A DNA stretch of 64,000 bases, taken from contig NZ_AOMO01000066.1 in NCBI RefSeq assembly GCF_000338875.1, forward strand, positions 124,001 to 188,000, written 5' to 3'. Of this stretch, positions 1 to 64,000 are shown piece by piece (position 1 is the first letter of the stretch; every line of letters starts with the position of its first letter). Source of the stretch: Vibrio mimicus CAIM 602. Lineage in GTDB: Bacteria > Pseudomonadota > Gammaproteobacteria > Enterobacterales > Vibrionaceae. Below the pieces are notes generated by a model that saw nothing but the letters and a program-made list of their open reading frames with translations, searched no databases and was not told where the DNA came from. The translations under genes were made by a program, and so were the position numbers.

Positions 1-934
1 GCATGGCTGCAAACATAAAGGCCGGGTTGATACGTAAATCTTCTTCGACACGAATATCGGTTGCATCCAGCACTAAATCCAACATCTGCTCGGTTTGTGA
101 GCTGTGATCAGCGGTGAAATGTTCTGCAATGGTTGGGAAAAGCTGCTGGAACAGATTGTATTGACGCATCAAGTGGTAGGTTTCTAAACCATGACCCGCT
201 TGCAGCATTTTGAGCGACTCTTCATAAAGACGAGCAGCGGGAATATCACGCAGCAGCGGCGCAAGGTGCTCAATCGGCTCGGCCGTGTCTTCCTCAATAT
301 CAAAATCGAGTTTGACCGCAAAACGCACCGCACGCAGCATACGCACCGGATCCTCGCGATAACGTGTTTCCGGATCGCCAATCAGACGCACTAGGCGATC
401 TTCAAGATCTTCCATGCCACCGGCATAGTCGTGAATGCTGTAGTCCGCAATGTTGTAATACATCGCATTGATGGTGAAGTCGCGGCGCTCGGCATCTTCA
501 TCAATCGTGCCGTATACGTTGTCGCGTAGCAGCATGCCAGCTTCCGATTGCGCAGCAATATTTTGGCTTTGGCTCGTCTCTTGATGATGGCCACGGAAAG
601 TGGCGACTTCGACGATGTCGCGTCCAAACATAATGTGTGCTAGACGAAAACGGCGACCAATCAGACGACAGTTACGAAACAGTTGGCGCAGCTGCTCTGG
701 TGTAGCGTTGGTGGCCACATCAAAGTCTTTTGGCTTGCCGCCAAGGAGTAAGTCACGCACACCACCACCGACGAGGAAGGCTTCAAACCCTGCGCCATGC
801 AAGCGATAGAGCACTTTCAGTGCATTTTCGCTGATCTGCTGACGCGAGATAGGGTGTTCCTGACGCGGAATAATAGTCAAAGCTAAGTCTGGATATGTGC
901 GAGTGTTGCTCGGTTCAAAATCGTTATTATTCAT
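1..934 (-). CDS. pcnB: Poly(A) polymerase I, 3' end outside the window
   Basis: Adds poly(A) tails to RNA 3' ends and so promotes decay by exonucleases; cytoplasmic. Reading back from the ATG at 932-934, the frame is open to the window edge (311 codons). It carries the nucleotidyltransferase core: [17 protein letters not shown], with the DxD metal ligands inside KDFDV, followed by [20 protein letters not shown], the tRNA-nucleotidyltransferase/PcnB signature. The CCA-adding enzyme shares this head domain, but the N-terminal match to enterobacterial PcnB ([10 protein letters not shown]) and the gluQ-dksA neighbourhood favour PcnB. No in-frame ATG, GTG or TTG lies between this ATG and the upstream gluQ stop; E. 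coli pcnB uses a rare start, so a non-standard upstream start cannot be excluded. The C-terminal basic region is not visible. Confidence 0.93.
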
Positions 935-1024
935 GTGCTTCTGACAATGATTGCTGTTGCCGCTGTAAGCGCTACGCTGCTTAATTTGACGCTCAAACGG
1001 ACGGAATTTGGCGCTAATAATAGC

Positions 1025-1915
1025 TTAAGCAGGACCATTTGAGAATCTTGGTGTGATCTCGATCGCTTCCGGTAGTTGGCTCACCTGCCAATTTTGGCAT
1101 CCCCAAGCCAGCATTTGCTCGGTATCCGCATCGGAAAAATCCGCGGGTAATGCAAAGCCTAAAAACTGCATGGCATGCAAAATCGTCTGTCTAGGATCTG
1201 ATGGCTCAATCGCCGGAGCGTGATTCTGTTTCGAGAGTTTATTCCCGTTACCATCCATCGCCAAAGGCAAATGTAAGTAGCTGACCGGCTTTTGTTTTAA
1301 AGTGTGATACAGGCTGATTTGCCGTCCGGTGGGTTCAATCAGATCCGCACCGCGCACCACTTGGGTAACACCTTGGTCAATATCATCAAGCACCACCGCG
1401 AGGTTATAAGCAAACAACCCATCACGACGTTTGATGATGAAATCCTCTTCTGCTAATGCCTTTGGTATGGTGATTGAGCCGTGTTTCAAATCAATGAAAT
1501 TTTGTACCGGGTTATCCATACGCAGCCGAATCGAGCAGTCTTGATGCTGAGCTGGCGGATGGCTTTTGCAGTGGCCGTTATAAAACCCACCCATGGCTTT
1601 GATTTCTTTTCGGGTGCACTGGCAGTAGTAGGCTTGTCCTGTGGCGAGCCATTCATTGATTTGGTCTTGGTACAAGGCGTGACGTTGGCTTTGGTAAACC
1701 ACTGAGTCATCCCAGTGTAGGTCATACGTTTCTAGTGTACGTAGAATGTGTGCTGCGGCTCCCGGCATTTCGCGGGGCGGGTCAAGATCTTCAATGCGTA
1801 CCAACCACTTTCCTTGATTGGCTTTGGCTTGGAAATAGCTCCCCAAGGCAGCAATCAACGAACCAAAATGTAAGGGGCCGGAAGGAGAAGGGGCGAAACG
1901 ACCAATATAATTCAT
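1025..1915 (-). CDS. gluQ: Glutamyl-Q tRNA(Asp) synthetase
   Basis: Truncated glutamyl-tRNA synthetase paralogue that attaches glutamate to the queuosine base of tRNA(Asp) instead of to the tRNA 3' end. The 296-residue protein starts MNYIGRFAPSPSGPLHFGSL, containing the HIGH-like motif, and has KLSKQN as the KMSKS equivalent. It lacks the anticodon-binding domain of full GltX. Zinc-binding cysteines are present in the CQCTRKEIKAMGGFYNGHC stretch. It sits between dksA and pcnB, the usual gammaproteobacterial arrangement, where dksA-gluQ are often co-transcribed. A hairpin between dksA and gluQ (1950-1973) probably attenuates read-through. The start is preceded by AAAGGTAA. Confidence 0.95.
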   Translation of the reverse strand: MNYIGRFAPSPSGPLHFGSLIAALGSYFQAKANQGKWLVRIEDLDPPREMPGAAAHILRTLETYDLHWDDSVVYQSQRHALYQDQINEWLATGQAYYCQCTRKEIKAMGGFYNGHCKSHPPAQHQDCSIRLRMDNPVQNFIDLKHGSITIPKALAEEDFIIKRRDGLFAYNLAVVLDDIDQGVTQVVRGADLIEPTGRQISLYHTLKQKPVSYLHLPLAMDGNGNKLSKQNHAPAIEPSDPRQTILHAMQFLGFALPADFSDADTEQMLAWGCQNWQVSQLPEAIEITPRFSNGPA

Positions 1916-1949
1916 AGGGCGATTTACCTTTCAAATGCAAAGAAACAAG

Positions 1950-1973
1950 AAAAGGGAGCCTGTGCTCCCTTTT
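1950..1973 (-). terminator. Hairpin between dksA and gluQ
   Basis: Perfect 10-bp inverted repeat AAAAGGGAGC / GCTCCCTTTT with a four-base loop. On the minus strand it is followed by a T-rich stretch (CTTGTTTC). It lies directly after the dksA stop and before gluQ, so it is likely a partial terminator setting dksA above gluQ expression. Confidence 0.7.
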
Positions 1974-1988
1974 CCTTGCTATTTCATC

Positions 1989-2435
1989 TTAGCCAAGCAT
2001 TTGCTTTTCTTTGATTTCAGCGAGTGTTTTGCAATCGATACACAGATCAGCAGTTGGGCGCGCTTCTAGACGGCGAATTCCGATTTCCACACCACATGAT
2101 TCACAGAAACCGAAATCCTCTTCTTTAATCTTGTCGAGAGTCTTTTCGATTTTCTTGATCAGTCGGCGCTCACGGTCACGGTTACGCAGTTCTAAGCTGA
2201 ACTCTTCTTCTTGAGAAGCACGGTCAACAGGGTCTGGGAAGTTGGCTGCTTCATCCTGCATGTGGTGAACGGTACGGTCCACTTCTTCTCTCAGTTGGTT
2301 GCGCCACGCTTCCAAAATTTTTGTAAAATGTGTGATTTGCGCAGGTGACATATACTCTTCACCCGGCTTTTCCTGATATGGCTCAACACCAGCAATGGCT
2401 AGGATGCCTAGCGTTTTCTTTTTAGACTCTGTCAT
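1989..2435 (-). CDS. dksA: RNA polymerase-binding transcription factor DksA
   Basis: Binds the RNA polymerase secondary channel and, with ppGpp, mediates the stringent response at rRNA and amino-acid promoters. The protein is 148 residues, close to E. coli DksA (151). It has an N-terminal coiled coil with the acidic tip region around [12 protein letters not shown], and a C-terminal four-cysteine zinc finger (CESCG ... CIDCK). The start is supported by AGGAGA seven bases upstream. The gluQ gene follows. In V. cholerae DksA also affects motility and virulence-factor expression (family knowledge, not visible here). Confidence 0.97.
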
Positions 2436-2559
2436 ACAGATCTCCTACTAACCCTAGTCAACTGCGAGAGCAGTTAAATTTAAGGCGGGTATCTATAGCA
2501 AAAAGAAGTGGGGGAGGCAAACAATCCAACGTAAAGTTATCGTCAATGTGAAGACACCA

Positions 2560-3294
2560 TCAATTTTTTGGCACTTGATGGGCAAATTTGACCTCAGATA
2601 CTATTTGAATTTCGTGCTCGGAAAGTGATGCCTTGTAGCACAACACTTCCACCCCTGCTTCCTGTGCCGCTTTTAGCAACTGTGAATAGTTCGCGTCTAT
2701 ATGGAGAGCGGGAGAGACTTTTTCAATCCCCGAATGCAAAACAGCAAACAAAAGTACCGACCTGCTTCCATCTTTGGCCATTTCTGCCAGCTCACGCAGA
2801 TGTTTTTGCCCGCGTGTTGTGACTGCATCAGGGAAGTAACCTTGTCCTTTATCGCCTTGAATCTCATCCAAAAGAGTGACGCTTTTCACTTCTATAAAGC
2901 AGTTTGGTTGAGAATCTGACTTTAGCAAGATGTCGATACGGCTATTTTCATGGCCGTACTTCACTTCTGTGCTGAGCTCATCATAACCCTGCAACTGGGG
3001 AATACGCCCTGCCAAGATGGCTTCCACGACTAACGTGTTGGCACGTGCGGTGTTCACGCAAATCCAGTGACCCTCTTTTGTCTCCGTTAGCTCCCAACTG
3101 TGGGCGTATTTACGTTTGGGATTATCAGATGTAGAGAACCAAACGGTACTGCCCGGTTCGGCACATCCGGTCATTGCTCCGGTATTTGCACAGTGCATGG
3201 TGATCACCGAACCATCATCTAGTGCCACGTCGGCCAAAAAGCGTTTGTAACGTTTGAGCAGGGTTCCTTTTTGCAGTGACGGGGAAAAGTGCAT
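2560..3294 (-). CDS. sfsA: SfsA family protein (sugar fermentation stimulation protein)
   Basis: Homologue of E. coli SfsA, named for stimulating maltose fermentation; DNA binding and a nuclease-like fold have been proposed, and the function is not settled. The 244-residue form starts at [20 protein letters not shown], which aligns with the E. coli N-terminus. An in-frame ATG 42 bases further upstream exists, but it precedes the conserved region and would approach the divergent hrpB start. A conserved EVKSVTL ... [18 protein letters not shown] core resembles PD-(D/E)xK nucleases. It is divergent from hrpB; in many gammaproteobacteria sfsA lies next to dksA as here. Confidence 0.93.
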
Positions 3295-3357
3295 GTCTCT
3301 ATTCTTCTCTTTTTTTATGTACAATGGCGCGGCCATTTAATCATACAGGAACCGCCC

Positions 3358-5820
3358 TTGTCACAACTGCCCATTATTGAGGTGATGCCTAAGCTGTTGG
3401 CTGGTATTGCTCAATCTCCGCAACTTATCCTTAAAGCCGCGCCGGGTGCTGGTAAGTCTACCTACTTTCCGTTGCAGTTGCTGCAAGCGGGATTGTTCAA
3501 CGGCAAAATCATCATGCTGGAGCCAAGGCGTTTGGCTGCGCGCAACATTGCCCGTTATTTGGCGCAGCAATTAGGTGAAGAGGTGGGGCAGCGAGTGGGT
3601 TATCGGGTGCGTGGTGAAAACCGAGTTAGCCGTGCAACGCAGTTGGAGATTGTCACCGAAGGCATTATGACCCGCATGCTACAAAACGACCCTGAACTGA
3701 ACGGGGTCGATGTGCTGATTTTCGATGAGTTTCATGAGCGCAGCATTCACGCGGATACGGCTTTGGCATTAGCGCTCGAAGTGCAATCCGCACTGCGTGA
3801 AGATTTAAAAATCGTGGTGATGTCGGCAACGCTAGAGCAACAAGCTCTGCAAAACCTATTGCCACAGGCTGATTATGTCGAATCACAAGGGCGCGGTTTT
3901 CCGATTGATATCCGCTATCAACCTCTACGCGTCGATGAGCCTTTGGTTCCGGCGATGCAACGACAAATTCGCCATCTGTTGCAACATGAAACTGGCTCAC
4001 TGCTGGCGTTTTTGCCGGGTGCGGCGAGCATTAACCAGTTAACTGAACAACTGAGCGATTTGGCCAACGAGATTGAAATCTGCCCACTGTATGGACAGAT
4101 GGAGTTCGCCGCGCAGCAGCGTGCGATTGCACCAACTGCGCCGGGGCGGCGCAAAGTGGTATTGGCGACTAATATTGCCGAAACCTCGCTCACTATCGAA
4201 GGCATTCGAATAGTGCTTGATAGTGGACTCGAACGTAGTGCGCGTTTTGATCTTAAAACGGGCATTACTCGTCTTGAACAAGTGCGCATTGCGCAGTCTT
4301 CTGCCGAGCAACGGGCAGGGCGTGCAGGGCGTTTAGAACCAGGTATTTGCGTGCGTTTGTACAGCGAAGTGCAGCTCAAACAGCAACCTTGGGTGCCAGA
4401 GCCTGAAATTTTACACAGCGATTTAGCGCCGCTGGCGTTAGAGCTTGCGCAATGGGGCGCGCAACCCGCGGACTTAGCGTGGTTGAATTTGCCGCCGAGC
4501 AGCGCTTTTGCGCAGGCACAGCAACTGTTGCAACGTCTTGGCCTTTTGGATGAACGCGCGCAATTGACTGCGTCGGGCAAAGAAGCACACCGACTCGGTG
4601 TTGAGCCGCGTATTGCCGCTATGCTGCTCAATGCGGATCATTTGGGTGAATCCGCACTTCAAAGCGCATTGGCTTTGGCGGTGTTATTGGAAGAGCCTGA
4701 ACGACAGGTTGTTGATGTGCAGCACAGCTTGCACCGCTGGCAGCAAGGCCGCCATCCGAAACAAAAACTGCTGATACAGCGCGCACAGGTTTTGGCGCAT
4801 AAGTTGGATACCGCATTTTCATTATCCGCGGTCGATTCGGTATGGCTTCCGTTAGTGGCGTGTTTGGCATTTCCAGATCGAATTGCTCAGCAGCGCGGCC
4901 AACAAATGGGGCAGTTTTTGCTGGCCAATGGTCATGGTGCTTGGCTAGCAGTGGAAGAGCGTTTGTCAGCGGCGGAATATCTGGTCGCCTTGGATTTGAT
5001 GCGTGGCCAAGCCCAAGCTAGTCAAGTTTTCAGTGCGCTTGAGCTAGACATCAACGCGCTTGAACGCTTATTGCCGCAACTCATCAGCCGCGTTGAGCAA
5101 GTGGATTGGGATGAAAAAGCAGGCAGATTGAGTGCTGAAGCGCAGTGGCGCATTGATCAATTGGTGGTGCGTCGTGAAAGATTGCCTGAGCCAGATAAAC
5201 AAAAAATGACACAAGCTTTGCTGAGCTATGTACGGCGCAAAGGCTTAACAGTGTTACAGTGGCGCGAAGAAGCGATCGAATGGCTAGCCCGTGCGCGTTG
5301 TGCAGCCGAATGGCTACCGGAAGAAGCGTGGCCAGCGTTGGATGATGACGCACTGCTGAAGCACTTAGAACTGTGGTTAGAGCCTTATTTAGCGGGCGTG
5401 ACCTCAGTAAAAGGTTTGCAGAATGTCTCCGTATTGGAAGCACTCAAGCATTATCTTGGGTGGTCGCTCAGTCAGCAGCTTGACGAGTGGCTGCCGACGC
5501 ATCATTTGTTGCCAACGGGGAATCACAAAAAAATCCGTTATCAGTCGGGGATGGAGCCAACGTTGTCAGTGCGCATGCAGGAAGTGTTTGGTGAGCAAAC
5601 CTCTCCTAGAGTCGCCAAAGGTACTCGTGCAGTGGTGATGGAATTGCTTTCTCCAGCACAACGCCCTTTGCAAGTGACACGCGATCTCGCCAGTTTCTGG
5701 GCGGGCGCTTATAAAGAAGTTCAAAAAGAGATGAAAGGCCGCTACCCAAAACATGTGTGGCCGGATGATCCTGCCAACCATGTGGCAACCAGTAAAACCA
5801 AACGACAATTTAACGCATGA
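3358..5820 (+). CDS. hrpB: ATP-dependent RNA helicase HrpB (DEAH-type)
   Basis: DExH-box helicase of the HrpA/HrpB family; its physiological substrate is poorly known. The 820-residue form starts at TTG 3358, giving LSQLPIIEVMPKLL, which aligns with the E. coli HrpB N-terminus; AGGA lies about eight bases upstream. An in-frame ATG at 3289 would add 23 unconserved residues and overlap sfsA on the other strand. Motif I APGAGKST is near the N-terminus, DEFH begins at residue 123, followed by motif III SAT and motif VI QRAGRAGR. HA2 and the HrpB-specific C-terminal domain follow, ending with the VWPDDP motif. The stop overlaps the mrcB start (ATGA), implying translational coupling. Confidence 0.95.
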   Translation: MSQLPIIEVMPKLLAGIAQSPQLILKAAPGAGKSTYFPLQLLQAGLFNGKIIMLEPRRLAARNIARYLAQQLGEEVGQRVGYRVRGENRVSRATQLEIVTEGIMTRMLQNDPELNGVDVLIFDEFHERSIHADTALALALEVQSALREDLKIVVMSATLEQQALQNLLPQADYVESQGRGFPIDIRYQPLRVDEPLVPAMQRQIRHLLQHETGSLLAFLPGAASINQLTEQLSDLANEIEICPLYGQMEFAAQQRAIAPTAPGRRKVVLATNIAETSLTIEGIRIVLDSGLERSARFDLKTGITRLEQVRIAQSSAEQRAGRAGRLEPGICVRLYSEVQLKQQPWVPEPEILHSDLAPLALELAQWGAQPADLAWLNLPPSSAFAQAQQLLQRLGLLDERAQLTASGKEAHRLGVEPRIAAMLLNADHLGESALQSALALAVLLEEPERQVVDVQHSLHRWQQGRHPKQKLLIQRAQVLAHKLDTAFSLSAVDSVWLPLVACLAFPDRIAQQRGQQMGQFLLANGHGAWLAVEERLSAAEYLVALDLMRGQAQASQVFSALELDINALERLLPQLISRVEQVDWDEKAGRLSAEAQWRIDQLVVRRERLPEPDKQKMTQALLSYVRRKGLTVLQWREEAIEWLARARCAAEWLPEEAWPALDDDALLKHLELWLEPYLAGVTSVKGLQNVSVLEALKHYLGWSLSQQLDEWLPTHHLLPTGNHKKIRYQSGMEPTLSVRMQEVFGEQTSPRVAKGTRAVVMELLSPAQRPLQVTRDLASFWAGAYKEVQKEMKGRYPKHVWPDDPANHVATSKTKRQFNA

Positions 5821-8153
5821 CAAGAAAAAGCAGCAGTAATAAGCCGCGCAGTCGCAAAGCGCGCAGTGGTAACGCCATTTCCTCCTCAAAGCCGCGAATT
5901 TGGCTAAAAAGGATTTGGAGTTTGGCTTGGAAAGTGGCGCTCGCAGTCACAGCCGTGCTGGTATTTATCGGCATTTATCTTGATTCAATGATTAAGCAGC
6001 GCTTTGAAGGGCAACTGTTTGATTTGCCGACCGTGGTGTATGCACGAATTTTGACGCTTGAGCCGGGCAGTGGTTTGAGCTTGCAAGAACTGCGTAATGA
6101 GCTGGATGTTCTTAACTACCGTAAAGTAGCGCAGCCACGTTTTCCCGGTGAATACTCTTCTTCTTCAACGCGTATTGAGCTGATCCGTCGTCCTTTTGAA
6201 TTTGCGGATGGCCCTGAGCCGGATCGTCGCGTCATGCTCACTTTTGATAGCAATGGTTTGAGTAAAATTGAATCGTTAGAGCAAAAACGCGAACTGGGTT
6301 ATCTGCGTTTAGAGCCTAAGCTAATGGGGATGCTGGAAAAAGATTCGCCAGAACAGCGACTTTTCTTACGCCGTGAGCAGTTCCCTGAAGTGCTGGTGGA
6401 TGCTTTGCTCGTGACTGAAGATCGCGATTTCTATCAACACGATGGTGTTTCTCCAACGGCGATTGGCCGTGCCATGGTGGTGAACCTCAAAGCGGGTCGC
6501 ACGGTACAAGGTGGCAGTACACTCACTCAGCAGCTTGCCAAAAATATTTTCCTCTCGAGTGACCGTACTTTGTGGCGTAAGTTGCGTGAAGCGTATATGG
6601 CGTTGATCATTGATTATCGCTACAGCAAAGATCGTATTCTTGAAGCCTATCTCAATGAAGTCTATTTAGGGCAAAGTGGGGCAGATGCCGTACATGGCTT
6701 TGGCTTGGCATCGCGACTTTATTTTGGCCAGCCCTTGCAAGAGTTGCGCATTGATCAATTAGCGTTGTTGGTGGGCATGGTCAAAGGGCCTTCTTATTAC
6801 AATCCAATGCGCTTTGCGGAACGGGCGCGTGAACGCCGCGATTTAGTGCTCAAGCTGATGATGGAACACGATATTCTGACTGCAAAAGAGTATCAACAAG
6901 CGGTCACTCGTCCACTGGATGTACAGAAAACGGCGCAAATCTCAGGCCGCCAGCCAGCATATTTCCAACAAGTGTCGATCGAGCTTAAAGAGAAGTTGGG
7001 CGACAAATTTAAAGCCGATTCTGGTCTGCGTGTGTTTACCTCGCTGGATCCTGTATCACAGGCCAAGTTAGAAAAAGCGATTCATGATCAGATCCCACAA
7101 CTGGCCAAAACTGCAGGTAAGGATCTGGAAGCTGCGGCGATCGCTGTTGATCGGCATAGTGGTGAAATTCGCGCTATGGTGGGTGGTAAACGCACGGGTT
7201 ACGACGGCTTTAACCGAGTATTGAATGCGAGTCGGCAGATCGGTTCTCTGGTGAAGCCTGCGGTGTACCTCACTGCGTTAACGCATCCTGACCAGTACAA
7301 TTTAGCCACTACGCTGGAAGATAAACCGATCACCTTAAAAGGCAGTGAAGGTTCAGCATGGACACCGAGAAACTACGATCGTAAATACCGTGGTGAAGTG
7401 CCGCTCTATCTGGCTCTAGCACAATCACTCAATGTGCCTACGGTGAGATTGGGTATGCAATTAGGGATTGATCAAGTTTCGGCGACGCTAGGTAAACTAG
7501 GGGTTAACCGTGATGAGGTTCGCCCTGTGCCATCCATGTTGCTTGGTTCGTTTTCACTCACGCCTTATCAAGTGGCACAGATGTATCAAACGCTGACTAA
7601 CTCCGGTAAAAAAGCACCTCTTTCGGCGTTGCGTTCCGTGCTCGATATTGAAGGTAATGTGCTGTATGAATCACTGCCGAAAGTTTCGCAAGCCGTGGAT
7701 CAACAGGCTGCTTGGTTGACGACTTATGCGATGAAACAAGGCGTACAAGAAGGAACGGGACGTTATCTCAATGCACAATTCAGTAGCGCGGCATTGGCGG
7801 GTAAAACCGGAACCACCAATGATAACCGTGATAGTTGGTTTGTTGGGATAGACGGCCGGGAAGTAACGACCATTTGGCTTGGCCGTGATGACAACCAACC
7901 GACCAAGCTCACAGGAGCAAGTGGTGCGTTGCGCGTATATGCACAGTATTTGAAATACCGTATCCCAGAGCGATTACAGTTGCCGTGGCCGGAAGGGATC
8001 ACTACCTTCGGGTTTGCCAAACAGACCCAAGGCGGCTTAAAGCTCGATTGTGACAACACCTTTAAACTGCCAATCTGGGATACCCAGCAGCAGTTAAAAC
8101 AGCAGTGTGAAAACCGCCCAACGGAGTGGCTTAAAAAACTCTTTCAATGGTAG
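5817..8153 (+). CDS. mrcB: Penicillin-binding protein 1B (bifunctional peptidoglycan synthase)
   Basis: Class A PBP that polymerises lipid II and cross-links stem peptides in the periplasm. The 778-residue protein has a basic cytoplasmic tail (1-37), one membrane anchor (about 38-56), a UB2H-like region (about 70-160) that binds the LpoB-type activator in relatives, a GT51 domain with catalytic Glu201 in VTEDRDFYQHDG and the GGSTLTQQLAKN motif, and a transpeptidase domain with Ser477 in GSLVKP, an SLN triad and KTGT from Lys663. Overlap of four bases with hrpB suggests co-transcription, as in E. coli. The C-terminus is short compared with E. coli PBP1B (844). Confidence 0.97.
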   Translation: MTRKSSSNKPRSRKARSGNAISSSKPRIWLKRIWSLAWKVALAVTAVLVFIGIYLDSMIKQRFEGQLFDLPTVVYARILTLEPGSGLSLQELRNELDVLNYRKVAQPRFPGEYSSSSTRIELIRRPFEFADGPEPDRRVMLTFDSNGLSKIESLEQKRELGYLRLEPKLMGMLEKDSPEQRLFLRREQFPEVLVDALLVTEDRDFYQHDGVSPTAIGRAMVVNLKAGRTVQGGSTLTQQLAKNIFLSSDRTLWRKLREAYMALIIDYRYSKDRILEAYLNEVYLGQSGADAVHGFGLASRLYFGQPLQELRIDQLALLVGMVKGPSYYNPMRFAERARERRDLVLKLMMEHDILTAKEYQQAVTRPLDVQKTAQISGRQPAYFQQVSIELKEKLGDKFKADSGLRVFTSLDPVSQAKLEKAIHDQIPQLAKTAGKDLEAAAIAVDRHSGEIRAMVGGKRTGYDGFNRVLNASRQIGSLVKPAVYLTALTHPDQYNLATTLEDKPITLKGSEGSAWTPRNYDRKYRGEVPLYLALAQSLNVPTVRLGMQLGIDQVSATLGKLGVNRDEVRPVPSMLLGSFSLTPYQVAQMYQTLTNSGKKAPLSALRSVLDIEGNVLYESLPKVSQAVDQQAAWLTTYAMKQGVQEGTGRYLNAQFSSAALAGKTGTTNDNRDSWFVGIDGREVTTIWLGRDDNQPTKLTGASGALRVYAQYLKYRIPERLQLPWPEGITTFGFAKQTQGGLKLDCDNTFKLPIWDTQQQLKQQCENRPTEWLKKLFQW

Positions 8154-8295
8154 GCCTTTTCAGCTTGCAGCTTGGTGAAAAACCGCTCCAAACAAATTTA
8201 TCATTTGCTGGTGAGTTGGCGAAAACTTCAAGTTGTTCGGCTTAATATAGGTGTTTATAGTGGTTTGATTCTTAAGGATTTCGAGGATAACTAAC

Positions 8296-10590
8296 GTGAT
8301 GAAGTGGGCAGTATCATTCAGCGTAATGGTAGGGGTGTTGTTTACCCCATTGGCGTTGGCACTAGAAGCTAATGCTCAGGCCGTTAAGCGACCTAAAATC
8401 GCGTTAGTCCTTGCTGGAGGCGGAGCCAAAGGCGCAGCGCATATGGGGGTGCTGCGGGCTATGGAAGAAATGCATGTCCCAGTGGATATCATCACCGGAA
8501 CCAGCATGGGCGCTTATGTGGGCGGTTTGTACGCGAGCGGGATGAGCGCGGAAGAAATCGAAGCGCTGATCTATAGCGTGGATTGGAACCGTGGGTATCG
8601 TGATCGCGTTGATCGCAGCCAACGTCGCGTGCGTGATAAAGAGTATGAAGATCGCTACCAAATTACCACTGACCTTGGTTTGCATTGGGGAGAAGTTCGC
8701 GCACCCAAAGGCGTAGTGCAAGGGCAAAACATGCTGCGCATGTTGCGTGAAACCACAGGAAACCTTCCGGCTTTTGACTCCTTTGACCAACTGGTGATTC
8801 CATACCGTGCGGTGGCGACAGACATCATTCATCTGCAAGAAGTCGTGTTAGATAAAGGCTTTCTAGTTGATGCCATGATGGCCAGTATGTCAGTTCCTGG
8901 TGCATTACCTCCTTATGAGATTGACGGTTTGTGGCTGGTGGATGGTGGTGTTACCAACAATATGCCTGTGGATGTTGCACGTGCGATGGGCGCGGATATC
9001 ATCATCGCAGTCGACATCAGTACCGACTACAAAACCCAAGAAGATTTTACTAACTTGCTCACGGTTGCCGATCAGCTCTCCAACTATTTGGTGCGCCGCA
9101 GTACGGAAACGCAAAGTGATAACTTAACCGAACGTGATCTACTTCTGCGTCCACAAGTGGGTAAAATGGAGACCACGGAATTTAACAAAATGCCCGATGC
9201 CTTTGCGATGGGCTATCAAGTCGCGATGGACAATCAGGCATTTTTTAAGAAAATCGCACTGAGTTCAGCCCAGTACCAAAACTACATTGATGAGAAAGAA
9301 GAACGACGTAAAACATTGCGCTATGGCGATGATGTTAATGTTGACGAGATCGTGCTTCGTAATCACACCCACTACAGCGATCGACTGTTAATGAATCAAC
9401 TCAATCTAGATTCAGGCCAAAAACTCAAATCTGAAGAGATCGAAGAAAGTGTTGAGAATTTATATGCATTAGATCGTTTTGAATTGGTTCGTTATCAATA
9501 TGAGCAACAAGAGAATACCAATCAGTTGGTACTTGATGTTCGTGAGAAATCATGGGGACCCAACTACGTTAACTTTCGTTTCTTTCTTGAAGATGATTTC
9601 ACAACCGATAGTCAGTATGCCTTAGGGGTTTCAACTAACTTTACCGACATTAACGCCCACGGTGCTGAGTTAGCGCTCAATATGGAAATGGGTACGGATA
9701 AACTAATAGAAGCAGAGCTGTATTCTCCTTTTCTCTCGGGACAGAAAACATTTACTACTGCATCGATTCTTTACAGCAACGAAACTCGCAATGCTCCTTT
9801 GAGCGGATTTGATGATACTTCGTTGAGCGCAGCTGAAAATTACTTGCCAATAACTTATTCGGAATGGATTGCTGAAGTGGCATTGGGGTATCAGGTCGAG
9901 TTATGGCGAGAAGTAAAACTCGGTGCTCGTTACAGCAATGGTAATGGAGAAGCCTCTTCCTTACCTGTGTTTGGCGATTTTTCTTTTGAACGTCGCGGAG
10001 TGTTTGTCGATTACCGCCATGACACTTTGGATGATTTTAGCCTGCCACAGCAGGGGGTTTATTTCGATCTGGAATATCTGCTTTCCAAAGATAGTTTTGA
10101 TGGCAGTAATCCTGTATCGGATGAAACCAACAGCTCAGATACGGTGTCTGAATTTTCTGGAAAATTAATCGCAGCACACACCATTTCGCGCCATACTTTA
10201 GTCGCAAATCTTGATATGGGTGTTGTAAAAAGTAAGCACTCATCAACCCCAATTGATCCGAAAAGTATCGGTGGTTTTCTCAATTTATCGGGAATTCCCC
10301 GCAATAGTCTGATTGGTCAGAACAAGGTCTACGGTAATCTCGTTTATCGCTACCGTTGGTTTGACAATGACTTTGGGATGTTCACTTCTCCCGTTTATCT
10401 AGGGGCATCCATTGAGTATGGTGGTGTGTGGTCCGATCCAGATATCCGCTTACAAGACGCACCGCTCTATGGTGCAGGCTCAATCTTTGCTGGGGTGAAT
10501 TCTCCAATTGGGCCAATCATGTTTGGTTATGGGCGTACCGAACAAAATTACGATTCTATCTACTTCATTATTGGTACCACATTTAAATAG
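8296..10590 (+). CDS. Patatin-like phospholipase with C-terminal BamA-type barrel
   Basis: A patatin phospholipase exported to the outer membrane, resembling PlpD of Pseudomonas (type Vd autotransporter architecture). An N-terminal signal peptide ends near residue 24 (LALALEA). The patatin domain has the oxyanion loop GGGAKGAAHMG, nucleophile Ser70 in GTSMG, and the dyad Asp216 in DGGVTNNMP. About residues 340-420 look like a POTRA domain (VDEIVLRNHTHY). The remainder forms a bacterial surface-antigen barrel ending in Phe-Lys. Start: GTG at 8296 or ATG at 8299; AGGA lies 8 and 11 bases upstream, slightly favouring GTG. It stands alone, between mrcB and acnB. The substrate is unknown, and whether the patatin domain is released or surface-displayed cannot be told from sequence. 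Confidence 0.9.
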   Translation: MMKWAVSFSVMVGVLFTPLALALEANAQAVKRPKIALVLAGGGAKGAAHMGVLRAMEEMHVPVDIITGTSMGAYVGGLYASGMSAEEIEALIYSVDWNRGYRDRVDRSQRRVRDKEYEDRYQITTDLGLHWGEVRAPKGVVQGQNMLRMLRETTGNLPAFDSFDQLVIPYRAVATDIIHLQEVVLDKGFLVDAMMASMSVPGALPPYEIDGLWLVDGGVTNNMPVDVARAMGADIIIAVDISTDYKTQEDFTNLLTVADQLSNYLVRRSTETQSDNLTERDLLLRPQVGKMETTEFNKMPDAFAMGYQVAMDNQAFFKKIALSSAQYQNYIDEKEERRKTLRYGDDVNVDEIVLRNHTHYSDRLLMNQLNLDSGQKLKSEEIEESVENLYALDRFELVRYQYEQQENTNQLVLDVREKSWGPNYVNFRFFLEDDFTTDSQYALGVSTNFTDINAHGAELALNMEMGTDKLIEAELYSPFLSGQKTFTTASILYSNETRNAPLSGFDDTSLSAAENYLPITYSEWIAEVALGYQVELWREVKLGARYSNGNGEASSLPVFGDFSFERRGVFVDYRHDTLDDFSLPQQGVYFDLEYLLSKDSFDGSNPVSDETNSSDTVSEFSGKLIAAHTISRHTLVANLDMGVVKSKHSSTPIDPKSIGGFLNLSGIPRNSLIGQNKVYGNLVYRYRWFDNDFGMFTSPVYLGASIEYGGVWSDPDIRLQDAPLYGAGSIFAGVNSPIGPIMFGYGRTEQNYDSIYFIIGTTFK

Positions 10591-10855
10591 CCACACTTTG
10601 AGATGAGTGGAGGGCTGATTGCTTTTCACTCAGTGAGAAAGCTAAAACTTTAGTCTCAAGTTGCTATGTTGGTCAAAATGATGAGATTTTAATTTATCGT
10701 TAAACTTGCTATTCTGACGCCCACAGTTTGGCCTCTATGGCGCTGTTTCTCAGTCAATTTGAGTGAAAACAAGGGCTAGGGAGAGCCAAGTTTCCAAGGA
10801 TGTTCGCTCGTATTTTTATAATCAACTGAGTGAACCGCAATGAGAGGAAAAAGTC

Positions 10856-13453
10856 GTGCTTGAAGCCTACCGTAAACACGTCGCAGAGCGTGCCGCTGAA
10901 GGAGTTGTACCTAAACCCCTAGATGCAGAGCAAGTCGCAGGACTTGTAGAACTTCTGAAAAATCCCCCACAAGGTGAAGAAGCTTTTATTCTTGACCTAC
11001 TTGAAAATCGAATTCCTCCAGGTGTCGATGAAGCGGCTTATGTGAAAGCGGGTTTCTTGACTGCCGTAACCAAAGGACAAGTTGCTTCTCCTTTGGTGAG
11101 TCGTGAGAAAGCGGCTGAGCTGCTGGGTACGATGCAAGGCGGTTACAACATCGAACCTTTGATTGATTTGCTTGACGATAGCGCGTTGGCACCAATCGCT
11201 GCGAAAGCGCTGTCTCATACGCTATTGATGTTTGATAACTTCTACGATGTAGAAGAGAAAGCCAAAGCGGGTAACTCATTCGCCAAGCAAGTGCTGCAAT
11301 CTTGGGCTGATGCAGAATGGTTCTTGTCTAAGCCAGCACTGGCTGAGAAAGTAACCTTAACTGTGTTTAAAGTGACAGGTGAGACTAACACGGACGATCT
11401 TTCTCCTGCTCCTGATGCATGGTCACGTCCTGATATTCCTGTGCATGCGTTAGCCATGCTCAAAAACGCTCGTGATGGCATTGAACCGGATGTACCGGGC
11501 AAAGTTGGCCCGATCAAACAGATCGAAGCACTCAAAACCAAAGGTCACCAACTGGTTTATGTGGGTGACGTTGTGGGTACTGGTTCATCACGTAAATCGG
11601 CAACTAACTCAGTGCTGTGGTTTATGGGTGATGACATTCCTAACGTGCCAAATAAACGCACAGGTGGTTATGTTCTGGGCGGTAAAATTGCCCCGATCTT
11701 CTTCAATACGATGGAAGATGCTGGTGCGCTGCCAATCGAAGTGGATGTTTCCAAGCTCAATATGGGCGATGTGATCGACGTTTACCCATTTGAAGGCAAA
11801 GTGTGTAACCACGAGACTGGTGAAGTACTTGCGACTTTCAAACTGAAAACTGATGTGCTGTACGATGAAGTACGTGCAGGTGGCCGTATTCCACTGATCG
11901 TTGGACGCGGTTTAACCGATAAAGCGCGTCACGCGTTAGGTTTGGAAGCCTCAAAAGAATTCCGTCGCCCAGTTGCAGTTGCGGATAACGGTAAAGGCTA
12001 CACGCTTGCGCAAAAGATGGTGGGTAAAGCGTGTGGCGTGCAAGGCATTCGTCCGGGCACTTACTGTGAACCTAAAATGACCACTGTGGGTTCGCAAGAT
12101 ACCACTGGCCCAATGACGCGTGATGAACTGAAAGATTTGGCGTGTCTTGGCTTCTCTGCTGACTTAGTGATGCAGTCTTTCTGTCACACATCTGCTTATC
12201 CAAAACCGGTTGACGTACAAACTCACCACACCCTGCCTGATTTCATCATGAACCGCGGTGGTGTATCGCTGCGTCCGGGTGATGGTGTTATCCACTCATG
12301 GCTAAACCGCATGCTGCTCCCTGATACTGTTGGTACTGGTGGTGACTCGCATACTCGTTTCCCATTGGGTATTTCTTTCCCTGCGGGTTCTGGTCTGGTG
12401 GCGTTTGCGGCAGCGACTGGCGTGATGCCACTGGATATGCCGGAATCTATTCTGGTTCGCTTCAAAGGCAAAATGCAGCCGGGAATCACTCTGCGTGATC
12501 TGGTGCATGCCATCCCTTACTACGGCATCAAACAAGGTCTGCTCACGGTAGAAAAAGCCGGCAAGATCAACGAGTTCTCTGGTCGTATTCTGGAGATAGA
12601 AGGGGTTGAACACCTGACGGTTGAGCAAGCATTCGAACTTTCAGATGCTTCTGCAGAACGTTCTGCGGCAGGTTGTACCGTGAAGCTTTCACAAGCGTCG
12701 ATTGAAGAGTATCTCAACTCGAACATCGTGATGCTGAAGTGGATGATTGCTGAAGGTTATGGCGATCGCCGTACTATTGAGCGTCGTATCAAGGCGATGG
12801 AAGCTTGGCTGGCAACGCCAGCATTGATGGAAGCGGACAAAGATGCGGAATACGCGCATGTGATTGAAATTGATCTTGCAGACATCAAAGAGCCTATATT
12901 GTGTGCACCAAACGATCCGGATGATGCACGTCTGCTCTCTGAGTGCGCGGGTGAAACGATCAATGAAGTCTTCATTGGATCTTGTATGACCAACATTGGT
13001 CACTTCCGTGCAGCCGGTAAACTGCTTGATAAATTCAACGGCCAGTTGAACACGCGCCTGTGGGTGGCTCCGCCAACCAAGATGGATCGTGACCAACTAA
13101 CTGAAGAAGGCTACTACGGTATTTTTGGTCGCGCAGGGGTGCGTATTGAAACTCCGGGATGTTCACTGTGTATGGGTAACCAAGCGCGCGTAGCTGACAA
13201 AGCGACGGTGATGTCAACTTCAACGCGTAACTTCCCGAACCGTTTGGGTACTGGTGCTAACGTTTACCTTTCTTCTGCTGAATTAGCGGCAGTTGGGGCG
13301 ATTCTGGGCCGCATCCCAAGCGTGGCTGAGTATATGGAATATGCGAAGCAGATTGATGCTGCGGCAGCAGATACTTACCGCTACCTCAACTTCCATCGTA
13401 TGGGTCAATACACCAGCAAAGCAGATTCAGTGATCTTCCAAGAACCTGCATAA
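10856..13453 (+). CDS. acnB: Aconitate hydratase B (bifunctional aconitase / 2-methylisocitrate dehydratase)
   Basis: TCA-cycle enzyme converting citrate to isocitrate through a [4Fe-4S] cluster; it also handles 2-methylaconitate in propionate metabolism, and the apo form can bind mRNA. The 865-residue protein starts at GTG 10856, preceded by AGAGGAAA. The order is AcnB-type: HEAT-like domain (1-160), swivel domain, then catalytic domains. Cluster ligands are Cys710 (GSCMTNIGH), Cys769 and Cys772 (CSLCMGNQ), the same numbering as E. coli AcnB. Monocistronic: 265 bases without a gene precede it, and a strong terminator follows. Confidence 0.98.
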
Positions 13454-13476
13454 GCAAAGTCATTTGTTTATCTAAT

Positions 13477-13506
13477 AAAGCCGCGCTTGTCGCGGCTTTA
13501 TTTTTT
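13477..13506 (+). terminator. Rho-independent terminator of acnB
   Basis: A nine-base stem AAAGCCGCG / CGCGGCTTT with a five-base loop, then TATTTTTT, 24 bases after the acnB stop. Confidence 0.92.
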
Positions 13507-13658
13507 ATGCTCACTTTTAGTGCGTCGCCGCTATTTTTTATCAAATAGTGGTAGGTAATTCTATTTCATGGGGAAATGAAAGGGGATATCACTTGTCTAA
13601 GTATCGCGAAGCAGTTTGAGATATACTCGCCATATTGATCATCTATGGAGATATAACC

Positions 13659-14030
13659 ATGGAGTTTGAATTTATTAAAAATACCCTGTTGGGTGAACAT
13701 TCGGTCAAATGCAGCATGGAGCATCAGATCGTCGGACGCTGGCTACAAGAAGAGATTGGCCAAGATCAGGCTAAAATCAATCAAGTTTTAGCGCTTATCG
13801 AGCAAGCGGTAAAATCGCCAGCACAAGAGTTTCTATGGACTGGTCGTGAAATCTCTCTCATGGTGCAAGGTGATGAAGTCCAAGTGCAAGATAATGCGCT
13901 GGCGTATGACGCCGAACATGAGTTAGAGAGTGATTTCTTTCTGTATGACAGTGAAAGTGTTGCTGCCTGTGGGCGAGAAGATTTCATTGCTTTGCTGACT
14001 CAGTGGCAAAACTTTGTACAAGGGAAATAA
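13659..14030 (+). CDS. yacL: YacL family protein (UPF0231)
   Basis: Small acidic cytoplasmic protein of unknown function, found next to acnB across gammaproteobacteria. The 123-residue form starts at ATG 13659 (MEFEFIKNTLLGEHSVKCSM), with GGAG upstream. It aligns throughout with E. coli YacL: SMEHQIVGRWLQEE, SLMVQGDEVQVQ, SESVAACGREDF. An in-frame start at 13635 would add eight unconserved residues. A terminator precedes and another follows, so it is probably its own transcription unit. No catalytic motif is evident, and no function can be assigned from the sequence. Confidence 0.88.
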   Translation: MEFEFIKNTLLGEHSVKCSMEHQIVGRWLQEEIGQDQAKINQVLALIEQAVKSPAQEFLWTGREISLMVQGDEVQVQDNALAYDAEHELESDFFLYDSESVAACGREDFIALLTQWQNFVQGK

Positions 14031-14077
14031 TCAGTGCAATAGGCATTGTTGTTAAAATTTGTGCGTTATTGTTGGGA

Positions 14078-14114
14078 AAAGGCTGCACCGAAGAGGTGCG
14101 GCCTTTTGTTTTTT
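14078..14114 (+). terminator. Terminator of yacL, overlapping an NtrC-type site
   Basis: Stem AAGGCTGCACC / GGTGCGGCCTT with one T-G wobble, then TTGTTTTTT. It lies 47 bases after the yacL stop. The stem also matches the NtrC operator consensus (separate entry). Confidence 0.9.
14084..14100 (+). promoter_or_regulatory. Putative NtrC (GlnG) binding site upstream of glnK-amtB
   Basis: TGCACC, five bases, GGTGCG: 11 of 12 positions of the NtrC consensus TGCACC-N5-GGTGCA. It is centred about 98 bases upstream of the expected start point of the sigma54-type promoter at 14163-14178, a usual enhancer position. It doubles as the stem of the yacL terminator. Confidence 0.68.
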
Positions 14115-14162
14115 ATTAAACCAGACACTGCTTTTTCATTTTAAATCATAGCGTTAATAAGT

Positions 14163-14178
14163 TGGCACATACCTTGGA
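14163..14178 (+). promoter_or_regulatory. Putative sigma54 (RpoN) promoter of glnK-amtB
   Basis: TGGCAC-ATACC-TTGGA matches the -24/-12 consensus TGGCAC-N5-TTGCA except for one base in the -12 element. It ends 40 bases before the glnK ATG. PII-AmtB operons are classic NtrC/RpoN targets, and an NtrC-like palindrome lies upstream. Confidence 0.75.
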
Positions 14179-14191
14179 TAGTGAAGAGTAA

Positions 14192-14557
<366 letters not shown>

Positions 14558-14580
14558 ATTTAAGGATGGGAGAGTTGATT

Positions 14581-15810
14581 ATGGAACTATCAGTCACTGT
14601 TACCGAGCTGCGTTACGCACTCGACACCTTTTTCTTCCTGATTTCAGGAGCTCTAGTCATGTGGATGGCAGCAGGGTTTGCCATGCTGGAAGCGGGTTTG
14701 GTTCGCTCAAAGAACACCACAGAAATTTTGACGAAAAACTTTGTTCTGTACGCGATTGCTTGTACCACTTATTTAATCGTTGGCTACAACATCATGTATG
14801 TCGATAACACTGAAGGTGGCTGGTTGCCTTCACTTGGTGCGCTGATTGGCTCACAAGCGGATGGTGCCGATCACTCTCTGGAATCAGATTTCTTCTTCCA
14901 AGTTGTGTTTGTTGCAACGGCGATGTCGGTAGTTTCTGGTGCGGTGGCTGAGCGCATGAAACTCTGGGCCTTCTTGATTTTCTCTGCCATCTTGACCGCT
15001 TTCATCTACCCAATGGAAGGCTATTGGACTTGGGGTGGTGGTTTCCTTTCTGCGGCAGGCTTTAGCGATTTTGCTGGCTCAGGCATCGTACACTTAGCAG
15101 GAGCTTCTGCAGCGTTAGCGGGCGTGCTGCTGTTGGGGGCTCGCAAAGGTAAATACGGCAAAAACGGCGAAATTTACCCAATCCCAGGTTCAAACATGCC
15201 ATTAGCAACCTTAGGTACTTTTATCTTGTGGTTCGGCTGGTTTGGTTTTAACGGCGGATCACAACTGATGGTATCGGATTTTGAAAATGCCACTTCAGTG
15301 GGCAAGATTTTCCTCAATACCAATGCAGCTGCGGCTGCGGGGGCTATCGCTGCGCTACTAGTGTGTAAAACCACTTGGGGTAAAGCGGATCTCACCATGG
15401 TACTCAATGGTGCATTAGCCGGTTTGGTGGCGATTACCGCGGATCCTCTATCGCCTTCACCACTTTACGCGGTGGCGATTGGTGTGGTTGCGGGGGCACT
15501 GGTAGTGTTTAGCATCATCGCTCTCGATAAACTGAGAATTGATGATCCTGTAGGGGCAATCTCAGTACATGGTGTGTGTGGTTTCTTCGGTCTGATGGTT
15601 GTGCCACTCAGCAATGCCGACGCAACCTTTGGTGCGCAATTGCTGGGAGCTGCGGTGATCTTTGCATGGGTGTTTGGTGCAAGCCTGCTGGTTTGGGGTG
15701 TACTCCAAGCGACTATGGGGATTCGTGTCTCTGAAGAAGAAGAGATGGAAGGGATGGACATGCACGATTGTGGTGTCGGTGCTTACCCTGAATTCGTTAC
15801 CGTTAAGTAA
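14581..15810 (+). CDS. amtB: Ammonium transporter AmtB
   Basis: Inner-membrane trimeric ammonium/ammonia channel of the Amt/Mep/Rh family. It has 409 residues with eleven predicted membrane segments. Signature stretches include FAMLEAGLVRSKN, the hydrophobic core GFSDFAGSGIVHLAGAS with the first conserved His, and SVHGVCGFFG with the second pore His. The short cytoplasmic tail (EEEEMEGMDMHDCGV) is the GlnK-binding part. Start ATG 14581 is preceded by GGGAGAG; an in-frame ATG at 14566 is possible but has a poorly spaced ribosome site. Unlike E. coli AmtB, no cleavable signal peptide is evident. Co-transcribed with glnK. Confidence 0.96.
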   Translation: MELSVTVTELRYALDTFFFLISGALVMWMAAGFAMLEAGLVRSKNTTEILTKNFVLYAIACTTYLIVGYNIMYVDNTEGGWLPSLGALIGSQADGADHSLESDFFFQVVFVATAMSVVSGAVAERMKLWAFLIFSAILTAFIYPMEGYWTWGGGFLSAAGFSDFAGSGIVHLAGASAALAGVLLLGARKGKYGKNGEIYPIPGSNMPLATLGTFILWFGWFGFNGGSQLMVSDFENATSVGKIFLNTNAAAAAGAIAALLVCKTTWGKADLTMVLNGALAGLVAITADPLSPSPLYAVAIGVVAGALVVFSIIALDKLRIDDPVGAISVHGVCGFFGLMVVPLSNADATFGAQLLGAAVIFAWVFGASLLVWGVLQATMGIRVSEEEEMEGMDMHDCGVGAYPEFVTVK

Positions 15811-15836
15811 CATTTAGCTACGGATTTTTATTGTGG

Positions 15837-15862
15837 ACCTGCCCCATGGGCAGGTTTTTTTA
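15837..15862 (+). terminator. Terminator of glnK-amtB
   Basis: Hairpin ACCTGCCC-CAT-GGGCAGGT followed by TTTTTT, 27 bases after the amtB stop. Confidence 0.93.
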
Positions 15863-15908
15863 TCTCTTCTGATTGTTTTCTTAATAATCATTCTTATAAT
15901 GTAGTGAA

Positions 15909-15927
15909 ACTGATAAACGTTATCATT
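15909..15927 (+). promoter_or_regulatory. Fur box upstream of fbpA
   Basis: ACTGATAAACGTTATCATT matches 15 of 19 positions of the vibrio Fur consensus (AATGATAATNATTATCATT type). It lies 23 bases before the fbpA ATG. A second AT-rich, weaker match lies at 15881-15900. This fits iron repression of the ferric transporter operon. Confidence 0.8.
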
Positions 15928-15949
15928 AGTAGTTATAAAGGATTTTAGG

Positions 15950-16963
15950 ATGAAAAAGCTGCTCACGCTGTCTGCGATTGCTTGTGGTGTACTCGCTCCT
16001 TCTGCAATGGCCGCTGAAGAAGTGAATGTCTACTCTTACCGCCAACCATTTTTGATTGAACCTATGTTCCAAGAGTTCACCAAAGAAACTGGCATCAAAG
16101 TTAACGTGAAATTTGCTAAAGAAGGGATTGCAGAGAAACTCGCGCAAGAGGGCGAATACAGCCCAGCCGATGTGATCTTAACTGCTGAATTCAGCCGTTT
16201 GTTTGAACTGACCGAAAAAGGCCTGACTCAGCCACTGGATAGCAAAGTGATTGAAGAGAACATTCCTGCTCAATACCGTGACAGTGGTGATGAGTGGTTT
16301 GCACTGACGCAACGTACTCGTAGTGTGTATTCTTCACGCGACCGCGTAGGTAAGCTGGGTGATGATTTCGATTATATGGATCTCGCTAAGCCAGAGTTCA
16401 AAGGCAAAATTTGTACTCGTAGCGGTAAGCACCCGTACAACATCGCGCTTGTGGCTTCTATCATCGCTAACCACGGTGAAGCCGAAGCAAAAACTTGGCT
16501 GGAAGGCGTAAAAGCGAATCTGGCTCGTAAACCACAAGGCAATGACCGTGACCAAGTTCGCGCGATCAAAGAAGGCCTGTGTGATGTGTCGCTAGGTAAC
16601 AGCTACTACCTAGGTGCAATGGTGAATGACGAGAAACAAAAATCTTGGGCTGAAGCTGTATACATCAACTTCCCAGGTCAAAATGCGCAAGGCACTCATG
16701 TGAACGTGAGTGGTATGGCAATGGCGAAATACTCACCAAACCGTGACAACGCGGTTAAGCTGATGGAGTTTTTGACTGGCGCAACCGCACAACAAATGTA
16801 TGCAGAAGTGAACTACGAATACCCAGTTAAAGAGGGTGTGAAACGTTCAGCTCTCGTGGAGTCTTGGGGCGCGTTTAAAGCCGATAGTCTGCCACTAGAA
16901 AAAATTGCAGATAATAATGCCGCAGCGATCAAGTTGATCGATGAAGTCAAATTTGACCTGTAA
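15950..16963 (+). CDS. fbpA: Ferric-iron ABC transporter, periplasmic binding protein
   Basis: Binds Fe(III) in the periplasm and delivers it to FbpB/FbpC. It has 337 residues with a signal peptide cleaved after SAMA (about residue 23). The mature start EEVNVYSYRQPFLIEPMF is typical of FbpA/FutA proteins. The tandem iron-ligand tyrosines are Tyr219-Tyr220 (GNSYYLGAM, precursor numbering). The gene has a Fur box upstream and a hairpin downstream that should make fbpA more abundant than the membrane genes. Similar proteins bind other anions, but the YY pair and the operon favour iron. Confidence 0.94.
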   Translation: MKKLLTLSAIACGVLAPSAMAAEEVNVYSYRQPFLIEPMFQEFTKETGIKVNVKFAKEGIAEKLAQEGEYSPADVILTAEFSRLFELTEKGLTQPLDSKVIEENIPAQYRDSGDEWFALTQRTRSVYSSRDRVGKLGDDFDYMDLAKPEFKGKICTRSGKHPYNIALVASIIANHGEAEAKTWLEGVKANLARKPQGNDRDQVRAIKEGLCDVSLGNSYYLGAMVNDEKQKSWAEAVYINFPGQNAQGTHVNVSGMAMAKYSPNRDNAVKLMEFLTGATAQQMYAEVNYEYPVKEGVKRSALVESWGAFKADSLPLEKIADNNAAAIKLIDEVKFDL

Positions 16964-16971
16964 GTAAAATC

Positions 16972-16999
16972 AGGGGTATAACGTACCCCTATTTTATTT
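16972..16999 (+). terminator. Intercistronic attenuator between fbpA and fbpB
   Basis: Stem AGGGGTA / TACCCCT with loop TAACG, followed by ATTTTATTT. It sits in the 84-base gap before fbpB. It is probably a leaky terminator or an RNA-stabilising hairpin that raises the binding-protein:permease ratio. Confidence 0.72.
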
Positions 17000-17047
17000 G
17001 AGGGATGCAGCGCTTTGAGCGTTGTTCAAGCCTTGTACTGTTAGGCG

Positions 17048-18673
17048 ATGAAAGAAAAATATTTTGCATGGAAAACCAGCAGCGTTGTGTTAACCACTCT
17101 GCTGGTTTTACCGATCTTAGCGATCTTCTACACCGCATTCGGCAACAGTGATGAGGTTTTTGCTCATCTGCTGGCGACTGTGATGCCCACCTATATTTTC
17201 AATACCTTAGTATTGACGGTTTCCGTACTACTATTGGCTTTGCTGTTTGGTGTGCCTTCAGCTTGGCTGATTGCGATGTGCAAATTACCCGGTGAGCGTT
17301 GGTTGCAGTGGGCGCTCGTCCTGCCATTAGCGATGCCAGCCTATATTATTGGTTATCTGTTTACTCATTGGTTTGATTTCGCAGGCCCCATTCAAATCGC
17401 TTTGCGTGATTGGACGGGCTGGCAAGCGGGCCGCTACTGGTTTCCGGACATTCGAAGTTTAGGCGGTGCCAGTGTCGTACTTGCTCTGGTGCTTTATCCC
17501 TACGTGTATCTACTGTGCCGTGCGGCCTTTATGGAACAGAACGTCACTTTGCTTCAATCTGCTCGTTTGCTGAGATGCACACCGTGGCAGAGCTTTTGGC
17601 GCATCTCTTTGCCATTAGCGCGCCCTGCGATTGCGGTTGGCTTGTCTTTGGTGGCAATGGAAACGATTGGAGATTTCGGCACCGTAAGCCTGTTTTCGGT
17701 CAATACCTTAACCACAGCGGTTTACGACACTTGGCTCGGCTATTCAAACCTCAATGCGGCTGCGAAAATCTCAGCGATTATGTTGGTGATTGTGCTATTG
17801 CTGCTCAGTAGCGAACGCTATAGCCGACGTCGGCAAAAACTCTACCAAAACCATTTTAATAGCCATGAAGAGTACCGTTATACCTTAAAAGGTTGGCGCC
17901 TATGGGCAGCTTTAGTCTGGTGTTGGGGATTGGTGGCGGTGGCGTTCATTTTGCCACTGTTGCAATTAATCAGTTACGCATGGACTTACTTTGCACAAAG
18001 CTGGACAGCGCAGTTTAGAGAGTACGCGCTGAATAGTTTTACGGTCTCGATCAGTGCGGCTGTCATTGCTGTGCTGGTGGCTTTGATCGCCAATTTCTAT
18101 GCCCGTCTACAAAACAATCGTACCAGTGTTGCGCTGATGCGCCTTTCTTCCATGGGTTATGCGGTGCCAGGAACGGTGCTGGCTATTGGTATTTTGGTAC
18201 CTGTGTTGGCACTGGATCATCTGGTCAACGACATAGCTAAAATGATGGAATGGGGACGCCCGGGGTTAATCTTCTCCGGAAGTGTGTTCGCGATTGTGTT
18301 TGCGCTCGTGGTACGTTTCTCAGCGGTGGCGATTGGCAGTATTGAAAGTAGCTTAAGTAAAGTTTCACCTTCGTTGGATATGGCTGCGCGTACCATGGGA
18401 TGTCATGCCAACCAAATGCTTAAGCGCGTACACCTGCCGCTGATCCGCCGTGGTGCGTTAATTGCAGGATTGTTGGTGTTTATTGAATCGATGAAGGAGT
18501 TAAACGCGGCGATTTTATTGCGTCCATTTAACTTTGAAACGCTCGCCACTTACGTCTATAACTACGCTTCAGATGAGCGTTTAGAATTGGCTGCATTGCC
18601 TGCCATTTTACTCGTGTTGGTTGGGCTTATCCCACTTGTTATCGTTAACCGTTCTTTGGAGCAAAAGCACTGA
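17048..18673 (+). CDS. fbpB: Ferric-iron ABC transporter permease
   Basis: Inner-membrane permease of the FbpABC system. It has 541 residues and consists of two fused MetI-like permease halves (about 1-260 and 280-541), together roughly twelve membrane segments, as in Neisseria FbpB and Serratia SfuB. EAA-loop sequences occur in each half: RLLRCTPWQSFWRISLPLAR, and a second around residues 440-460 (ARTMGCHANQML). The stop overlaps the fbpC ATG by one base, so translation is coupled. Confidence 0.93.
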   Translation: MKEKYFAWKTSSVVLTTLLVLPILAIFYTAFGNSDEVFAHLLATVMPTYIFNTLVLTVSVLLLALLFGVPSAWLIAMCKLPGERWLQWALVLPLAMPAYIIGYLFTHWFDFAGPIQIALRDWTGWQAGRYWFPDIRSLGGASVVLALVLYPYVYLLCRAAFMEQNVTLLQSARLLRCTPWQSFWRISLPLARPAIAVGLSLVAMETIGDFGTVSLFSVNTLTTAVYDTWLGYSNLNAAAKISAIMLVIVLLLLSSERYSRRRQKLYQNHFNSHEEYRYTLKGWRLWAALVWCWGLVAVAFILPLLQLISYAWTYFAQSWTAQFREYALNSFTVSISAAVIAVLVALIANFYARLQNNRTSVALMRLSSMGYAVPGTVLAIGILVPVLALDHLVNDIAKMMEWGRPGLIFSGSVFAIVFALVVRFSAVAIGSIESSLSKVSPSLDMAARTMGCHANQMLKRVHLPLIRRGALIAGLLVFIESMKELNAAILLRPFNFETLATYVYNYASDERLELAALPAILLVLVGLIPLVIVNRSLEQKH

Positions 18674-19704
18674 TGAGCTGCGCACTGCTGATTGAAAATC
18701 TTACTTGCCAATACGATTCACAAACCGTATTGAAATCGTTGTCACTGCAAGTCAATCCGGGCGAAATCGTCTGTCTGTTGGGTGCCAGCGGTTGTGGTAA
18801 AACCACCTTGCTTAAAGCGATTGCCGGTCTGCTACCTTTAGCTTCAGGGCAACTTAGTCTCAACTGTGTGACATTAGATGATGGTGAACGCTGGCTGCCG
18901 CCTGAGCAGCGTAACATTGGGATGATTTTCCAAGACTATGCTCTGTTTCCCCATTTAACCGTAGCGCAGAATGTCGGCTTCGGTCTGGATGCGATGCCCG
19001 CAGCACAAAAACAGGCCAAGATTACCGAGATGCTCTCTTTGGTTCATCTTGATGCTTTTGCAGAGCGTTATCCGCATCAACTCTCGGGTGGTCAGCAGCA
19101 ACGCGTTGCCATCGCACGTGCCTTAGCTTATAAGCCAGATCTGCTGCTGCTTGATGAGCCGTTTTCGAATATCGACACGCAAGTACGCCATGAGCTAATC
19201 ATTGAGATTCGTAAGATCTTTAAACAACAGGGCGTGACGGCGATTTTCGTCACTCACTCACGAGAAGAAGCGTTTGCCTTCGCCGATAAAATGGCGGTGA
19301 TGAATCGTGGTGTGATTGAACAGTACGGAACTGCAGCAGAGCTTTACTACCAACCGTCGAGTCAGTTCGTGGCCGATTTTCTGGGCGGTGGCAGTTATTT
19401 GAATGCCACGCGTATCAGCGAAACCCAATACCAAACCGCCCTTGGGGTTGTGGAAGCTATTGCTCGCCAACCTATTGCTTTAGAAGGGAATTGTAAGTTA
19501 TTGCTGCGTCCGCAGCAGGTGCAGATCCGTGCAGAAGAAGACAGCAGTGTGACGGTGACTGAGCAGCAGTTTATGGGTGACCATTGCCGTTATCTTATTG
19601 ATGCTTATGGTACTCAGCTTATCGCTACCTCTTCACAACCGCTGGAGTTAGGGCAGGCGGTGTCAGTCAATATTGATACGCAAGGGGTATTGGCTTTCGC
19701 CTAA
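18673..19704 (+). CDS. fbpC: Ferric-iron ABC transporter ATP-binding protein
   Basis: Cytoplasmic ATPase powering FbpB. It has 343 residues: Walker A GASGCGKT, Q-loop QDYALFPH, signature LSGGQQQR, Walker B LLLLDEP and switch His in VTHSREEA, followed by a TOBE-like C-terminal domain (about 240-343) typical of the CysA/FbpC group. It is the last gene of the fbpABC operon. A bidirectional hairpin separates it from the convergent sugar-phosphate mutase gene. Confidence 0.94.
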   Translation: MSCALLIENLTCQYDSQTVLKSLSLQVNPGEIVCLLGASGCGKTTLLKAIAGLLPLASGQLSLNCVTLDDGERWLPPEQRNIGMIFQDYALFPHLTVAQNVGFGLDAMPAAQKQAKITEMLSLVHLDAFAERYPHQLSGGQQQRVAIARALAYKPDLLLLDEPFSNIDTQVRHELIIEIRKIFKQQGVTAIFVTHSREEAFAFADKMAVMNRGVIEQYGTAAELYYQPSSQFVADFLGGGSYLNATRISETQYQTALGVVEAIARQPIALEGNCKLLLRPQQVQIRAEEDSSVTVTEQQFMGDHCRYLIDAYGTQLIATSSQPLELGQAVSVNIDTQGVLAFA

Positions 19705-19751
19705 TCGATCTCGCCGCTGAGCTTTTTCATTCCAAGCACATTTTACCCGCA

Positions 19752-19780
19752 ATAAAAAAGCCCGACGTCGAGCGTCGGGC
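19752..19780 (-). terminator. Terminator at the end of the chitin operon, convergent with fbpC
   Basis: GCCCGACG-TCGAG-CGTCGGGC stem-loop. On the minus strand it is followed by TTTTTT, so it terminates the mutase transcript; on the plus strand it could slow read-through from fbpC. Confidence 0.85.
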
Positions 19781-19822
19781 AAATGTTCTTCTCCGCTGAG
19801 GGGACTTAACCTCAGGGGATGA

Positions 19823-21235
19823 TTACAACGCCAAGAAGGCTTTCATCTGTTGAAGAACACGCTCCGCAGTATCTTTGTCGGCCATTTCGGCAAAAATACG
19901 TAATAGAGGCTCAGTACCGGAGAAGCGGGCAATCACCCAGCCCCCGTTCTTGAAGTAGACCTTAGCGCCATCTTCATAGCTGACTTTTTCGATCTCGAAT
20001 TCAAACTCAGGCAGTTTTTTCTCAATGTAGACTTTGTTGTAGATCTCATCTCGTTGGGCCGGTTTAAATTTGCAATCACCTTCCGCAGTGTAGGCATAAC
20101 CGTAACGATCATAGATCTCGGTTAATAGCTCAGAGAGTTTCTTGCCAGTCACGCTGATCATTTCCACCAATAGGCTAGAGGCGAACACGCCATCTTTACC
20201 CTTGATGTGACCACGAATCGTCAAACCACCAGAGCTTTCACCACCAATCAGAGAATCGTCAGCTTCCATTTGTGAAGAGATGTGTTTGAAGCCCACAGGC
20301 ACTTCAAAGCATTGCTCACCATGATCGGTTGCGATCTTATCCAACAAGTGAGTGGTTGCGATGTTACGTACCACAGAACCTTTCCAGCCTTTGTACTCCA
20401 GTAGGTAGTAGTAAAGCAGGATCAGCACCTCGTTAGGATGAATAAAGTTACCTTTTTCATCAATGATGCCAAGGCGGTCAGCATCGCCATCGGTACCGAT
20501 ACCGATGTCATAACCTTCGTGTTTAACGAGATGCTTCAAGCGATACAAGGTAGCAGCGCTAGGCGAAGGCATCAAACCACCGAAGTCAGGGTTTTTGCCA
20601 TCGTTGATCACGTCCACGTCGCAGCGGCCATTGATCAGTACCGTTTGCAGTGCGTTTTTCGCTACCCCGAACATAGGGTCGATCAACACACGCAGATTGG
20701 CTTTCTTGATCGCTTCAATATCGATGAAGTTGATGATGCTATCGACAAACTCGTTCATCGGGTTGATGATCTTGATCAGTTTGTCATTGACGGCTTGATC
20801 GAAATCGATCGATTTCACGTCTTGCGTGGTCAGTGTGGCGATTTGCTGCTCGATCTTCTGAGTGATCACTTCATCAGCGTCACGACCGCCACGGATAAAC
20901 ACTTTAATACCGTTGTAGTCGGCCGGGTTGTGCGAAGCGGTAATACAAGCTGAGTAAGCACAATCCATCTCTTTAGCTTTAAACATCACCACAGGTGTTG
21001 GCACAAACTTGTCGATAAAGCTCACCACAACGCCATTCGCTGCTAAAACTTCGGCAAACCAGCAACCTGCTTTGTCAGATAGAAAGCGGCGGTCATAACC
21101 AATCACGAAGCCTTTTGCGGCGGCTTGTTCATGATTGATGATGTTTGCTAAGGCTTGAGCAACCAAACGTACGTTATCTTTAGTGAACTCTTCACCAATA
21201 AAAGCACGCCAGCCGCCAGTACCAAATTTAATCAT
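19823..21235 (-). CDS. Phosphoglucomutase/phosphomannomutase family; likely GlcNAc-1-P/GlcNAc-6-P mutase
   Basis: Alpha-D-phosphohexomutase of 470 residues. The catalytic serine is Ser101 in ITASHNPADYNG, the metal-binding loop is DGDADRLG, the sugar-specificity loop contains GGESSGG, and the C-terminal phosphate-binding loop is ARFSGTEPLLR. As last gene of the chitin-oligosaccharide operon it most plausibly isomerises the GlcNAc-1-phosphate made by the chitobiose phosphorylase to GlcNAc-6-phosphate for NagA/NagB. That substrate is an inference from context; the family also acts on glucose- and mannose-phosphates. A 189-base gap with a hairpin (21391-21416) separates it from the phosphorylase gene. 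Confidence 0.88.
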   Translation of the reverse strand: MIKFGTGGWRAFIGEEFTKDNVRLVAQALANIINHEQAAAKGFVIGYDRRFLSDKAGCWFAEVLAANGVVVSFIDKFVPTPVVMFKAKEMDCAYSACITASHNPADYNGIKVFIRGGRDADEVITQKIEQQIATLTTQDVKSIDFDQAVNDKLIKIINPMNEFVDSIINFIDIEAIKKANLRVLIDPMFGVAKNALQTVLINGRCDVDVINDGKNPDFGGLMPSPSAATLYRLKHLVKHEGYDIGIGTDGDADRLGIIDEKGNFIHPNEVLILLYYYLLEYKGWKGSVVRNIATTHLLDKIATDHGEQCFEVPVGFKHISSQMEADDSLIGGESSGGLTIRGHIKGKDGVFASSLLVEMISVTGKKLSELLTEIYDRYGYAYTAEGDCKFKPAQRDEIYNKVYIEKKLPEFEFEIEKVSYEDGAKVYFKNGGWVIARFSGTEPLLRIFAEMADKDTAERVLQQMKAFLAL

Positions 21236-21390
21236 TTTCTCCCCCTATCCTTTCCCACTTGACGTTGCAGGGGTGTTGGCTGCATTCATTCACCCCAATC
21301 ACATAGTTTATCTATGCTCATAGGGATTCATTCATTTGCCGCCTACCTGTAACGACAAGTGGTTTGGGCATATAAAACGCTTAGGTATTA

Positions 21391-21416
21391 GAAAACGGGC
21401 ACTCAGTGAGTGCCCG
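21391..21416 (-). terminator. Hairpin after the chitobiose phosphorylase gene
   Basis: Perfect palindrome CGGGCACTCA-G-TGAGTGCCCG, followed on the minus strand by TTTTC. It lies eight bases after the phosphorylase stop. It is likely a partial terminator or RNA-processing/stabilising structure, since the mutase gene downstream belongs to the same pathway. Confidence 0.72.
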
Positions 21417-21424
21417 AAAATGGG

Positions 21425-23830
21425 TTAACCCAGTACAACAACCACTTGGTTGACGCTGCCTGCTGCTTGAACCGGGACTGCGCCTTCAATCGCTTGGCCA
21501 TTCAGGGTGATGGATTTCACGCCTTTTGAAACGCCTTGTGGGTTTTCAACTTTGATCTGGTAAGTCGCGTCACGCCACTCACGAGTGACTTCAAAACCCG
21601 GCCATGAAGTTGGGATACAAGGATCGATCTCTAGTGCATCGAAGCCTGCTTTGATACCCAAGATATAGTTGGTAGTAGCGTGATATGCCCAGCCAGAAGT
21701 ACCGGTTAACCATGGGTGGTTAGCTCGGCCGTGATCTTGGTGGTCACGACCCATGATGAACTGTACGTAAGAGTAAGGTTCAGCAATACGGGTTTCGATG
21801 ATGTCGTTTTGGTTGTATGGGTTGAGTGCGTCATACAATTCCATCGCACGATCACCACGGCCCAGTTTCGCTTCCGCTACCCATGCCCATGGGTTTGGAT
21901 GCGAGAAGATCGCACCGTTTTCTTTCACGCCTTGGTAAACGCGTGTCACGAAGCCAATATCATCATTTGGAGTCGCAAATGATGGAGCGTTCAGGTGTAG
22001 GCCGTATTTGGAGAACAGGTATTTGTAGACCGCATCCATTGCTTTGATGCCGCGCTCATGGCTTACAGTGCCTGACAGAACGGCCAGTGAGTTAGACTCT
22101 AAGTGAACTTTGCCTTCAACTTGATCGAAGGTACCGATCTTGTCGCCATTTTTGGTCAGGCCACGGATGTACCATTCGCCTTGTTCATCCCACAAGTGAG
22201 TTTCACACGCTTCGCGTACGCCATCAGCCATAGCTTGGTACTTGTCTGTTGCCGCTTCATCATTGCGGTAGCGTGACAGCTCAAGGAAAGATTCCAACGC
22301 CCAGAAGTGTAGGAAAGACACCATAGATGACTCGCCGCCACCGAGGTTCAAACAGTCGTTCCAGTCTGCACGCAGACCTTTACAGATACCGGTTTGACCC
22401 ACGTATTCTGCAGAGAAATCCAACGCTGCCATCATGTGCTCGTACACAGTTGCGTTGCCGCCATCCGCATAAGGGATCACTTCGTCGATAAAGGCGAAGT
22501 CACCGGTCTCTTTCACATAGCTAAGGATGGTTGGCACAATCCACAGGTGATCGTCAGAACAGGTATCTTTAATGCCGTGGATCTTGTCTTCATCCGATGG
22601 TGTTGGTACTACTGTTGGTGATTTAGACGGTTTAACATCCGCTTTTTCTGGATCGAACCAGTCAGGATCAAACAGGTGCAGACCGTAACCTGCTTTCACT
22701 TGACCACGCAGTAGGTCAACCAGACGCTTACGAGTCATTGCTGGGTTAGTGTGCGGTACCGAGATCGCGTCTTGCGCAGTATCACGATAGCCCAGACCTG
22801 TACGGCCGCCGACTTCAATGAAAGAAGCGAAACGAGACCAAACCACACAAGTTTCCGCTTGGTACAGAGTCCAAGCGTTGATCATGGTGTTCAGACCTTC
22901 GTTTGGCGATTTCACTTGGAACTTCGCACAACGCTCATCCCAATGTGCTTTGATACCTGCAAAGGCTGCATCTACTTCGCTCAGATCTTGGTATTTTTCA
23001 CGCAGTTTTGCGCCGTTGCCTTTACCTACACCTAAGATAACTGCGAAGCGAACTTTTTCGCCCGGTTGCAGAACGAATTGCTTATGCAGTGCACCACAGT
23101 GGTTGTAACAGGTTTGCGCGCTGTTAGAGCACTTACCTTGCGCCACTGCGATTGGGTTTGCTTCATCACGGTACATGCCAAGGAATTGGTCACGTTGGCC
23201 GTCGTAGCTGTCTGCATCGAAGGTCGCGGTCAGGTAGTAGAAGCCTAAGAAATCGTCTGTGTTGTAGTACAGGTCATACTCAATAACGCCATCTTTGAAC
23301 GCAGTACCTGCTGAGTAGAGCGACATCTGATGGTTTTGGTTGTCTGACTTGATGTGGCTGAAAGAAAACTCAACGTAGTTGAACGCACTGATAGTACGCA
23401 CTTCGTTGGAGGTGTTTTCGATCACTACATCCCAAACTTCTGCATCTTCACCCTTAGGAACAAATAGCGTTTTGGTAGCGTGAATGCCGTTGTACTCACA
23501 CTTAAATTTTGAGTAAGACAAACCGTGGCGAACTTCGTATTTCGCTTGTTCAAGGCTTTTCGCAACAGGTTGCCAAGAGATAGACCAGAAATCACCAGTC
23601 GCATCATCGCGCAGGTAAACGTAGTGCCCTGGACGATCTTGGGTAAAGTTTGGACGGAACTTGGTGACGCGGTTGTACTCTGGTGAGTGGTAGAACGAGT
23701 AACCACCTGCGTTGTGAGAAATCACAGTACAGAACTTTTCAGTACCGAGATAGTTAGTCCAAGGTGCGGGTACGTCAGGACGAGTGATGACGTATTCGCG
23801 ATTATCATTATCGAAATAGCCGTATTTCAT
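21425..23830 (-). CDS. chbP: N,N'-diacetylchitobiose phosphorylase (GH94)
   Basis: Cytoplasmic enzyme that splits (GlcNAc)2 with phosphate into alpha-GlcNAc-1-phosphate and GlcNAc, saving one ATP. The 801-residue protein starts MKYGYFDNDNREYVITRPDV, with AAAGGAAAG upstream. It has the GH94 order: N-terminal beta-sandwich, linker, (alpha/alpha)6 barrel with catalytic acid Asp492 in RADWNDCLN (the same number as the characterised Vibrio enzyme), C-terminal sheet. Cellobiose phosphorylase is the close alternative family member. The chitin operon context, with GlcNAc mutase after and beta-hexosaminidase before, favours chitobiose. Confidence 0.94.
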   Translation of the reverse strand: MKYGYFDNDNREYVITRPDVPAPWTNYLGTEKFCTVISHNAGGYSFYHSPEYNRVTKFRPNFTQDRPGHYVYLRDDATGDFWSISWQPVAKSLEQAKYEVRHGLSYSKFKCEYNGIHATKTLFVPKGEDAEVWDVVIENTSNEVRTISAFNYVEFSFSHIKSDNQNHQMSLYSAGTAFKDGVIEYDLYYNTDDFLGFYYLTATFDADSYDGQRDQFLGMYRDEANPIAVAQGKCSNSAQTCYNHCGALHKQFVLQPGEKVRFAVILGVGKGNGAKLREKYQDLSEVDAAFAGIKAHWDERCAKFQVKSPNEGLNTMINAWTLYQAETCVVWSRFASFIEVGGRTGLGYRDTAQDAISVPHTNPAMTRKRLVDLLRGQVKAGYGLHLFDPDWFDPEKADVKPSKSPTVVPTPSDEDKIHGIKDTCSDDHLWIVPTILSYVKETGDFAFIDEVIPYADGGNATVYEHMMAALDFSAEYVGQTGICKGLRADWNDCLNLGGGESSMVSFLHFWALESFLELSRYRNDEAATDKYQAMADGVREACETHLWDEQGEWYIRGLTKNGDKIGTFDQVEGKVHLESNSLAVLSGTVSHERGIKAMDAVYKYLFSKYGLHLNAPSFATPNDDIGFVTRVYQGVKENGAIFSHPNPWAWVAEAKLGRGDRAMELYDALNPYNQNDIIETRIAEPYSYVQFIMGRDHQDHGRANHPWLTGTSGWAYHATTNYILGIKAGFDALEIDPCIPTSWPGFEVTREWRDATYQIKVENPQGVSKGVKSITLNGQAIEGAVPVQAAGSVNQVVVVLG

Positions 23831-23932
23831 TGTGCTTTCCTTTTAAACCAGCTGCCTGCTGGCAGCTAAAACCTATGCTAGTGAAAACTTGCGCGAGAGC
23901 TCTCGCGCTGTCGTTGTTATTTCTACGGATTG

Positions 23933-25846
23933 TTATTTCCAAGGTGCGCGATAAGGGATGTTCTGCTTATCCAGCAGTGACAAGTGCCCTTTCAAACGTG
24001 CCAAATAGTCCAACCAGTTACGCTGGGATTTCTTTGTCCAACCACCTTCCGCTAACGCGGTTAAGCGTGGGTAGAGCATGTATTCCATGCGTTCTGGGTT
24101 ATTGATCAGTTCACACCACAATGCACACTGAACACCTAAAATGCGCTTGCGCAGTGGGTCGTCAGCGGGAACATCTGCTAACGGTTCATAACCGTAGGCT
24201 CGTTCTAGCGGTGTGACGCCCGCCCAATCCACTCCCGGCTCTTCCGGTGCGTAGTCTTGAACGATATCGAGGTAGGTAAATTGCCCCGGCTGCAAGACCA
24301 CATCAAAGCCTTGTTTGGCACACTCCAGCGCCGCTTTTTCCGACAACCAAGAGTAAATGACAGTGTCTTTACTCACTTTGTCGCCGTGATGTGCTTCTTC
24401 CCAGCCCACCATGCGCTTACCTAAGCTCTTGAGTTTTTTCTCTGCGTAGCGCAGCAAATGGCCTTGCAGCTCTTTCGGATCGGTATAGCCATTCTCTTGC
24501 ATTAAGGCTTGGCATTTCGGGCTGTCTACCCAAACACCGCTCGGAACTTCATCGGCACCAATATGGATAAATTGGCTTGGGAACAGTTCTGCAACCTCTT
24601 CCAATACGATATCAAGGAATTGGTAAGTGCCCGGTAAAGCAGGGGAGAGTACGTTATCGTTGTAGTACTGAATGCTGCGGTACTGCGAGCGATCTTCTTC
24701 GTCCACTAACCATTCAGGCAGCGCTTTAATAGCTGCGCGGCTGTGTCCCGGAACGTCAATTTCTGGGATGACGGTGATGCCACGATCACTGGCGTATTTA
24801 ATCACCGAACGGATCTCATCTTGGGTATAGAAACCGCCATGACGTTCAGTCAGTAAGCTGTATTGAGGTTCGAGAACTTCATCCATACCGCGCCACGCGC
24901 CAATGTCGGTTAGCTGCGGTAGGCGCTTGATCTCAATACGCCAGCCCTCATCATCCGTGAGGTGCCAGTGGAACACGTTGAACTTATAGTGCGCCAATTG
25001 GTTGATCACACGTTTGACTTGCTCAAGAGAGTGAAAGTGGCGTGCGCAGTCGAGCATCATGCCGCGATACTTAAAGCGTGGAGCATCGGCAATTTTTACC
25101 AATGGGAAGCTCAATGTGCCTTTTTGTGATTGTGCCAGCTGTAACAACGTGGCACTGGCATGCATAAAGCCGCTGTGGCTGCCTGCTTCAATTTTGATCC
25201 CTTTGGCATCAATGTTGAGCTGGTAATGCCCCTCATCCAGAGTTGGGTTGCTGCGATAAACAATATCGCTATGACCAACGGCATTGAGAGTGAAGCCATG
25301 CAAGGTATGCAATTCTTGATCTAGCCAGTGTGCAGCTCGCTCCGCTAAGTCGGATTGCAAAGAAATCTGGCTTGCATTGCTCACTACAAACTCGCCGCTA
25401 AAACGTTGTAGCGAATTTGGTTTAGGGATCACGCACAGCTCAGCTGCTTCCACAGCAGGGATCTGGCTACGCTCACGAAATGGCGAAGCCAGAACAACAG
25501 GATTGACGACCACATTGAAACGTTCAACTGGTTGTTTGTCATTGAGCTGAACGAAGGCGTGTTTTACACCATCGGTATAGAAATGATAAGGCGCAGTTTT
25601 GATGATGAATTCACAATAAAAGTGACCATTAGCGGGTAACACTTTTTCAGTCGGAACAATCGCACATAAGCTGCCCACTTGAGTTAACTGACCATTGGTC
25701 ACACTCGTTGGTTGAATGTAGCGATCGATAACAAAAGACAGCGACCAGTCTTGCAGATCTTGGTCACTCAAGTTGTGTAATGTTAAGCCAAAACGGCAAT
25801 CCGGTTTTTGTTCCGAGAGCACCGCAAATTCAATTCGATAACTCAT
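23933..25846 (-). CDS. Cytoplasmic beta-N-acetylhexosaminidase (GH20)
   Basis: Removes terminal GlcNAc from imported chitin oligosaccharides. It has 637 residues with no signal peptide, so it is cytoplasmic. An N-terminal domain (about 1-130) and a GH20b-like domain precede the catalytic barrel (from RFKYRGMMLDCARHFH). The Asp-Glu catalytic pair is Asp432-Glu433 in HIGADEVPSGVW. It complements the phosphorolytic route of ChbP for trimers and longer. gspK lies nine bases upstream in the operon. Confidence 0.93.
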   Translation of the reverse strand: MSYRIEFAVLSEQKPDCRFGLTLHNLSDQDLQDWSLSFVIDRYIQPTSVTNGQLTQVGSLCAIVPTEKVLPANGHFYCEFIIKTAPYHFYTDGVKHAFVQLNDKQPVERFNVVVNPVVLASPFRERSQIPAVEAAELCVIPKPNSLQRFSGEFVVSNASQISLQSDLAERAAHWLDQELHTLHGFTLNAVGHSDIVYRSNPTLDEGHYQLNIDAKGIKIEAGSHSGFMHASATLLQLAQSQKGTLSFPLVKIADAPRFKYRGMMLDCARHFHSLEQVKRVINQLAHYKFNVFHWHLTDDEGWRIEIKRLPQLTDIGAWRGMDEVLEPQYSLLTERHGGFYTQDEIRSVIKYASDRGITVIPEIDVPGHSRAAIKALPEWLVDEEDRSQYRSIQYYNDNVLSPALPGTYQFLDIVLEEVAELFPSQFIHIGADEVPSGVWVDSPKCQALMQENGYTDPKELQGHLLRYAEKKLKSLGKRMVGWEEAHHGDKVSKDTVIYSWLSEKAALECAKQGFDVVLQPGQFTYLDIVQDYAPEEPGVDWAGVTPLERAYGYEPLADVPADDPLRKRILGVQCALWCELINNPERMEYMLYPRLTALAEGGWTKKSQRNWLDYLARLKGHLSLLDKQNIPYRAPWK

Positions 25847-25855
25847 AAATCATCC

Positions 25856-26728
25856 TTAATACAGGTTGTGCTCGGATTTACCGGCAAACATTAATGCCCC
25901 TTCGATAGCATCTGATTGAGGTTTGACGACCCATTTCTGCACTGGAGGTGACAGCCAATCATGGATACGTTCAGCAATACTGCCCATCAAGCAAATTCGT
26001 TCTGCGCCTTTATGATGCAAAGCGATGAGGAACATCTCGATATCTGCTGCTGTTTGCTTAAGTAGTTCGATAGCTAATACGTCACCTGAGTACGCATGGC
26101 TAAAAATCTGGGGTGAAAACTGACCATAATCTCGAGGTAGGGCAGTTTTAGACCAAGAGACAATTGCATCAATGTCGTGTTTAAAATGGCTCATTACTAC
26201 CTCACACAGTGGGGTATGAGCACGAATACCATCTTGAGCGAGCAACACTTGTTGAATAAGGCGTAAGCCCATCACCGCGCCGCTACCTTGATCAGAGATG
26301 GGAAATTCACGGCCGCCGACGACGTGCTGTTTTCCTGCTTTGAGTAAAATGCCGCAAGAACCCGTTCCAGCGATCATGATCGCACCGTCTTCACCAAGGT
26401 GTGCGCCAAGGCAAGCGCCATAAGCATCAGTGTTGAGCGTTATTGATGCGAAAGGATGAGGCTGTTGCATAAAAGCGTGCCACGCCTCTTTTTGCTCCGC
26501 TCCCGCTAACGCAAGCCCTACATGCATGTGGGCAAAATCGTTTTGGGTTAGCCCGCCTTGCTGAGCTGCTTGAGTGATGGCATCAATCACCGATTTCAGT
26601 GCAACGTCAACGCCAAGCATAATGTTGGCGCTGCCACTTTTGGCTTCACCAATCCATTCGCCTTGGGAATTACGAATGCGTGCACGGCAAGAAGTGCCGC
26701 CCCCATCAATACCTACGTAGTAATCCAT
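25856..26728 (-). CDS. gspK: Glucosamine kinase GspK (BadF/BadG/BcrA ATPase family)
   Basis: ATP-dependent kinase specific for glucosamine, giving GlcN-6-phosphate. It has 290 residues. ASKHA-fold motifs are the PHOSPHATE-1 loop GIDGGGTSCRARI at residues 6-18, an ADENOSINE-type loop, and MIAGTGSCGILL. The glucosamine kinase of V. cholerae was described at this operon position (knowledge, not derived here). It pairs logically with the upstream GH9 exo-glucosaminidase, which releases GlcN. The start codon overlaps the GH9 stop by one base. GlcNAc kinase is the close alternative activity. Confidence 0.9.
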   Translation of the reverse strand: MDYYVGIDGGGTSCRARIRNSQGEWIGEAKSGSANIMLGVDVALKSVIDAITQAAQQGGLTQNDFAHMHVGLALAGAEQKEAWHAFMQQPHPFASITLNTDAYGACLGAHLGEDGAIMIAGTGSCGILLKAGKQHVVGGREFPISDQGSGAVMGLRLIQQVLLAQDGIRAHTPLCEVVMSHFKHDIDAIVSWSKTALPRDYGQFSPQIFSHAYSGDVLAIELLKQTAADIEMFLIALHHKGAERICLMGSIAERIHDWLSPPVQKWVVKPQSDAIEGALMFAGKSEHNLY

Positions 26729-28449
26729 TAGTTTTCCTCCCCGTGTGCGGTAAAGTGATCAAATTGGCTGATGATTGCCAACAGATACCAAGCACCATGA
26801 GGGATCCATTGCTCACCCCAGCGCCAGTTTTGCAACATGTCATCTTTTTGCCCATCAGGGTTAAAAGCGATGTCATGGGCATCATCAAATCCTGCGGTTA
26901 TGCCGTTACAAACACCGCCTTTGGCATTGAAAAAGCCCAAATGAGGGAGGTAGTCTGGGTTGTTATGGCCATGGCCATCTAACATACACATGTCGTAAGG
27001 GTTGAGTCCGACAATCCAGTTCAGAGCATTTTGTGCCCAATGTTGTAGCTGTTCGGCTGTCTCGGTGCTCAAATGAGGTTGAGCGAGATAAGCCATACTG
27101 GCGAGTGAAGCTAAGCGAGCATTTTCACCTTGCCACCAGTAACCACTTTCGTTGTCTTGTGCGATAAAGAAGCTGGTACGTTTTACGCTTTCCACTCCTT
27201 TGACATATTGGCGTGGGTAGCCAAATGGATTGGTCACTTGCTGAGTAATCTTTAACTCAAATTGACAGGCTTGCTCGACCACTCTTTGTAACTTGGCGTA
27301 ATACGCGGTATCGGTTTCGATATTGAGATATTCACAGAGTGCGATAGTGGGCAAGCCAGCTTCCGCAGCATGGTAGTAAGGACGCTCACCTTCGTTGGTG
27401 GCAGACCAGTAGTGAGCCACTTGCTCATCGCTTTGTTGGCGGCGAGATAAACGCTCCGACCATTCACGTGCTTGAGTAAGATATTGTGCATTTTCAGTGC
27501 TGCGATAAAGTTCGCAACTGGCCACGAGCGCGCAATATTCATCAATGATGTTTTCTACACCATCATCAAGATATTGAGTGTTGTATTCTTTGAGGTGCCA
27601 GTAGCCTTTTTCGGCCGCTTGCAAATACTCAGATTGGGTAAATTCCCCGTGAGTATCTAAACGTGCTGCTGCGGCAAGTGCCGCGATCGCCATGCCGCCA
27701 CCTTGACGAAAACCAGCTTGATAATTTGCTGATTTATGTCCCTTTTGGGTCGCGTAGGCGCAAATCTCCCGTTGCTTGGTGTCTTTGCTCCATTTGTCAA
27801 AGACGGTCATATAAAAAAATCCCTCGGAGTTTTGCATACGACGAAGAAAATCAGCACCAAACAACGCTTCATCCTTGAGGCGAGTGCGGGAAAAAGGCGC
27901 AAAACCCGAGTGATGTTGTAAAACCGCTAACCCTTTGAGCATGTTCCAGACCACCATAGGTGTTTGTTGTGGGTTCAAATAGTTAGCGTAAGAAAGGTGA
28001 CTGAGATATTTACTAACGTCACCTGAAGCGTCGTACCAACCGCCGTGCACATCGGCAGTGGTTGATGTGCCCAGCAGTGGTACTTGCTTATCTTGTTGAT
28101 CAAACTGCCCAGAGCAGCGCTGTGACTTGAAGTAGTGCAGCACATCAGAAAATGTGCGTTGCATTAATACGCCTTGCGCAATGGAAAAAGTAGCAGATTG
28201 AGTGTGCTCCAGACGCAGATAATAGTCGCCCGGAGTTGTAAATTTGGAAAAATCAATACGATGAAACTGCCCTTGATGCCAGTTGTCCACGCTGCCGTGC
28301 CACTCAATAGGGAGTGTGGCGACAGTTTGGTGACTACGAGCGCAAACCAAAAGTACACAATCATCCATTAATTGTGCTTGCCCACAGAGCAAAATTGCTT
28401 GTTTTGGTCCTTGGATTTCATAGCCAATGTGGTTGGTCAGTAACTGCAT
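26728..28449 (-). CDS. GH9 exo-beta-D-glucosaminidase, cytoplasmic
   Basis: Glycoside hydrolase family 9 protein, often annotated as an endoglucanase. It has 573 residues: an N-terminal cellulase Ig-like domain (about 1-90) and an (alpha/alpha)6 catalytic domain starting near LLGTSTTADVHGGWYDASGD, which holds the GH9 catalytic aspartates. The C-terminal region contains GHGHNNPDYLPH. No signal peptide is present. In vibrios the family member in this operon hydrolyses glucosamine oligosaccharides from the non-reducing end, a specificity consistent with gspK next to it. It is unlikely to be a cellulase. Confidence 0.85.
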   Translation of the reverse strand: MQLLTNHIGYEIQGPKQAILLCGQAQLMDDCVLLVCARSHQTVATLPIEWHGSVDNWHQGQFHRIDFSKFTTPGDYYLRLEHTQSATFSIAQGVLMQRTFSDVLHYFKSQRCSGQFDQQDKQVPLLGTSTTADVHGGWYDASGDVSKYLSHLSYANYLNPQQTPMVVWNMLKGLAVLQHHSGFAPFSRTRLKDEALFGADFLRRMQNSEGFFYMTVFDKWSKDTKQREICAYATQKGHKSANYQAGFRQGGGMAIAALAAAARLDTHGEFTQSEYLQAAEKGYWHLKEYNTQYLDDGVENIIDEYCALVASCELYRSTENAQYLTQAREWSERLSRRQQSDEQVAHYWSATNEGERPYYHAAEAGLPTIALCEYLNIETDTAYYAKLQRVVEQACQFELKITQQVTNPFGYPRQYVKGVESVKRTSFFIAQDNESGYWWQGENARLASLASMAYLAQPHLSTETAEQLQHWAQNALNWIVGLNPYDMCMLDGHGHNNPDYLPHLGFFNAKGGVCNGITAGFDDAHDIAFNPDGQKDDMLQNWRWGEQWIPHGAWYLLAIISQFDHFTAHGEEN

Positions 28450-28509
28450 TCATTCTCTCCGCAATAGGGATTGAGTTAGCTCCCTGCAGGGCAGGGAGCT
28501 GCTTGGGTT

Positions 28510-29505
28510 TTATTTTTCAAACAGATAACAACGAACAAAGTGATTGTCGGAAAGCTGAGTCACTTGTGGCAGCGCTTCACGGCACTTCGCTGTTGCGTGC
28601 AAGCAGCGACCTGCAAATGGACAACCCACAGAATCAGGCGTCCACAACGGGATTTCCCCTTTGTTGCCTTCTAATTTTTCATGGATCGATTTTTTAGGAT
28701 CCGGTACCGCAGATACCAACAGCTTGGTGTATGGGTGCTGTGGATCGTGAATGATCTCGTCGGTATCGCCCCATTCCACCATGTGTCCCACGTACATAAC
28801 TGCTAGGTCTTCAGCGATGTAGCGAGCGGTCGCGATATCGTGCGTGATGTACAGCAGTGACATTTGACGCTCAAACTTCATCTCTTCCATTAGGTTGAGT
28901 ACGCCAGCACGGATCGACACGTCCAGCATTGAAGTGGGTTCGTCAGCCAGAACAACCTCTGCACCTACTGCAATGTTACGTGCCAAGTTAACGCGTTGGC
29001 GCTGACCACCAGAGAGCTGATGTGGGTACTTAGCAGCAGTGGCTTTGGGGGGGATCAAGCCTACTTGCTCAAGCAGTTCGTAAACACGCTCTTCCAGCTC
29101 TTTCTTATTGCCCGGAGTGACCTTTTTGTGGATCAACAGTGGGCGAGCAATATGGTGGAAAATGGTATGGGTTGGGTTGAGAGAACCAAACGGGTCTTGC
29201 CATACCATCTGTACGCCTTCTCGGTAGTGCATCAGGTCATCACGTGAGGTGATCTCTTGGATATCACGACCTTTGTACTCGATCACGCCTGAGGTTGGGG
29301 CGTACATTTTGGCGATCATCTTGGCGGTGGTGGATTTGCCTGAGCCAGACTCACCCACCACAGATAAACCGCGGCTTTTGTACATTTTGAATGACACGTC
29401 ATTAATCGCACGCATCATTGGTTGTTTGAGTGCGTTACTGTTGATTGCAAAATCCTTAACCAGATTTTTTCCCTCAACCAGTAATTCGCCAAGTGGTTTG
29501 CTCAT
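28510..29505 (-). CDS. Chitin-oligosaccharide ABC transporter, ATP-binding protein (DppF/OppF type)
   Basis: One of two ATPases of the (GlcNAc)n importer. It has 331 residues: Walker A GESGSGKST (about 51-59), Q-loop, signature LSGGQRQRVNLARNI, Walker B VVLADEPTSMLDV and switch His in YITHDIATA. An oligopeptide-type C-terminal extension contains VGCPFAGRCLHATAKC, whose cysteines could bind a metal or cluster as in some Dpp ATPases (inference). Related sequences import peptides; the operon context makes chitin oligosaccharides the substrate. Confidence 0.92.
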   Translation of the reverse strand: MSKPLGELLVEGKNLVKDFAINSNALKQPMMRAINDVSFKMYKSRGLSVVGESGSGKSTTAKMIAKMYAPTSGVIEYKGRDIQEITSRDDLMHYREGVQMVWQDPFGSLNPTHTIFHHIARPLLIHKKVTPGNKKELEERVYELLEQVGLIPPKATAAKYPHQLSGGQRQRVNLARNIAVGAEVVLADEPTSMLDVSIRAGVLNLMEEMKFERQMSLLYITHDIATARYIAEDLAVMYVGHMVEWGDTDEIIHDPQHPYTKLLVSAVPDPKKSIHEKLEGNKGEIPLWTPDSVGCPFAGRCLHATAKCREALPQVTQLSDNHFVRCYLFEK

Positions 29506-29547
29506 AATTGTCTCCAGAAATTCTTTGCTACTGCTTTGCCATGCGCC

Positions 29548-30531
29548 TTAGCGTTTTATTGTGGCGCTAGGTTGCCCGTAGAGATGGCAGTTAGAAAAAC
29601 GGCCATGCTCGATTTGGCGCAGTACGGTCGGTACCTTAGTGCAAGCTTCATGAACTCGGTCGCAGCGAGCTTGGAAACGGCAACCTTGTGGAATTTCCAG
29701 CAGGTTGAGCGGGTTTCCTGGGATCCCTGTGAGCTTAGTTTTTGGCCCGGTTAGTGGTGGGAAAGAGCTACCCAATCCTTTGGTGTAAGGATGGTAAGGG
29801 CTTTCCAGAATCTGTTTTGAAGGTGCAACTTCAATCAATTCACCGGAGTACATGATGCCGATACGGTCAGAGAACTCGACCATCAGTGACAAGTCATGAG
29901 TAATGAACAGAATAGAGAAACCAAACTCTTCTTTTAGCGCGTAAATCTTTTGAAGAATTTCACGCTGTACCACAACATCCAGAGCGGTAGTCGGTTCATC
30001 CATAATGATCATTTTTGGATTGAGCGCGAGTGCAATCGCAATCACCAAGCGTTGACGCATACCACCAGAGAACTGGTGTGGGTAATCGTTCAGTCGGCTT
30101 GGGTGAATATCAACGATTTCTAGCAGCCCTTCAGCACGACGTTTTGCTTGCTCACGCGTCATATTGGTGTGGCGCATGATCACATCGCAAAATTGCTCTT
30201 CCATGGTTAGAACAGGGTTCAATGCGTTCATCGCACTTTGGAACACCATCGACATTTCTTTCCAGCGGAAGGACTGCATACGTTCGTCGCTGTATTTCAG
30301 GATATCTTCACCATTGAAGATTACCTCACCACCAGTGATGAACGCGGGCGGCTTATGAAGACGCATCAAGGAGAAGGCAACGGTTGATTTACCACAACCA
30401 GATTCACCAGCCAGACCGAATACTTCACCTGGGGCTAAATCAAAGCTCACATTGTTACAGGCACGGACATCACCGGCATCGGTAATGTAGTCCACGCATA
30501 AGTTGCGGATTGAGATTAATGGTGCAGTCAT
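29548..30531 (-). CDS. Chitin-oligosaccharide ABC transporter, ATP-binding protein (DppD/OppD type)
   Basis: Second ATPase of the importer. It has 327 residues: Walker A GESGCGKSTVAFS, Q-loop FQSAMNALNP, signature FSGGMRQRLVIA, Walker B MIIMDEPTTALDV and switch His in ITHDLSLM. The oligopeptide-type C-terminus contains GCRFQARCDRVHEAC, again cysteine-rich. It lies two bases after the upstream permease stop and 42 bases before the partner ATPase gene. The two ATPases presumably form a heterodimer on the two permeases. Confidence 0.92.
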   Translation of the reverse strand: MTAPLISIRNLCVDYITDAGDVRACNNVSFDLAPGEVFGLAGESGCGKSTVAFSLMRLHKPPAFITGGEVIFNGEDILKYSDERMQSFRWKEMSMVFQSAMNALNPVLTMEEQFCDVIMRHTNMTREQAKRRAEGLLEIVDIHPSRLNDYPHQFSGGMRQRLVIAIALALNPKMIIMDEPTTALDVVVQREILQKIYALKEEFGFSILFITHDLSLMVEFSDRIGIMYSGELIEVAPSKQILESPYHPYTKGLGSSFPPLTGPKTKLTGIPGNPLNLLEIPQGCRFQARCDRVHEACTKVPTVLRQIEHGRFSNCHLYGQPSATIKR

Positions 30532-30533
30532 GA

Positions 30534-31559
30534 TTATTTATCTCCGCTCCAAAGTGCATTTTGTGGTGGTAAGTTTGGCTCACGCGCTTTTTGGTCTTGC
30601 TTGGCAAGGTTTTTCCAGCGCTTCATACCTTTGTGTGAACGCAATTGTGGGTTGGCAATTTCATCAACGGCAAAGTTCAGTAGAGCAAGGCCCGTTACTA
30701 GGAGAGTCAAAGAAATACAAGGTGCCAGCAGTTCCCACCAAGCGCCGATCAGCATAGAAGATGAAGTTTGTACGTTGTACAGCATGATGCCCCAACTGAT
30801 GGTGTTTGGATCGCCCAGTCCCAAGAAGGAAATAGTGGCTTCCATCATGATGGCGTACATAACTGAACCGATAAAACTTGCACCCACAATTGAAATTAGG
30901 TTTGGCAGAATTTCAACGAAGATGATGCGCCATGAAGATTCACCTAGTACTTCAGCGGCTTTAACGAACTCTTTCTCACGCAGTGCCATGGTTTGCGAGC
31001 GAACAACCCGCGCGCCCCAAGCCCAGGAGGTACAGCCGATAATCAAGGCTATGGTCAAAGGCCCCGCTTCGCCGATAAAGGCGGCTAACACGAACAACAG
31101 TGGATATTGAGGAATAACCAGCATGATGTTCATTGCGGCAGTCAGGAAGTCATCAATTCGACCGCCAAAGTAACCAGCAGAAACACCAATAACAGTCGCC
31201 AAGAAACAAACGGTAATACCTGCACCGAAGCCTACTGCTAGTGATACACGAGCACCGTAGACAACTTGTGACCAAACATCACGACCCATACGGGTTGTAC
31301 CTAGAACGTGGTCAGCCTTTTTAGAGAGAGCTAAAGTACGGCGATCTGTGGCTAAATTCTCTGCAACCCAACCGTCAGGACTCGCTTTCGCTGCTTTAAC
31401 CACAAAAGCTGGGTATTCATGTGGATTACCCGTGCGCTTATCTGGTGCATGAGAGGTAAGAAGTGGTGCTGCTATCGCGACAAAAAAGAACATGGCTAAG
31501 ATAGTTACGCCGAGCATGGCCATGCGGTTGCCGCGTAAGAGTTTCCAAAGTGCTTTCAT
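30534..31559 (-). CDS. Chitin-oligosaccharide ABC transporter permease (DppC/OppC type)
   Basis: Inner-membrane permease of 341 residues with an N-terminal membrane segment (RMAMLGVTILAMFFFVAIAA), a periplasmic loop, then five MetI-type segments. The EAA loop is KEFVKAAEVLGESSWRIIF. The C-terminus is cytoplasmic and basic. It is separated by two bases from both neighbouring operon genes, indicating tight co-translation with its DppB-type partner. Confidence 0.92.
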   Translation of the reverse strand: MKALWKLLRGNRMAMLGVTILAMFFFVAIAAPLLTSHAPDKRTGNPHEYPAFVVKAAKASPDGWVAENLATDRRTLALSKKADHVLGTTRMGRDVWSQVVYGARVSLAVGFGAGITVCFLATVIGVSAGYFGGRIDDFLTAAMNIMLVIPQYPLLFVLAAFIGEAGPLTIALIIGCTSWAWGARVVRSQTMALREKEFVKAAEVLGESSWRIIFVEILPNLISIVGASFIGSVMYAIMMEATISFLGLGDPNTISWGIMLYNVQTSSSMLIGAWWELLAPCISLTLLVTGLALLNFAVDEIANPQLRSHKGMKRWKNLAKQDQKAREPNLPPQNALWSGDK

Positions 31560-31561
31560 GA

Positions 31562-32548
31562 TTATTTACCTCCCTTGCGTAAGCGAGGGTCTAGAACAAC
31601 GTATAACATGTCCGCCAGCAGGTTAAAGAACAGCATGAACAGAGTCATGATTAGGAGCTGGCCTTGCAGAACTTGGTAGTCACGCGCTGTGATAGCGTTA
31701 AATAACACAGTGCCTAAACCTGGGTAGTTGAAGATGATTTCAATAATCAACTGACCGCCAATAGCCATACCCAGTGACATAGAAAGTGCCGTTACACTAG
31801 GAAGTAAGGCGTTACGTGCAGCGTAGTTAAAGACCACACGGTTTTCACTCAAGCCTTTGCCTTTCGCCATGGTGATGTAGTCTTCAGCGAGCAGGTTAAT
31901 CATGTTGTTACGCATGTTGACCAAGAAACCACCGATTTGAACAATCGAAGCACAGAACAGTGGGAGCACTGCGTGGTAACCAACGTCGCGAATAAATTCC
32001 CAACTTGTCCAATCTGGGATTGTGCCCGCGGTGTAAGCATAGCCGGTAGGGAACCAACGTAGACCGATAGCAAAGGTGAACATGGCTAGCATAGCGATAA
32101 CCACTTGAGGTACCGCTTGAATCACTAGCATACCCGGTGTGATAAAGGTGTCGTAACGGCTGCCACGTTTCCATGCTGCAAAAATACCGAGCACAGAACC
32201 GATAGAGAACGAGATAATAACCGCTGTACCCGCAAGGAACAGCGACCAACCGAAAGCGCCGCCAAGCAGTTCATTCACACTTAAAGGATAAAATTTGATT
32301 GAAGTGCCGAGTTCCCAAGTCAGGATGCTTTTTATGTATGTCACATACTGAACATACCAAGGTCCATCCACAAAGCCGAGAAGCTGTTTCATTGCTTCGA
32401 TACGCTCTGGAGTAACTTGTGCTGTTGCGTTAGCAAACATCATGGTGACTGGATCACCAGGCATGGCACGCGGAATAATAAAGTTTAATGTTGCTGCGAC
32501 CAGCAACGCGGCAAAATAGAACGACAAACGTCTTAAAAAGTAACCCAT
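31562..32548 (-). CDS. Chitin-oligosaccharide ABC transporter permease (DppB/OppB type)
   Basis: Inner-membrane permease of 328 residues. The N-terminus GYFLRRLSFYFAALLVAATL is the DppB/OppB signature region, with the motif RAMPGDPVTMMF after segment one. The EAA loop is EDYITMAKGKGLSENRVVF and the C-terminus is ADMLYVVLDPRLRKGGK. It is the second gene of the operon, 169 bases after the binding-protein gene, a gap that contains two hairpins likely to lower expression of the membrane genes relative to the binding protein. Confidence 0.92.
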   Translation of the reverse strand: MGYFLRRLSFYFAALLVAATLNFIIPRAMPGDPVTMMFANATAQVTPERIEAMKQLLGFVDGPWYVQYVTYIKSILTWELGTSIKFYPLSVNELLGGAFGWSLFLAGTAVIISFSIGSVLGIFAAWKRGSRYDTFITPGMLVIQAVPQVVIAMLAMFTFAIGLRWFPTGYAYTAGTIPDWTSWEFIRDVGYHAVLPLFCASIVQIGGFLVNMRNNMINLLAEDYITMAKGKGLSENRVVFNYAARNALLPSVTALSMSLGMAIGGQLIIEIIFNYPGLGTVLFNAITARDYQVLQGQLLIMTLFMLFFNLLADMLYVVLDPRLRKGGK

Positions 32549-32680
32549 AACTTACACCTTACTCACCCAGTTTTGTCCTGTCTCTGGTTTCAGGTCTCGC
32601 CCCTAGCGAATTTGAGAGCGAGAAATCCCCTGACGACGAGCGCCATATGTTTGCTTAACAACATGAGGGGATTTAGATAG

Positions 32681-32701
32681 GCGGCGCACAGCGTGCGCCG
32701 C
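32681..32701 (-). repeat. Intercistronic hairpin after the chitooligosaccharide-binding protein gene
   Basis: GCGGCGCAC-AGC-GTGCGCCGC forms a nine-base-pair GC-rich stem with a three-base loop, 17 bases after the binding-protein stop. No T-run follows, so it should stabilise or mark the 3' end of an abundant binding-protein mRNA rather than terminate. A second weaker inverted pair (ATCCCCT / AGGGGAT) flanks the gap at about 32624-32673. Confidence 0.75.
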
Positions 32702-32717
32702 AAGAAATGAACGTGTA

Positions 32718-34388
32718 TTACTTAACTGGTTTCAGATCCAGTACGTGTAGTAGACGCTCTGGGATACCAGCCCAAACGCTTGGACGGCCCTGTGGATTTT
32801 CTTCATTCCACCAGCCAGTAAAGCGAGTGGTGTTGTACTGATACATCCATGCACCAGACATAACAGGGATAGTCACTTGGTTTTCAGCAATGATCTTCTG
32901 AATACCGTGAGCGATCGCTAGCTGCTCGTTTTTGTCTGCTGTTTTGTAGAAGCTGTCCAGCAGGCCATCTAGCTTTTGATCCTTGAAGAAGTGCATCGCG
33001 AAGCGTGGCATACCGTCACCAGATTGCAGTGCTGAGTTGTAGCCACTGTTCCAGTAAGTGTATGGGTCAGCACCGTGGAAGTAGTTGGTGTACGCAACAT
33101 CGTAAGTACCTTCCAGCATAGCTTGGTTATAAACCGCGAACTCTGGAGTACGTGCACGAGCTTTGATACCTACTTCTTGTAGCTGCTCAACTGCAAGTTG
33201 AACTGTATTGTTGAAGTCAGTCCAGCCGTTTGGTGATTGGATCAGCAGTTCAAATGTTTTTCCTGATGGAGTTTCTACGAAACCGTCACCGTTAACATCT
33301 TTGAAGCCAGCTTTAGCCAATAGTTTCTTAGAACCTTCAACGTCATACGTGTTGAAGCCTTTGTACTTTTTGTGTGTCGCTTCATCAGACCATGCTTCGA
33401 ATGCGTAGCCTAGACCTGATGCGAAGTCGTTCACTGTACCGCTACCGTAGAATGCGATGTCAATGATGGTTTGACGATCTAGAGCCATAGAGAATGCACG
33501 ACGGAATTCAACGTTATCCAATGCTTCTTTTTTCGCTGCATCTGGGTTCTTGAAGTTTACTACGAACGCTTGAGTACCAGCTGCTGGGTACCAGTAGTGG
33601 TGGTTAGGGTTCGCTGCTGCGTAAGTGCGGTCGATATCTGGAACGAATGAAGAAGTCCAGTCGAGTTCAGAGTTAACGATTTTGCCCAATAGTTGGTCGT
33701 TGTTTGCGATTTGTGGAACACGCAGACAGTCAACTTCTAGGTTTGCTGCATCCCAGTAGTTCGGGTTACGACACTGGATGTACAGTTGTGGGGTGAAAGT
33801 ATCGATCACTGTAAAAGGACCAGTACCTACTGGGTTTTCGTTAGTGAAAGTTGTTGGATCTTTTACTTCTTTCCATACGTGCTCAGCAACGATTGGAATC
33901 AGAGAAATTTCATAAGGTACGTTAGAGTTTGCTTCAGATAAACGGAAACGAACTTTGTACTCGTCTACTTTCTCAACGCTAGTTACCCACTTGTTGATAC
34001 CACGTTGGTCAAGTTCAGGTTTCGCTTTCAGCAGATCGAAAGAGTAAACCACGTCGTCAGCTGTAAATGCTTCACCATCAGACCACTTAACGCCTTTGCG
34101 GATATCGAAAGTTACGCTCATCAGGTCGTCAGCCATTTTGTAGCTTTCAGCCAGACGGAATACAGGCGTGTTACCTTTCATTTCATTGAATACAACCAGA
34201 GGTTCGTAGATAAAGTCAGTGGTTGTACGCAGGTTAGTTGCTAGGTACGGGTTAAAGTTACGTACCATTGTAGGGTAGAAGTCTGGCACGATTGTGAGCT
34301 CACTACGTGCAAACGCTGGAGCTGAAACACTTGTTGCTGCTGCGATTACTGCTGCGGCTAGTGCTGTCTTTTTAATATTGGCAAGCAT
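32718..34388 (-). CDS. Chitooligosaccharide-binding protein (CBP), SBP family 5
   Basis: Periplasmic binding protein for (GlcNAc)n. It has 556 residues with a signal peptide cleaved after APAFA (residue 27), then a SBP_bac_5 fold (ELTIVPDFYPTMVRNFNPY). In V. cholerae this protein has a second role: unliganded CBP holds the sensor ChiS inactive, and oligosaccharide binding releases it (established knowledge). It is the first gene of the chitin operon, with chiS immediately upstream. The 5' region is unusually structured (see regulatory entries). Peptide-binding relatives are the alternative from the fold alone. Confidence 0.94.
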   Translation of the reverse strand: MLANIKKTALAAAVIAAATSVSAPAFARSELTIVPDFYPTMVRNFNPYLATNLRTTTDFIYEPLVVFNEMKGNTPVFRLAESYKMADDLMSVTFDIRKGVKWSDGEAFTADDVVYSFDLLKAKPELDQRGINKWVTSVEKVDEYKVRFRLSEANSNVPYEISLIPIVAEHVWKEVKDPTTFTNENPVGTGPFTVIDTFTPQLYIQCRNPNYWDAANLEVDCLRVPQIANNDQLLGKIVNSELDWTSSFVPDIDRTYAAANPNHHYWYPAAGTQAFVVNFKNPDAAKKEALDNVEFRRAFSMALDRQTIIDIAFYGSGTVNDFASGLGYAFEAWSDEATHKKYKGFNTYDVEGSKKLLAKAGFKDVNGDGFVETPSGKTFELLIQSPNGWTDFNNTVQLAVEQLQEVGIKARARTPEFAVYNQAMLEGTYDVAYTNYFHGADPYTYWNSGYNSALQSGDGMPRFAMHFFKDQKLDGLLDSFYKTADKNEQLAIAHGIQKIIAENQVTIPVMSGAWMYQYNTTRFTGWWNEENPQGRPSVWAGIPERLLHVLDLKPVK

Positions 34389-34456
34389 AGCTGTTCCTTA
34401 CTAGTTGCTTTCATTTCACTAATGGATGGAATGTCATCAATTGATAAACACTCTCC

Positions 34457-34520
34457 AAGGCCTACCTCATAGTTTTTCACCCGTCGGAGGGAGGGGATAA
34501 ATGAGTGGCCTGTAGGCCTT
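34457..34520 (-). promoter_or_regulatory. Long inverted repeat in the putative 5' leader of the chitin operon
   Basis: AAGGCCTAC (34457-34465) and its exact complement GTAGGCCTT (34512-34520) are 46 bases apart. Together with a flanking TTGGCA/TGCCAA pair they would fold the leader into a branched structure ending about 70 bases before the CBP start codon. This suggests post-transcriptional control or mRNA protection. Confidence 0.5.
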
Positions 34521-34570
34521 TGGCAGGAGTAAGAAAACACCTTGCCAAGAAATTTATCAATTCCAATTCC

Positions 34571-34617
34571 CGTTAAAAACGTCAAAACGCTTAACCCTCA
34601 CGTCATTAACGTCAAAA
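34571..34617 (-). repeat. Two 17-base near-repeats 30 bases apart in the chitin promoter
   Basis: CGTTAAAAACGTCAAAA (34571-34587) and CGTCATTAACGTCAAAA (34601-34617) agree at 14 of 17 positions. Their 30-base offset is nearly three helical turns, putting them on the same face. Candidate operator pair, possibly for ChiS; no consensus was available to me to confirm this. Confidence 0.5.
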
Positions 34618-34695
34618 TGGCTTTTAATGTGTGATTTTTGTACAAAAAAGGCGAAGTGATGTAACTCGCAAAAGTCCGCTATTCGATCGCTGTTT

Positions 34696-34711
34696 GTTAG
34701 TGTTTACTAAC
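34696..34711 (-). promoter_or_regulatory. SlmA-like palindrome upstream of the chitin operon
   Basis: GTTAGT-GTTT-ACTAAC is a perfect inverted repeat. Read on the minus strand, GTTAGTAAACAC matches 9 of 12 positions of the SlmA site GTGAGTACTCAC. SlmA is an established direct activator of this operon in V. cholerae; the site assignment is my inference. Confidence 0.55.
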
Positions 34712-34787
34712 TTTAAAATCCTTTATTGGTAACGTTTTTATAGGGTTTTTATATTAACGAGATCTCGCTCACTAGCCTGATTTTACG

Positions 34788-34809
34788 TTAATTTAATCGA
34801 TTAAATTAA
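34788..34809. repeat. 22-base perfect AT-rich palindrome
   Basis: Half-site TTAATTTAATC followed by its exact reverse complement, with no spacer, in the chitin-operon upstream region about 400 bases before CBP. No T-run or terminator context is present. Candidate dimeric-repressor operator; the protein is unknown. Confidence 0.5.
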
Positions 34810-35024
34810 ATCTGGCGAATTGTTGTGACCCCCTTCGCAATCTGAAACAAATGCTCAACGGTTAGAGGCGATTTAGCATTTTATGACCGCTTTCTGCCTC
34901 TTTTTATGGGTTAACGCAGGTATAGAATTTGCGCTTTTTTAATTACGTAAATCAAGTTTGAGTGATGAGATAAGACTGAGATAAATCGAAGAGCAGAAAG
35001 AGATATAAATGGGTTTTTAAGCCA

Positions 35025-35052
35025 ATAAAAAACCCACCTGATGGTGGGTTTA
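35025..35052 (-). terminator. Terminator of chiS
   Basis: Stem AAACCCACC / GGTGGGTTT with a four-base loop, followed on the minus strand by TTTATT, 17 bases after the chiS stop. It separates chiS from the chitin operon it controls. Confidence 0.9.
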
Positions 35053-35068
35053 GCTATTCAGAGTAGAT

Positions 35069-38000
35069 TCACTCACTGGTCAGTAGCTTTTGCAGTTTAT
35101 CGCGTTGCATTTCGATATGAGTACGATCTGGTCCTGGCTCTTTACAGTGCTCAAGAATGTAATCAAGCGAGTTTAGAACCGTTCTCCAGCGCGGTGTTTT
35201 AGGCAGTGTCTCAATCCGTAAATACTTGTCTAAGGTGCGAGTTTGTAAGGTGCTACGGTCTAAATAAACGCGCCACAGGCCACTTTGTTCTGCAAACGTG
35301 AACTTGCTTTGCCCTGAAACATTTTCCCAATAATTGAGGGCGCTGGTCATGGCTTCCACCAATACAGCACGCATCAAATCTTGTTTGGATTGATATTCTC
35401 CTGATGCTTTATCAGCTATGCGAGTAAACTCGCCACCGAGTTCTTTGAGCTTCTGCAGTTTATCTTTGTCACCCTCGAAAGCGTAACTAGAGAGCGCCTC
35501 TACAGCGGTTTCAAGATTGAAAATGCGCGCTGCGTTAATGCTGCCACCCACATTGAAAATGTACATGGCCTGTAATCCAGAGCCTTCCGGTAAACGCAGT
35601 ACATCTGCCGACAGATGCTGTCGTACATCATCCACGTAAACGTCGATGTTGCCACAGTAATGTTCTTGCTCAATATTCAGGTATTTAGGTGCAATCAACT
35701 CTTCAGCATTCGAGCGTTTGAGCTGTTCTGGTGTGCGTCTAAATAAACGGGCGGCTGCTTCGTTAGCAAAGCGTACTTTGTTGCCTTCTTTGACGCATAG
35801 AATCGCTTCTGGTGCCGATTCTAATTGCTCTAACAAGCGTCCTTGCGTTTCGAGTAAGCTGGCCTCTACCATGGCACGATGCTTCAGCTCTTTTTGGAGC
35901 TGAGCATTTTCAATGCGCCGTAGTTCAGCTTTGCTGGCAGTGAGGTGGGCAACGATACGCGCAGCCAATTCCTGCTTATTAAAAGGCTTGGACAAATAGT
36001 CATTCGCCCCAGCTTCAAATCCACGTACTCGGTCATCAGATTGGTTAAGAGCGGTCAACATGATGATAGGGAGTTCTGCATGATCGTAAGTCTGTCTTAG
36101 TTTTTCACAGACTTGATAGCCACTCATGCCCGGCATCATTATGTCCAGTAACAAGAGCTCCGGTTTCTCACGCTGAATGGCTTCAAGCACTTCATGGCCA
36201 TCTTGAGCAGTATGAACGCGATAACCTTCGAGACGTAAAAAACTGTCCAAGACTCTGAGGTTTACTGGCTCATCATCGGCGACAAGCAGAAGTGGGCCAT
36301 GCTCATTTTCAGGCAGTGTACTTTGCTCTGGCAGCTCGGTATCTAAAATTTCCGGTGCTTGGAAATGAGGTAACTCAGTCAAACGAGCTTGGTCAATTTC
36401 CTCTTGTGTGGCCAGCGGCAGAGTAAAGCTGAATGTCGTACCAACCATAGGCTGGCTACTCACATAAAGAGTGCCGTTCATTAGCTCAATTAACTGACGA
36501 CTAATGGAGAGCCCGAGTCCCGCACCTTGACGATAGCGGCTGGCATCGCGCCCTGCTTGGATTAAAGGTTCAAAGATCTGTTCAAGCTGCTCAGCAGGAA
36601 TACCTTGTCCTGTATCCACGACTTGTACCCTGACTTTATCGTCAATATAGGTTGCTGAGATAACAATCTTACCTTCGGAGGTGTACTTGATCGCGTTACC
36701 GATCAGGTTATACAGAACTTGTTCTAAGCGTTGTGGATCGGCCGATACCCAGACAGGTTGCTCTGAGACTTGATTAATGATGCGCAGCGTTTTCTTGCCA
36801 AGCAAATGATTTGAAAGCTCAAGCACTAAACGGGTTGCACTCGATAAATCGACGGCACCTTTTTGGATATCCAACGCACCATAGCGCATTTTGTGGTAGT
36901 CCAGCAGGTCATCAACCAAGGTGGCTAAGCGTTGTCCACTACTGATGATGATGTCGAGCTGATACTTATGAGCGGCGGTCAATGGGCCATTGGCACCAGA
37001 GACTAACGCTTCAGCAATCCCGATCATACCATGCAGGGGAGTGCGTAACTCGTGCGATGTTGTCGCGAGGAATTCATCTTTGAGTTTGTTCGCGAGCTGC
37101 AATTCATCGTTTTGTTTACGAATGATCAGGAGATTGTTTTCTAGCTCTTTGTTTTGCGATTTGATCAGCGATATTTTTTCGCGTATGGAGCGCTGCATAC
37201 GTTCAAAACTGACCGCTAATCGGCCAATTTCATCTTTACGCTCGGTATTGATCATAGCTTCATCAAGATCGCCTGCCGAGACTCGTTCTGCTGCCCAAGT
37301 TAGTTTCAACAGTGGGGAAGTAATGAAGTTGGATAGGTAATGGGAAGCAATGACCACTAAGACAATCGCCGTAAGCATCGCGAAAACAAAGAGCTTTTCT
37401 AACTGACGTACGCGAGCAAAGGCCTCTTTTTCTGGTAATTCTACTACTAACGCCCAATGAATACTTTTCAGATTAATTGGGGCGTACGCAGCAATGATCT
37501 CTTCATCATCGGTATTGGTGTAAGTGCCGACAGAACGTTTTCCAGATAAGGCTAAATCGACCACTTCTTTGCTTTTTTCAACTGCAACTTCAGCGGAAGT
37601 TAAGGTTCTTGAACGATGATCTTGGCCAACCAAAATGGTTTGCATCGATGGATTGCTACTGCCATCCGCGATCAGCTTAGTGATCGCATTACTTGGCAGG
37701 CGGAACATAGCGTAACTGTGCAAATACCCTTGTTGAATGATGGGTGCACCGAGCCAAGCGTATTGTTTTCCATCTTCTTGCACAAAGTCAGAGATAACCA
37801 CAGGTGTGAAATCTTCGTTAGTCTTGCGCTGTTCATTAACGGTTTGCTCGAGGCGTTTAAAGGTACTCCCCAGACTGGAATCTTTATATTTTCCCGTTAA
37901 TAAGTTGGTTCCGAAGTTGTCATATTTATAGATGGAGTAAACAACGTTGCCTTCAATGTCTACCAGCAATATGTCGTCAAAGTCCGAACGTTTCAGCAGT

Positions 38001-38458
38001 TCTAAATAAGCCCAATGATAACGTTTGTGCAGGAGCCGATAGCGTTCACTGCCCACATAGCTACTTGATTGCGGCAGTACTGAGGTTTTTATTTGATCAC
38101 CTGAGCCCGGTATATAGCGCTGTTGGGCATGCTCGCGTGCCGCTTCAATGCTGACATCTAAGCGCTGGAAGGCGTTTACTAAGCCATAAAAGCGACCACC
38201 ACTGGCATAAGCGAGTTCGGAACGGACAAAACCCATCACTTCCGACTCTTTGGCCATCATATAATCGATCACTTGCTGCTGTTTGGTATCACGCACTGAG
38301 ACAAGGTAAGAGGTGCTTTGCTCTTCCAAATCTTTACTGTGTGAATGGAGGAAAAACAGCGCTGTGATGGTTAATGGAATAATACTGAGTGCCAGAAATG
38401 CCGCCATTAGCGTATTTTGCAGGCGCTTGAATTTTTGTTTTCGATAGAACCTAAACAT
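35069..38458 (-). CDS. chiS: Chitin-sensing membrane hybrid kinase and transcription regulator ChiS
   Basis: One-component-like regulator that activates chitin genes by binding DNA directly from the membrane; CBP represses it in the absence of chitin. It has 1129 residues from ATG 38456-38458 (MFRFYRKQKFKRLQNT). Longer in-frame reading exists upstream, but the basic/TM start fits. Order: TM1 (about 17-40), large periplasmic Cache-type sensor, TM2 (about 355-380), HAMP, HisKA with His469 in TSHELRTPLHG, HATPase, receiver with Asp772 in LLLDIMMPG, a PAS-like domain, and a C-terminal region reported to bind DNA. His469 and Asp772 match the published numbering exactly. Confidence 0.96.
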   Translation of the reverse strand: MFRFYRKQKFKRLQNTLMAAFLALSIIPLTITALFFLHSHSKDLEEQSTSYLVSVRDTKQQQVIDYMMAKESEVMGFVRSELAYASGGRFYGLVNAFQRLDVSIEAAREHAQQRYIPGSGDQIKTSVLPQSSSYVGSERYRLLHKRYHWAYLELLKRSDFDDILLVDIEGNVVYSIYKYDNFGTNLLTGKYKDSSLGSTFKRLEQTVNEQRKTNEDFTPVVISDFVQEDGKQYAWLGAPIIQQGYLHSYAMFRLPSNAITKLIADGSSNPSMQTILVGQDHRSRTLTSAEVAVEKSKEVVDLALSGKRSVGTYTNTDDEEIIAAYAPINLKSIHWALVVELPEKEAFARVRQLEKLFVFAMLTAIVLVVIASHYLSNFITSPLLKLTWAAERVSAGDLDEAMINTERKDEIGRLAVSFERMQRSIREKISLIKSQNKELENNLLIIRKQNDELQLANKLKDEFLATTSHELRTPLHGMIGIAEALVSGANGPLTAAHKYQLDIIISSGQRLATLVDDLLDYHKMRYGALDIQKGAVDLSSATRLVLELSNHLLGKKTLRIINQVSEQPVWVSADPQRLEQVLYNLIGNAIKYTSEGKIVISATYIDDKVRVQVVDTGQGIPAEQLEQIFEPLIQAGRDASRYRQGAGLGLSISRQLIELMNGTLYVSSQPMVGTTFSFTLPLATQEEIDQARLTELPHFQAPEILDTELPEQSTLPENEHGPLLLVADDEPVNLRVLDSFLRLEGYRVHTAQDGHEVLEAIQREKPELLLLDIMMPGMSGYQVCEKLRQTYDHAELPIIMLTALNQSDDRVRGFEAGANDYLSKPFNKQELAARIVAHLTASKAELRRIENAQLQKELKHRAMVEASLLETQGRLLEQLESAPEAILCVKEGNKVRFANEAAARLFRRTPEQLKRSNAEELIAPKYLNIEQEHYCGNIDVYVDDVRQHLSADVLRLPEGSGLQAMYIFNVGGSINAARIFNLETAVEALSSYAFEGDKDKLQKLKELGGEFTRIADKASGEYQSKQDLMRAVLVEAMTSALNYWENVSGQSKFTFAEQSGLWRVYLDRSTLQTRTLDKYLRIETLPKTPRWRTVLNSLDYILEHCKEPGPDRTHIEMQRDKLQKLLTSE

Positions 38459-38618
38459 AATTAAGGCATTACTTTTGGTGAAACTCTGTGGCGATCGCCA
38501 AGCATGAGTGGGTGATTGACAAGAAAAACCTAAAGTAACGAAATTAACGAGTTTTTTTACTTTGACAAGTAAGTCCAAGCTAAAGCGTGGGCATAGACGC
38601 AAAAAACGCGAGGAGAAT

Positions 38619-38652
38619 GCCGCTTTCAGCGATGATTTACGTTAAAAGCGGC
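38619..38652. repeat. Inverted repeat between rsmC and chiS
   Basis: GCCGCTTT and AAAGCGGC separated by 18 bases, just after the rsmC stop (minus strand). No convincing T-run follows directly; TTTTTT appears 16 bases further on. It may be a weak terminator of rsmC. Confidence 0.4.
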
Positions 38653-38665
38653 AAAATGTAATGAG

Positions 38666-39688
38666 TTATTTTTTTGCGTGATAGATAGCGAATTTACTGG
38701 TTTTCGCTGCAATATCGCAGTGGCCAAACGCTTGCTCAATGATGGGCGGATATTTCAAAAAGCTATTCGCTACCACCCAGATGGAGCCAATTTGGGTGAG
38801 GTGATTAACGGATTCTTCCAATAAGCGTTCTGTGGCGCTGTAGCTGGTATCCAATCCTGAGTGGAATGGTGGATTGGTAACAATATAGTCGTACTTGTGC
38901 TTGGTGTCTGAAAACATATCCGATGGGTAAACCGTGCCACGCAACTGGTTAGCGAGTAAGGTTTCTTGGCTAGAACGGATCGCCAGTGCGCTGATGTCAG
39001 TCATCTCTAATTCAATATTAGGATTGAGTTTCGCCATGACACAGCCAAGTACACCTGCACCACAGCCGATATCGATGACTTTGCCACTGAGCGTAGGCAA
39101 AGTATCAAGTAGCAGCCGACTACCTAGGTCAAATTCACCGTGGCTAAAGACGCCGGGTAAACTACGAATGGTGAGATCATGGCCTTGATAGCTTACTGAA
39201 TAGGACTTAAACCATTGCTCAATATCAAAAGCCGCAGGCGAGTTAACACATTGTCCCCAATAGAATGAGCAGCGGCGCGCTGAGTCATATTTGTGGATTG
39301 GCCCATAAGGTGCGAACATCTTTTCAATGCTTTTTACGCCAGAGCGATTTTCGCCAACGACAACAATTTCTGTCCCTGTACCGAGCTTTGCAAGCAGCAT
39401 GGCGAGCAGGTATTCCGCTTCTTGTTTGGCTTTTGGCCAGTAGAGCAGGATCAAATCAGCGTTGATTTCATCAGCGAGTTGTTCGCCGAAGTAACAGTTA
39501 ATCTCAGAATATTGTTTGAGCTGAGAATAGTAGCCGTAGTGAGTGGTAAACACGGAAACAGAGGCGCAATGTTGACGGAGTTCGACCGGAAAACGATCTT
39601 CTGCTTCGCCCGCAACCAAAACATGCTTATCAGCAAAATAGTCGAGTTGGCGAAGGGCGATTTCAGTCGGGGCGGTATAGTGTTGCAT
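38666..39688 (-). CDS. rsmC: 16S rRNA m2G1207 methyltransferase RsmC
   Basis: Methylates N2 of G1207 in helix 34 of 16S rRNA using SAM. It has 340 residues, as in E. coli (343). The N-terminal half is a degenerate methyltransferase domain that aids folding; the C-terminal half is catalytic, with SAM motif DIGCGAG (206-212) and the guanine-methyltransferase motif NPPF (272-275) followed by HSGLDT. It is transcribed on its own, with a hairpin upstream that ends the neighbouring gene. Confidence 0.95.
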
Positions 39689-39703
39689 GGCGCGCTCTAC
39701 TCA

Positions 39704-39737
39704 AGAAAAGGGGGCAGATTTTCGCACACTCTGCCCC
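39704..39737 (-). terminator. Hairpin between the AI-2E family gene and rsmC
   Basis: GGGGCAGA / TCTGCCCC perfect eight-base stem with an 11-base loop, followed on the minus strand by CTTTTCTT. Probable terminator of the upstream membrane-protein gene. Confidence 0.7.
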
Positions 39738-39761
39738 TTGAATGAAGCCTTTTACTGATCT

Positions 39762-40847
39762 TCAGCTTTTATCTTGTTGGTCTAAAAATCCACGAAACTC
39801 TTCTTCGTAGATATTAAAGAGCACCATTGTGATAGCAAAAATCAGCGGGCCGTAAATTAAGCCAATCAAGCCAAACAACTGAATACCACCAAGTAGTGAG
39901 AAGAAAATCATCAGCGTGTTCATGCCTGCACTGCCTTGCATCAAAAATGGGCGCAGCAGGTTATCAATCGACCCCACCACCGCAATGCTCCAGATGGCGA
40001 GGAAGATGGCCCATGTGGTTTCGCCAGTTAAAAACAGATAGAGCGTTGCTGGAATCCAAATCAAAGCAGTACCAACAACTGGGATGAATGAAGCAAATCC
40101 CATCATGGTTCCCCAAAATAGCCCAGGGAATCCGGCTAACCACATACCAATCCCACCCGCTAAGCCTTGAGCTATCGCAGTTAAGAACGAACCCATGACC
40201 GCTGATTTAGAGACGTTTTCAATTTCACTGAGCAAACGGTCTTCTTGGCTGCGCGATAGGGGCAAAATATGGCGGATAGCACTGATGATCTTGTCGTGAT
40301 CACGCAGTAAGAAGAACAGCACAAACAGCATCAGGAAAAAATTCATCACAAAACTGGTCGCATCGCCGAGAATTTTTGCGCTAATACTGACTAAATTACT
40401 GCCGAAAGTGGTAGCAAACTGGCCGATGCGCTGCGCGATCTGTTGTGGGCTAATTTCTTCAAATGGCAGATAGTGGTTAGCTAAACTGAGCCCTTTTACG
40501 ATCCAAGGGTGGCTAAACAACTCTTGAATTCCACCGTGTGTCACCCAAGCATATAGGTTTTGAGAGAACTTCGAACCTTGCTGAACAATAGCGCCGAAGA
40601 TAAATAGTAACGGGATTACTATGATGACGGTGAGCACTACACAGGATAAAAAGGCGGCGAAGTTATCGTGTGAAGGGAGTTTTTTTTCAAACCACTCGTG
40701 GATCGGGAACATCAATAAAGAAATGATGAAAGCCATCACAATCGAGTTGATATAAGGCTCGACTAACCAATAACAAGCGAGTGCAGAAGCCAGCAAGGCC
40801 ACGACTAACACGCGATGACTGGAGGCTAATTTGATTTTTTCTGACAC
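39762..40847 (-). CDS. AI-2E family transporter (YdiK/PerM type membrane protein)
   Basis: Multi-pass inner-membrane protein of the UPF0118/AI-2E transporter family. It has 361 residues with about seven hydrophobic segments. The C-terminal signature region GSIDNLLRPFLMQGSAGMNTL, followed by GGIQLFGLIGLIYGPLI, is diagnostic of the family. Members export AI-2 (TqsA), act in Na+/H+ exchange, or are uncharacterised; the substrate cannot be assigned here. It is divergent from the small Cys-rich protein gene, with a 75-base shared upstream region. Confidence 0.88.
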   Translation of the reverse strand: MSEKIKLASSHRVLVVALLASALACYWLVEPYINSIVMAFIISLLMFPIHEWFEKKLPSHDNFAAFLSCVVLTVIIVIPLLFIFGAIVQQGSKFSQNLYAWVTHGGIQELFSHPWIVKGLSLANHYLPFEEISPQQIAQRIGQFATTFGSNLVSISAKILGDATSFVMNFFLMLFVLFFLLRDHDKIISAIRHILPLSRSQEDRLLSEIENVSKSAVMGSFLTAIAQGLAGGIGMWLAGFPGLFWGTMMGFASFIPVVGTALIWIPATLYLFLTGETTWAIFLAIWSIAVVGSIDNLLRPFLMQGSAGMNTLMIFFSLLGGIQLFGLIGLIYGPLIFAITMVLFNIYEEEFRGFLDQQDKS

Positions 40848-40922
40848 GGGAGTTGTCCACCTGAAGGAAATTGTAGAGTTATAATGACGCCAATTCAGTC
40901 GCTTAGCAATGCGGAGGTCGAT

Positions 40923-41039
40923 ATGGGTTGCTGTGATAAAAATGAATGCTGCGACAAGAAAGCTAAACGTAAGCCGATCCCATGGTTTTCGTTAGTGATT
41001 GTAGTTTTAGTGCTAGTGACTATTTATTACTGGCAATAA
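40923..41039 (+). CDS. Small Cys-rich membrane protein, 38 residues, function unknown
   Basis: ATG 40923 has a strong ribosome site (GGAGG, seven bases upstream) and a TATAAT box at 40880-40885. The protein begins MGCCDKNECCDKKAKRKP, with two Cys-Cys pairs and a basic stretch, then has one hydrophobic segment of about 16 residues (WFSLVIVVLVLVTIYYW) and ends in Gln. The cysteine part should lie in the cytoplasm by the positive-inside rule. The paired cysteines could bind metal (inference). The stop codon lies inside the minus-strand hemL terminator. I do not recognise a named family. Confidence 0.72.
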   Translation: MGCCDKNECCDKKAKRKPIPWFSLVIVVLVLVTIYYWQ

Positions 41040-41059
41040 AAAAGGCAGCGTGTGCTGCC
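41036..41059 (-). terminator. Terminator of hemL, shared with the small-protein gene end
   Basis: AGGCAGC-GTGT-GCTGCCT stem-loop followed on the minus strand by TTTTTATT, 25 bases after the hemL stop. It overlaps the stop codon of the convergent 38-residue gene. Confidence 0.88.
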
Positions 41060-41084
41060 TCTATCATTAAGCGTTTGGTCAAAA

Positions 41085-42383
41085 CTAAGCTTTTGCTTCG
41101 GCTGCCAAAATTGCAAAGCTACGGTCAGCGGCTTCCAGCGTGGCTTCAATCTCTTTTGAGCCGTGGGCTAGAGAAGTAAAGCTCGCTTCAAATGCGGATG
41201 GTGCTAAGTAAACACCGTGCTGTAGCATCAAATGGAAGAAACGCTTGAAACGTTCAACATCGCAACGTGCAACATCTTCATAGCAGGTAACGCGCTCTTG
41301 CTCAGTAAAGAAGAAGCCGAACATGCCACCCACTTGGTGTACAAGCAGTGGGATGCCGTGTTGATCAGCGAGTGATTTGAAACCATCAGCCAACTGTTTG
41401 GTTTTCGCTGCTAAGCGTTTTTCGTTGCCTTCTTGACGTAGCAAGTTCAAGCACGCATAACCTGCCGCCATAGCAATTGGGTTACCAGACAAAGTACCTG
41501 CTTGGTAAACAGGACCCGTAGGTGCGATGTATTGCATGATTTCACGACGGCCACCGAAAGCACCCACTGGCATACCGCCACCAATCACTTTACCTAGCGT
41601 AGTTAAGTCAGGCTTAATGTTGTAGTGTGCTTGAGCGCCGCCTAGAGCAACACGGAAACCTGTCATCACTTCATCAAAAATCAGCAGTGCGCCTTCTTGG
41701 TCACAGATTTCGCGCAGCCCTTCGTGGAAGCCTTCTACTGGTGGGATACAGTTCATGTTGCCCGCTACAGGTTCAACGATAATACACGCGATTTCGCCTT
41801 TATTAGCGGCAAATAGCTCGCGTACTGAGTCTAAATCGTTAAAACGTGCAGTTAAGGTATGTTTAGCAAAATCTGCTGGTACACCAGGTGAGCTTGGTTG
41901 GCCAAGCGTTAGAGCGCCAGAGCCAGCTTTAACTAGCAAGCTGTCAGCGTGACCATGGTAACAGCCTTCAAATTTGATGATTTTATCGCGGCCTGTGTAA
42001 CCACGAGCTAGGCGGATTGCACTCATGGTCGCTTCAGTACCTGAGTTCACCATGCGCAGTTGTTCCATTGACGGAACTAGCTCAGAAACCAATTCGGCCA
42101 TGGTGATTTCCATTTCAGTAGGTGCACCGAAACTTAGACCACGTTGTGCAGCTTGAATGACAGCCTCACGGATTACCGCATGGTTATGGCCAAGAATCAT
42201 TGGTCCCCATGACCCTACATAATCAATGTACGCTTTACCATCGGCATCAAAAATCAGCGCACCATCGGCACGATCAATGAAAATCGGTGAACCACCAACC
42301 CCGTTAAATGCACGAACAGGGGAGTTCACACCACCAGGAATGGTGGTTTGCGCCTTTTGATACAACTCGGCTGATTTGGTCAT
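41085..42383 (-). CDS. hemL: Glutamate-1-semialdehyde 2,1-aminomutase
   Basis: PLP enzyme making 5-aminolevulinate from glutamate-1-semialdehyde, second step of C5 heme synthesis. It has 432 residues, start [20 protein letters not shown]. The PLP-binding lysine is Lys265 in [17 protein letters not shown], the Asp that contacts the PLP ring nitrogen is in [10 protein letters not shown], and the substrate-binding region around [15 protein letters not shown] is intact. It is divergent from erpA; linkage of hemL with the iron-sulfur carrier erpA is common in gammaproteobacteria. Confidence 0.97.
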
Positions 42384-42552
42384 GCTAGTTTCCTCTTATG
42401 ATGAATCGGACCAATTTTGGGGCGCATTGTACGCCTATGCTCCATAGGGTGAAATGTTTTCGCTACATTTTGATCGATTTTCCCTGCCCGCAACCCAAAA
42501 ATATCGAGAAAGAAAGCGAATTTATCCGGCAAAATCGTTCGTATTAAGGCTA

Positions 42553-42585
42553 ATACTTGAACGGCCAACTCAGGTATTAGATAAT
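42553..42585 (+). promoter_or_regulatory. Putative IscR type-1 site overlapping the erpA promoter
   Basis: ATACTTGA (42553-42560) and ACTCAGGTAT (42568-42577) fit the outer halves of the 25-base IscR type-1 consensus; 18 of 25 positions agree. The site overlaps a -35-like TTGAAC (42558-42563), with a -10-like GATAAT (42580-42585) at a 16-base spacing, a repressing geometry. erpA is IscR-controlled in E. coli. Confidence 0.62.
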
Positions 42586-42666
42586 CGCTGCCATTATCAC
42601 TATTAGATGTGTAGCGCATCACTCTGATGAATGTCGCTGCATTTTCCACGAATGAGAGAGGTCATC

Positions 42667-43008
42667 GTGAGCGAAGTTAATGTTCCATTATCCTTTTCTG
42701 ATGCAGCAGCAAAGCGCGTTAAAGCGTTGATCGCTGAAGAAGAAAATCCATCTTTAATGCTGCGTGTTTACATTACCGGTGGTGGTTGTAGCGGTTTTCA
42801 ATACGGTTTTACCTTTGATGAAACAGTCAATGAAGGCGATACCAAAATTGAAAATAGTGGGGTAGTTCTGGTTGTTGACCCGATGAGTTTGCAATACTTG
42901 ATTGGTGGTGTGGTCGACTATACAGAAGGTCTTGAAGGTTCAAGATTCTTTGTTAATAACCCAAATGCAACGACGACTTGTGGTTGCGGCGCATCATTTA
43001 GCGTCTAA
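42667..43008 (+). CDS. erpA: Iron-sulfur cluster insertion protein ErpA
   Basis: A-type carrier that delivers [4Fe-4S] or [2Fe-2S] clusters to apo-enzymes such as IspG and IspH. It has 113 residues from GTG 42667, preceded by AGAGAGG at six bases; this start aligns with E. coli ErpA. An in-frame ATG at 42649 would add six residues with no good ribosome site. Cluster-ligand cysteines are Cys41 ([11 protein letters not shown]), Cys105 and Cys107 (TTCGCGASF). A putative IscR site lies at the promoter. Confidence 0.96.
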
Positions 43009-43033
43009 TCCTGATATACATCGGGAAGAATAA

Positions 43034-43058
43034 GGCCAGTCGAGGAACTCGATTGGCC
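43034..43058 (+). repeat. Hairpin between erpA and the efflux operon
   Basis: GGCCAGTCGAG-GAA-CTCGATTGGCC: an 11-base-pair stem with one wobble, 25 bases after the erpA stop. No T-run follows on the plus strand, so it is a possible mRNA 3' structure or weak terminator. Confidence 0.55.
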
Positions 43059-43106
43059 AATACTACGTATTAGGATGTTGCGTAGTTATTACAATAAGGA
43101 ATGTTT

Positions 43107-44204
43107 ATGTTTCCGGTAAAAACATCTGCACGTCAAGTTCGCGATTATGTTTTCCATCAACCTTGGTTGATTTCTCTCTTCTTTATTATTGTGTTGGTGA
43201 TATGGCTTGGTTTAGGCCGTCCCCATGCACAAGAAACTCAAACCGCAGCAGAAATACAGGTACCACTGGCTAAAGTGGGGTATCAGACTTTTACTGCATC
43301 TCAAACCGATAAAGTTATTGAGCTGTACGGGCGAACGGCACCGGATCGTCAAGCCAAAATTGGTGCAGAAATTGCGGGTCGAATTATCGATATCAAGATC
43401 GTTAAAGGCCAAGCAGTCAATAAAGATCAGATCATTGCTTTGATTGATAAAGGCGATCTGGATGCTCAATTAGAGCGAGCTAAAGCCCAACTGAAGGTTC
43501 GTCAGCAAGAATTTAATGCTGCCAGTGCGCTGAAAAATAAAGGCTTACAAGGCGAAGTGGCGTTTACCAATGCGGCCGCTGCACTGACCGATGCTCAATC
43601 GTCGCTGAGTACAGTTCAACGCTTATTAGCCAATACCCAAGTGCGCGCCCCGTTTGATGGGTTAGTCGAGACATTGCCTATTGAGAAGGGCGATTTTGTG
43701 GGTATTGGTGATCCTGTGGCTTCCATCATCGATTTGCATAAATTGGTGATCGAAGCGGATGTGAGTGAGCGACATATCCAACACGTCCAACTGGGGCAAT
43801 CGGCACGAATTCGTTTTATTGATGGAAGCGATACACAAGGCAAAGTGCGTTATATCTCAAGGCTTTCTTCTCCAGCCACAAATACTTTTGCGATTGAAGT
43901 GGAAGTGGATAACCCGCAGCAAGCCATTCCTGCTGGCGTTAGTGCCGAGGTAGAACTTAGTTTAATGACTCAAGCGGCCATCAAAATTACTCCTGCGATG
44001 CTAGCTCTTGATGAAGTAGGCAATCTTGGTGTCAAAACCTTGCAGGGTGATCGAGTACGGTTTGTTCCCATTCAACTGGTTAAAGCAGAACAAGATGGGG
44101 TTTGGTTAACCGGGCTTGGCGAGCAAGTAGACATTATTACTCGTGGACAAGGTTTTGTACGCGATGGTGATACTGTACTACCGACCAAACTGACAAAAAA
44201 CTAG
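43107..44204 (+). CDS. RND efflux periplasmic adaptor (membrane fusion protein)
   Basis: HlyD/AcrA-type subunit linking an RND pump to an outer-membrane channel. It has 365 residues from ATG 43107 (MFPVKTSARQVRDYVF), with AAGGA six bases upstream; the ATG at 43101 sits on top of that ribosome site. One N-terminal membrane anchor (about 22-40) is present rather than a lipobox. A lipoyl half-motif IIDIKIVKGQAVNKDQIIALI, a coiled-coil hairpin (RAKAQLKVRQQEFNAA) and VRAPFDGLVE follow. From memory the V. cholerae pair at this locus is called VexL/VexM; I am not sure enough to assign the symbol. No outer-membrane factor gene is present, so TolC is the likely partner. Confidence 0.9.
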   Translation: MFPVKTSARQVRDYVFHQPWLISLFFIIVLVIWLGLGRPHAQETQTAAEIQVPLAKVGYQTFTASQTDKVIELYGRTAPDRQAKIGAEIAGRIIDIKIVKGQAVNKDQIIALIDKGDLDAQLERAKAQLKVRQQEFNAASALKNKGLQGEVAFTNAAAALTDAQSSLSTVQRLLANTQVRAPFDGLVETLPIEKGDFVGIGDPVASIIDLHKLVIEADVSERHIQHVQLGQSARIRFIDGSDTQGKVRYISRLSSPATNTFAIEVEVDNPQQAIPAGVSAEVELSLMTQAAIKITPAMLALDEVGNLGVKTLQGDRVRFVPIQLVKAEQDGVWLTGLGEQVDIITRGQGFVRDGDTVLPTKLTKN

Positions 44205-44214
44205 GAGTCGCACC

Positions 44215-47200
44215 ATGTTTACTGTGATTGATGCGGCGCTGTCTCGTACGCGCACCATGTTGACCTTATTGGTGTTTATTCTGGTGGCTGGGGTAGCTAC
44301 CTATCTGACGATTCCGAAAGAATCGAGTCCCGATGTTACGATTCCAATCATTTATGTTTCTGTTAGCCATCAAGGTATTTCTCCCGGAGATGCTGAGCGG
44401 TTGATTGTTCGCCCTTTGGAGCAAGAAATGCGCTCTATCGAAGGGTGAAAGAGATGACGGCGACGGCTTCTGAAGGTCATGCCTCTGTCGTTTTGGAGTT
44501 CAATGTCGGTGTCGATTTGGCTAAAGCTATGGCGGATGTGCGTGATGCCGTCGATCTCGCAAAACCGAAATTGCCTACAGACAGTGATGAGCCCATTGTT
44601 AACGAAGTAACATTAGCGGCTGAGCAGCCTGTTTTATCTGTCGTGCTTTACGGTACGGTTCCGGAACGAACAACGGTTCAAATTGCACGCCAGCTACGTG
44701 ACAAGTTGGAGAGTTATCGTCAGATCCTAGAAGTGGATATCGCGGGTGATCGCGACGAGATAGTCGAAATTGTGGTGGATCCATTATTGATGGAAAGCTA
44801 CGGGCTTGATCAAAGTGACATCTATAACCTGATTGCTCTCAATAACCGAGTGGTTGCGGCAGGTTTTGTTGATACGGGATATGGCCGTTTTTCCGTTAAA
44901 GTGCCTTCGGTTTTTGATTCCTTGAAAGATGTGTTGGAGCTGCCAATTAAGGTTGATGGCAAGCAAGTGATCACGTTTGGTGATGTGGCAACTGTTCGTC
45001 AATCCTTCAGGGATCCAGAAAGTTACGCCCGCTTGGATGGCAAACCTGCGATTGTGCTCGATATTAAAAAGCGCTCAGGTGAGAACATTATTGAAACCGT
45101 AGAGCTGGTTAAGGCGGTTTTAACGGAAGCACAAGCTCGTGAAGGTTGGCCGAATAACCTGCTGGTAAAAACGATTTGGGATGAGTCAGAAGATGTCAAA
45201 CTCATGCTCAACGATCTGCAAAACAACATACTTTCCGCAATTATCCTCGTGGTGATTGTGATTATCGCTATCTTAGGTGGACGCACTTCACTGCTGGTTG
45301 GAGTTTCCATTCCCGGCTCATTTTTGACTGGCTTATTGGTTTTGGCTGTATTTGGCCTGACAGTAAATATTGTTGTGCTGTTTGCTCTGATCATGGCCGT
45401 CGGCATGTTGGTGGATGGTGCCATCGTAGTGACTGAATTTGCTGATCGGCGAATGCAAGAAGGTGTGCATCGCAGTGAAGCTTATCGTGATGCCGCAAAA
45501 CGCATGGCATGGCCGATCACCGCATCAACCGCTACTACGTTAGCCGCGTTTGCTCCGTTATTGTTTTGGCCAGATGTGACTGGCGAGTTTATGAAATACC
45601 TGCCACTGACTTTGATGGCGACCCTCACTGCTTCTCTAGTGATGGCATTGTTGTTTGTCCCGGTCTTAGGCAGTTTGTTTGGTCGCCCACAAAAAGTAAC
45701 CCAAACCAATCAAACTCGAATGGTTGCCCTGCATAACGGGGATTTTTCGCAAGCGACAGGTATCACTAAGGCCTACTACCTCACCTTGGCGATTGCGATA
45801 CGCCATCCCATCAAGATTTTATGTGCTGCATTATTGATGTCGGCAGCGATAGCTTTTACTTACGCGAAAGCAGGTTTAGGCGCTGAATTCTTCCCGGAAG
45901 TTGATCCTCCGTTTTTCTCCGTCAAAGTACGCTCGTATGGCGACTTGTCGCTAGATGAAAAAGATCGAATCATGCGGGATATTGAGCAAGTGATGCTTGG
46001 GCACAGTGAATTTGAAAGCGTTTATACCCGTACGGGTGGGGATGATGAGATCGGGGTGAGTGCAGATCACTCCGGTTGATTGGCAGTATCGTCGCACGGT
46101 AAAAACCATCATTGAAGAACTTAAACAGGTTACTGACACTTTTCCTGGTGTCGAAATCGAATATAAGTTCCTGATGCGGGACCTCCGGTTGAACACGATC
46201 TCGAGATTGAGCTTTCCGCTCGATTACCAGGAGCCTTGGATAAAGCCACGAAACAGGTCAGAGCGTGGGCTGAGGCCAATCCAGCATTGACCAATTTGAG
46301 TGATAAAGGCAGCAAGCCGGGTATTGATTGGAAAATCGATATTCGACGTGATGATGCTTCGCGCTTTGCGGCAGATGCCACTTTGGTCGGCAATACCGTT
46401 CAATTCGTAACGAATGGCCTCAAAATTGGCGATTATCTTCCCGATGATAGCGATGAAGAAGTGGATATTTTAGTGCGTTATCCAAGTGAGTATCGGGATA
46501 TCGGACGTTTTGACCAGTTGCGAGTGAAAACAGCGCAAGGTTTAGTACCACTCACCAATTTTGCTCAAATCACTCCAGAGCCGAAGCAAGATACGATTCA
46601 TCGTGTTGATGGGCGAAGAGTGATCAGTGTGATGGCTGATCTTAAAGAAGGTTACAATTTAGCACTGGAGTTGCCTGCCATTGAACAAGCGTTGCGAGAG
46701 TTAAATTTGCCTAGTGGTGTGGAGTTTCGAATTCGCGGTCAAAATGAAGAGCAAGAGCACTCAGCCGCGTTTCTAGAAAAAGCCTTTATGGTTGCGCTGG
46801 CAGCGATGGCGATCATATTGATCACTCAATTTAACAGCTTCTACCAAGCTTTCTTAATTCTCACTGCGGTAATTTTCTCGACTGTGGGAGTGTTTGCTGG
46901 ACTACTGATATTCCAAAAGCCGTTTGGGATCATCATGTCAGGGATTGGGGTTATTGCGTTGGCAGGCATTGTGGTCAATAACAACATCGTGTTGATTGAT
47001 ACCTATAACCAATTACTAAAGCGTGGTTTGAGCCGTGAAGAAGCGATATTACGGACTGGGGTTCAACGTCTGCGTCCAGTACTACTGACAACCGTCACCA
47101 CTATTTTGGGTTTGATGCCTATGGTGCTTGAGATGAATATCGACATCATCAACCAGAAAATAGAGTTTGGTGCTCCGAGTACACAATGGTGGTCACAGCT

Positions 47201-47324
47201 TGCTACTGCCGTTGCGGGAGGGCTGGCCTTCGCTACTGTGCTCACTCTTGTGTTGACGCCTTGTTTGTTGATGTTAGGGCGTCAGAAAGCGTTAAAGCGT
47301 GAAGAGGTAAAAGTTAGCGATTAG
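44215..47324 (+). pseudogene. RND efflux pump inner-membrane transporter, interrupted by three frameshifts
   Basis: AcrB/HAE1-type proton antiporter. The region encodes about 1036 residues if three single-base shifts are corrected: near 44443-44446 (GGG where GGGG would restore SIEGVKEM), near 46055-46062 (one extra base restores DEIGV...QITPVDWQYR), and near 46168-46172 (TTCCTG where TTCCCTG restores EYKFPDAGPPVEH). Net loss is one base. All RND landmarks are otherwise present: first TM near the N-terminus, TM4 motif with GMLVDGAIVVTEFADRR, second-half start HPIKILCAALL, and the final TM block. As written only a 77-residue stub is made from the start codon. Homopolymer sequencing errors are as likely as true decay. 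Confidence 0.85.
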
Positions 47325-47355
47325 TTTTTTCGAGAAATCCAACTCAATATCTACA

Positions 47356-47386
47356 ATAAAGGCCAGCATTGAATGCTGGCCTTTAT
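47356..47386. terminator. Bidirectional terminator between the RND gene and the M23 peptidase gene
   Basis: Perfect 31-base palindrome: 15-base arms (ATAAAGGCCAGCATT) around a single G. It lies between convergent genes, 32 bases after the RND stop and 20 bases after the end of the peptidase gene. Only short T stretches flank it. Confidence 0.82.
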
Positions 47387-47405
47387 CATGAGAGAAACAG
47401 AGATC

Positions 47406-48701
47406 TTACTGATTAGCGTAAAGCAACTGACTGTAACGCTCCAGTTTGGCCATTCGTTGTTTGGCGTTAGCAATAAAGGTTTCTTTTGCTTTACCACTCA
47501 GTGATTGTGCTTGTGGCAACTCAACAGTACGAGGGTTTTTGTGTACACCGTTCACCAAAAACTCGTAGTGCAAATGTGGCCCAGTAACACGTCCTGTCCC
47601 CCCTAATGTACCAATGCTCTGTCCTTGCTTCACTCGCTGTCCTGTTTTTACCAATCGGCGCTGTAAGTGTAGGTACTTGGTAATGTAAGTATTACTGTGG
47701 CGAATATAGACGTAATTACCGTTGAATTGGTTGTAGCTTGATTTCTCAACTACACCGTCACCTGCTGCCCAAATAGGAGTGCCAACAGGGGCAACATAAT
47801 CGGTACCTCGGTGTGCTTTAACCTGCCCGGTAACAGGGTGCAAGCGGCGAGGATTAAAGTTAGATGAAACGCGACGGAAATCGAGTGGTGAGCGCAAAAA
47901 GGCTTTTTTCATCGCTCTGCCATTTTCATCGTAATAGTTACCAGTGTTGTCATCTAAAATTGCGGTAAAAGTGGAGCCTTGGTTGGTAAAGGTTGCAGCA
48001 ATAATATTACCTCGGCCAATCACAGTGCCTTCCACGATTTTTTCTTGGTAAAGCAATTTGAACTGATCGCCTTCACGAATATCGAGTGCAAAGTCGATAT
48101 CCCAACCAAATAAACCCGCCAATTCCATAATTTGGTTTGCACTCAGACCCGCCGCCATCCCGGCATTCCAGAAGCTGGAGGTGATTTTTGCTTCTGCGTA
48201 ATTGAATTGATAGAAAACTTCTTTCTTATCAAACTCGGAAGTAAAACCGGAATCAGAACGAGTAACAACAAAGGTTTCGTAGGGGCTAATGGTACGCTTA
48301 AGCTGAACTAACTGATTGTTTTCATCAAAACCAAATTTCAACTCGTCTTTCGGCATCAATTTGGATAACTGGCTGTTGATGTCACTGTTACTTGAGGTCA
48401 ACTCATAAAGAACTCGAGAAGAGAGACCTGCTCGCTGAAACAGCACCGCAGCACTTTCACCATTCCGTACTTGATATGTTTCCCAGCGTAACAAAGCGGT
48501 TGGTGCTTGTGGGTCATCATTAGTGGAAAAAAGCTCGTTATCTAGAGTGATAGGGTAATGACGGCCGATTTCTAATTGGGAGTTGGGGTTGCGTAAACTT
48601 TCGGCATTGGGAAGAAAAAAAACGGCAAAAACAATAATGGCGCTAAAAGCGGTGATTAACACGCGGTGCAGCCAAGGGAGACGAGTGAAAAGTGAAAGCA
48701 T
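47406..48701 (-). CDS. M23 family peptidoglycan endopeptidase (ShyC-like)
   Basis: Periplasmic, membrane-anchored D,D-endopeptidase expected to cut peptidoglycan cross-links. It has 431 residues: an N-terminal membrane anchor (13-30), a LysM/OapA-like domain (about 70-160), and a C-terminal LytM domain with zinc ligands in HRGTD and HLHYEF. In V. cholerae three M23 enzymes (ShyA, ShyB, ShyC) exist, and I believe this locus is shyC; the sequence alone shows only the family. It is divergent from tyrS. Confidence 0.88.
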   Translation of the reverse strand: MLSLFTRLPWLHRVLITAFSAIIVFAVFFLPNAESLRNPNSQLEIGRHYPITLDNELFSTNDDPQAPTALLRWETYQVRNGESAAVLFQRAGLSSRVLYELTSSNSDINSQLSKLMPKDELKFGFDENNQLVQLKRTISPYETFVVTRSDSGFTSEFDKKEVFYQFNYAEAKITSSFWNAGMAAGLSANQIMELAGLFGWDIDFALDIREGDQFKLLYQEKIVEGTVIGRGNIIAATFTNQGSTFTAILDDNTGNYYDENGRAMKKAFLRSPLDFRRVSSNFNPRRLHPVTGQVKAHRGTDYVAPVGTPIWAAGDGVVEKSSYNQFNGNYVYIRHSNTYITKYLHLQRRLVKTGQRVKQGQSIGTLGGTGRVTGPHLHYEFLVNGVHKNPRTVELPQAQSLSGKAKETFIANAKQRMAKLERYSQLLYANQ

Positions 48702-48831
48702 ATTCAGTTCAAATTCATTTAATTACTAACAAAATCGCTGTGGAATAGTCTAACTGGTTTCAAAATGCATCGCTATTCAAGTAATATGTCCCACTATCAT
48801 ATTTTTGCCAAATCTGTGGGAGTGAACAAGA

Positions 48832-50019
48832 ATGGCGAGTATTGAAGCCGCTTTAGCTGAGATTAAACGTGGTGTTGAAGAGCTGATTCCAGAAGAAGAG
48901 TTAATCGCTAAGCTCAAAGAAAATCGTCCGTTGAGAATTAAGTTGGGTGCAGATCCAACGGCTCCGGATATCCATTTAGGCCACACAGTAATCCTCAATA
49001 AGCTTCGTACTTTCCAGGATTTAGGTCATGACGTGACATTTCTGATTGGTGACTTTACTGGAATGGTCGGTGATCCAACAGGCAAAAACACCACTCGCCC
49101 ACCACTGACTCGCGAAGATGTACTGCGTAATGCAGAGACCTATAAGCAGCAAGTGTTCAAGATTCTTGATCCCGCGAAAACCAAGATTCAATTTAACTCT
49201 GAGTGGTTATCACAACTTGGTGCAGAAGGCATGATCCGTCTGGCTTCAAACCAAACAGTGGCTCGTATGTTAGAGCGTGACGATTTTAAAAAGCGTTATA
49301 ACAATGGTCAGCCAATTGCGATTCATGAATTTATGTATCCTCTGCTACAAGGCTACGATTCAGTCGCAATGGAAACCGATGTGGAGCTAGGCGGTACTGA
49401 TCAGAAGTTTAACTTGCTAATGGGACGTGAATTGCAAAAAGCCAACGGTCAAAAACCACAAGTGGTATTGATGATGCCGCTGCTGGTGGGACTGGATGGC
49501 GAGAAGAAGATGTCCAAATCGGCGCACAACTATATCGGTGTGAGCGAAGCTCCAAGTGAAATGTTTGGCAAAATCATGTCGATCTCTGATGATCTGATGT
49601 GGAGCTACTACGAGCTGCTCTCTTTCCGTCCGTTAGAGGAAATTGCTCAGTTCAAAGCAGATGTGGCGAATGGAACTAACCCTCGTGACATCAAGATCTT
49701 ACTGGCGAAAGAGATTATTGCTCGTTTCCATACTGAAGCCGATGCGGATGCTGCAGAGCAAGAGTTCATCAACCGTTTCCAGAAAGGTGCGATGCCAGAG
49801 GAAATGCCAGAATTTGAATTCGACTCAGGTATTGCTATCTCGAATCTGCTCAAAGATGCAAGCCTTGTCGCCTCAACCTCTGATGCGCTGCGTATGATCA
49901 AGCAAGGCGCAGTTAAACTTGATGGTGAAAAGTTAGAAGACGCAAAACTGGTACCAGCTTGCGGTACCGCTGTTTATCAAGTTGGCAAACGTAAGTTTGC
50001 TCGTGTGACAATCAAGTAA
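48832..50019 (+). CDS. tyrS: Tyrosyl-tRNA synthetase
   Basis: Class I synthetase charging tRNA(Tyr). It has 395 residues, start [20 protein letters not shown] with GGGAG nine bases upstream. The HIGH motif is HLGH (48-51), KMSKS is at 226-230, and a C-terminal S4-type RNA-binding domain starts near residue 335 ([15 protein letters not shown]). The sequence type resembles TyrZ-like enzymes rather than E. coli TyrS; V. cholerae carries two tyrS genes from memory, and this would be the second. A terminator follows. Confidence 0.95.
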
Positions 50020-50043
50020 CGTTTTCACTCGATTCTATATAAT

Positions 50044-50069
50044 AAAAAAGCGCCGAAAGGCGCTTTTTT
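50044..50069. terminator. Bidirectional terminator between tyrS and dacB
   Basis: AAAAAAGCGCC-GAAA-GGCGCTTTTTT: GC stem with a GAAA tetraloop and A/T runs on both sides, serving both convergent genes. Confidence 0.95.
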
Positions 50070-50122
50070 ATTAGCGTTAAATATTCATAGTCTACGATGA
50101 GCTACTCATTGAAACCCTTGGG

Positions 50123-51568
50123 CTAATTGGGTTGAGAGGCCAATCGATTCAGTTCAATCAACTGTTGGTAAAGCTGAGTTTCAAATTGAATGATAGGCGA
50201 CTCTACAGCAACTTCAGGGTTGGGCTTAGGTGGAAAATAGTCGGTCACAAACTGTACAAATAGCGTTGTCGGGTGATTGTTTTCATCAACAACAAACCCT
50301 GCCATGTTATAGGTACCATAGAGGGAACCACTTTTGGCTTTTATTTGCCCACTGATTTGTGGTGCTCGCATACTACGTCGGTATTGTAGTGTGCCGGATT
50401 CACCAGACGAAGGCAGCAGATCAATCAAACCTAGTTTTGCGTCATGTTGATACAGATAGCGCAATGTATCGAGCATTACTTGTGGGCGCATTCGGTTATT
50501 ACGCGAAAGGCCAGAGCCATCAGCTAGCTGAGTATCCTCTAACGAAATCCCCGTTCTGGAATAAAAGATTTGCTTAATCGCTTGCGTACCATTGGAGAAA
50601 CTACCAGGTTGCAGATAAAAATGATGACCTAAGGTTTTGGTCAAGGTGTCCGCAATCAGGTTATCCGATTCCTGCAGCATGGTTTTGAGCAGAACGGGTA
50701 ATGGCTCTGACTGATGATAAGCGATTTTCTGTACTTGCTTAAAATTCGCTTTGCCAACTCTAACTTCACCTTTGAGTTCAATATTAAGCTGGGCGAGTAG
50801 GCGATAGACGATACGTTGAGCATAAAGCCCAGTATCTTGAACAGCAAATTTGAGGGGTAAAGGCTTGTCACGCACAGCTAAACAGCCATCTAATTTATAG
50901 TGGTTCTCAGAGCTCGTCGTGAGTTCTAAATCACACAGTAGGCTTTCTTGTTCGCTTTTACTGACACTAATGGCTTGAGATTGAACATGAACAGGGTATT
51001 GCTCAGGAACATAGACACGCGTTTTACCCTGTTTCTCAGTATAAATCGAAGCTTGAATGCAATTTCCGTCAAGGTTAATAGCACTCGCTGGTGCGCTGTA
51101 ACAGACGCCTAAAATATCCCAAGGCCAACCAACGGCACGCTCATAACCGCTAAAAATGCTGTTATCCAGCCATAAGTCACCATTAATTTTTCCACCAGCT
51201 TGTGATTTAAGCTCTTTTAATAATGCCGTTAGATGGGCGGTAGTCAGCGTGGGGTCTCCAGAAAATTCAATTGCCCAATCTTGTCCTGAACGGACTAAAT
51301 CGGTACGAAAGCGGAATTCATCGCCCAGCTCTAATTTTGCAGCGAGTGCGGTCAAAATTTTTTGTGTGCTTGCAGGGGGGTAATAAAGATGTGTATTGAG
51401 TTCGAGTGTTGTTTCCTTTGAAACAGTATCTTCTACCATTAATGCATAACGAGATCCTGCTGGGAGCTTGTTGATGGCCGAATTGACTAGACTTTCAGCA
51501 TAAACAGAGGAAACGCAAAGTAAGCCGAAAAAGAGTAAGAGCCAACGAGGCTTGATTGGTAAAGACAT
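50123..51568 (-). CDS. dacB: D-alanyl-D-alanine carboxypeptidase/endopeptidase (PBP4)
   Basis: Periplasmic class C low-molecular-weight PBP that trims peptidoglycan and cuts cross-links. It has 481 residues from ATG 51566-51568 (MSLPIKPRWLLLFFGLL), GGAAG nine bases upstream; the TTG two codons earlier is too close to it. The signal peptide is cleaved after SVYA (24). Active-site motifs are SxxK at Ser67-Lys70 (PPASTQK), SxN in QESDNLIAD and KSG in IKAKSGSLYG. A large inserted domain between the first two motifs is typical of PBP4. Convergent with tyrS. Confidence 0.94.
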   Translation of the reverse strand: MSLPIKPRWLLLFFGLLCVSSVYAESLVNSAINKLPAGSRYALMVEDTVSKETTLELNTHLYYPPASTQKILTALAAKLELGDEFRFRTDLVRSGQDWAIEFSGDPTLTTAHLTALLKELKSQAGGKINGDLWLDNSIFSGYERAVGWPWDILGVCYSAPASAINLDGNCIQASIYTEKQGKTRVYVPEQYPVHVQSQAISVSKSEQESLLCDLELTTSSENHYKLDGCLAVRDKPLPLKFAVQDTGLYAQRIVYRLLAQLNIELKGEVRVGKANFKQVQKIAYHQSEPLPVLLKTMLQESDNLIADTLTKTLGHHFYLQPGSFSNGTQAIKQIFYSRTGISLEDTQLADGSGLSRNNRMRPQVMLDTLRYLYQHDAKLGLIDLLPSSGESGTLQYRRSMRAPQISGQIKAKSGSLYGTYNMAGFVVDENNHPTTLFVQFVTDYFPPKPNPEVAVESPIIQFETQLYQQLIELNRLASQPN

Positions 51569-51612
51569 TGCCAAAAACTTCCAGAGAGAACGTTGCTGAA
51601 GTATAGCCAGAT

Positions 51613-51642
51613 AGAAAAACGCCTGCTAGTTAGCAGGCGTTT
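51613..51642 (-). terminator. Terminator of ompU
   Basis: Perfect AAACGCCTGCTA / TAGCAGGCGTTT stem with a two-base loop, followed on the minus strand by TTTCTA, 24 bases after the ompU stop. Confidence 0.93.
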
Positions 51643-51665
51643 GGCGTGTGACGTTAAGTCAACAA

Positions 51666-52697
51666 TTAGAAGTCGTAACGTAGACCGATAGCCAGTTCGT
51701 CTTCAGCGTCGATCTTAGTTGCTACACCGTTACCACCAACTTTACCCAACACATCGCCAGAATCAATCATGTTGAAGTTGTAAGAGATGTAAGTACGGAA
51801 GTTAGGCTTGAAGTAGTAAGTCGCGTCGATAGCAAAGTTATTTGCTGAAGTTTCGCTGTTAGTTTCTGCGTTGTTGTAAGTTGTAGTGAACGCAGCTTGG
51901 CCTAGTTTGTATGCAGCAGCCAGCTCGTAACCAGTGTAATCACCGTTAGTTGCAGCTTTTTCACCGTCAGTGAATAGACCTGCGAAGTACAGGTTTTCCA
52001 TACGGTAAGAAGCAGCTAGCATGTATTCGTTTTGCTCATCTTGATCTGCATAACCAGCACCTACGTTGAAGCCAGTGTCACCGAATGCGTAGATAGCAGA
52101 CAGTGAGTAACCGTCTTGACCGTTGTCTTCGTATTTGTCGGCAGCAGTATTTTCTGTACGATCAGCAAAACGGTAGCTTGCTTTCACGCCTAGGTCAGCA
52201 AATTGACCTTTATATGCCAACATGTTGTCTACGCGGTCTGCAACAGCGATTTTGTCTGCTGCTGAGTTACCGTGGTAAGACATGATATCAGTGAAGTCAG
52301 TGATTACGCCCAGTGCGCCGTCGTTTTTACCGTAAGTCACTTCACCAAAAGTACCGCCGATACCAGCGTAGGTGTAACGGTTTTCTAGGCTACCTTTGTT
52401 ATCAGTGCTGCCGTTGTCAGCAGTAGTGAATTCGCCTTCATAGAAACCCACACCGTACAGGTTGTCGTTGATTTCAGCTTTACCCAAGAAGTTCAGACGT
52501 ACACGAGATTTGTCTTCCGCTTTACCATCTTTCATAGATAGGCGCGCTTCTGCACGGCCACCGATCTCCAGAGAAGTTCCTTGCGCGCTGTAAACGGTTG
52601 AACCCGCTTTATCACCACTTTGGTTAATGCCTTCAGCGTAAGCACCAGTAGCCACTGCAGCAGCTGATACAGCAAGAGCAATCAGAGTCTTGTTCAT
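51666..52697 (-). CDS. ompU: Outer membrane porin OmpU
   Basis: Major general porin; in V. cholerae it is ToxR-activated and involved in bile and antimicrobial-peptide resistance and adherence. It has 343 residues with a signal peptide (MNKTLIALAVSAAAVATGAYA), mature start EGINQSGDKAG, and a 16-strand barrel ending in Phe (ELAIGLRYDF). The start was chosen at MNKTLIAL; 19 upstream in-frame residues are not signal-like. The conserved L3 region KNDGALGVITDFTDIMSYHG is present. Several exposed loops and many scattered positions (EIGGRAEARLSMKDGKAEDK) differ from the O1 pandemic allele as I recall it. Confidence 0.95.
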   Translation of the reverse strand: MNKTLIALAVSAAAVATGAYAEGINQSGDKAGSTVYSAQGTSLEIGGRAEARLSMKDGKAEDKSRVRLNFLGKAEINDNLYGVGFYEGEFTTADNGSTDNKGSLENRYTYAGIGGTFGEVTYGKNDGALGVITDFTDIMSYHGNSAADKIAVADRVDNMLAYKGQFADLGVKASYRFADRTENTAADKYEDNGQDGYSLSAIYAFGDTGFNVGAGYADQDEQNEYMLAASYRMENLYFAGLFTDGEKAATNGDYTGYELAAAYKLGQAAFTTTYNNAETNSETSANNFAIDATYYFKPNFRTYISYNFNMIDSGDVLGKVGGNGVATKIDAEDELAIGLRYDF

Positions 52698-53062
52698 CTT
52701 ATTAAGTCCTAATTTATTGTCCATAAATTTGATTTGCTTGATTTTGCGACGCACGTATCGTCTATCGAAGTTGGCTATAAATCAAGTTTCATATGTCATA
52801 AATATGTCAAAATTTGACAAACATAAGGAACTTGATCGTTTTGCCAGTTTCGTGGGTATTTTTGTACTCCCAAAGTTCCGCTATCAGTTAGTAAAATGAT
52901 ATAAATCTGACTTATGAACACTGTTTTATTGTTGGTAAAAAATTATCAACTCATTGATTTTAAATGGTTTTGCGTTGGTGGTTTCAGTTGTTTTTTTTAA
53001 GGGTGAAAGTCATTTTTTTTATTTTTTTTTACTGTGATTGAGTAAATTTCCCCCTTTTTAAT

Positions 53063-53078
53063 TGTGCTTAAGATCACA
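53063..53078 (+). promoter_or_regulatory. Putative CRP binding site between ompU and greA
   Basis: TGTGC-TTAAGA-TCACA matches 9 of 10 core positions of TGTGA-N6-TCACA. It lies about 180 bases upstream of greA and 365 upstream of ompU, so the regulated gene is uncertain. Confidence 0.62.
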
Positions 53079-53190
53079 TATAAAAAGCGCAAATAGGATT
53101 TCGAGTAAATTCATCTCGCAAATCTTGAATTTGGATGATTTAGCTCTTAACTTTGTTTACACTTTGATTAATCCAAATGGTTCAACACAG

Positions 53191-53226
53191 ACCCGACCCG
53201 GTTTAGGATGTTGGGTAATTTTTTAT
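53191..53226 (+). terminator. Attenuator-like hairpin in the greA leader
   Basis: ACCCGAC (53191-53197) pairs with GTTGGGT (53210-53216) with one wobble, followed by AATTTTTTAT. It ends about 35 bases before the greA start. A second small hairpin CCAAAG-AAAGA-CTTTGG (53230-53246) follows. The layout resembles the E. coli greA leader that yields the GraL RNA. Confidence 0.65.
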
Positions 53227-53260
53227 TGTCCAAAGAAAGACTTTGGCGCAGAGGTAGATG

Positions 53261-53734
53261 ATGGAAAAAGTTCCAATGACAGTGCGTGGTGAAAAACTAC
53301 TGCGTGAAGAACTCGATAGACTCTTAAAACTCAGACCAAAAATTACTGAAGCGATTGCCGAAGCTCGCGAGCTTGGCGATCTGAAAGAAAATGCGGAGTA
53401 CCACGCTGCACGTGAAGAGCAGGGTATTTGTGAAGCACAAATTCGTGATATCGAATATAAGCTGTCAGTAGCTCAAGTGATCGATGTCACTGGCATGGAT
53501 AATTCAGGCAAAGTGATCTTTGGATCTACTGTCACTGTTATCGATGTGAATACGGATGAAGAGAAAACGTATCAGATCGTGGGTGACGATGAAGCTGATA
53601 TCAAATCTGGTCGTATTTCAGTTAACTCACCAATCGCAAGAGGCTTGATTGGTAAGTTTGAAGGCGATGAAGTTGCAATTGCAACGCCTGGCGGTGATAA
53701 AGTTTTCGAAATTGACCGTGTTGAGTACCTATAA
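53261..53734 (+). CDS. greA: Transcription elongation factor GreA
   Basis: Binds the RNA polymerase secondary channel and stimulates cleavage of backtracked transcripts. It has 157 residues, start [20 protein letters not shown]; the second of two adjacent ATGs is favoured by GAGG spacing and alignment with E. coli. The N-terminal coiled coil carries the acidic tip [16 protein letters not shown]; the C-terminal FKBP-like domain includes [20 protein letters not shown]. It has its own leader with an attenuator-like hairpin. A strong terminator follows, shared with convergent yhbY. Confidence 0.97.
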
Positions 53735-53753
53735 ACCTAGTCATTCGAAAATT

Positions 53754-53781
53754 AAAAAAGGTCGCAGATGCGACCTTTTTT
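53754..53781. terminator. Bidirectional terminator between greA and yhbY
   Basis: AAAAAAGGTCGCA-GA-TGCGACCTTTTTT, A and T runs on both sides of a seven-base GC stem. Confidence 0.95.
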
Positions 53782-53798
53782 GTTCATCTATTGGCTGA

Positions 53799-54095
53799 CT
53801 ATTTGCGTGGCAATTCGATTTTGCGTTGCTGAGACTGGCGATAAAGTACAAGAACTTTACCAATTACCTGTACTTTTTCAGCACCAGTTTCGCGAACAAT
53901 TGCGTCAACGATCAATTGCTTAGTTTCACGATCTTCCGAAACGACTTTAACTTTAATCAGTTCGTGGTGATCAAGCGCAATTTCGATTTCCGCCAGCACA
54001 GCTTCTGTTAATCCGTTTGCGCCCATTAACACAACAGGTTTTAAGTTGTGTGCCAAGCCTTTCAGATGCTGCTTTTGTTTGTTGCTTAGGTTCAT
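53799..54095 (-). CDS. yhbY: Ribosome assembly RNA-binding protein YhbY (CRM domain)
   Basis: Small RNA-binding protein associated with pre-50S ribosomal subunits. It has 98 residues, start [20 protein letters not shown], containing one CRM domain: the [20 protein letters not shown] loop is the GxxG signature. Transcribed divergently from rlmE, with a 119-base shared upstream region, as is usual in gammaproteobacteria, so regulation of both from this gap is likely. Confidence 0.94.
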
Positions 54096-54214
54096 TACGC
54101 GGCCAAATTTATTTAATATTAGGGTTGAAAACCGTCATTTTAACGCCATCTATTCTAGAAGACTATATTTTCTACCAGACTTTCTTGGATAGCGGTGACT
54201 TAGTTAGGAACAAA

Positions 54215-54844
54215 ATGAGTAAACAGAAACACTCGGCGAGTTCAACTCGCTGGTTAAAAGAGCATTTTGACGACAAATATGCTAACGAAGCTAGGAAGAA
54301 AGGCTTCCGTTCTCGTGCTATCTTCAAAATAGAAGAGATCCAAAATAAAGACAAACTTCTCAAACCAGGTATGACCGTGGTCGACCTTGGTGCAGCACCG
54401 GGTGGATGGTCACAGTTTGCAGCGAAAGTTGTGGGTGAGGGTGGACGCGTGATCGCTTGTGACCTTTTGCCTATGGAATCAATTGCAGGTGTTTCTTTTT
54501 TGCAAGGTGACTTTCGCGAAGAAGCGGTACTCAATGCATTATTGGATCGCATCCAACCGGAAATGGTGGATGTGGTGATGTCTGATATGGCACCGAATAT
54601 GGCAGGTAACCTATCGGTTGATCAACCACGAGCTATGTATCTTGTCGAATTGGCACTGGATATGTGTCGACAAGTTCTGGCTCCGAATGGTAGTTTTGTG
54701 GTGAAAGTGTTTCAAGGCGAAGGCTTTGATGATTATGTCAAAGCGGTCAGAGACCTGTTTAAAGTGGTTAAGATTCGTAAACCGGACTCATCAAGATCAC
54801 GTTCACGAGAAGTTTTTATCGTAGCGACTGGTTACAAAGGTTAA
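54215..54844 (+). CDS. rlmE: 23S rRNA 2'-O-ribose U2552 methyltransferase RlmE
   Basis: SAM-dependent methyltransferase (FtsJ/RrmJ) that modifies U2552 of 23S rRNA late in 50S maturation. It has 209 residues, start [20 protein letters not shown] with TTAGGAA upstream; in-frame reading continues further 5' without a plausible start, antisense to yhbY. Motif I is [13 protein letters not shown], the catalytic Asp lies in [10 protein letters not shown], and the C-terminal Lys and Glu of the KDKE tetrad are in [11 protein letters not shown] and RSREVFIVA. ftsH follows 100 bases later, the conserved heat-shock pair. Confidence 0.96.
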
Positions 54845-54944
54845 CTATTTCACCATTTGGTGGTCAAGTAGACCCTATAGCCGCTAGCTACAAACTGTAG
54901 TACCCTACCTTTTAATTACAATTAGTTATCGCGAGGCTTACACC

Positions 54945-56897
54945 TTGAGTGACATGGCAAAAAATTTAATCCTGTGGCTTGTGATTGCTGTCGTTTTAAT
55001 GTCTGTTTTCCAGAGTTTCGGCCCTGGTGAAAACAGCGGCAGATCAGTCGATTACACCACATTTGTAAAAGAAGTTGGTCAAGGCCAGATTCAGGAAGCC
55101 CAATTCAACAACGGTGAAATTACTTTCATGCGTCGTGGAGGGAGCAGCCGTTATGTAACCTACATGCCGGTTTATGATCAAAAGCTCCTCGATGACTTGA
55201 TTAACCAAGATGTCAAAGTGCAAGGTACGCCTCCAGAAGAGCAAAGCTTGCTTGGTACTATTTTCATCTCTTGGTTCCCAATGATTCTGTTGATTGGGGT
55301 TTGGATTTTCTTCATGCGTCAGATGCAAGGTGGCGGCGGCAAAGGTGCCATGTCATTTGGTAAAAGCAAAGCGCGTATGATGAGCGAAGAGCAGATCAAA
55401 ACCACTTTCAATGATGTCGCTGGTTGTGACGAAGCTAAAGAAGATGTGAAAGAACTGGTGGATTACCTACGTGATCCTAGCCGTTTCCAAAAACTCGGCG
55501 GTAAGATCCCAACTGGTGTTCTAATGGTTGGTCCTCCTGGTACAGGTAAAACTCTGTTGGCTAAAGCGATTGCTGGTGAAGCCAAAGTTCCTTTCTTCAC
55601 TATTTCAGGTTCTGATTTCGTGGAAATGTTTGTAGGTGTCGGTGCATCTCGTGTGCGTGACATGTTTGAACAAGCAAAGAAAGCCTCACCTTGTATCATT
55701 TTCATCGATGAAATTGACGCAGTAGGTCGCCAACGTGGAGCTGGTGTTGGTGGCGGTCATGATGAACGTGAACAAACGCTAAACCAAATGCTGGTTGAAA
55801 TGGATGGTTTTGAAGGCAACGAAGGCATCATTGTGATTGCAGCGACCAACCGTCCTGATGTTCTTGACCCTGCTTTACTGCGCCCGGGCCGTTTTGACCG
55901 CCAAGTTGTGGTTGGTTTGCCAGATGTACGTGGTCGTGAGCAGATTCTTAAAGTTCACATGCGCAAAGTACCTCTAGCGAATGATGTAGAACCGTCACTG
56001 ATTGCACGTGGTACACCAGGTTTCTCTGGTGCAGACCTTGCTAACCTAGTTAACGAAGCCGCCCTGTTTGCCGCTCGAGGTAACAAACGCAACGTTTCTA
56101 TGGTTGAGTTTGAACTGGCAAAAGACAAAATCATGATGGGTGCAGAGCGTCGCTCTATGGTGATGTCTGAAGAGATTAAAGAATCGACTGCTTATCATGA
56201 AGCTGGTCATGCGGTTGTGGGGCGTTTAGTGCCTGAGCATGATCCTGTGTACAAGGTTTCTATCATCCCTCGTGGTCGTGCACTGGGTGTTACCATGTAT
56301 TTGCCTGAGCAAGATCGCGTTAGTATGTCGAAACAACATCTGGAATCTATGATCTCCAGTTTGTATGGTGGTCGTCTTGCTGAAGAGCTGATTTACGGCA
56401 AAGAGAAAGTTTCAACAGGTGCATCAAACGATATTGAACGTGCTACAGAAATCGCACGTAAGATGGTGACTCAATGGGGTTTCTCTGAAAAACTTGGGCC
56501 AATGTTGTATGCTGAAGACGAAGGTGAAGTGTTCCTTGGACGTAGTGTGACACAGACTAAACACATGTCTGATGACACTGCGAAATTGATTGATGATGAA
56601 GTTCGCAAAATCATTGATCGTAACTACGAACGTGCACGTCAAATCATCGTTGATAACATGGACATTATGCATGCTATGAAAGATGCATTGATGAAGTATG
56701 AAACGATCGATGCTGGTCAAATTGACGATCTAATGGCTCGCAAAGCGGTAATTCGCGAACCAGCTGGTTGGGGTGATCAAGCAAAATCTCAACCTGAACC
56801 GGAAGTAAAAGCAGAGCCGGAAGTTAAGGTCGAAGCTACTTCTGATGTCTCCTCATCAGATGCGACGACATCAAGCGACAAAAAAGATACTGAATAA
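54945..56897 (+). CDS. ftsH: ATP-dependent zinc metalloprotease FtsH
   Basis: Membrane-anchored AAA+ protease degrading unassembled membrane proteins and regulators such as LpxC and RpoH. It has 650 residues if it starts at TTG 54945 (GAGG nine bases upstream); ATG 54954, the usual E. coli-like start MAKNLIL, is the alternative. Two membrane segments flank a small periplasmic domain (TM1 about 7-25, TM2 about 104-124). Walker A GPPGTGKT is at 196-203, followed by Walker [13 protein letters not shown] region RPGRFDR, and zinc site HEAGH at 418-422. The acidic C-terminal tail has a [14 protein letters not shown] repeat. Confidence 0.97.
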
Positions 56898-56913
56898 CTT
56901 CACTTTTAACCCT

Positions 56914-56943
56914 AAACCCCGACTCGTTCGGGGTTTTGTGTTT
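56914..56943 (+). terminator. Hairpin between ftsH and folP
   Basis: AACCCCGA-CTCGT-TCGGGGTT followed by TTGTGTTT; an interrupted T-run suggests partial termination with read-through into folP-glmM. Confidence 0.75.
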
Positions 56944-56967
56944 GCAAGGGAGCGAATTTTTAGAACG

Positions 56968-57801
56968 ATGAAAATCAGTTACGCCAATAAGCAGCTTGAG
57001 CTGCACTCTCCAGTCGTTATGGGAATTTTGAATACTACCCCTGACTCGTTTTCTGATGGCGGTAGTTATATCCATTTAGATAAAGCATTATCTAGAGCAC
57101 AAGAAATGATCGCGGCTGGTGTTGCGATTATTGATATCGGTGGTGAATCGACCCGACCAGGTGCACCAGAGGTGACATTAGAGGAGGAATTACAGCGGGT
57201 TATTCCGCTCATTCAGGCCATTCGCGAGCAGAACTCACAGGTATGGATCTCCATTGATACCAGTAAAGCCGAAGTGATGCGCCAAGCCATTGCTGCAGGG
57301 GCCGATATCATTAATGATGTGCGTGCATTGCAAGAGCCGGGAGCCATAGAAGTGGCGGCTCAAGCTCAAGTTCCAGTCTGTATTATGCACATGCAAGGAC
57401 AGCCACGCACCATGCAAGCGTCGCCTCAGTATGACAATGTTATCGAAGAGGTTTGCCAATTCTTAGCCGAACGAATTGCAGTATGTGAAGCGGCGGGTAT
57501 TAAGCGTGAGAATATTATCTTGGATCCCGGTTTTGGCTTTGGAAAATCGATTCAACACAATTATCATTTGCTCGCACATTTAGAACAGTTTCATCGTTTT
57601 GGATTGCCAGTTTTAGCTGGTGTGTCACGTAAGTCTATGATTTTTAAAACACTGAATAAACAGCCTGCCGAATGTGTTGCTGGCAGTGTGGCTTGTGCCA
57701 CCATAGCCGCGACCAAAGGTGCACAAATTATTCGTGTTCACGATGTGGAACAGACGATAGATGCACTCAAAATGGTGCAAATGACATATAGCAATTTGTA
57801 A
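56968..57801 (+). CDS. folP: Dihydropteroate synthase
   Basis: Joins para-aminobenzoate to hydroxymethyl-dihydropterin diphosphate in folate synthesis; target of sulfonamides. It has 277 residues from ATG 56968 ([20 protein letters not shown]); a longer in-frame reading from 56845 overlaps the ftsH end and is unconserved. Motifs: [43 protein letters not shown] and RVHDVEQT. The sulfonamide loops have no obvious insertions. glmM follows 25 bases later. Confidence 0.96.
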
Positions 57802-57826
57802 AAACAATAATGTAAAGGAAACACAA

Positions 57827-59166
57827 ATGTCTGATAAAAGACGTTACTTTGGCACTGATGGGGTGCGCGGCAAAGTTGGCCAGTACCCAATTACTCCTGA
57901 TTTTGTACTTAAGCTTGGCTGGGCGGCTGGACGTGTTTTGGCAAAACAAGGCACTAAAAAAGTCATAATAGGCAAAGATACTCGTATCTCTGGTTATATG
58001 CTGGAGTCAGCGTTAGAAGCTGGGCTTGCAGCAGCAGGGCTCAAAGCTACCTTTACGGGCCCTATGCCAACACCAGCTGTGGCTTACCTAACACAAACTT
58101 TCCGTGCTGAAGCGGGTATCGTTATTTCTGCATCGCACAACCCATACTACGACAACGGCATCAAATTCTTCTCTTATGAAGGTACAAAACTGCCTGATGA
58201 AATTGAATTGGCGATTGAAGCGGAGCTGGATAAAGAGATCGAATGCGTTGAGTCTGCTGAATTAGGTAAAGCTTCACGTATGGTCGATGCCGCTGGGCGC
58301 TATATCGAATTCTGTAAAAGTACGTTCCCATCAAAACTCAGTCTATCCGGTTTGAAATTGGTTGTTGACTGTGCGCACGGTGCGACTTACCACATTGCGC
58401 CTAATGTATTTCGTGAATTAGGTGCAGATGTGATTGCCATGGGTGTTGAACCAAATGGTCTAAACATCAATGATCAAGTTGGTGCAACGGACGTTCGTGC
58501 GCTGCAAAAACGCGTTGTTGAAGAAAAAGCACATCTTGGTCTTGCGTTTGATGGTGATGGCGACCGTATCATCATGGTTGACCATTTAGGTAATAAAGTG
58601 GATGGTGACCAAATTGCCTACATCATTGCTCGCGATGCACTGCGTCGTGGTGAGCTCAAAGGTGGGGTTGTGGGTACATTGATGACCAACCTTGGTATGG
58701 AAAATGGCCTAAAACAGCTTGGCATTCCCTTTGCTCGTGCAGCGGTAGGCGATCGCTACGTGATGGAAAAGTTACTTGAGAAAGGCTGGAAGATTGGTGC
58801 TGAAAACTCAGGTCATGTGATTTTGCTTGATAAAGTGACTACAGGTGATGCGATTGTTGCTGGCTTGCAAGTACTAGCTTCTGTGGTGGGTAGTGAGATG
58901 ACTCTTCACGAATTGACCAAAGGTATGACACTTTATCCACAAGTTCTGGAGAATGTGCGTTTTGCAGGCGATAGCAATCCACTCGAAGCTGAAGCGTTAA
59001 AGCTGCTGTATCTGAAGTTGAAGCTGAATTGGGCACCAAAGGCCGTGTATTACTGCGTAAGTCGGGTACAGAACCACTGATCCGTGTGATGGTAGAAGGT
59101 GAAGATGATGCACTTGTTAAGCAGTCTGCACTGAAAATTGCTCAAGCAGTGAAAGATAACTGCTAG
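57827..59166 (+). CDS. glmM: Phosphoglucosamine mutase GlmM, with an apparent frameshift near the 3' end
   Basis: Converts GlcN-6-P to GlcN-1-P for UDP-GlcNAc synthesis, needed for peptidoglycan and LPS. Start [20 protein letters not shown] with AAAGGAA upstream. The active-site serine is Ser103 in ISASHNP and the metal loop is DGDGDRI. The frame as written ends at 59080 (417 residues) with an aberrant tail. Adding one G near 58995-58997 (GCGGTT for GCGTT) restores a 446-residue protein with the phosphate-binding loop [15 protein letters not shown] and a stop at 59164-59166. glmM is normally essential, so a sequencing error is the most likely explanation. Confidence 0.93.
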
Positions 59167-59177
59167 CTGCCTGTTGA

Positions 59178-59224
59178 TTTCTACGATTCCTAGTTGATTG
59201 ATTTCGCGCTAGGAATTGTAGAAA
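59178..59224. repeat. Long hairpin between glmM and secG
   Basis: TTTCTACGATTCCTAG and CTAGGAATTGTAGAAA form a 16-base-pair stem (one wobble) with a 15-base loop, 11 bases after the glmM stop. No T-run follows. It may be a 3'-end structure of the folP-glmM mRNA, an RNase III site or a small RNA. Confidence 0.7.
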
Positions 59225-59298
59225 TACTTGAAAAACCGTTGTTGTGCGAGTTTTTTGAGCGATTAAATCGGAAAGTGATTTTTTTTAGAAAATACCTC

Positions 59299-59327
59299 TT
59301 GTCAGCCTCGGAACCATTCGTTAGTAT
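59299..59327 (+). promoter_or_regulatory. Putative promoter of secG and the tRNA genes
   Basis: TTGTCA (59299-59304), 17-base spacer, TAGTAT (59322-59327), about 95 bases before the secG start. Confidence 0.5.
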
Positions 59328-59421
59328 TGCGTCCGCTTTCGGAGAGAAAGGTCGCTGGCCTTGTTCGAGTCAAATGATACGAACGGCGCTAGCTCAACAA
59401 ATATGAACATAGGTGGAAGTA

Positions 59422-59757
59422 ATGTTTACAGTTCTACTTGTGATTTACCTGTTGGCAGCGGTTGCTATCATTGGCCTAGTGTTGATTCAACAAGGTAAAG
59501 GCGCAGACATGGGAGCCTCATTCGGTGCTGGCGCGTCAAACACTGTGTTTGGTGCTGGTGGCTCAGGTAATTTCTTAACCCGAATGACTGCAGTTTTTGC
59601 AACGATTTTCTTTGTTATCAGTCTTGTGCTTGGCAATATGTCCACTCACAAAACTGAATCACAATGGGTTGATCCTTCACAAGGTCAAGTGATTCAGCAA
59701 GCTGATGACACAGTGAGTGAAACTCCAGCTAAAAACAGTGACGAAATTCCTCACTAA
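59422..59757 (+). CDS. secG: Protein-export translocase subunit SecG
   Basis: Small subunit of the SecYEG translocon. It has 111 residues from ATG 59422 (MFTVLLVIYLLAAVAIIGLV), with AGGTGGAA upstream; a GTG at 59413 is less well placed. Two membrane segments (1-22 and about 52-72) surround the glycine-rich loop GKGADMGASFGAGASNTVFG, the family signature. The C-terminal tail is acidic and polar. Two tRNA genes follow, as in E. coli secG-leuU. Confidence 0.96.
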   Translation: MFTVLLVIYLLAAVAIIGLVLIQQGKGADMGASFGAGASNTVFGAGGSGNFLTRMTAVFATIFFVISLVLGNMSTHKTESQWVDPSQGQVIQQADDTVSETPAKNSDEIPH

Positions 59758-59782
59758 GTTATCTCAAGATAACTAAAAATAT

Positions 59783-59866
59783 GCCGAGATGGTGAAATTG
59801 GTAGACACACTAGCATGAGGTGCTAGCGCCTTAGGTGTGAGGGTTCGAGTCCCTCTCTCGGCACCA
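59783..59866 (+). tRNA. tRNA-Leu (GAG)
   Basis: An 84-base class II tRNA with encoded CCA. The acceptor stem GCCGAGA pairs with TCTCGGC; the anticodon arm is CTAGC-ATGAGGT-GCTAG, giving anticodon GAG (leucine codons CUC/CUU). A long variable arm (CGCCTTAGGTGTG) and T-loop GTTCGAGTC follow. The position after secG matches leuU of E. coli. Confidence 0.97.
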
Positions 59867-59919
59867 TGTTTACAAACTTGTAAATCACCTTGTTGAGCGT
59901 ATAATGCTCACAAGTCGGA

Positions 59920-59996
<77 letters not shown>

Positions 59997-60084
59997 ATCT
60001 CTCTTGATGTTTAGAGAGGCAAGTTTGGCAGTGTTAACCTCACTGCAGTTGAGAAGCGATTCTCAATTTATCAGGGTCCAGCAA

Positions 60085-60115
60085 TAAAAAACCCCGACTT
60101 AATCGGGGTTTTTTA
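60085..60115 (+). terminator. Terminator after the tRNA genes
   Basis: AAAACCCCGA-CTTAA-TCGGGGTTTTTT: six-base GC stem with flanking A and T runs, between tRNA-fMet and rimP. Confidence 0.93.
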
Positions 60116-60168
60116 TTATCTAAATTTCCTTTTTTAAGGTTTTTAGATATTTGCTTGGTATTTAAATT

Positions 60169-60188
60169 GGGCTCTAAGCCCTTTTTTT
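60169..60188 (+). terminator. Attenuator-like hairpin ahead of rimP-nusA-infB
   Basis: GGGCT-CTA-AGCCC followed by seven T, ending 18 bases before the rimP ATG. This second terminator in the leader suggests NusA-related attenuation of the operon (inference). Confidence 0.7.
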
Positions 60189-60206
60189 GTTTCTGGAGTG
60201 GTTTAG

Positions 60207-60662
60207 ATGACTGGTTTAGAAAGACAACTTACTGAAATGCTTGAAGCTCCGGTGGTTGCTGCAGGTTACGAGTTGGTTGGATTAGAGTTCGTCCGTGCAG
60301 GGCAACATTCCACACTACGTATCTTTATTGATCACGAAAACGGTATCACTGTGGAAGACTGTGCAGAAGTAAGTCGCCAAGTGAGTGCAGTTTTGGATGT
60401 TGAAGACCCTATTTCGGTCGTTTATAACCTTGAAGTGTCTTCTCCTGGTCTGGAAAGACCACTCTTTAAAGCAGCACATTACGAGCAGTTTATTGGTCAC
60501 GAGGTCAGCATCGTTTTGAAGATGGCTGTTGCTAATCGTCGCAAGTGGAAAGGTATCATTCAATCTATTGAGGGTGAAACTGTTGCTGTGATGGTGGATG
60601 GGCAAGAAGAACATTTTGCTCTGAGCAACATTTCAAAAGCTAACCTGATCCCTAAATTTTAA
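60207..60662 (+). CDS. rimP: Ribosome maturation factor RimP
   Basis: Assists maturation of the 30S ribosomal subunit. It has 151 residues, start [20 protein letters not shown], with TGGAG upstream. The N-terminal domain holds the signature [42 protein letters not shown] is the central motif, and a C-terminal SH3-like domain begins at RRKWKGIIQ. It is the first protein gene of the operon, 18 bases before nusA. Confidence 0.96.
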
Positions 60663-60680
60663 GTCTTTGAGGCTAGAACA

Positions 60681-62168
60681 ATGAGTAAAGAAATTTTAGC
60701 GGTAGTTGAGGCGGTTTCTAACGAGAAAGCGGTACCTCGTGAGCGTATTTTTGAAGCGCTGGAAACTGCGTTAGCGACTTCAACTAAAAAGAAATATGAA
60801 ATTGAGATCGATGTTCGCGTTGCGATCGATCGTAAAACTGGCGCATTTGAAACTTTCCGTCGCTGGTTAGTGGTTGAGAATGTTGAGAATCCAACCAAAG
60901 AGATCTCATTTGAAGCAGCAAGCTTTGATGATGAATCAGTGCAAATGGGTGACTACATTGAAGATCAGATCGAGTCTGTAACCTTCGACCGTATTACCAC
61001 TCAAACGGCTAAGCAAGTTATCGTACAAAAAGTACGTGAAGCTGAGCGTGCGCAGATCGTTGAACAATTCATCGATAATGAAGGTGAGTTGGTTACTGGT
61101 GTAGTGAAGAAAGTAAACCGTGAGACAGTGATTCTGGATCTGGGTAACAACGCCGAAGCGGTTATCCTGCGTGAAGATCAACTGCCACGTGAAAACTTCC
61201 GTCCAGGCGATCGAGTACGTGGTCTACTGTTCAAAGTGGCTCCAGAAGCCCGTGGTTTCCAACTGTTCATCACTCGTTCTAAACCAGAAATGTTGGCGGA
61301 ATTGTTCCGTGTTGAAGTTCCTGAAATCGGTGAAGAGCTGATTGAATTGAAAGCGGCAGCACGTGATCCAGGCTCTCGTGCCAAGATCGCAGTGAAAACT
61401 AACGACAAGCGTATTGACCCTGTGGGTGCGTGTGTTGGTATGCGTGGTGCACGTGTACAAGCGGTTTCTGGTGAACTGGGCGGTGAGCGTATCGATATCG
61501 TGCTGTGGGACGATAACCCGGCGCAATTTGTGATCAACGCAATGGCTCCGGCTGATGTCGCTTCAATCATCGTTGATGAAGATGCGCACTCAATGGATAT
61601 CGCAGTTGAAGCGGATAATCTCGCACAAGCGATCGGTCGTAACGGTCAAAACGTACGTCTCGCTTCTCAACTGACTGGTTGGGAACTGAACGTGATGACA
61701 GTAGCGGATCTGCAGAAGAAGCACCAAGAAGAGTCAATGGCATCTATTGAGAACTTCATGAAGTACCTCGATATTGAGCAAGACTTTGCAGAGCTTCTGG
61801 TTGAAGAAGGTTTCTCTACACTAGAAGAGATCGCTTACGTACCAATGAATGAGCTACTTGATGTTGATGGTATGGATGAAGATCTCGCGGAAGAACTACG
61901 TAGCCGCGCGAAAGAAGCATTAACTACGATTGCTCTCGCAAAAGAAGAGTCGTTCGAAGGTCTTGAACCAGCAGAAGATCTGCTTGCACTGGCAGGACTA
62001 GAACGCGAAATGGCATTCAAACTGGCAGCGAAAGGTGTTGCGACACTGGAAGATCTGGCTGACCAAGGTGTGGATGATTTAGAAGGCATTGAAGGTCTGA
62101 CCGAACAGCGTGCGGGTGAGCTAATTATGGCTGCTCGTAACATTTGTTGGTTTGGTGAAGACGCATAA
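60681..62168 (+). CDS. nusA: Transcription termination/antitermination protein NusA
   Basis: RNA polymerase-associated factor in pausing, intrinsic termination and rRNA antitermination. It has 495 residues, the same as E. coli. Order: N-terminal polymerase-binding domain (1-130), S1 (about 135-200, [17 protein letters not shown]), KH1 and KH2 (about 200-345, [15 protein letters not shown] and [12 protein letters not shown]), then two acidic repeats AR1/AR2 (about 360-495) containing helix-hairpin-helix motifs. infB starts 23 bases later. Confidence 0.97.
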
Positions 62169-62191
62169 TTTCAGCAAGGGGAGGAAGCGGC

Positions 62192-64000
62192 ATGACACAA
62201 ATTACCGTTAAAGCACTGAGTGAAGAAATTGGTACACCAGTAGACCGCTTATTAGAGCAACTTGCTGATGCAGGAATGAACAAGGCTGTTGCAGATCATG
62301 TATCTGAAGATGAGAAGCAAAAACTGCTGGCTCATTTGCGTAAAGAGCACGGCGATGCGACAGGCTCTGAGCCAACGCGTCTGACACTCCAGCGTAAAAC
62401 CCGCAGTACACTGAGCGTTAACGCAGGTGGCGGCAAAAGTAAGAATGTTCAGATTGAAGTGCGCAAAAAACGTACGTATGTTAAGCGCAGTTCTGTTGAC
62501 GATGATGCGGCACGCGAAGCGGAAGAAGCCGCAATGCGTGCGGCGGAAGAGCAAGCACAACGTGAAGCTGAAGAAGCGGCTAAGCGTGCGGCAGAGGAAA
62601 AAGCCAAACGTGAAGCAGAAGAAGCAGTAAAACGTGAAGCAGAGGCAAAACGTGTTGCAGAAGAAAAAGCGAAGCGCGAAGCGCAAGCCACAACTCAACC
62701 ACGTTCTGACGAAGAAAAATTGAAGCAAGAAGCAGCGCGCAAAGAAGCCGAGGCGCTAAAACGTCGCCAGGAAGAAGAAGCAAGACGTAAGGCCGAAGAG
62801 GAAAGTCGCCGTCAACTTGAAAAAGTACGCGAATTGGCTGAAAAAAATGGTGAGCGTTGGTCTGCTGAAAAAGAGACTGTAGGTGATATGCAAGAAAACA
62901 CTGATTACCATGTAACGACTTCGCAATATGCACGCGAAGCCGAAGACGAGGCAGATCTTCACGAAGAAGGTGCTCGTCGTCGCTCCACAAAAGCGAATAA
63001 GAGAAAGATGTCTTCTCGCGATGACAACCAAGAACGTGACGCTCGCCCTCGTGGTGGCAAAGCGGGTCGTAAAGGCCGTATCAATAAACCAACCTCAATG
63101 CAGCATGGTTTTGATAAAACGGCTGTTGTAGCGAAAGCGGATGTTGTGATAGGTGAAACGATCATTGTTTCTGAACTGGCACAAAAAATGGCAGTGAAAG
63201 CAACAGAAGTGATCAAAGTGATGATGAAAATGGGCGCAATGGCGACCATTAACCAAGTGATCGATCAAGAAACTGCTCAACTCGTAGCAGAAGAAATGGG
63301 TCACAAAGTGGTACTGCGTAAAGAAAACGAATTGGAAGAAGCGATTCTGTCGGATCGTGATGACAAGTTCGACGAAGTTTCTCGTGCGCCAGTTGTGACC
63401 ATCATGGGTCACGTTGACCACGGTAAAACGTCAACACTGGACTACATTCGTCGTACACACGTTGCGTCTGGTGAAGCGGGTGGTATTACTCAGCACATCG
63501 GTGCTTACCACGTTGAAACACCAAATGGTATGATTACCTTCCTAGATACTCCAGGACACGCGGCGTTTACTGCAATGCGTGCTCGTGGTGCGCAAGCAAC
63601 GGATATCGTGGTACTGGTTGTTGCAGCGGACGATGGCGTAATGCCACAAACCGTGGAAGCAATCCAACACGCGAAAGCGGCTGGTGTTCCACTGATCGTT
63701 GCCGTGAACAAGATCGATAAAGACACTGCGAACCCAGATAACGTGAAAAACGAACTGGCGCAGTACAACGTTATGCCTGAAGAGTGGGGCGGTGAGAACA
63801 TGTTCGTTCACATCTCTGCGAAACAAGGTACGAACATTGAAGGTCTTCTAGAAGCTATCCTGCTGCAAGCTGAAGTTCTTGAACTGAAAGCAGTCAAACA
63901 AGGCATGGCTTCAGGCGTGGTGATCGAATCTCGTCTGGATAAAGGCCGTGGCCCTGTAGCAACGGTTCTGGTTCAATCAGGTACTCTGCGTAAGGGTGAC
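62192..64000 (+). CDS. infB: Translation initiation factor IF-2, 3' end outside the window
   Basis: GTPase that places fMet-tRNA on the 30S subunit and promotes subunit joining. ATG 62192 has AGGGGAGG seven bases upstream; 603 codons are visible, open to the window edge. The N-terminal IF2_N domain ([20 protein letters not shown]) precedes a long charged helix rich in Ala, Glu, Lys and Arg (about 105-230), a basic linker, and a second IF2_N (from [18 protein letters not shown]). In the G domain GHVDHGKT is at 406-413, DTPGH from 452 and NKID at 506-509. Co-transcribed with nusA. Confidence 0.97.

Follow-up and report, generated by a model that had tools for sequence, protein, structure and literature searches.

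A 38-codon frame in the window (the whole 64,000-nucleotide stretch of Vibrio mimicus DNA that was analysed) is a real protein-coding gene, and this mini-gene is under purifying selection. Its product, MGCCDKNECCDKKAKRKPIPWFSLVIVVLVLVTIYYWQ, is best explained as an inner-membrane protein of ∼35–44 residues, encoded by a vertically inherited Vibrionaceae gene that constantly lies next to a gene of the AI-2E transporter family. Our leading reading, held tentatively and with less than even confidence, is that the protein is a one-span accessory of this transporter that faces the cytoplasm and binds a soft metal or engages in thiol chemistry, where both the ligand and the partner are what we infer. 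Coordinates of the features are collected in Table 1.

Table 1. Features at and around the mini-gene, in window coordinates
Feature	Position	Strand	Basis
Mini-protein gene, 38 codons + stop (ATG at 40923, TAA at 41037–41039)	40923–41039	+	Reading frame, conservation, dN/dS
Codons 3–10 (C3-C4, C9, C10)	40929–40952	+	Family motif CC-x(1-6)-C
Predicted membrane helix, codons 21–37, Trp37 last	40983–41033	+	AlphaFold2, Trp conservation
GGAGG ribosome site, 5 bases upstream of ATG	40913–40917	+	Sequence
TATAAT box, left end of block ATAATG-N20-CAA	40880–40885	+	Sequence, conservation
Possible transporter promoter: TTGCTA (40909–40904), 17 bases, CATTAT (40886–40881)	40881–40909	-	Inference
AI-2E-family transporter gene, divergent neighbour	39762–40847	-	Pfam PF01594, E 1.3e-53
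hemL, convergent neighbour	41085–42383	-	TIGR00713 above cut-off
rsmC, adjoining the transporter gene	38666–39688	-	NF007023 above cut-off
Terminator-like hairpin, hemL end	41041–41062	-	1 found versus 0.6 expected in shuffles

The short frame is a protein-coding gene

A sequence-only reading of this DNA had proposed the short frame as a gene preceded by GGAGG and TATAAT. All three elements are present, and the coding claim was borne out by conservation and by dN/dS of 0.06–0.13 against four close relatives (0.059, 0.090, 0.133 and 0.105; synonymous change was saturated against a fifth). It is conservation across relatives that settles the matter, as the DNA of the head alone is weak evidence: ATGGGNTGYTGY occurs once in the window versus 0.18 expected, 17 of 100 shuffles contain it, and the same genome has 13 matches to a looser head pattern. 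An alternative start at 40884, which would give 51 residues, was dropped because the conserved alignment opens at MGCC and because 40884 falls within the promoter block. Comparison of the mini-protein with Pfam and NCBIfam gave no family at cut-off, and none of the solved structures matched (best E 0.88).

The mini-gene looks specific to Vibrionaceae

The sequence-only reading had named lack of conservation of the frame in relatives as part of what would refute it, and conservation was found. A search with the protein recovered the mini-gene from 186 of the 227 genus genomes, and with a profile built from 29 relatives 258 of the 329 family genomes gave a match, covering 8 of 13 genera (weak matches L002 and L003 in the window's own genome were removed prior to counting). 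Beyond the family, relatives were sought in samples of the order (394 genomes) and the class (369 genomes) and no convincing match emerged. In the order sample, 33 Vibrionaceae genomes matched at E < 1e-11, and 14 genomes outside the family matched at E 6e-4 to 8e-3, mostly in long or stop-containing frames; in the class sample, the only good match was in the window's own genome, and two weak matches covered just residues 13–37, within frames 204 and 427 residues long. Thus, the mini-gene looks Vibrionaceae-specific. A plasmid search gave no match.

Among 20 match-less genomes of the genus that were examined, 17 still have hemL and the transporter gene near each other; the transporter gene is absent from the flank in L095 and likewise in two genomes of ∼1 Mb. 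Translation of the three forward frames at seven loci (L091–L094 and L098–L100) revealed no intact mini-gene, and L096 carries an apparent decayed remnant. The copies of V. penaeicida (L156 and L157) also look degraded. As a separate observation, the seemingly decayed copies L096, L097 and L156 retain the promoter block described below, in whole or in part.

We take hemL of V. cholerae to be VC0626, so VC0625 may be the V. cholerae mini-gene, which would then already be annotated there. Table 1 of PMC5816637 gives VC0625 as a ‘hypothetical protein’ with a log2 change of -1.140 in a ribN deletion comparison. In titles and abstract openings of the literature that was searched, neither the mini-gene nor the look-alike family introduced below is named.

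The transporter gene is the constant neighbour

The mini-gene lies between the transporter gene and hemL, as had been noted from the letters; it is divergent from the former and convergent with the latter, with both neighbours on the opposite strand. At 87 loci fetched via the mini-gene, which are best or chosen matches and not a random draw, the transporter gene is within 1.5 kb in all 87 and hemL in 83, and the two neighbours share a strand in all 83 loci that have both. Three of the four hemL-lacking loci were read further, and hemL is absent over 6.5–11 kb: in one genome other genes occupy its expected place, and in two it was not in the 10–11 kb fetched. All three retain both the transporter gene and an rsmC-like frame beside it. 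Accordingly, hemL, which the earlier reading had named as the heme gene on one side of the frame, is not a special partner (83/87 versus 87/87 for the transporter), and a link to the heme pathway was rejected.

In the reverse direction, named loci were fetched via the transporter, and the best 80 of 139 were used, a set from which records nearest the window may be missing. The mini-gene is present in 76 of these 80, opposed in direction to the transporter gene in every case, and is lacking in 4. Together with the 17 of 20 match-less genomes, these four loci indicate that the mini-gene is not obligate where the transporter gene is present, and the latter can persist without it. A relative of the transporter from another family (G340), 52 percent identical, has no mini-gene next to it. 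The window's transporter has 94 percent identity to that of Vibrio metoecus, the nearest named record among the matches listed, so the window probably belongs in or near the V. cholerae clade. Among solved structures, the transporter comes closest to YdiK (7ot9, E 1.1e-25). It is this divergent neighbour that belongs to the AI-2E transporter family (PF01594); the mini-protein is a neighbour only and not a member. The abstract of PMC7221264 reports members of this family with different functions.

A cysteine head on a single predicted helix

Residue conservation was determined on 163 loci, comprising 134 distinct and 93 nonredundant proteins. Of the 93, 89 retain C3-C4 and 90 have a third Cys within residues 5–14, but just 12 have a second Cys-Cys pair; what the family conserves is a head of the form MGCC-x(1-6)-C and not two cysteine pairs. 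The four proteins without C3-C4 include the degraded L156 and also L130, whose start was misassigned (a GTG start precedes GCC in the DNA of L130 and L134), and the true exceptions are L159 (MGYC) and L070 (MGCG). Loci of genus g9, e.g. L047, L058, L064 and L066, have the head MGCCxCGC, with four Cys within six residues.

Trp occurs among the final three residues in 92 of 93 proteins, and at least two basic residues (mean 4.05) lie at positions 9–22, ahead of the helix. AlphaFold2 assigned a helix to residues 21–37 with pLDDT ∼90 and no regular structure to the preceding residues (pLDDT 54–59), which agrees with the single membrane span of the sequence-only reading; one membrane helix is therefore predicted. 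The window's protein has five Lys/Arg at residues 12–17 and no charge after the helix, so by the positive-inside rule the cysteine head probably faces the cytoplasm. Some relatives do have C-terminal charge, e.g. FWER in the V. splendidus group. Hence, of the two cytoplasmic cysteine pairs proposed earlier, the first pair and its probable side of the membrane stand, but the second pair is not a property of the family.

Conserved cysteine ligands, as expected of a metal-binding protein, are present, and the cluster appears suited to chemistry with metals or thiols. Metal or redox sensing, suggested in the sequence-only reading, is a hypothesis favoured by the near-invariant cysteines and by a look-alike family linked to copper, but the regions upstream of the mini-gene do not share a metal-responsive site as a rule.

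A second MGCC family in a copper-linked setting

This look-alike, referred to as family 2 (MGCCNQAPNGG...), was found in 64 of 121 genomes of the Vibrionaceae and is absent from the window's genome. Outside the Vibrionaceae, it has a strong match in one sampled genome (G504) and two further weak matches, one of them full length (G493, E 8.8e-4). Two members scanned against Pfam and NCBIfam gave no match. The loci examined were L201–L212 and L234–L244 (e.g. L235:1501–1611 and L206).

Family 2 proteins resemble the window's mini-protein in having 36–40 residues, an MGCC or MSCC start, and a short head followed by a single hydrophobic stretch; both families are one-helix mini-proteins that begin with M-[GS]-C-C. 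They differ in carrying N[QK]xPxGG after the head, a motif that the window's family lacks and in whose place it has the third Cys, and most family 2 rows have no PW or terminal Trp, unlike the window's family. In a profile comparison only the first 8 residues align (probability 96, E 4.3e-9), and descent of the window's family from the copper-linked family is unproven because just these 8 columns align. When the match lists were compared by hand, the window's family was present in 48 of the 64 genomes that have family 2, so neither family substitutes for the other.

Upstream of family 2 genes we found the dyad ACCTTCC-N7-GGAAGGT, which we take to be the CueR motif. Scored as matches out of 14, it reaches at least 11 in 14 of 23 loci, a level that no more than 2 of 300 shuffles attained for any of them, and 12 of these 14 dyads lie 56–86 bases upstream (those of L234 and L211 are further away); two remaining loci score 10 and seven score 8–9. 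The 14 loci are not independent, because there are near copies among them (L205–L207 and L242–L244). Reading the dyad as a CueR operator is supported by G301, where one perfect dyad separates a copA-like gene from a gene for a CueR above its curated cut-off, a second lies at a family 2 gene and the third adjoins a gene for DmeF, and by a one-mismatch dyad before a copA-like gene in G059. Against this reading, one-mismatch sites are near background (3 versus 6 control matches in G059 and 8 versus 3 in G000), and the two G000 loci that were read, L221 and L223, have no copper gene. One family 2 gene, whose own dyad scores only 8, immediately precedes genes for a MerR-type regulator that falls short of the CueR cut-off and for a copA-like product, and another adjoins copC-copD.

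As a rule, genes of the window's family have no CueR-type operator upstream. Of 75 upstream stretches, 70 scored at most 9 of 14, three scored 10 and two scored 11, and CueR control of the mini-gene was rejected as a general feature. Fur control was likewise rejected, with sites matching 16–17 of 19 consensus bases in just 4 of 163 loci, all in genus g9 (L061, L066, L068 and L074). A fifth Fur-like site, at L016, matches 15 of 19, and the best among 815 shuffles matched 14. Any copper link of the window's family would be by analogy with family 2 alone.

A conserved block between the divergent genes

The block ATAATG-N20-CAA was found at exact spacing in 128 of 133 loci of the genus (shuffle mean 0.2, maximum 1); a recount that avoided an anchor choice favouring CAA at a fixed distance gave 126 of 129 single-anchor loci. 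Outside the genus, 1 of 30 loci has it. Among 17 loci that lack the mini-gene and have both neighbours, the block is retained in 5 and was not found in 12, and mini-gene-less loci L091–L093 have it in changed form.

TATAAT may act as a -10 box on the forward strand, with A 40892 fitting a transcription start. The block can also be read on the reverse strand as a transporter promoter, TTGCTA-17-CATTAT, both hexamers matching 4 of 6 consensus bases and falling below the promoter-scan threshold. The conserved block cannot be attributed to one gene alone, and the mini-gene and the transporter gene may be fired from overlapping divergent promoters. The ‘strong expression signals’ originally described are thus upheld in part: the ribosome site is good, but a sigma-70 promoter scan of 40700–41200 gave no site and the TATAAT block is readable for the divergent gene.

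Discussion

We consider an accessory of the AI-2E transporter the most likely of the readings, with a stand-alone buffer and a subunit of another complex close behind. In the accessory reading, the N-terminus would lie on the cytoplasmic side, the thiols of the head would either coordinate Cu(I), Zn or Fe as a soft metal ligand or make up a switch that works reversibly, the helix would pack against the transporter, and the activity or stability of the transporter would be adjusted according to the thiol state. Favouring it are the conservation and selection of the frame with its cysteines, Trp and basic residues before the helix, the adjacency to the transporter gene even where hemL is not adjacent, the high recovery of the mini-gene from transporter-fetched loci, and the same MGCC head and layout in family 2, with CueR-type operators and, in two loci, copper-gene neighbours. 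Counted against it are the match-less genomes that retain hemL and the transporter gene together, and the restriction of metal-responsive sites to a few loci, with no general CueR-type dyad.

The same head could instead serve a membrane-tethered soft-metal or thiol buffer, or a small chaperone, that works on its own and is paired with the transporter merely via a shared promoter region. This is nearly as probable as the accessory reading; it agrees with the head being the conserved part, with the varying neighbours of family 2 (several are copper or metal genes) and with a shared ATAATG-N20-CAA block that could hold the gene pair together, but the pairing persists in other genera, where the block is nearly absent. 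Somewhat less probable is a small subunit or assembly factor of another membrane complex encoded elsewhere: size and layout are like those of known accessory mini-proteins and the terminal Trp is almost invariant, but no further constant neighbour was seen and no particular complex is indicated. A small hydrophobic toxin of a type I toxin–antitoxin system, or a leader peptide dispensable as protein, is very improbable, for small size, a single helix and absence from some species are outweighed by protein-level selection, cysteine conservation, a stable gene context, the lack of any match to known RNA families in an Rfam scan of 40600–41300 and, for a leader, the lack of a same-strand gene directly downstream to control.

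AcrZ, KdpF and MgtS are proteins of <50 residues with one helix whose genes lie beside or are linked to that of a transporter, and to our knowledge they have no conserved cysteine head. The mini-protein is like them in length, in its one helix and in its gene lying beside that of a transporter, and no relation to them was found in Pfam, NCBIfam or solved-structure libraries. A further and doubtful extension of the accessory reading is that the Vibrionaceae have at least these two MGCC families of inner-membrane proteins of 35–45 residues, one CueR-linked and the other AI-2E-wired, and that both are minimal Cu(I)/thiol relays on the cytoplasmic side, passing metal or a redox signal on to a membrane transporter; they would form a new class of tethered mini-metallochaperones.

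For the AI-2E transporter family, the mini-protein is a candidate regulator. Its design, in which one helix carries nothing more than a Cys-Cys head, has been overlooked and is seen again in family 2 under copper regulation.
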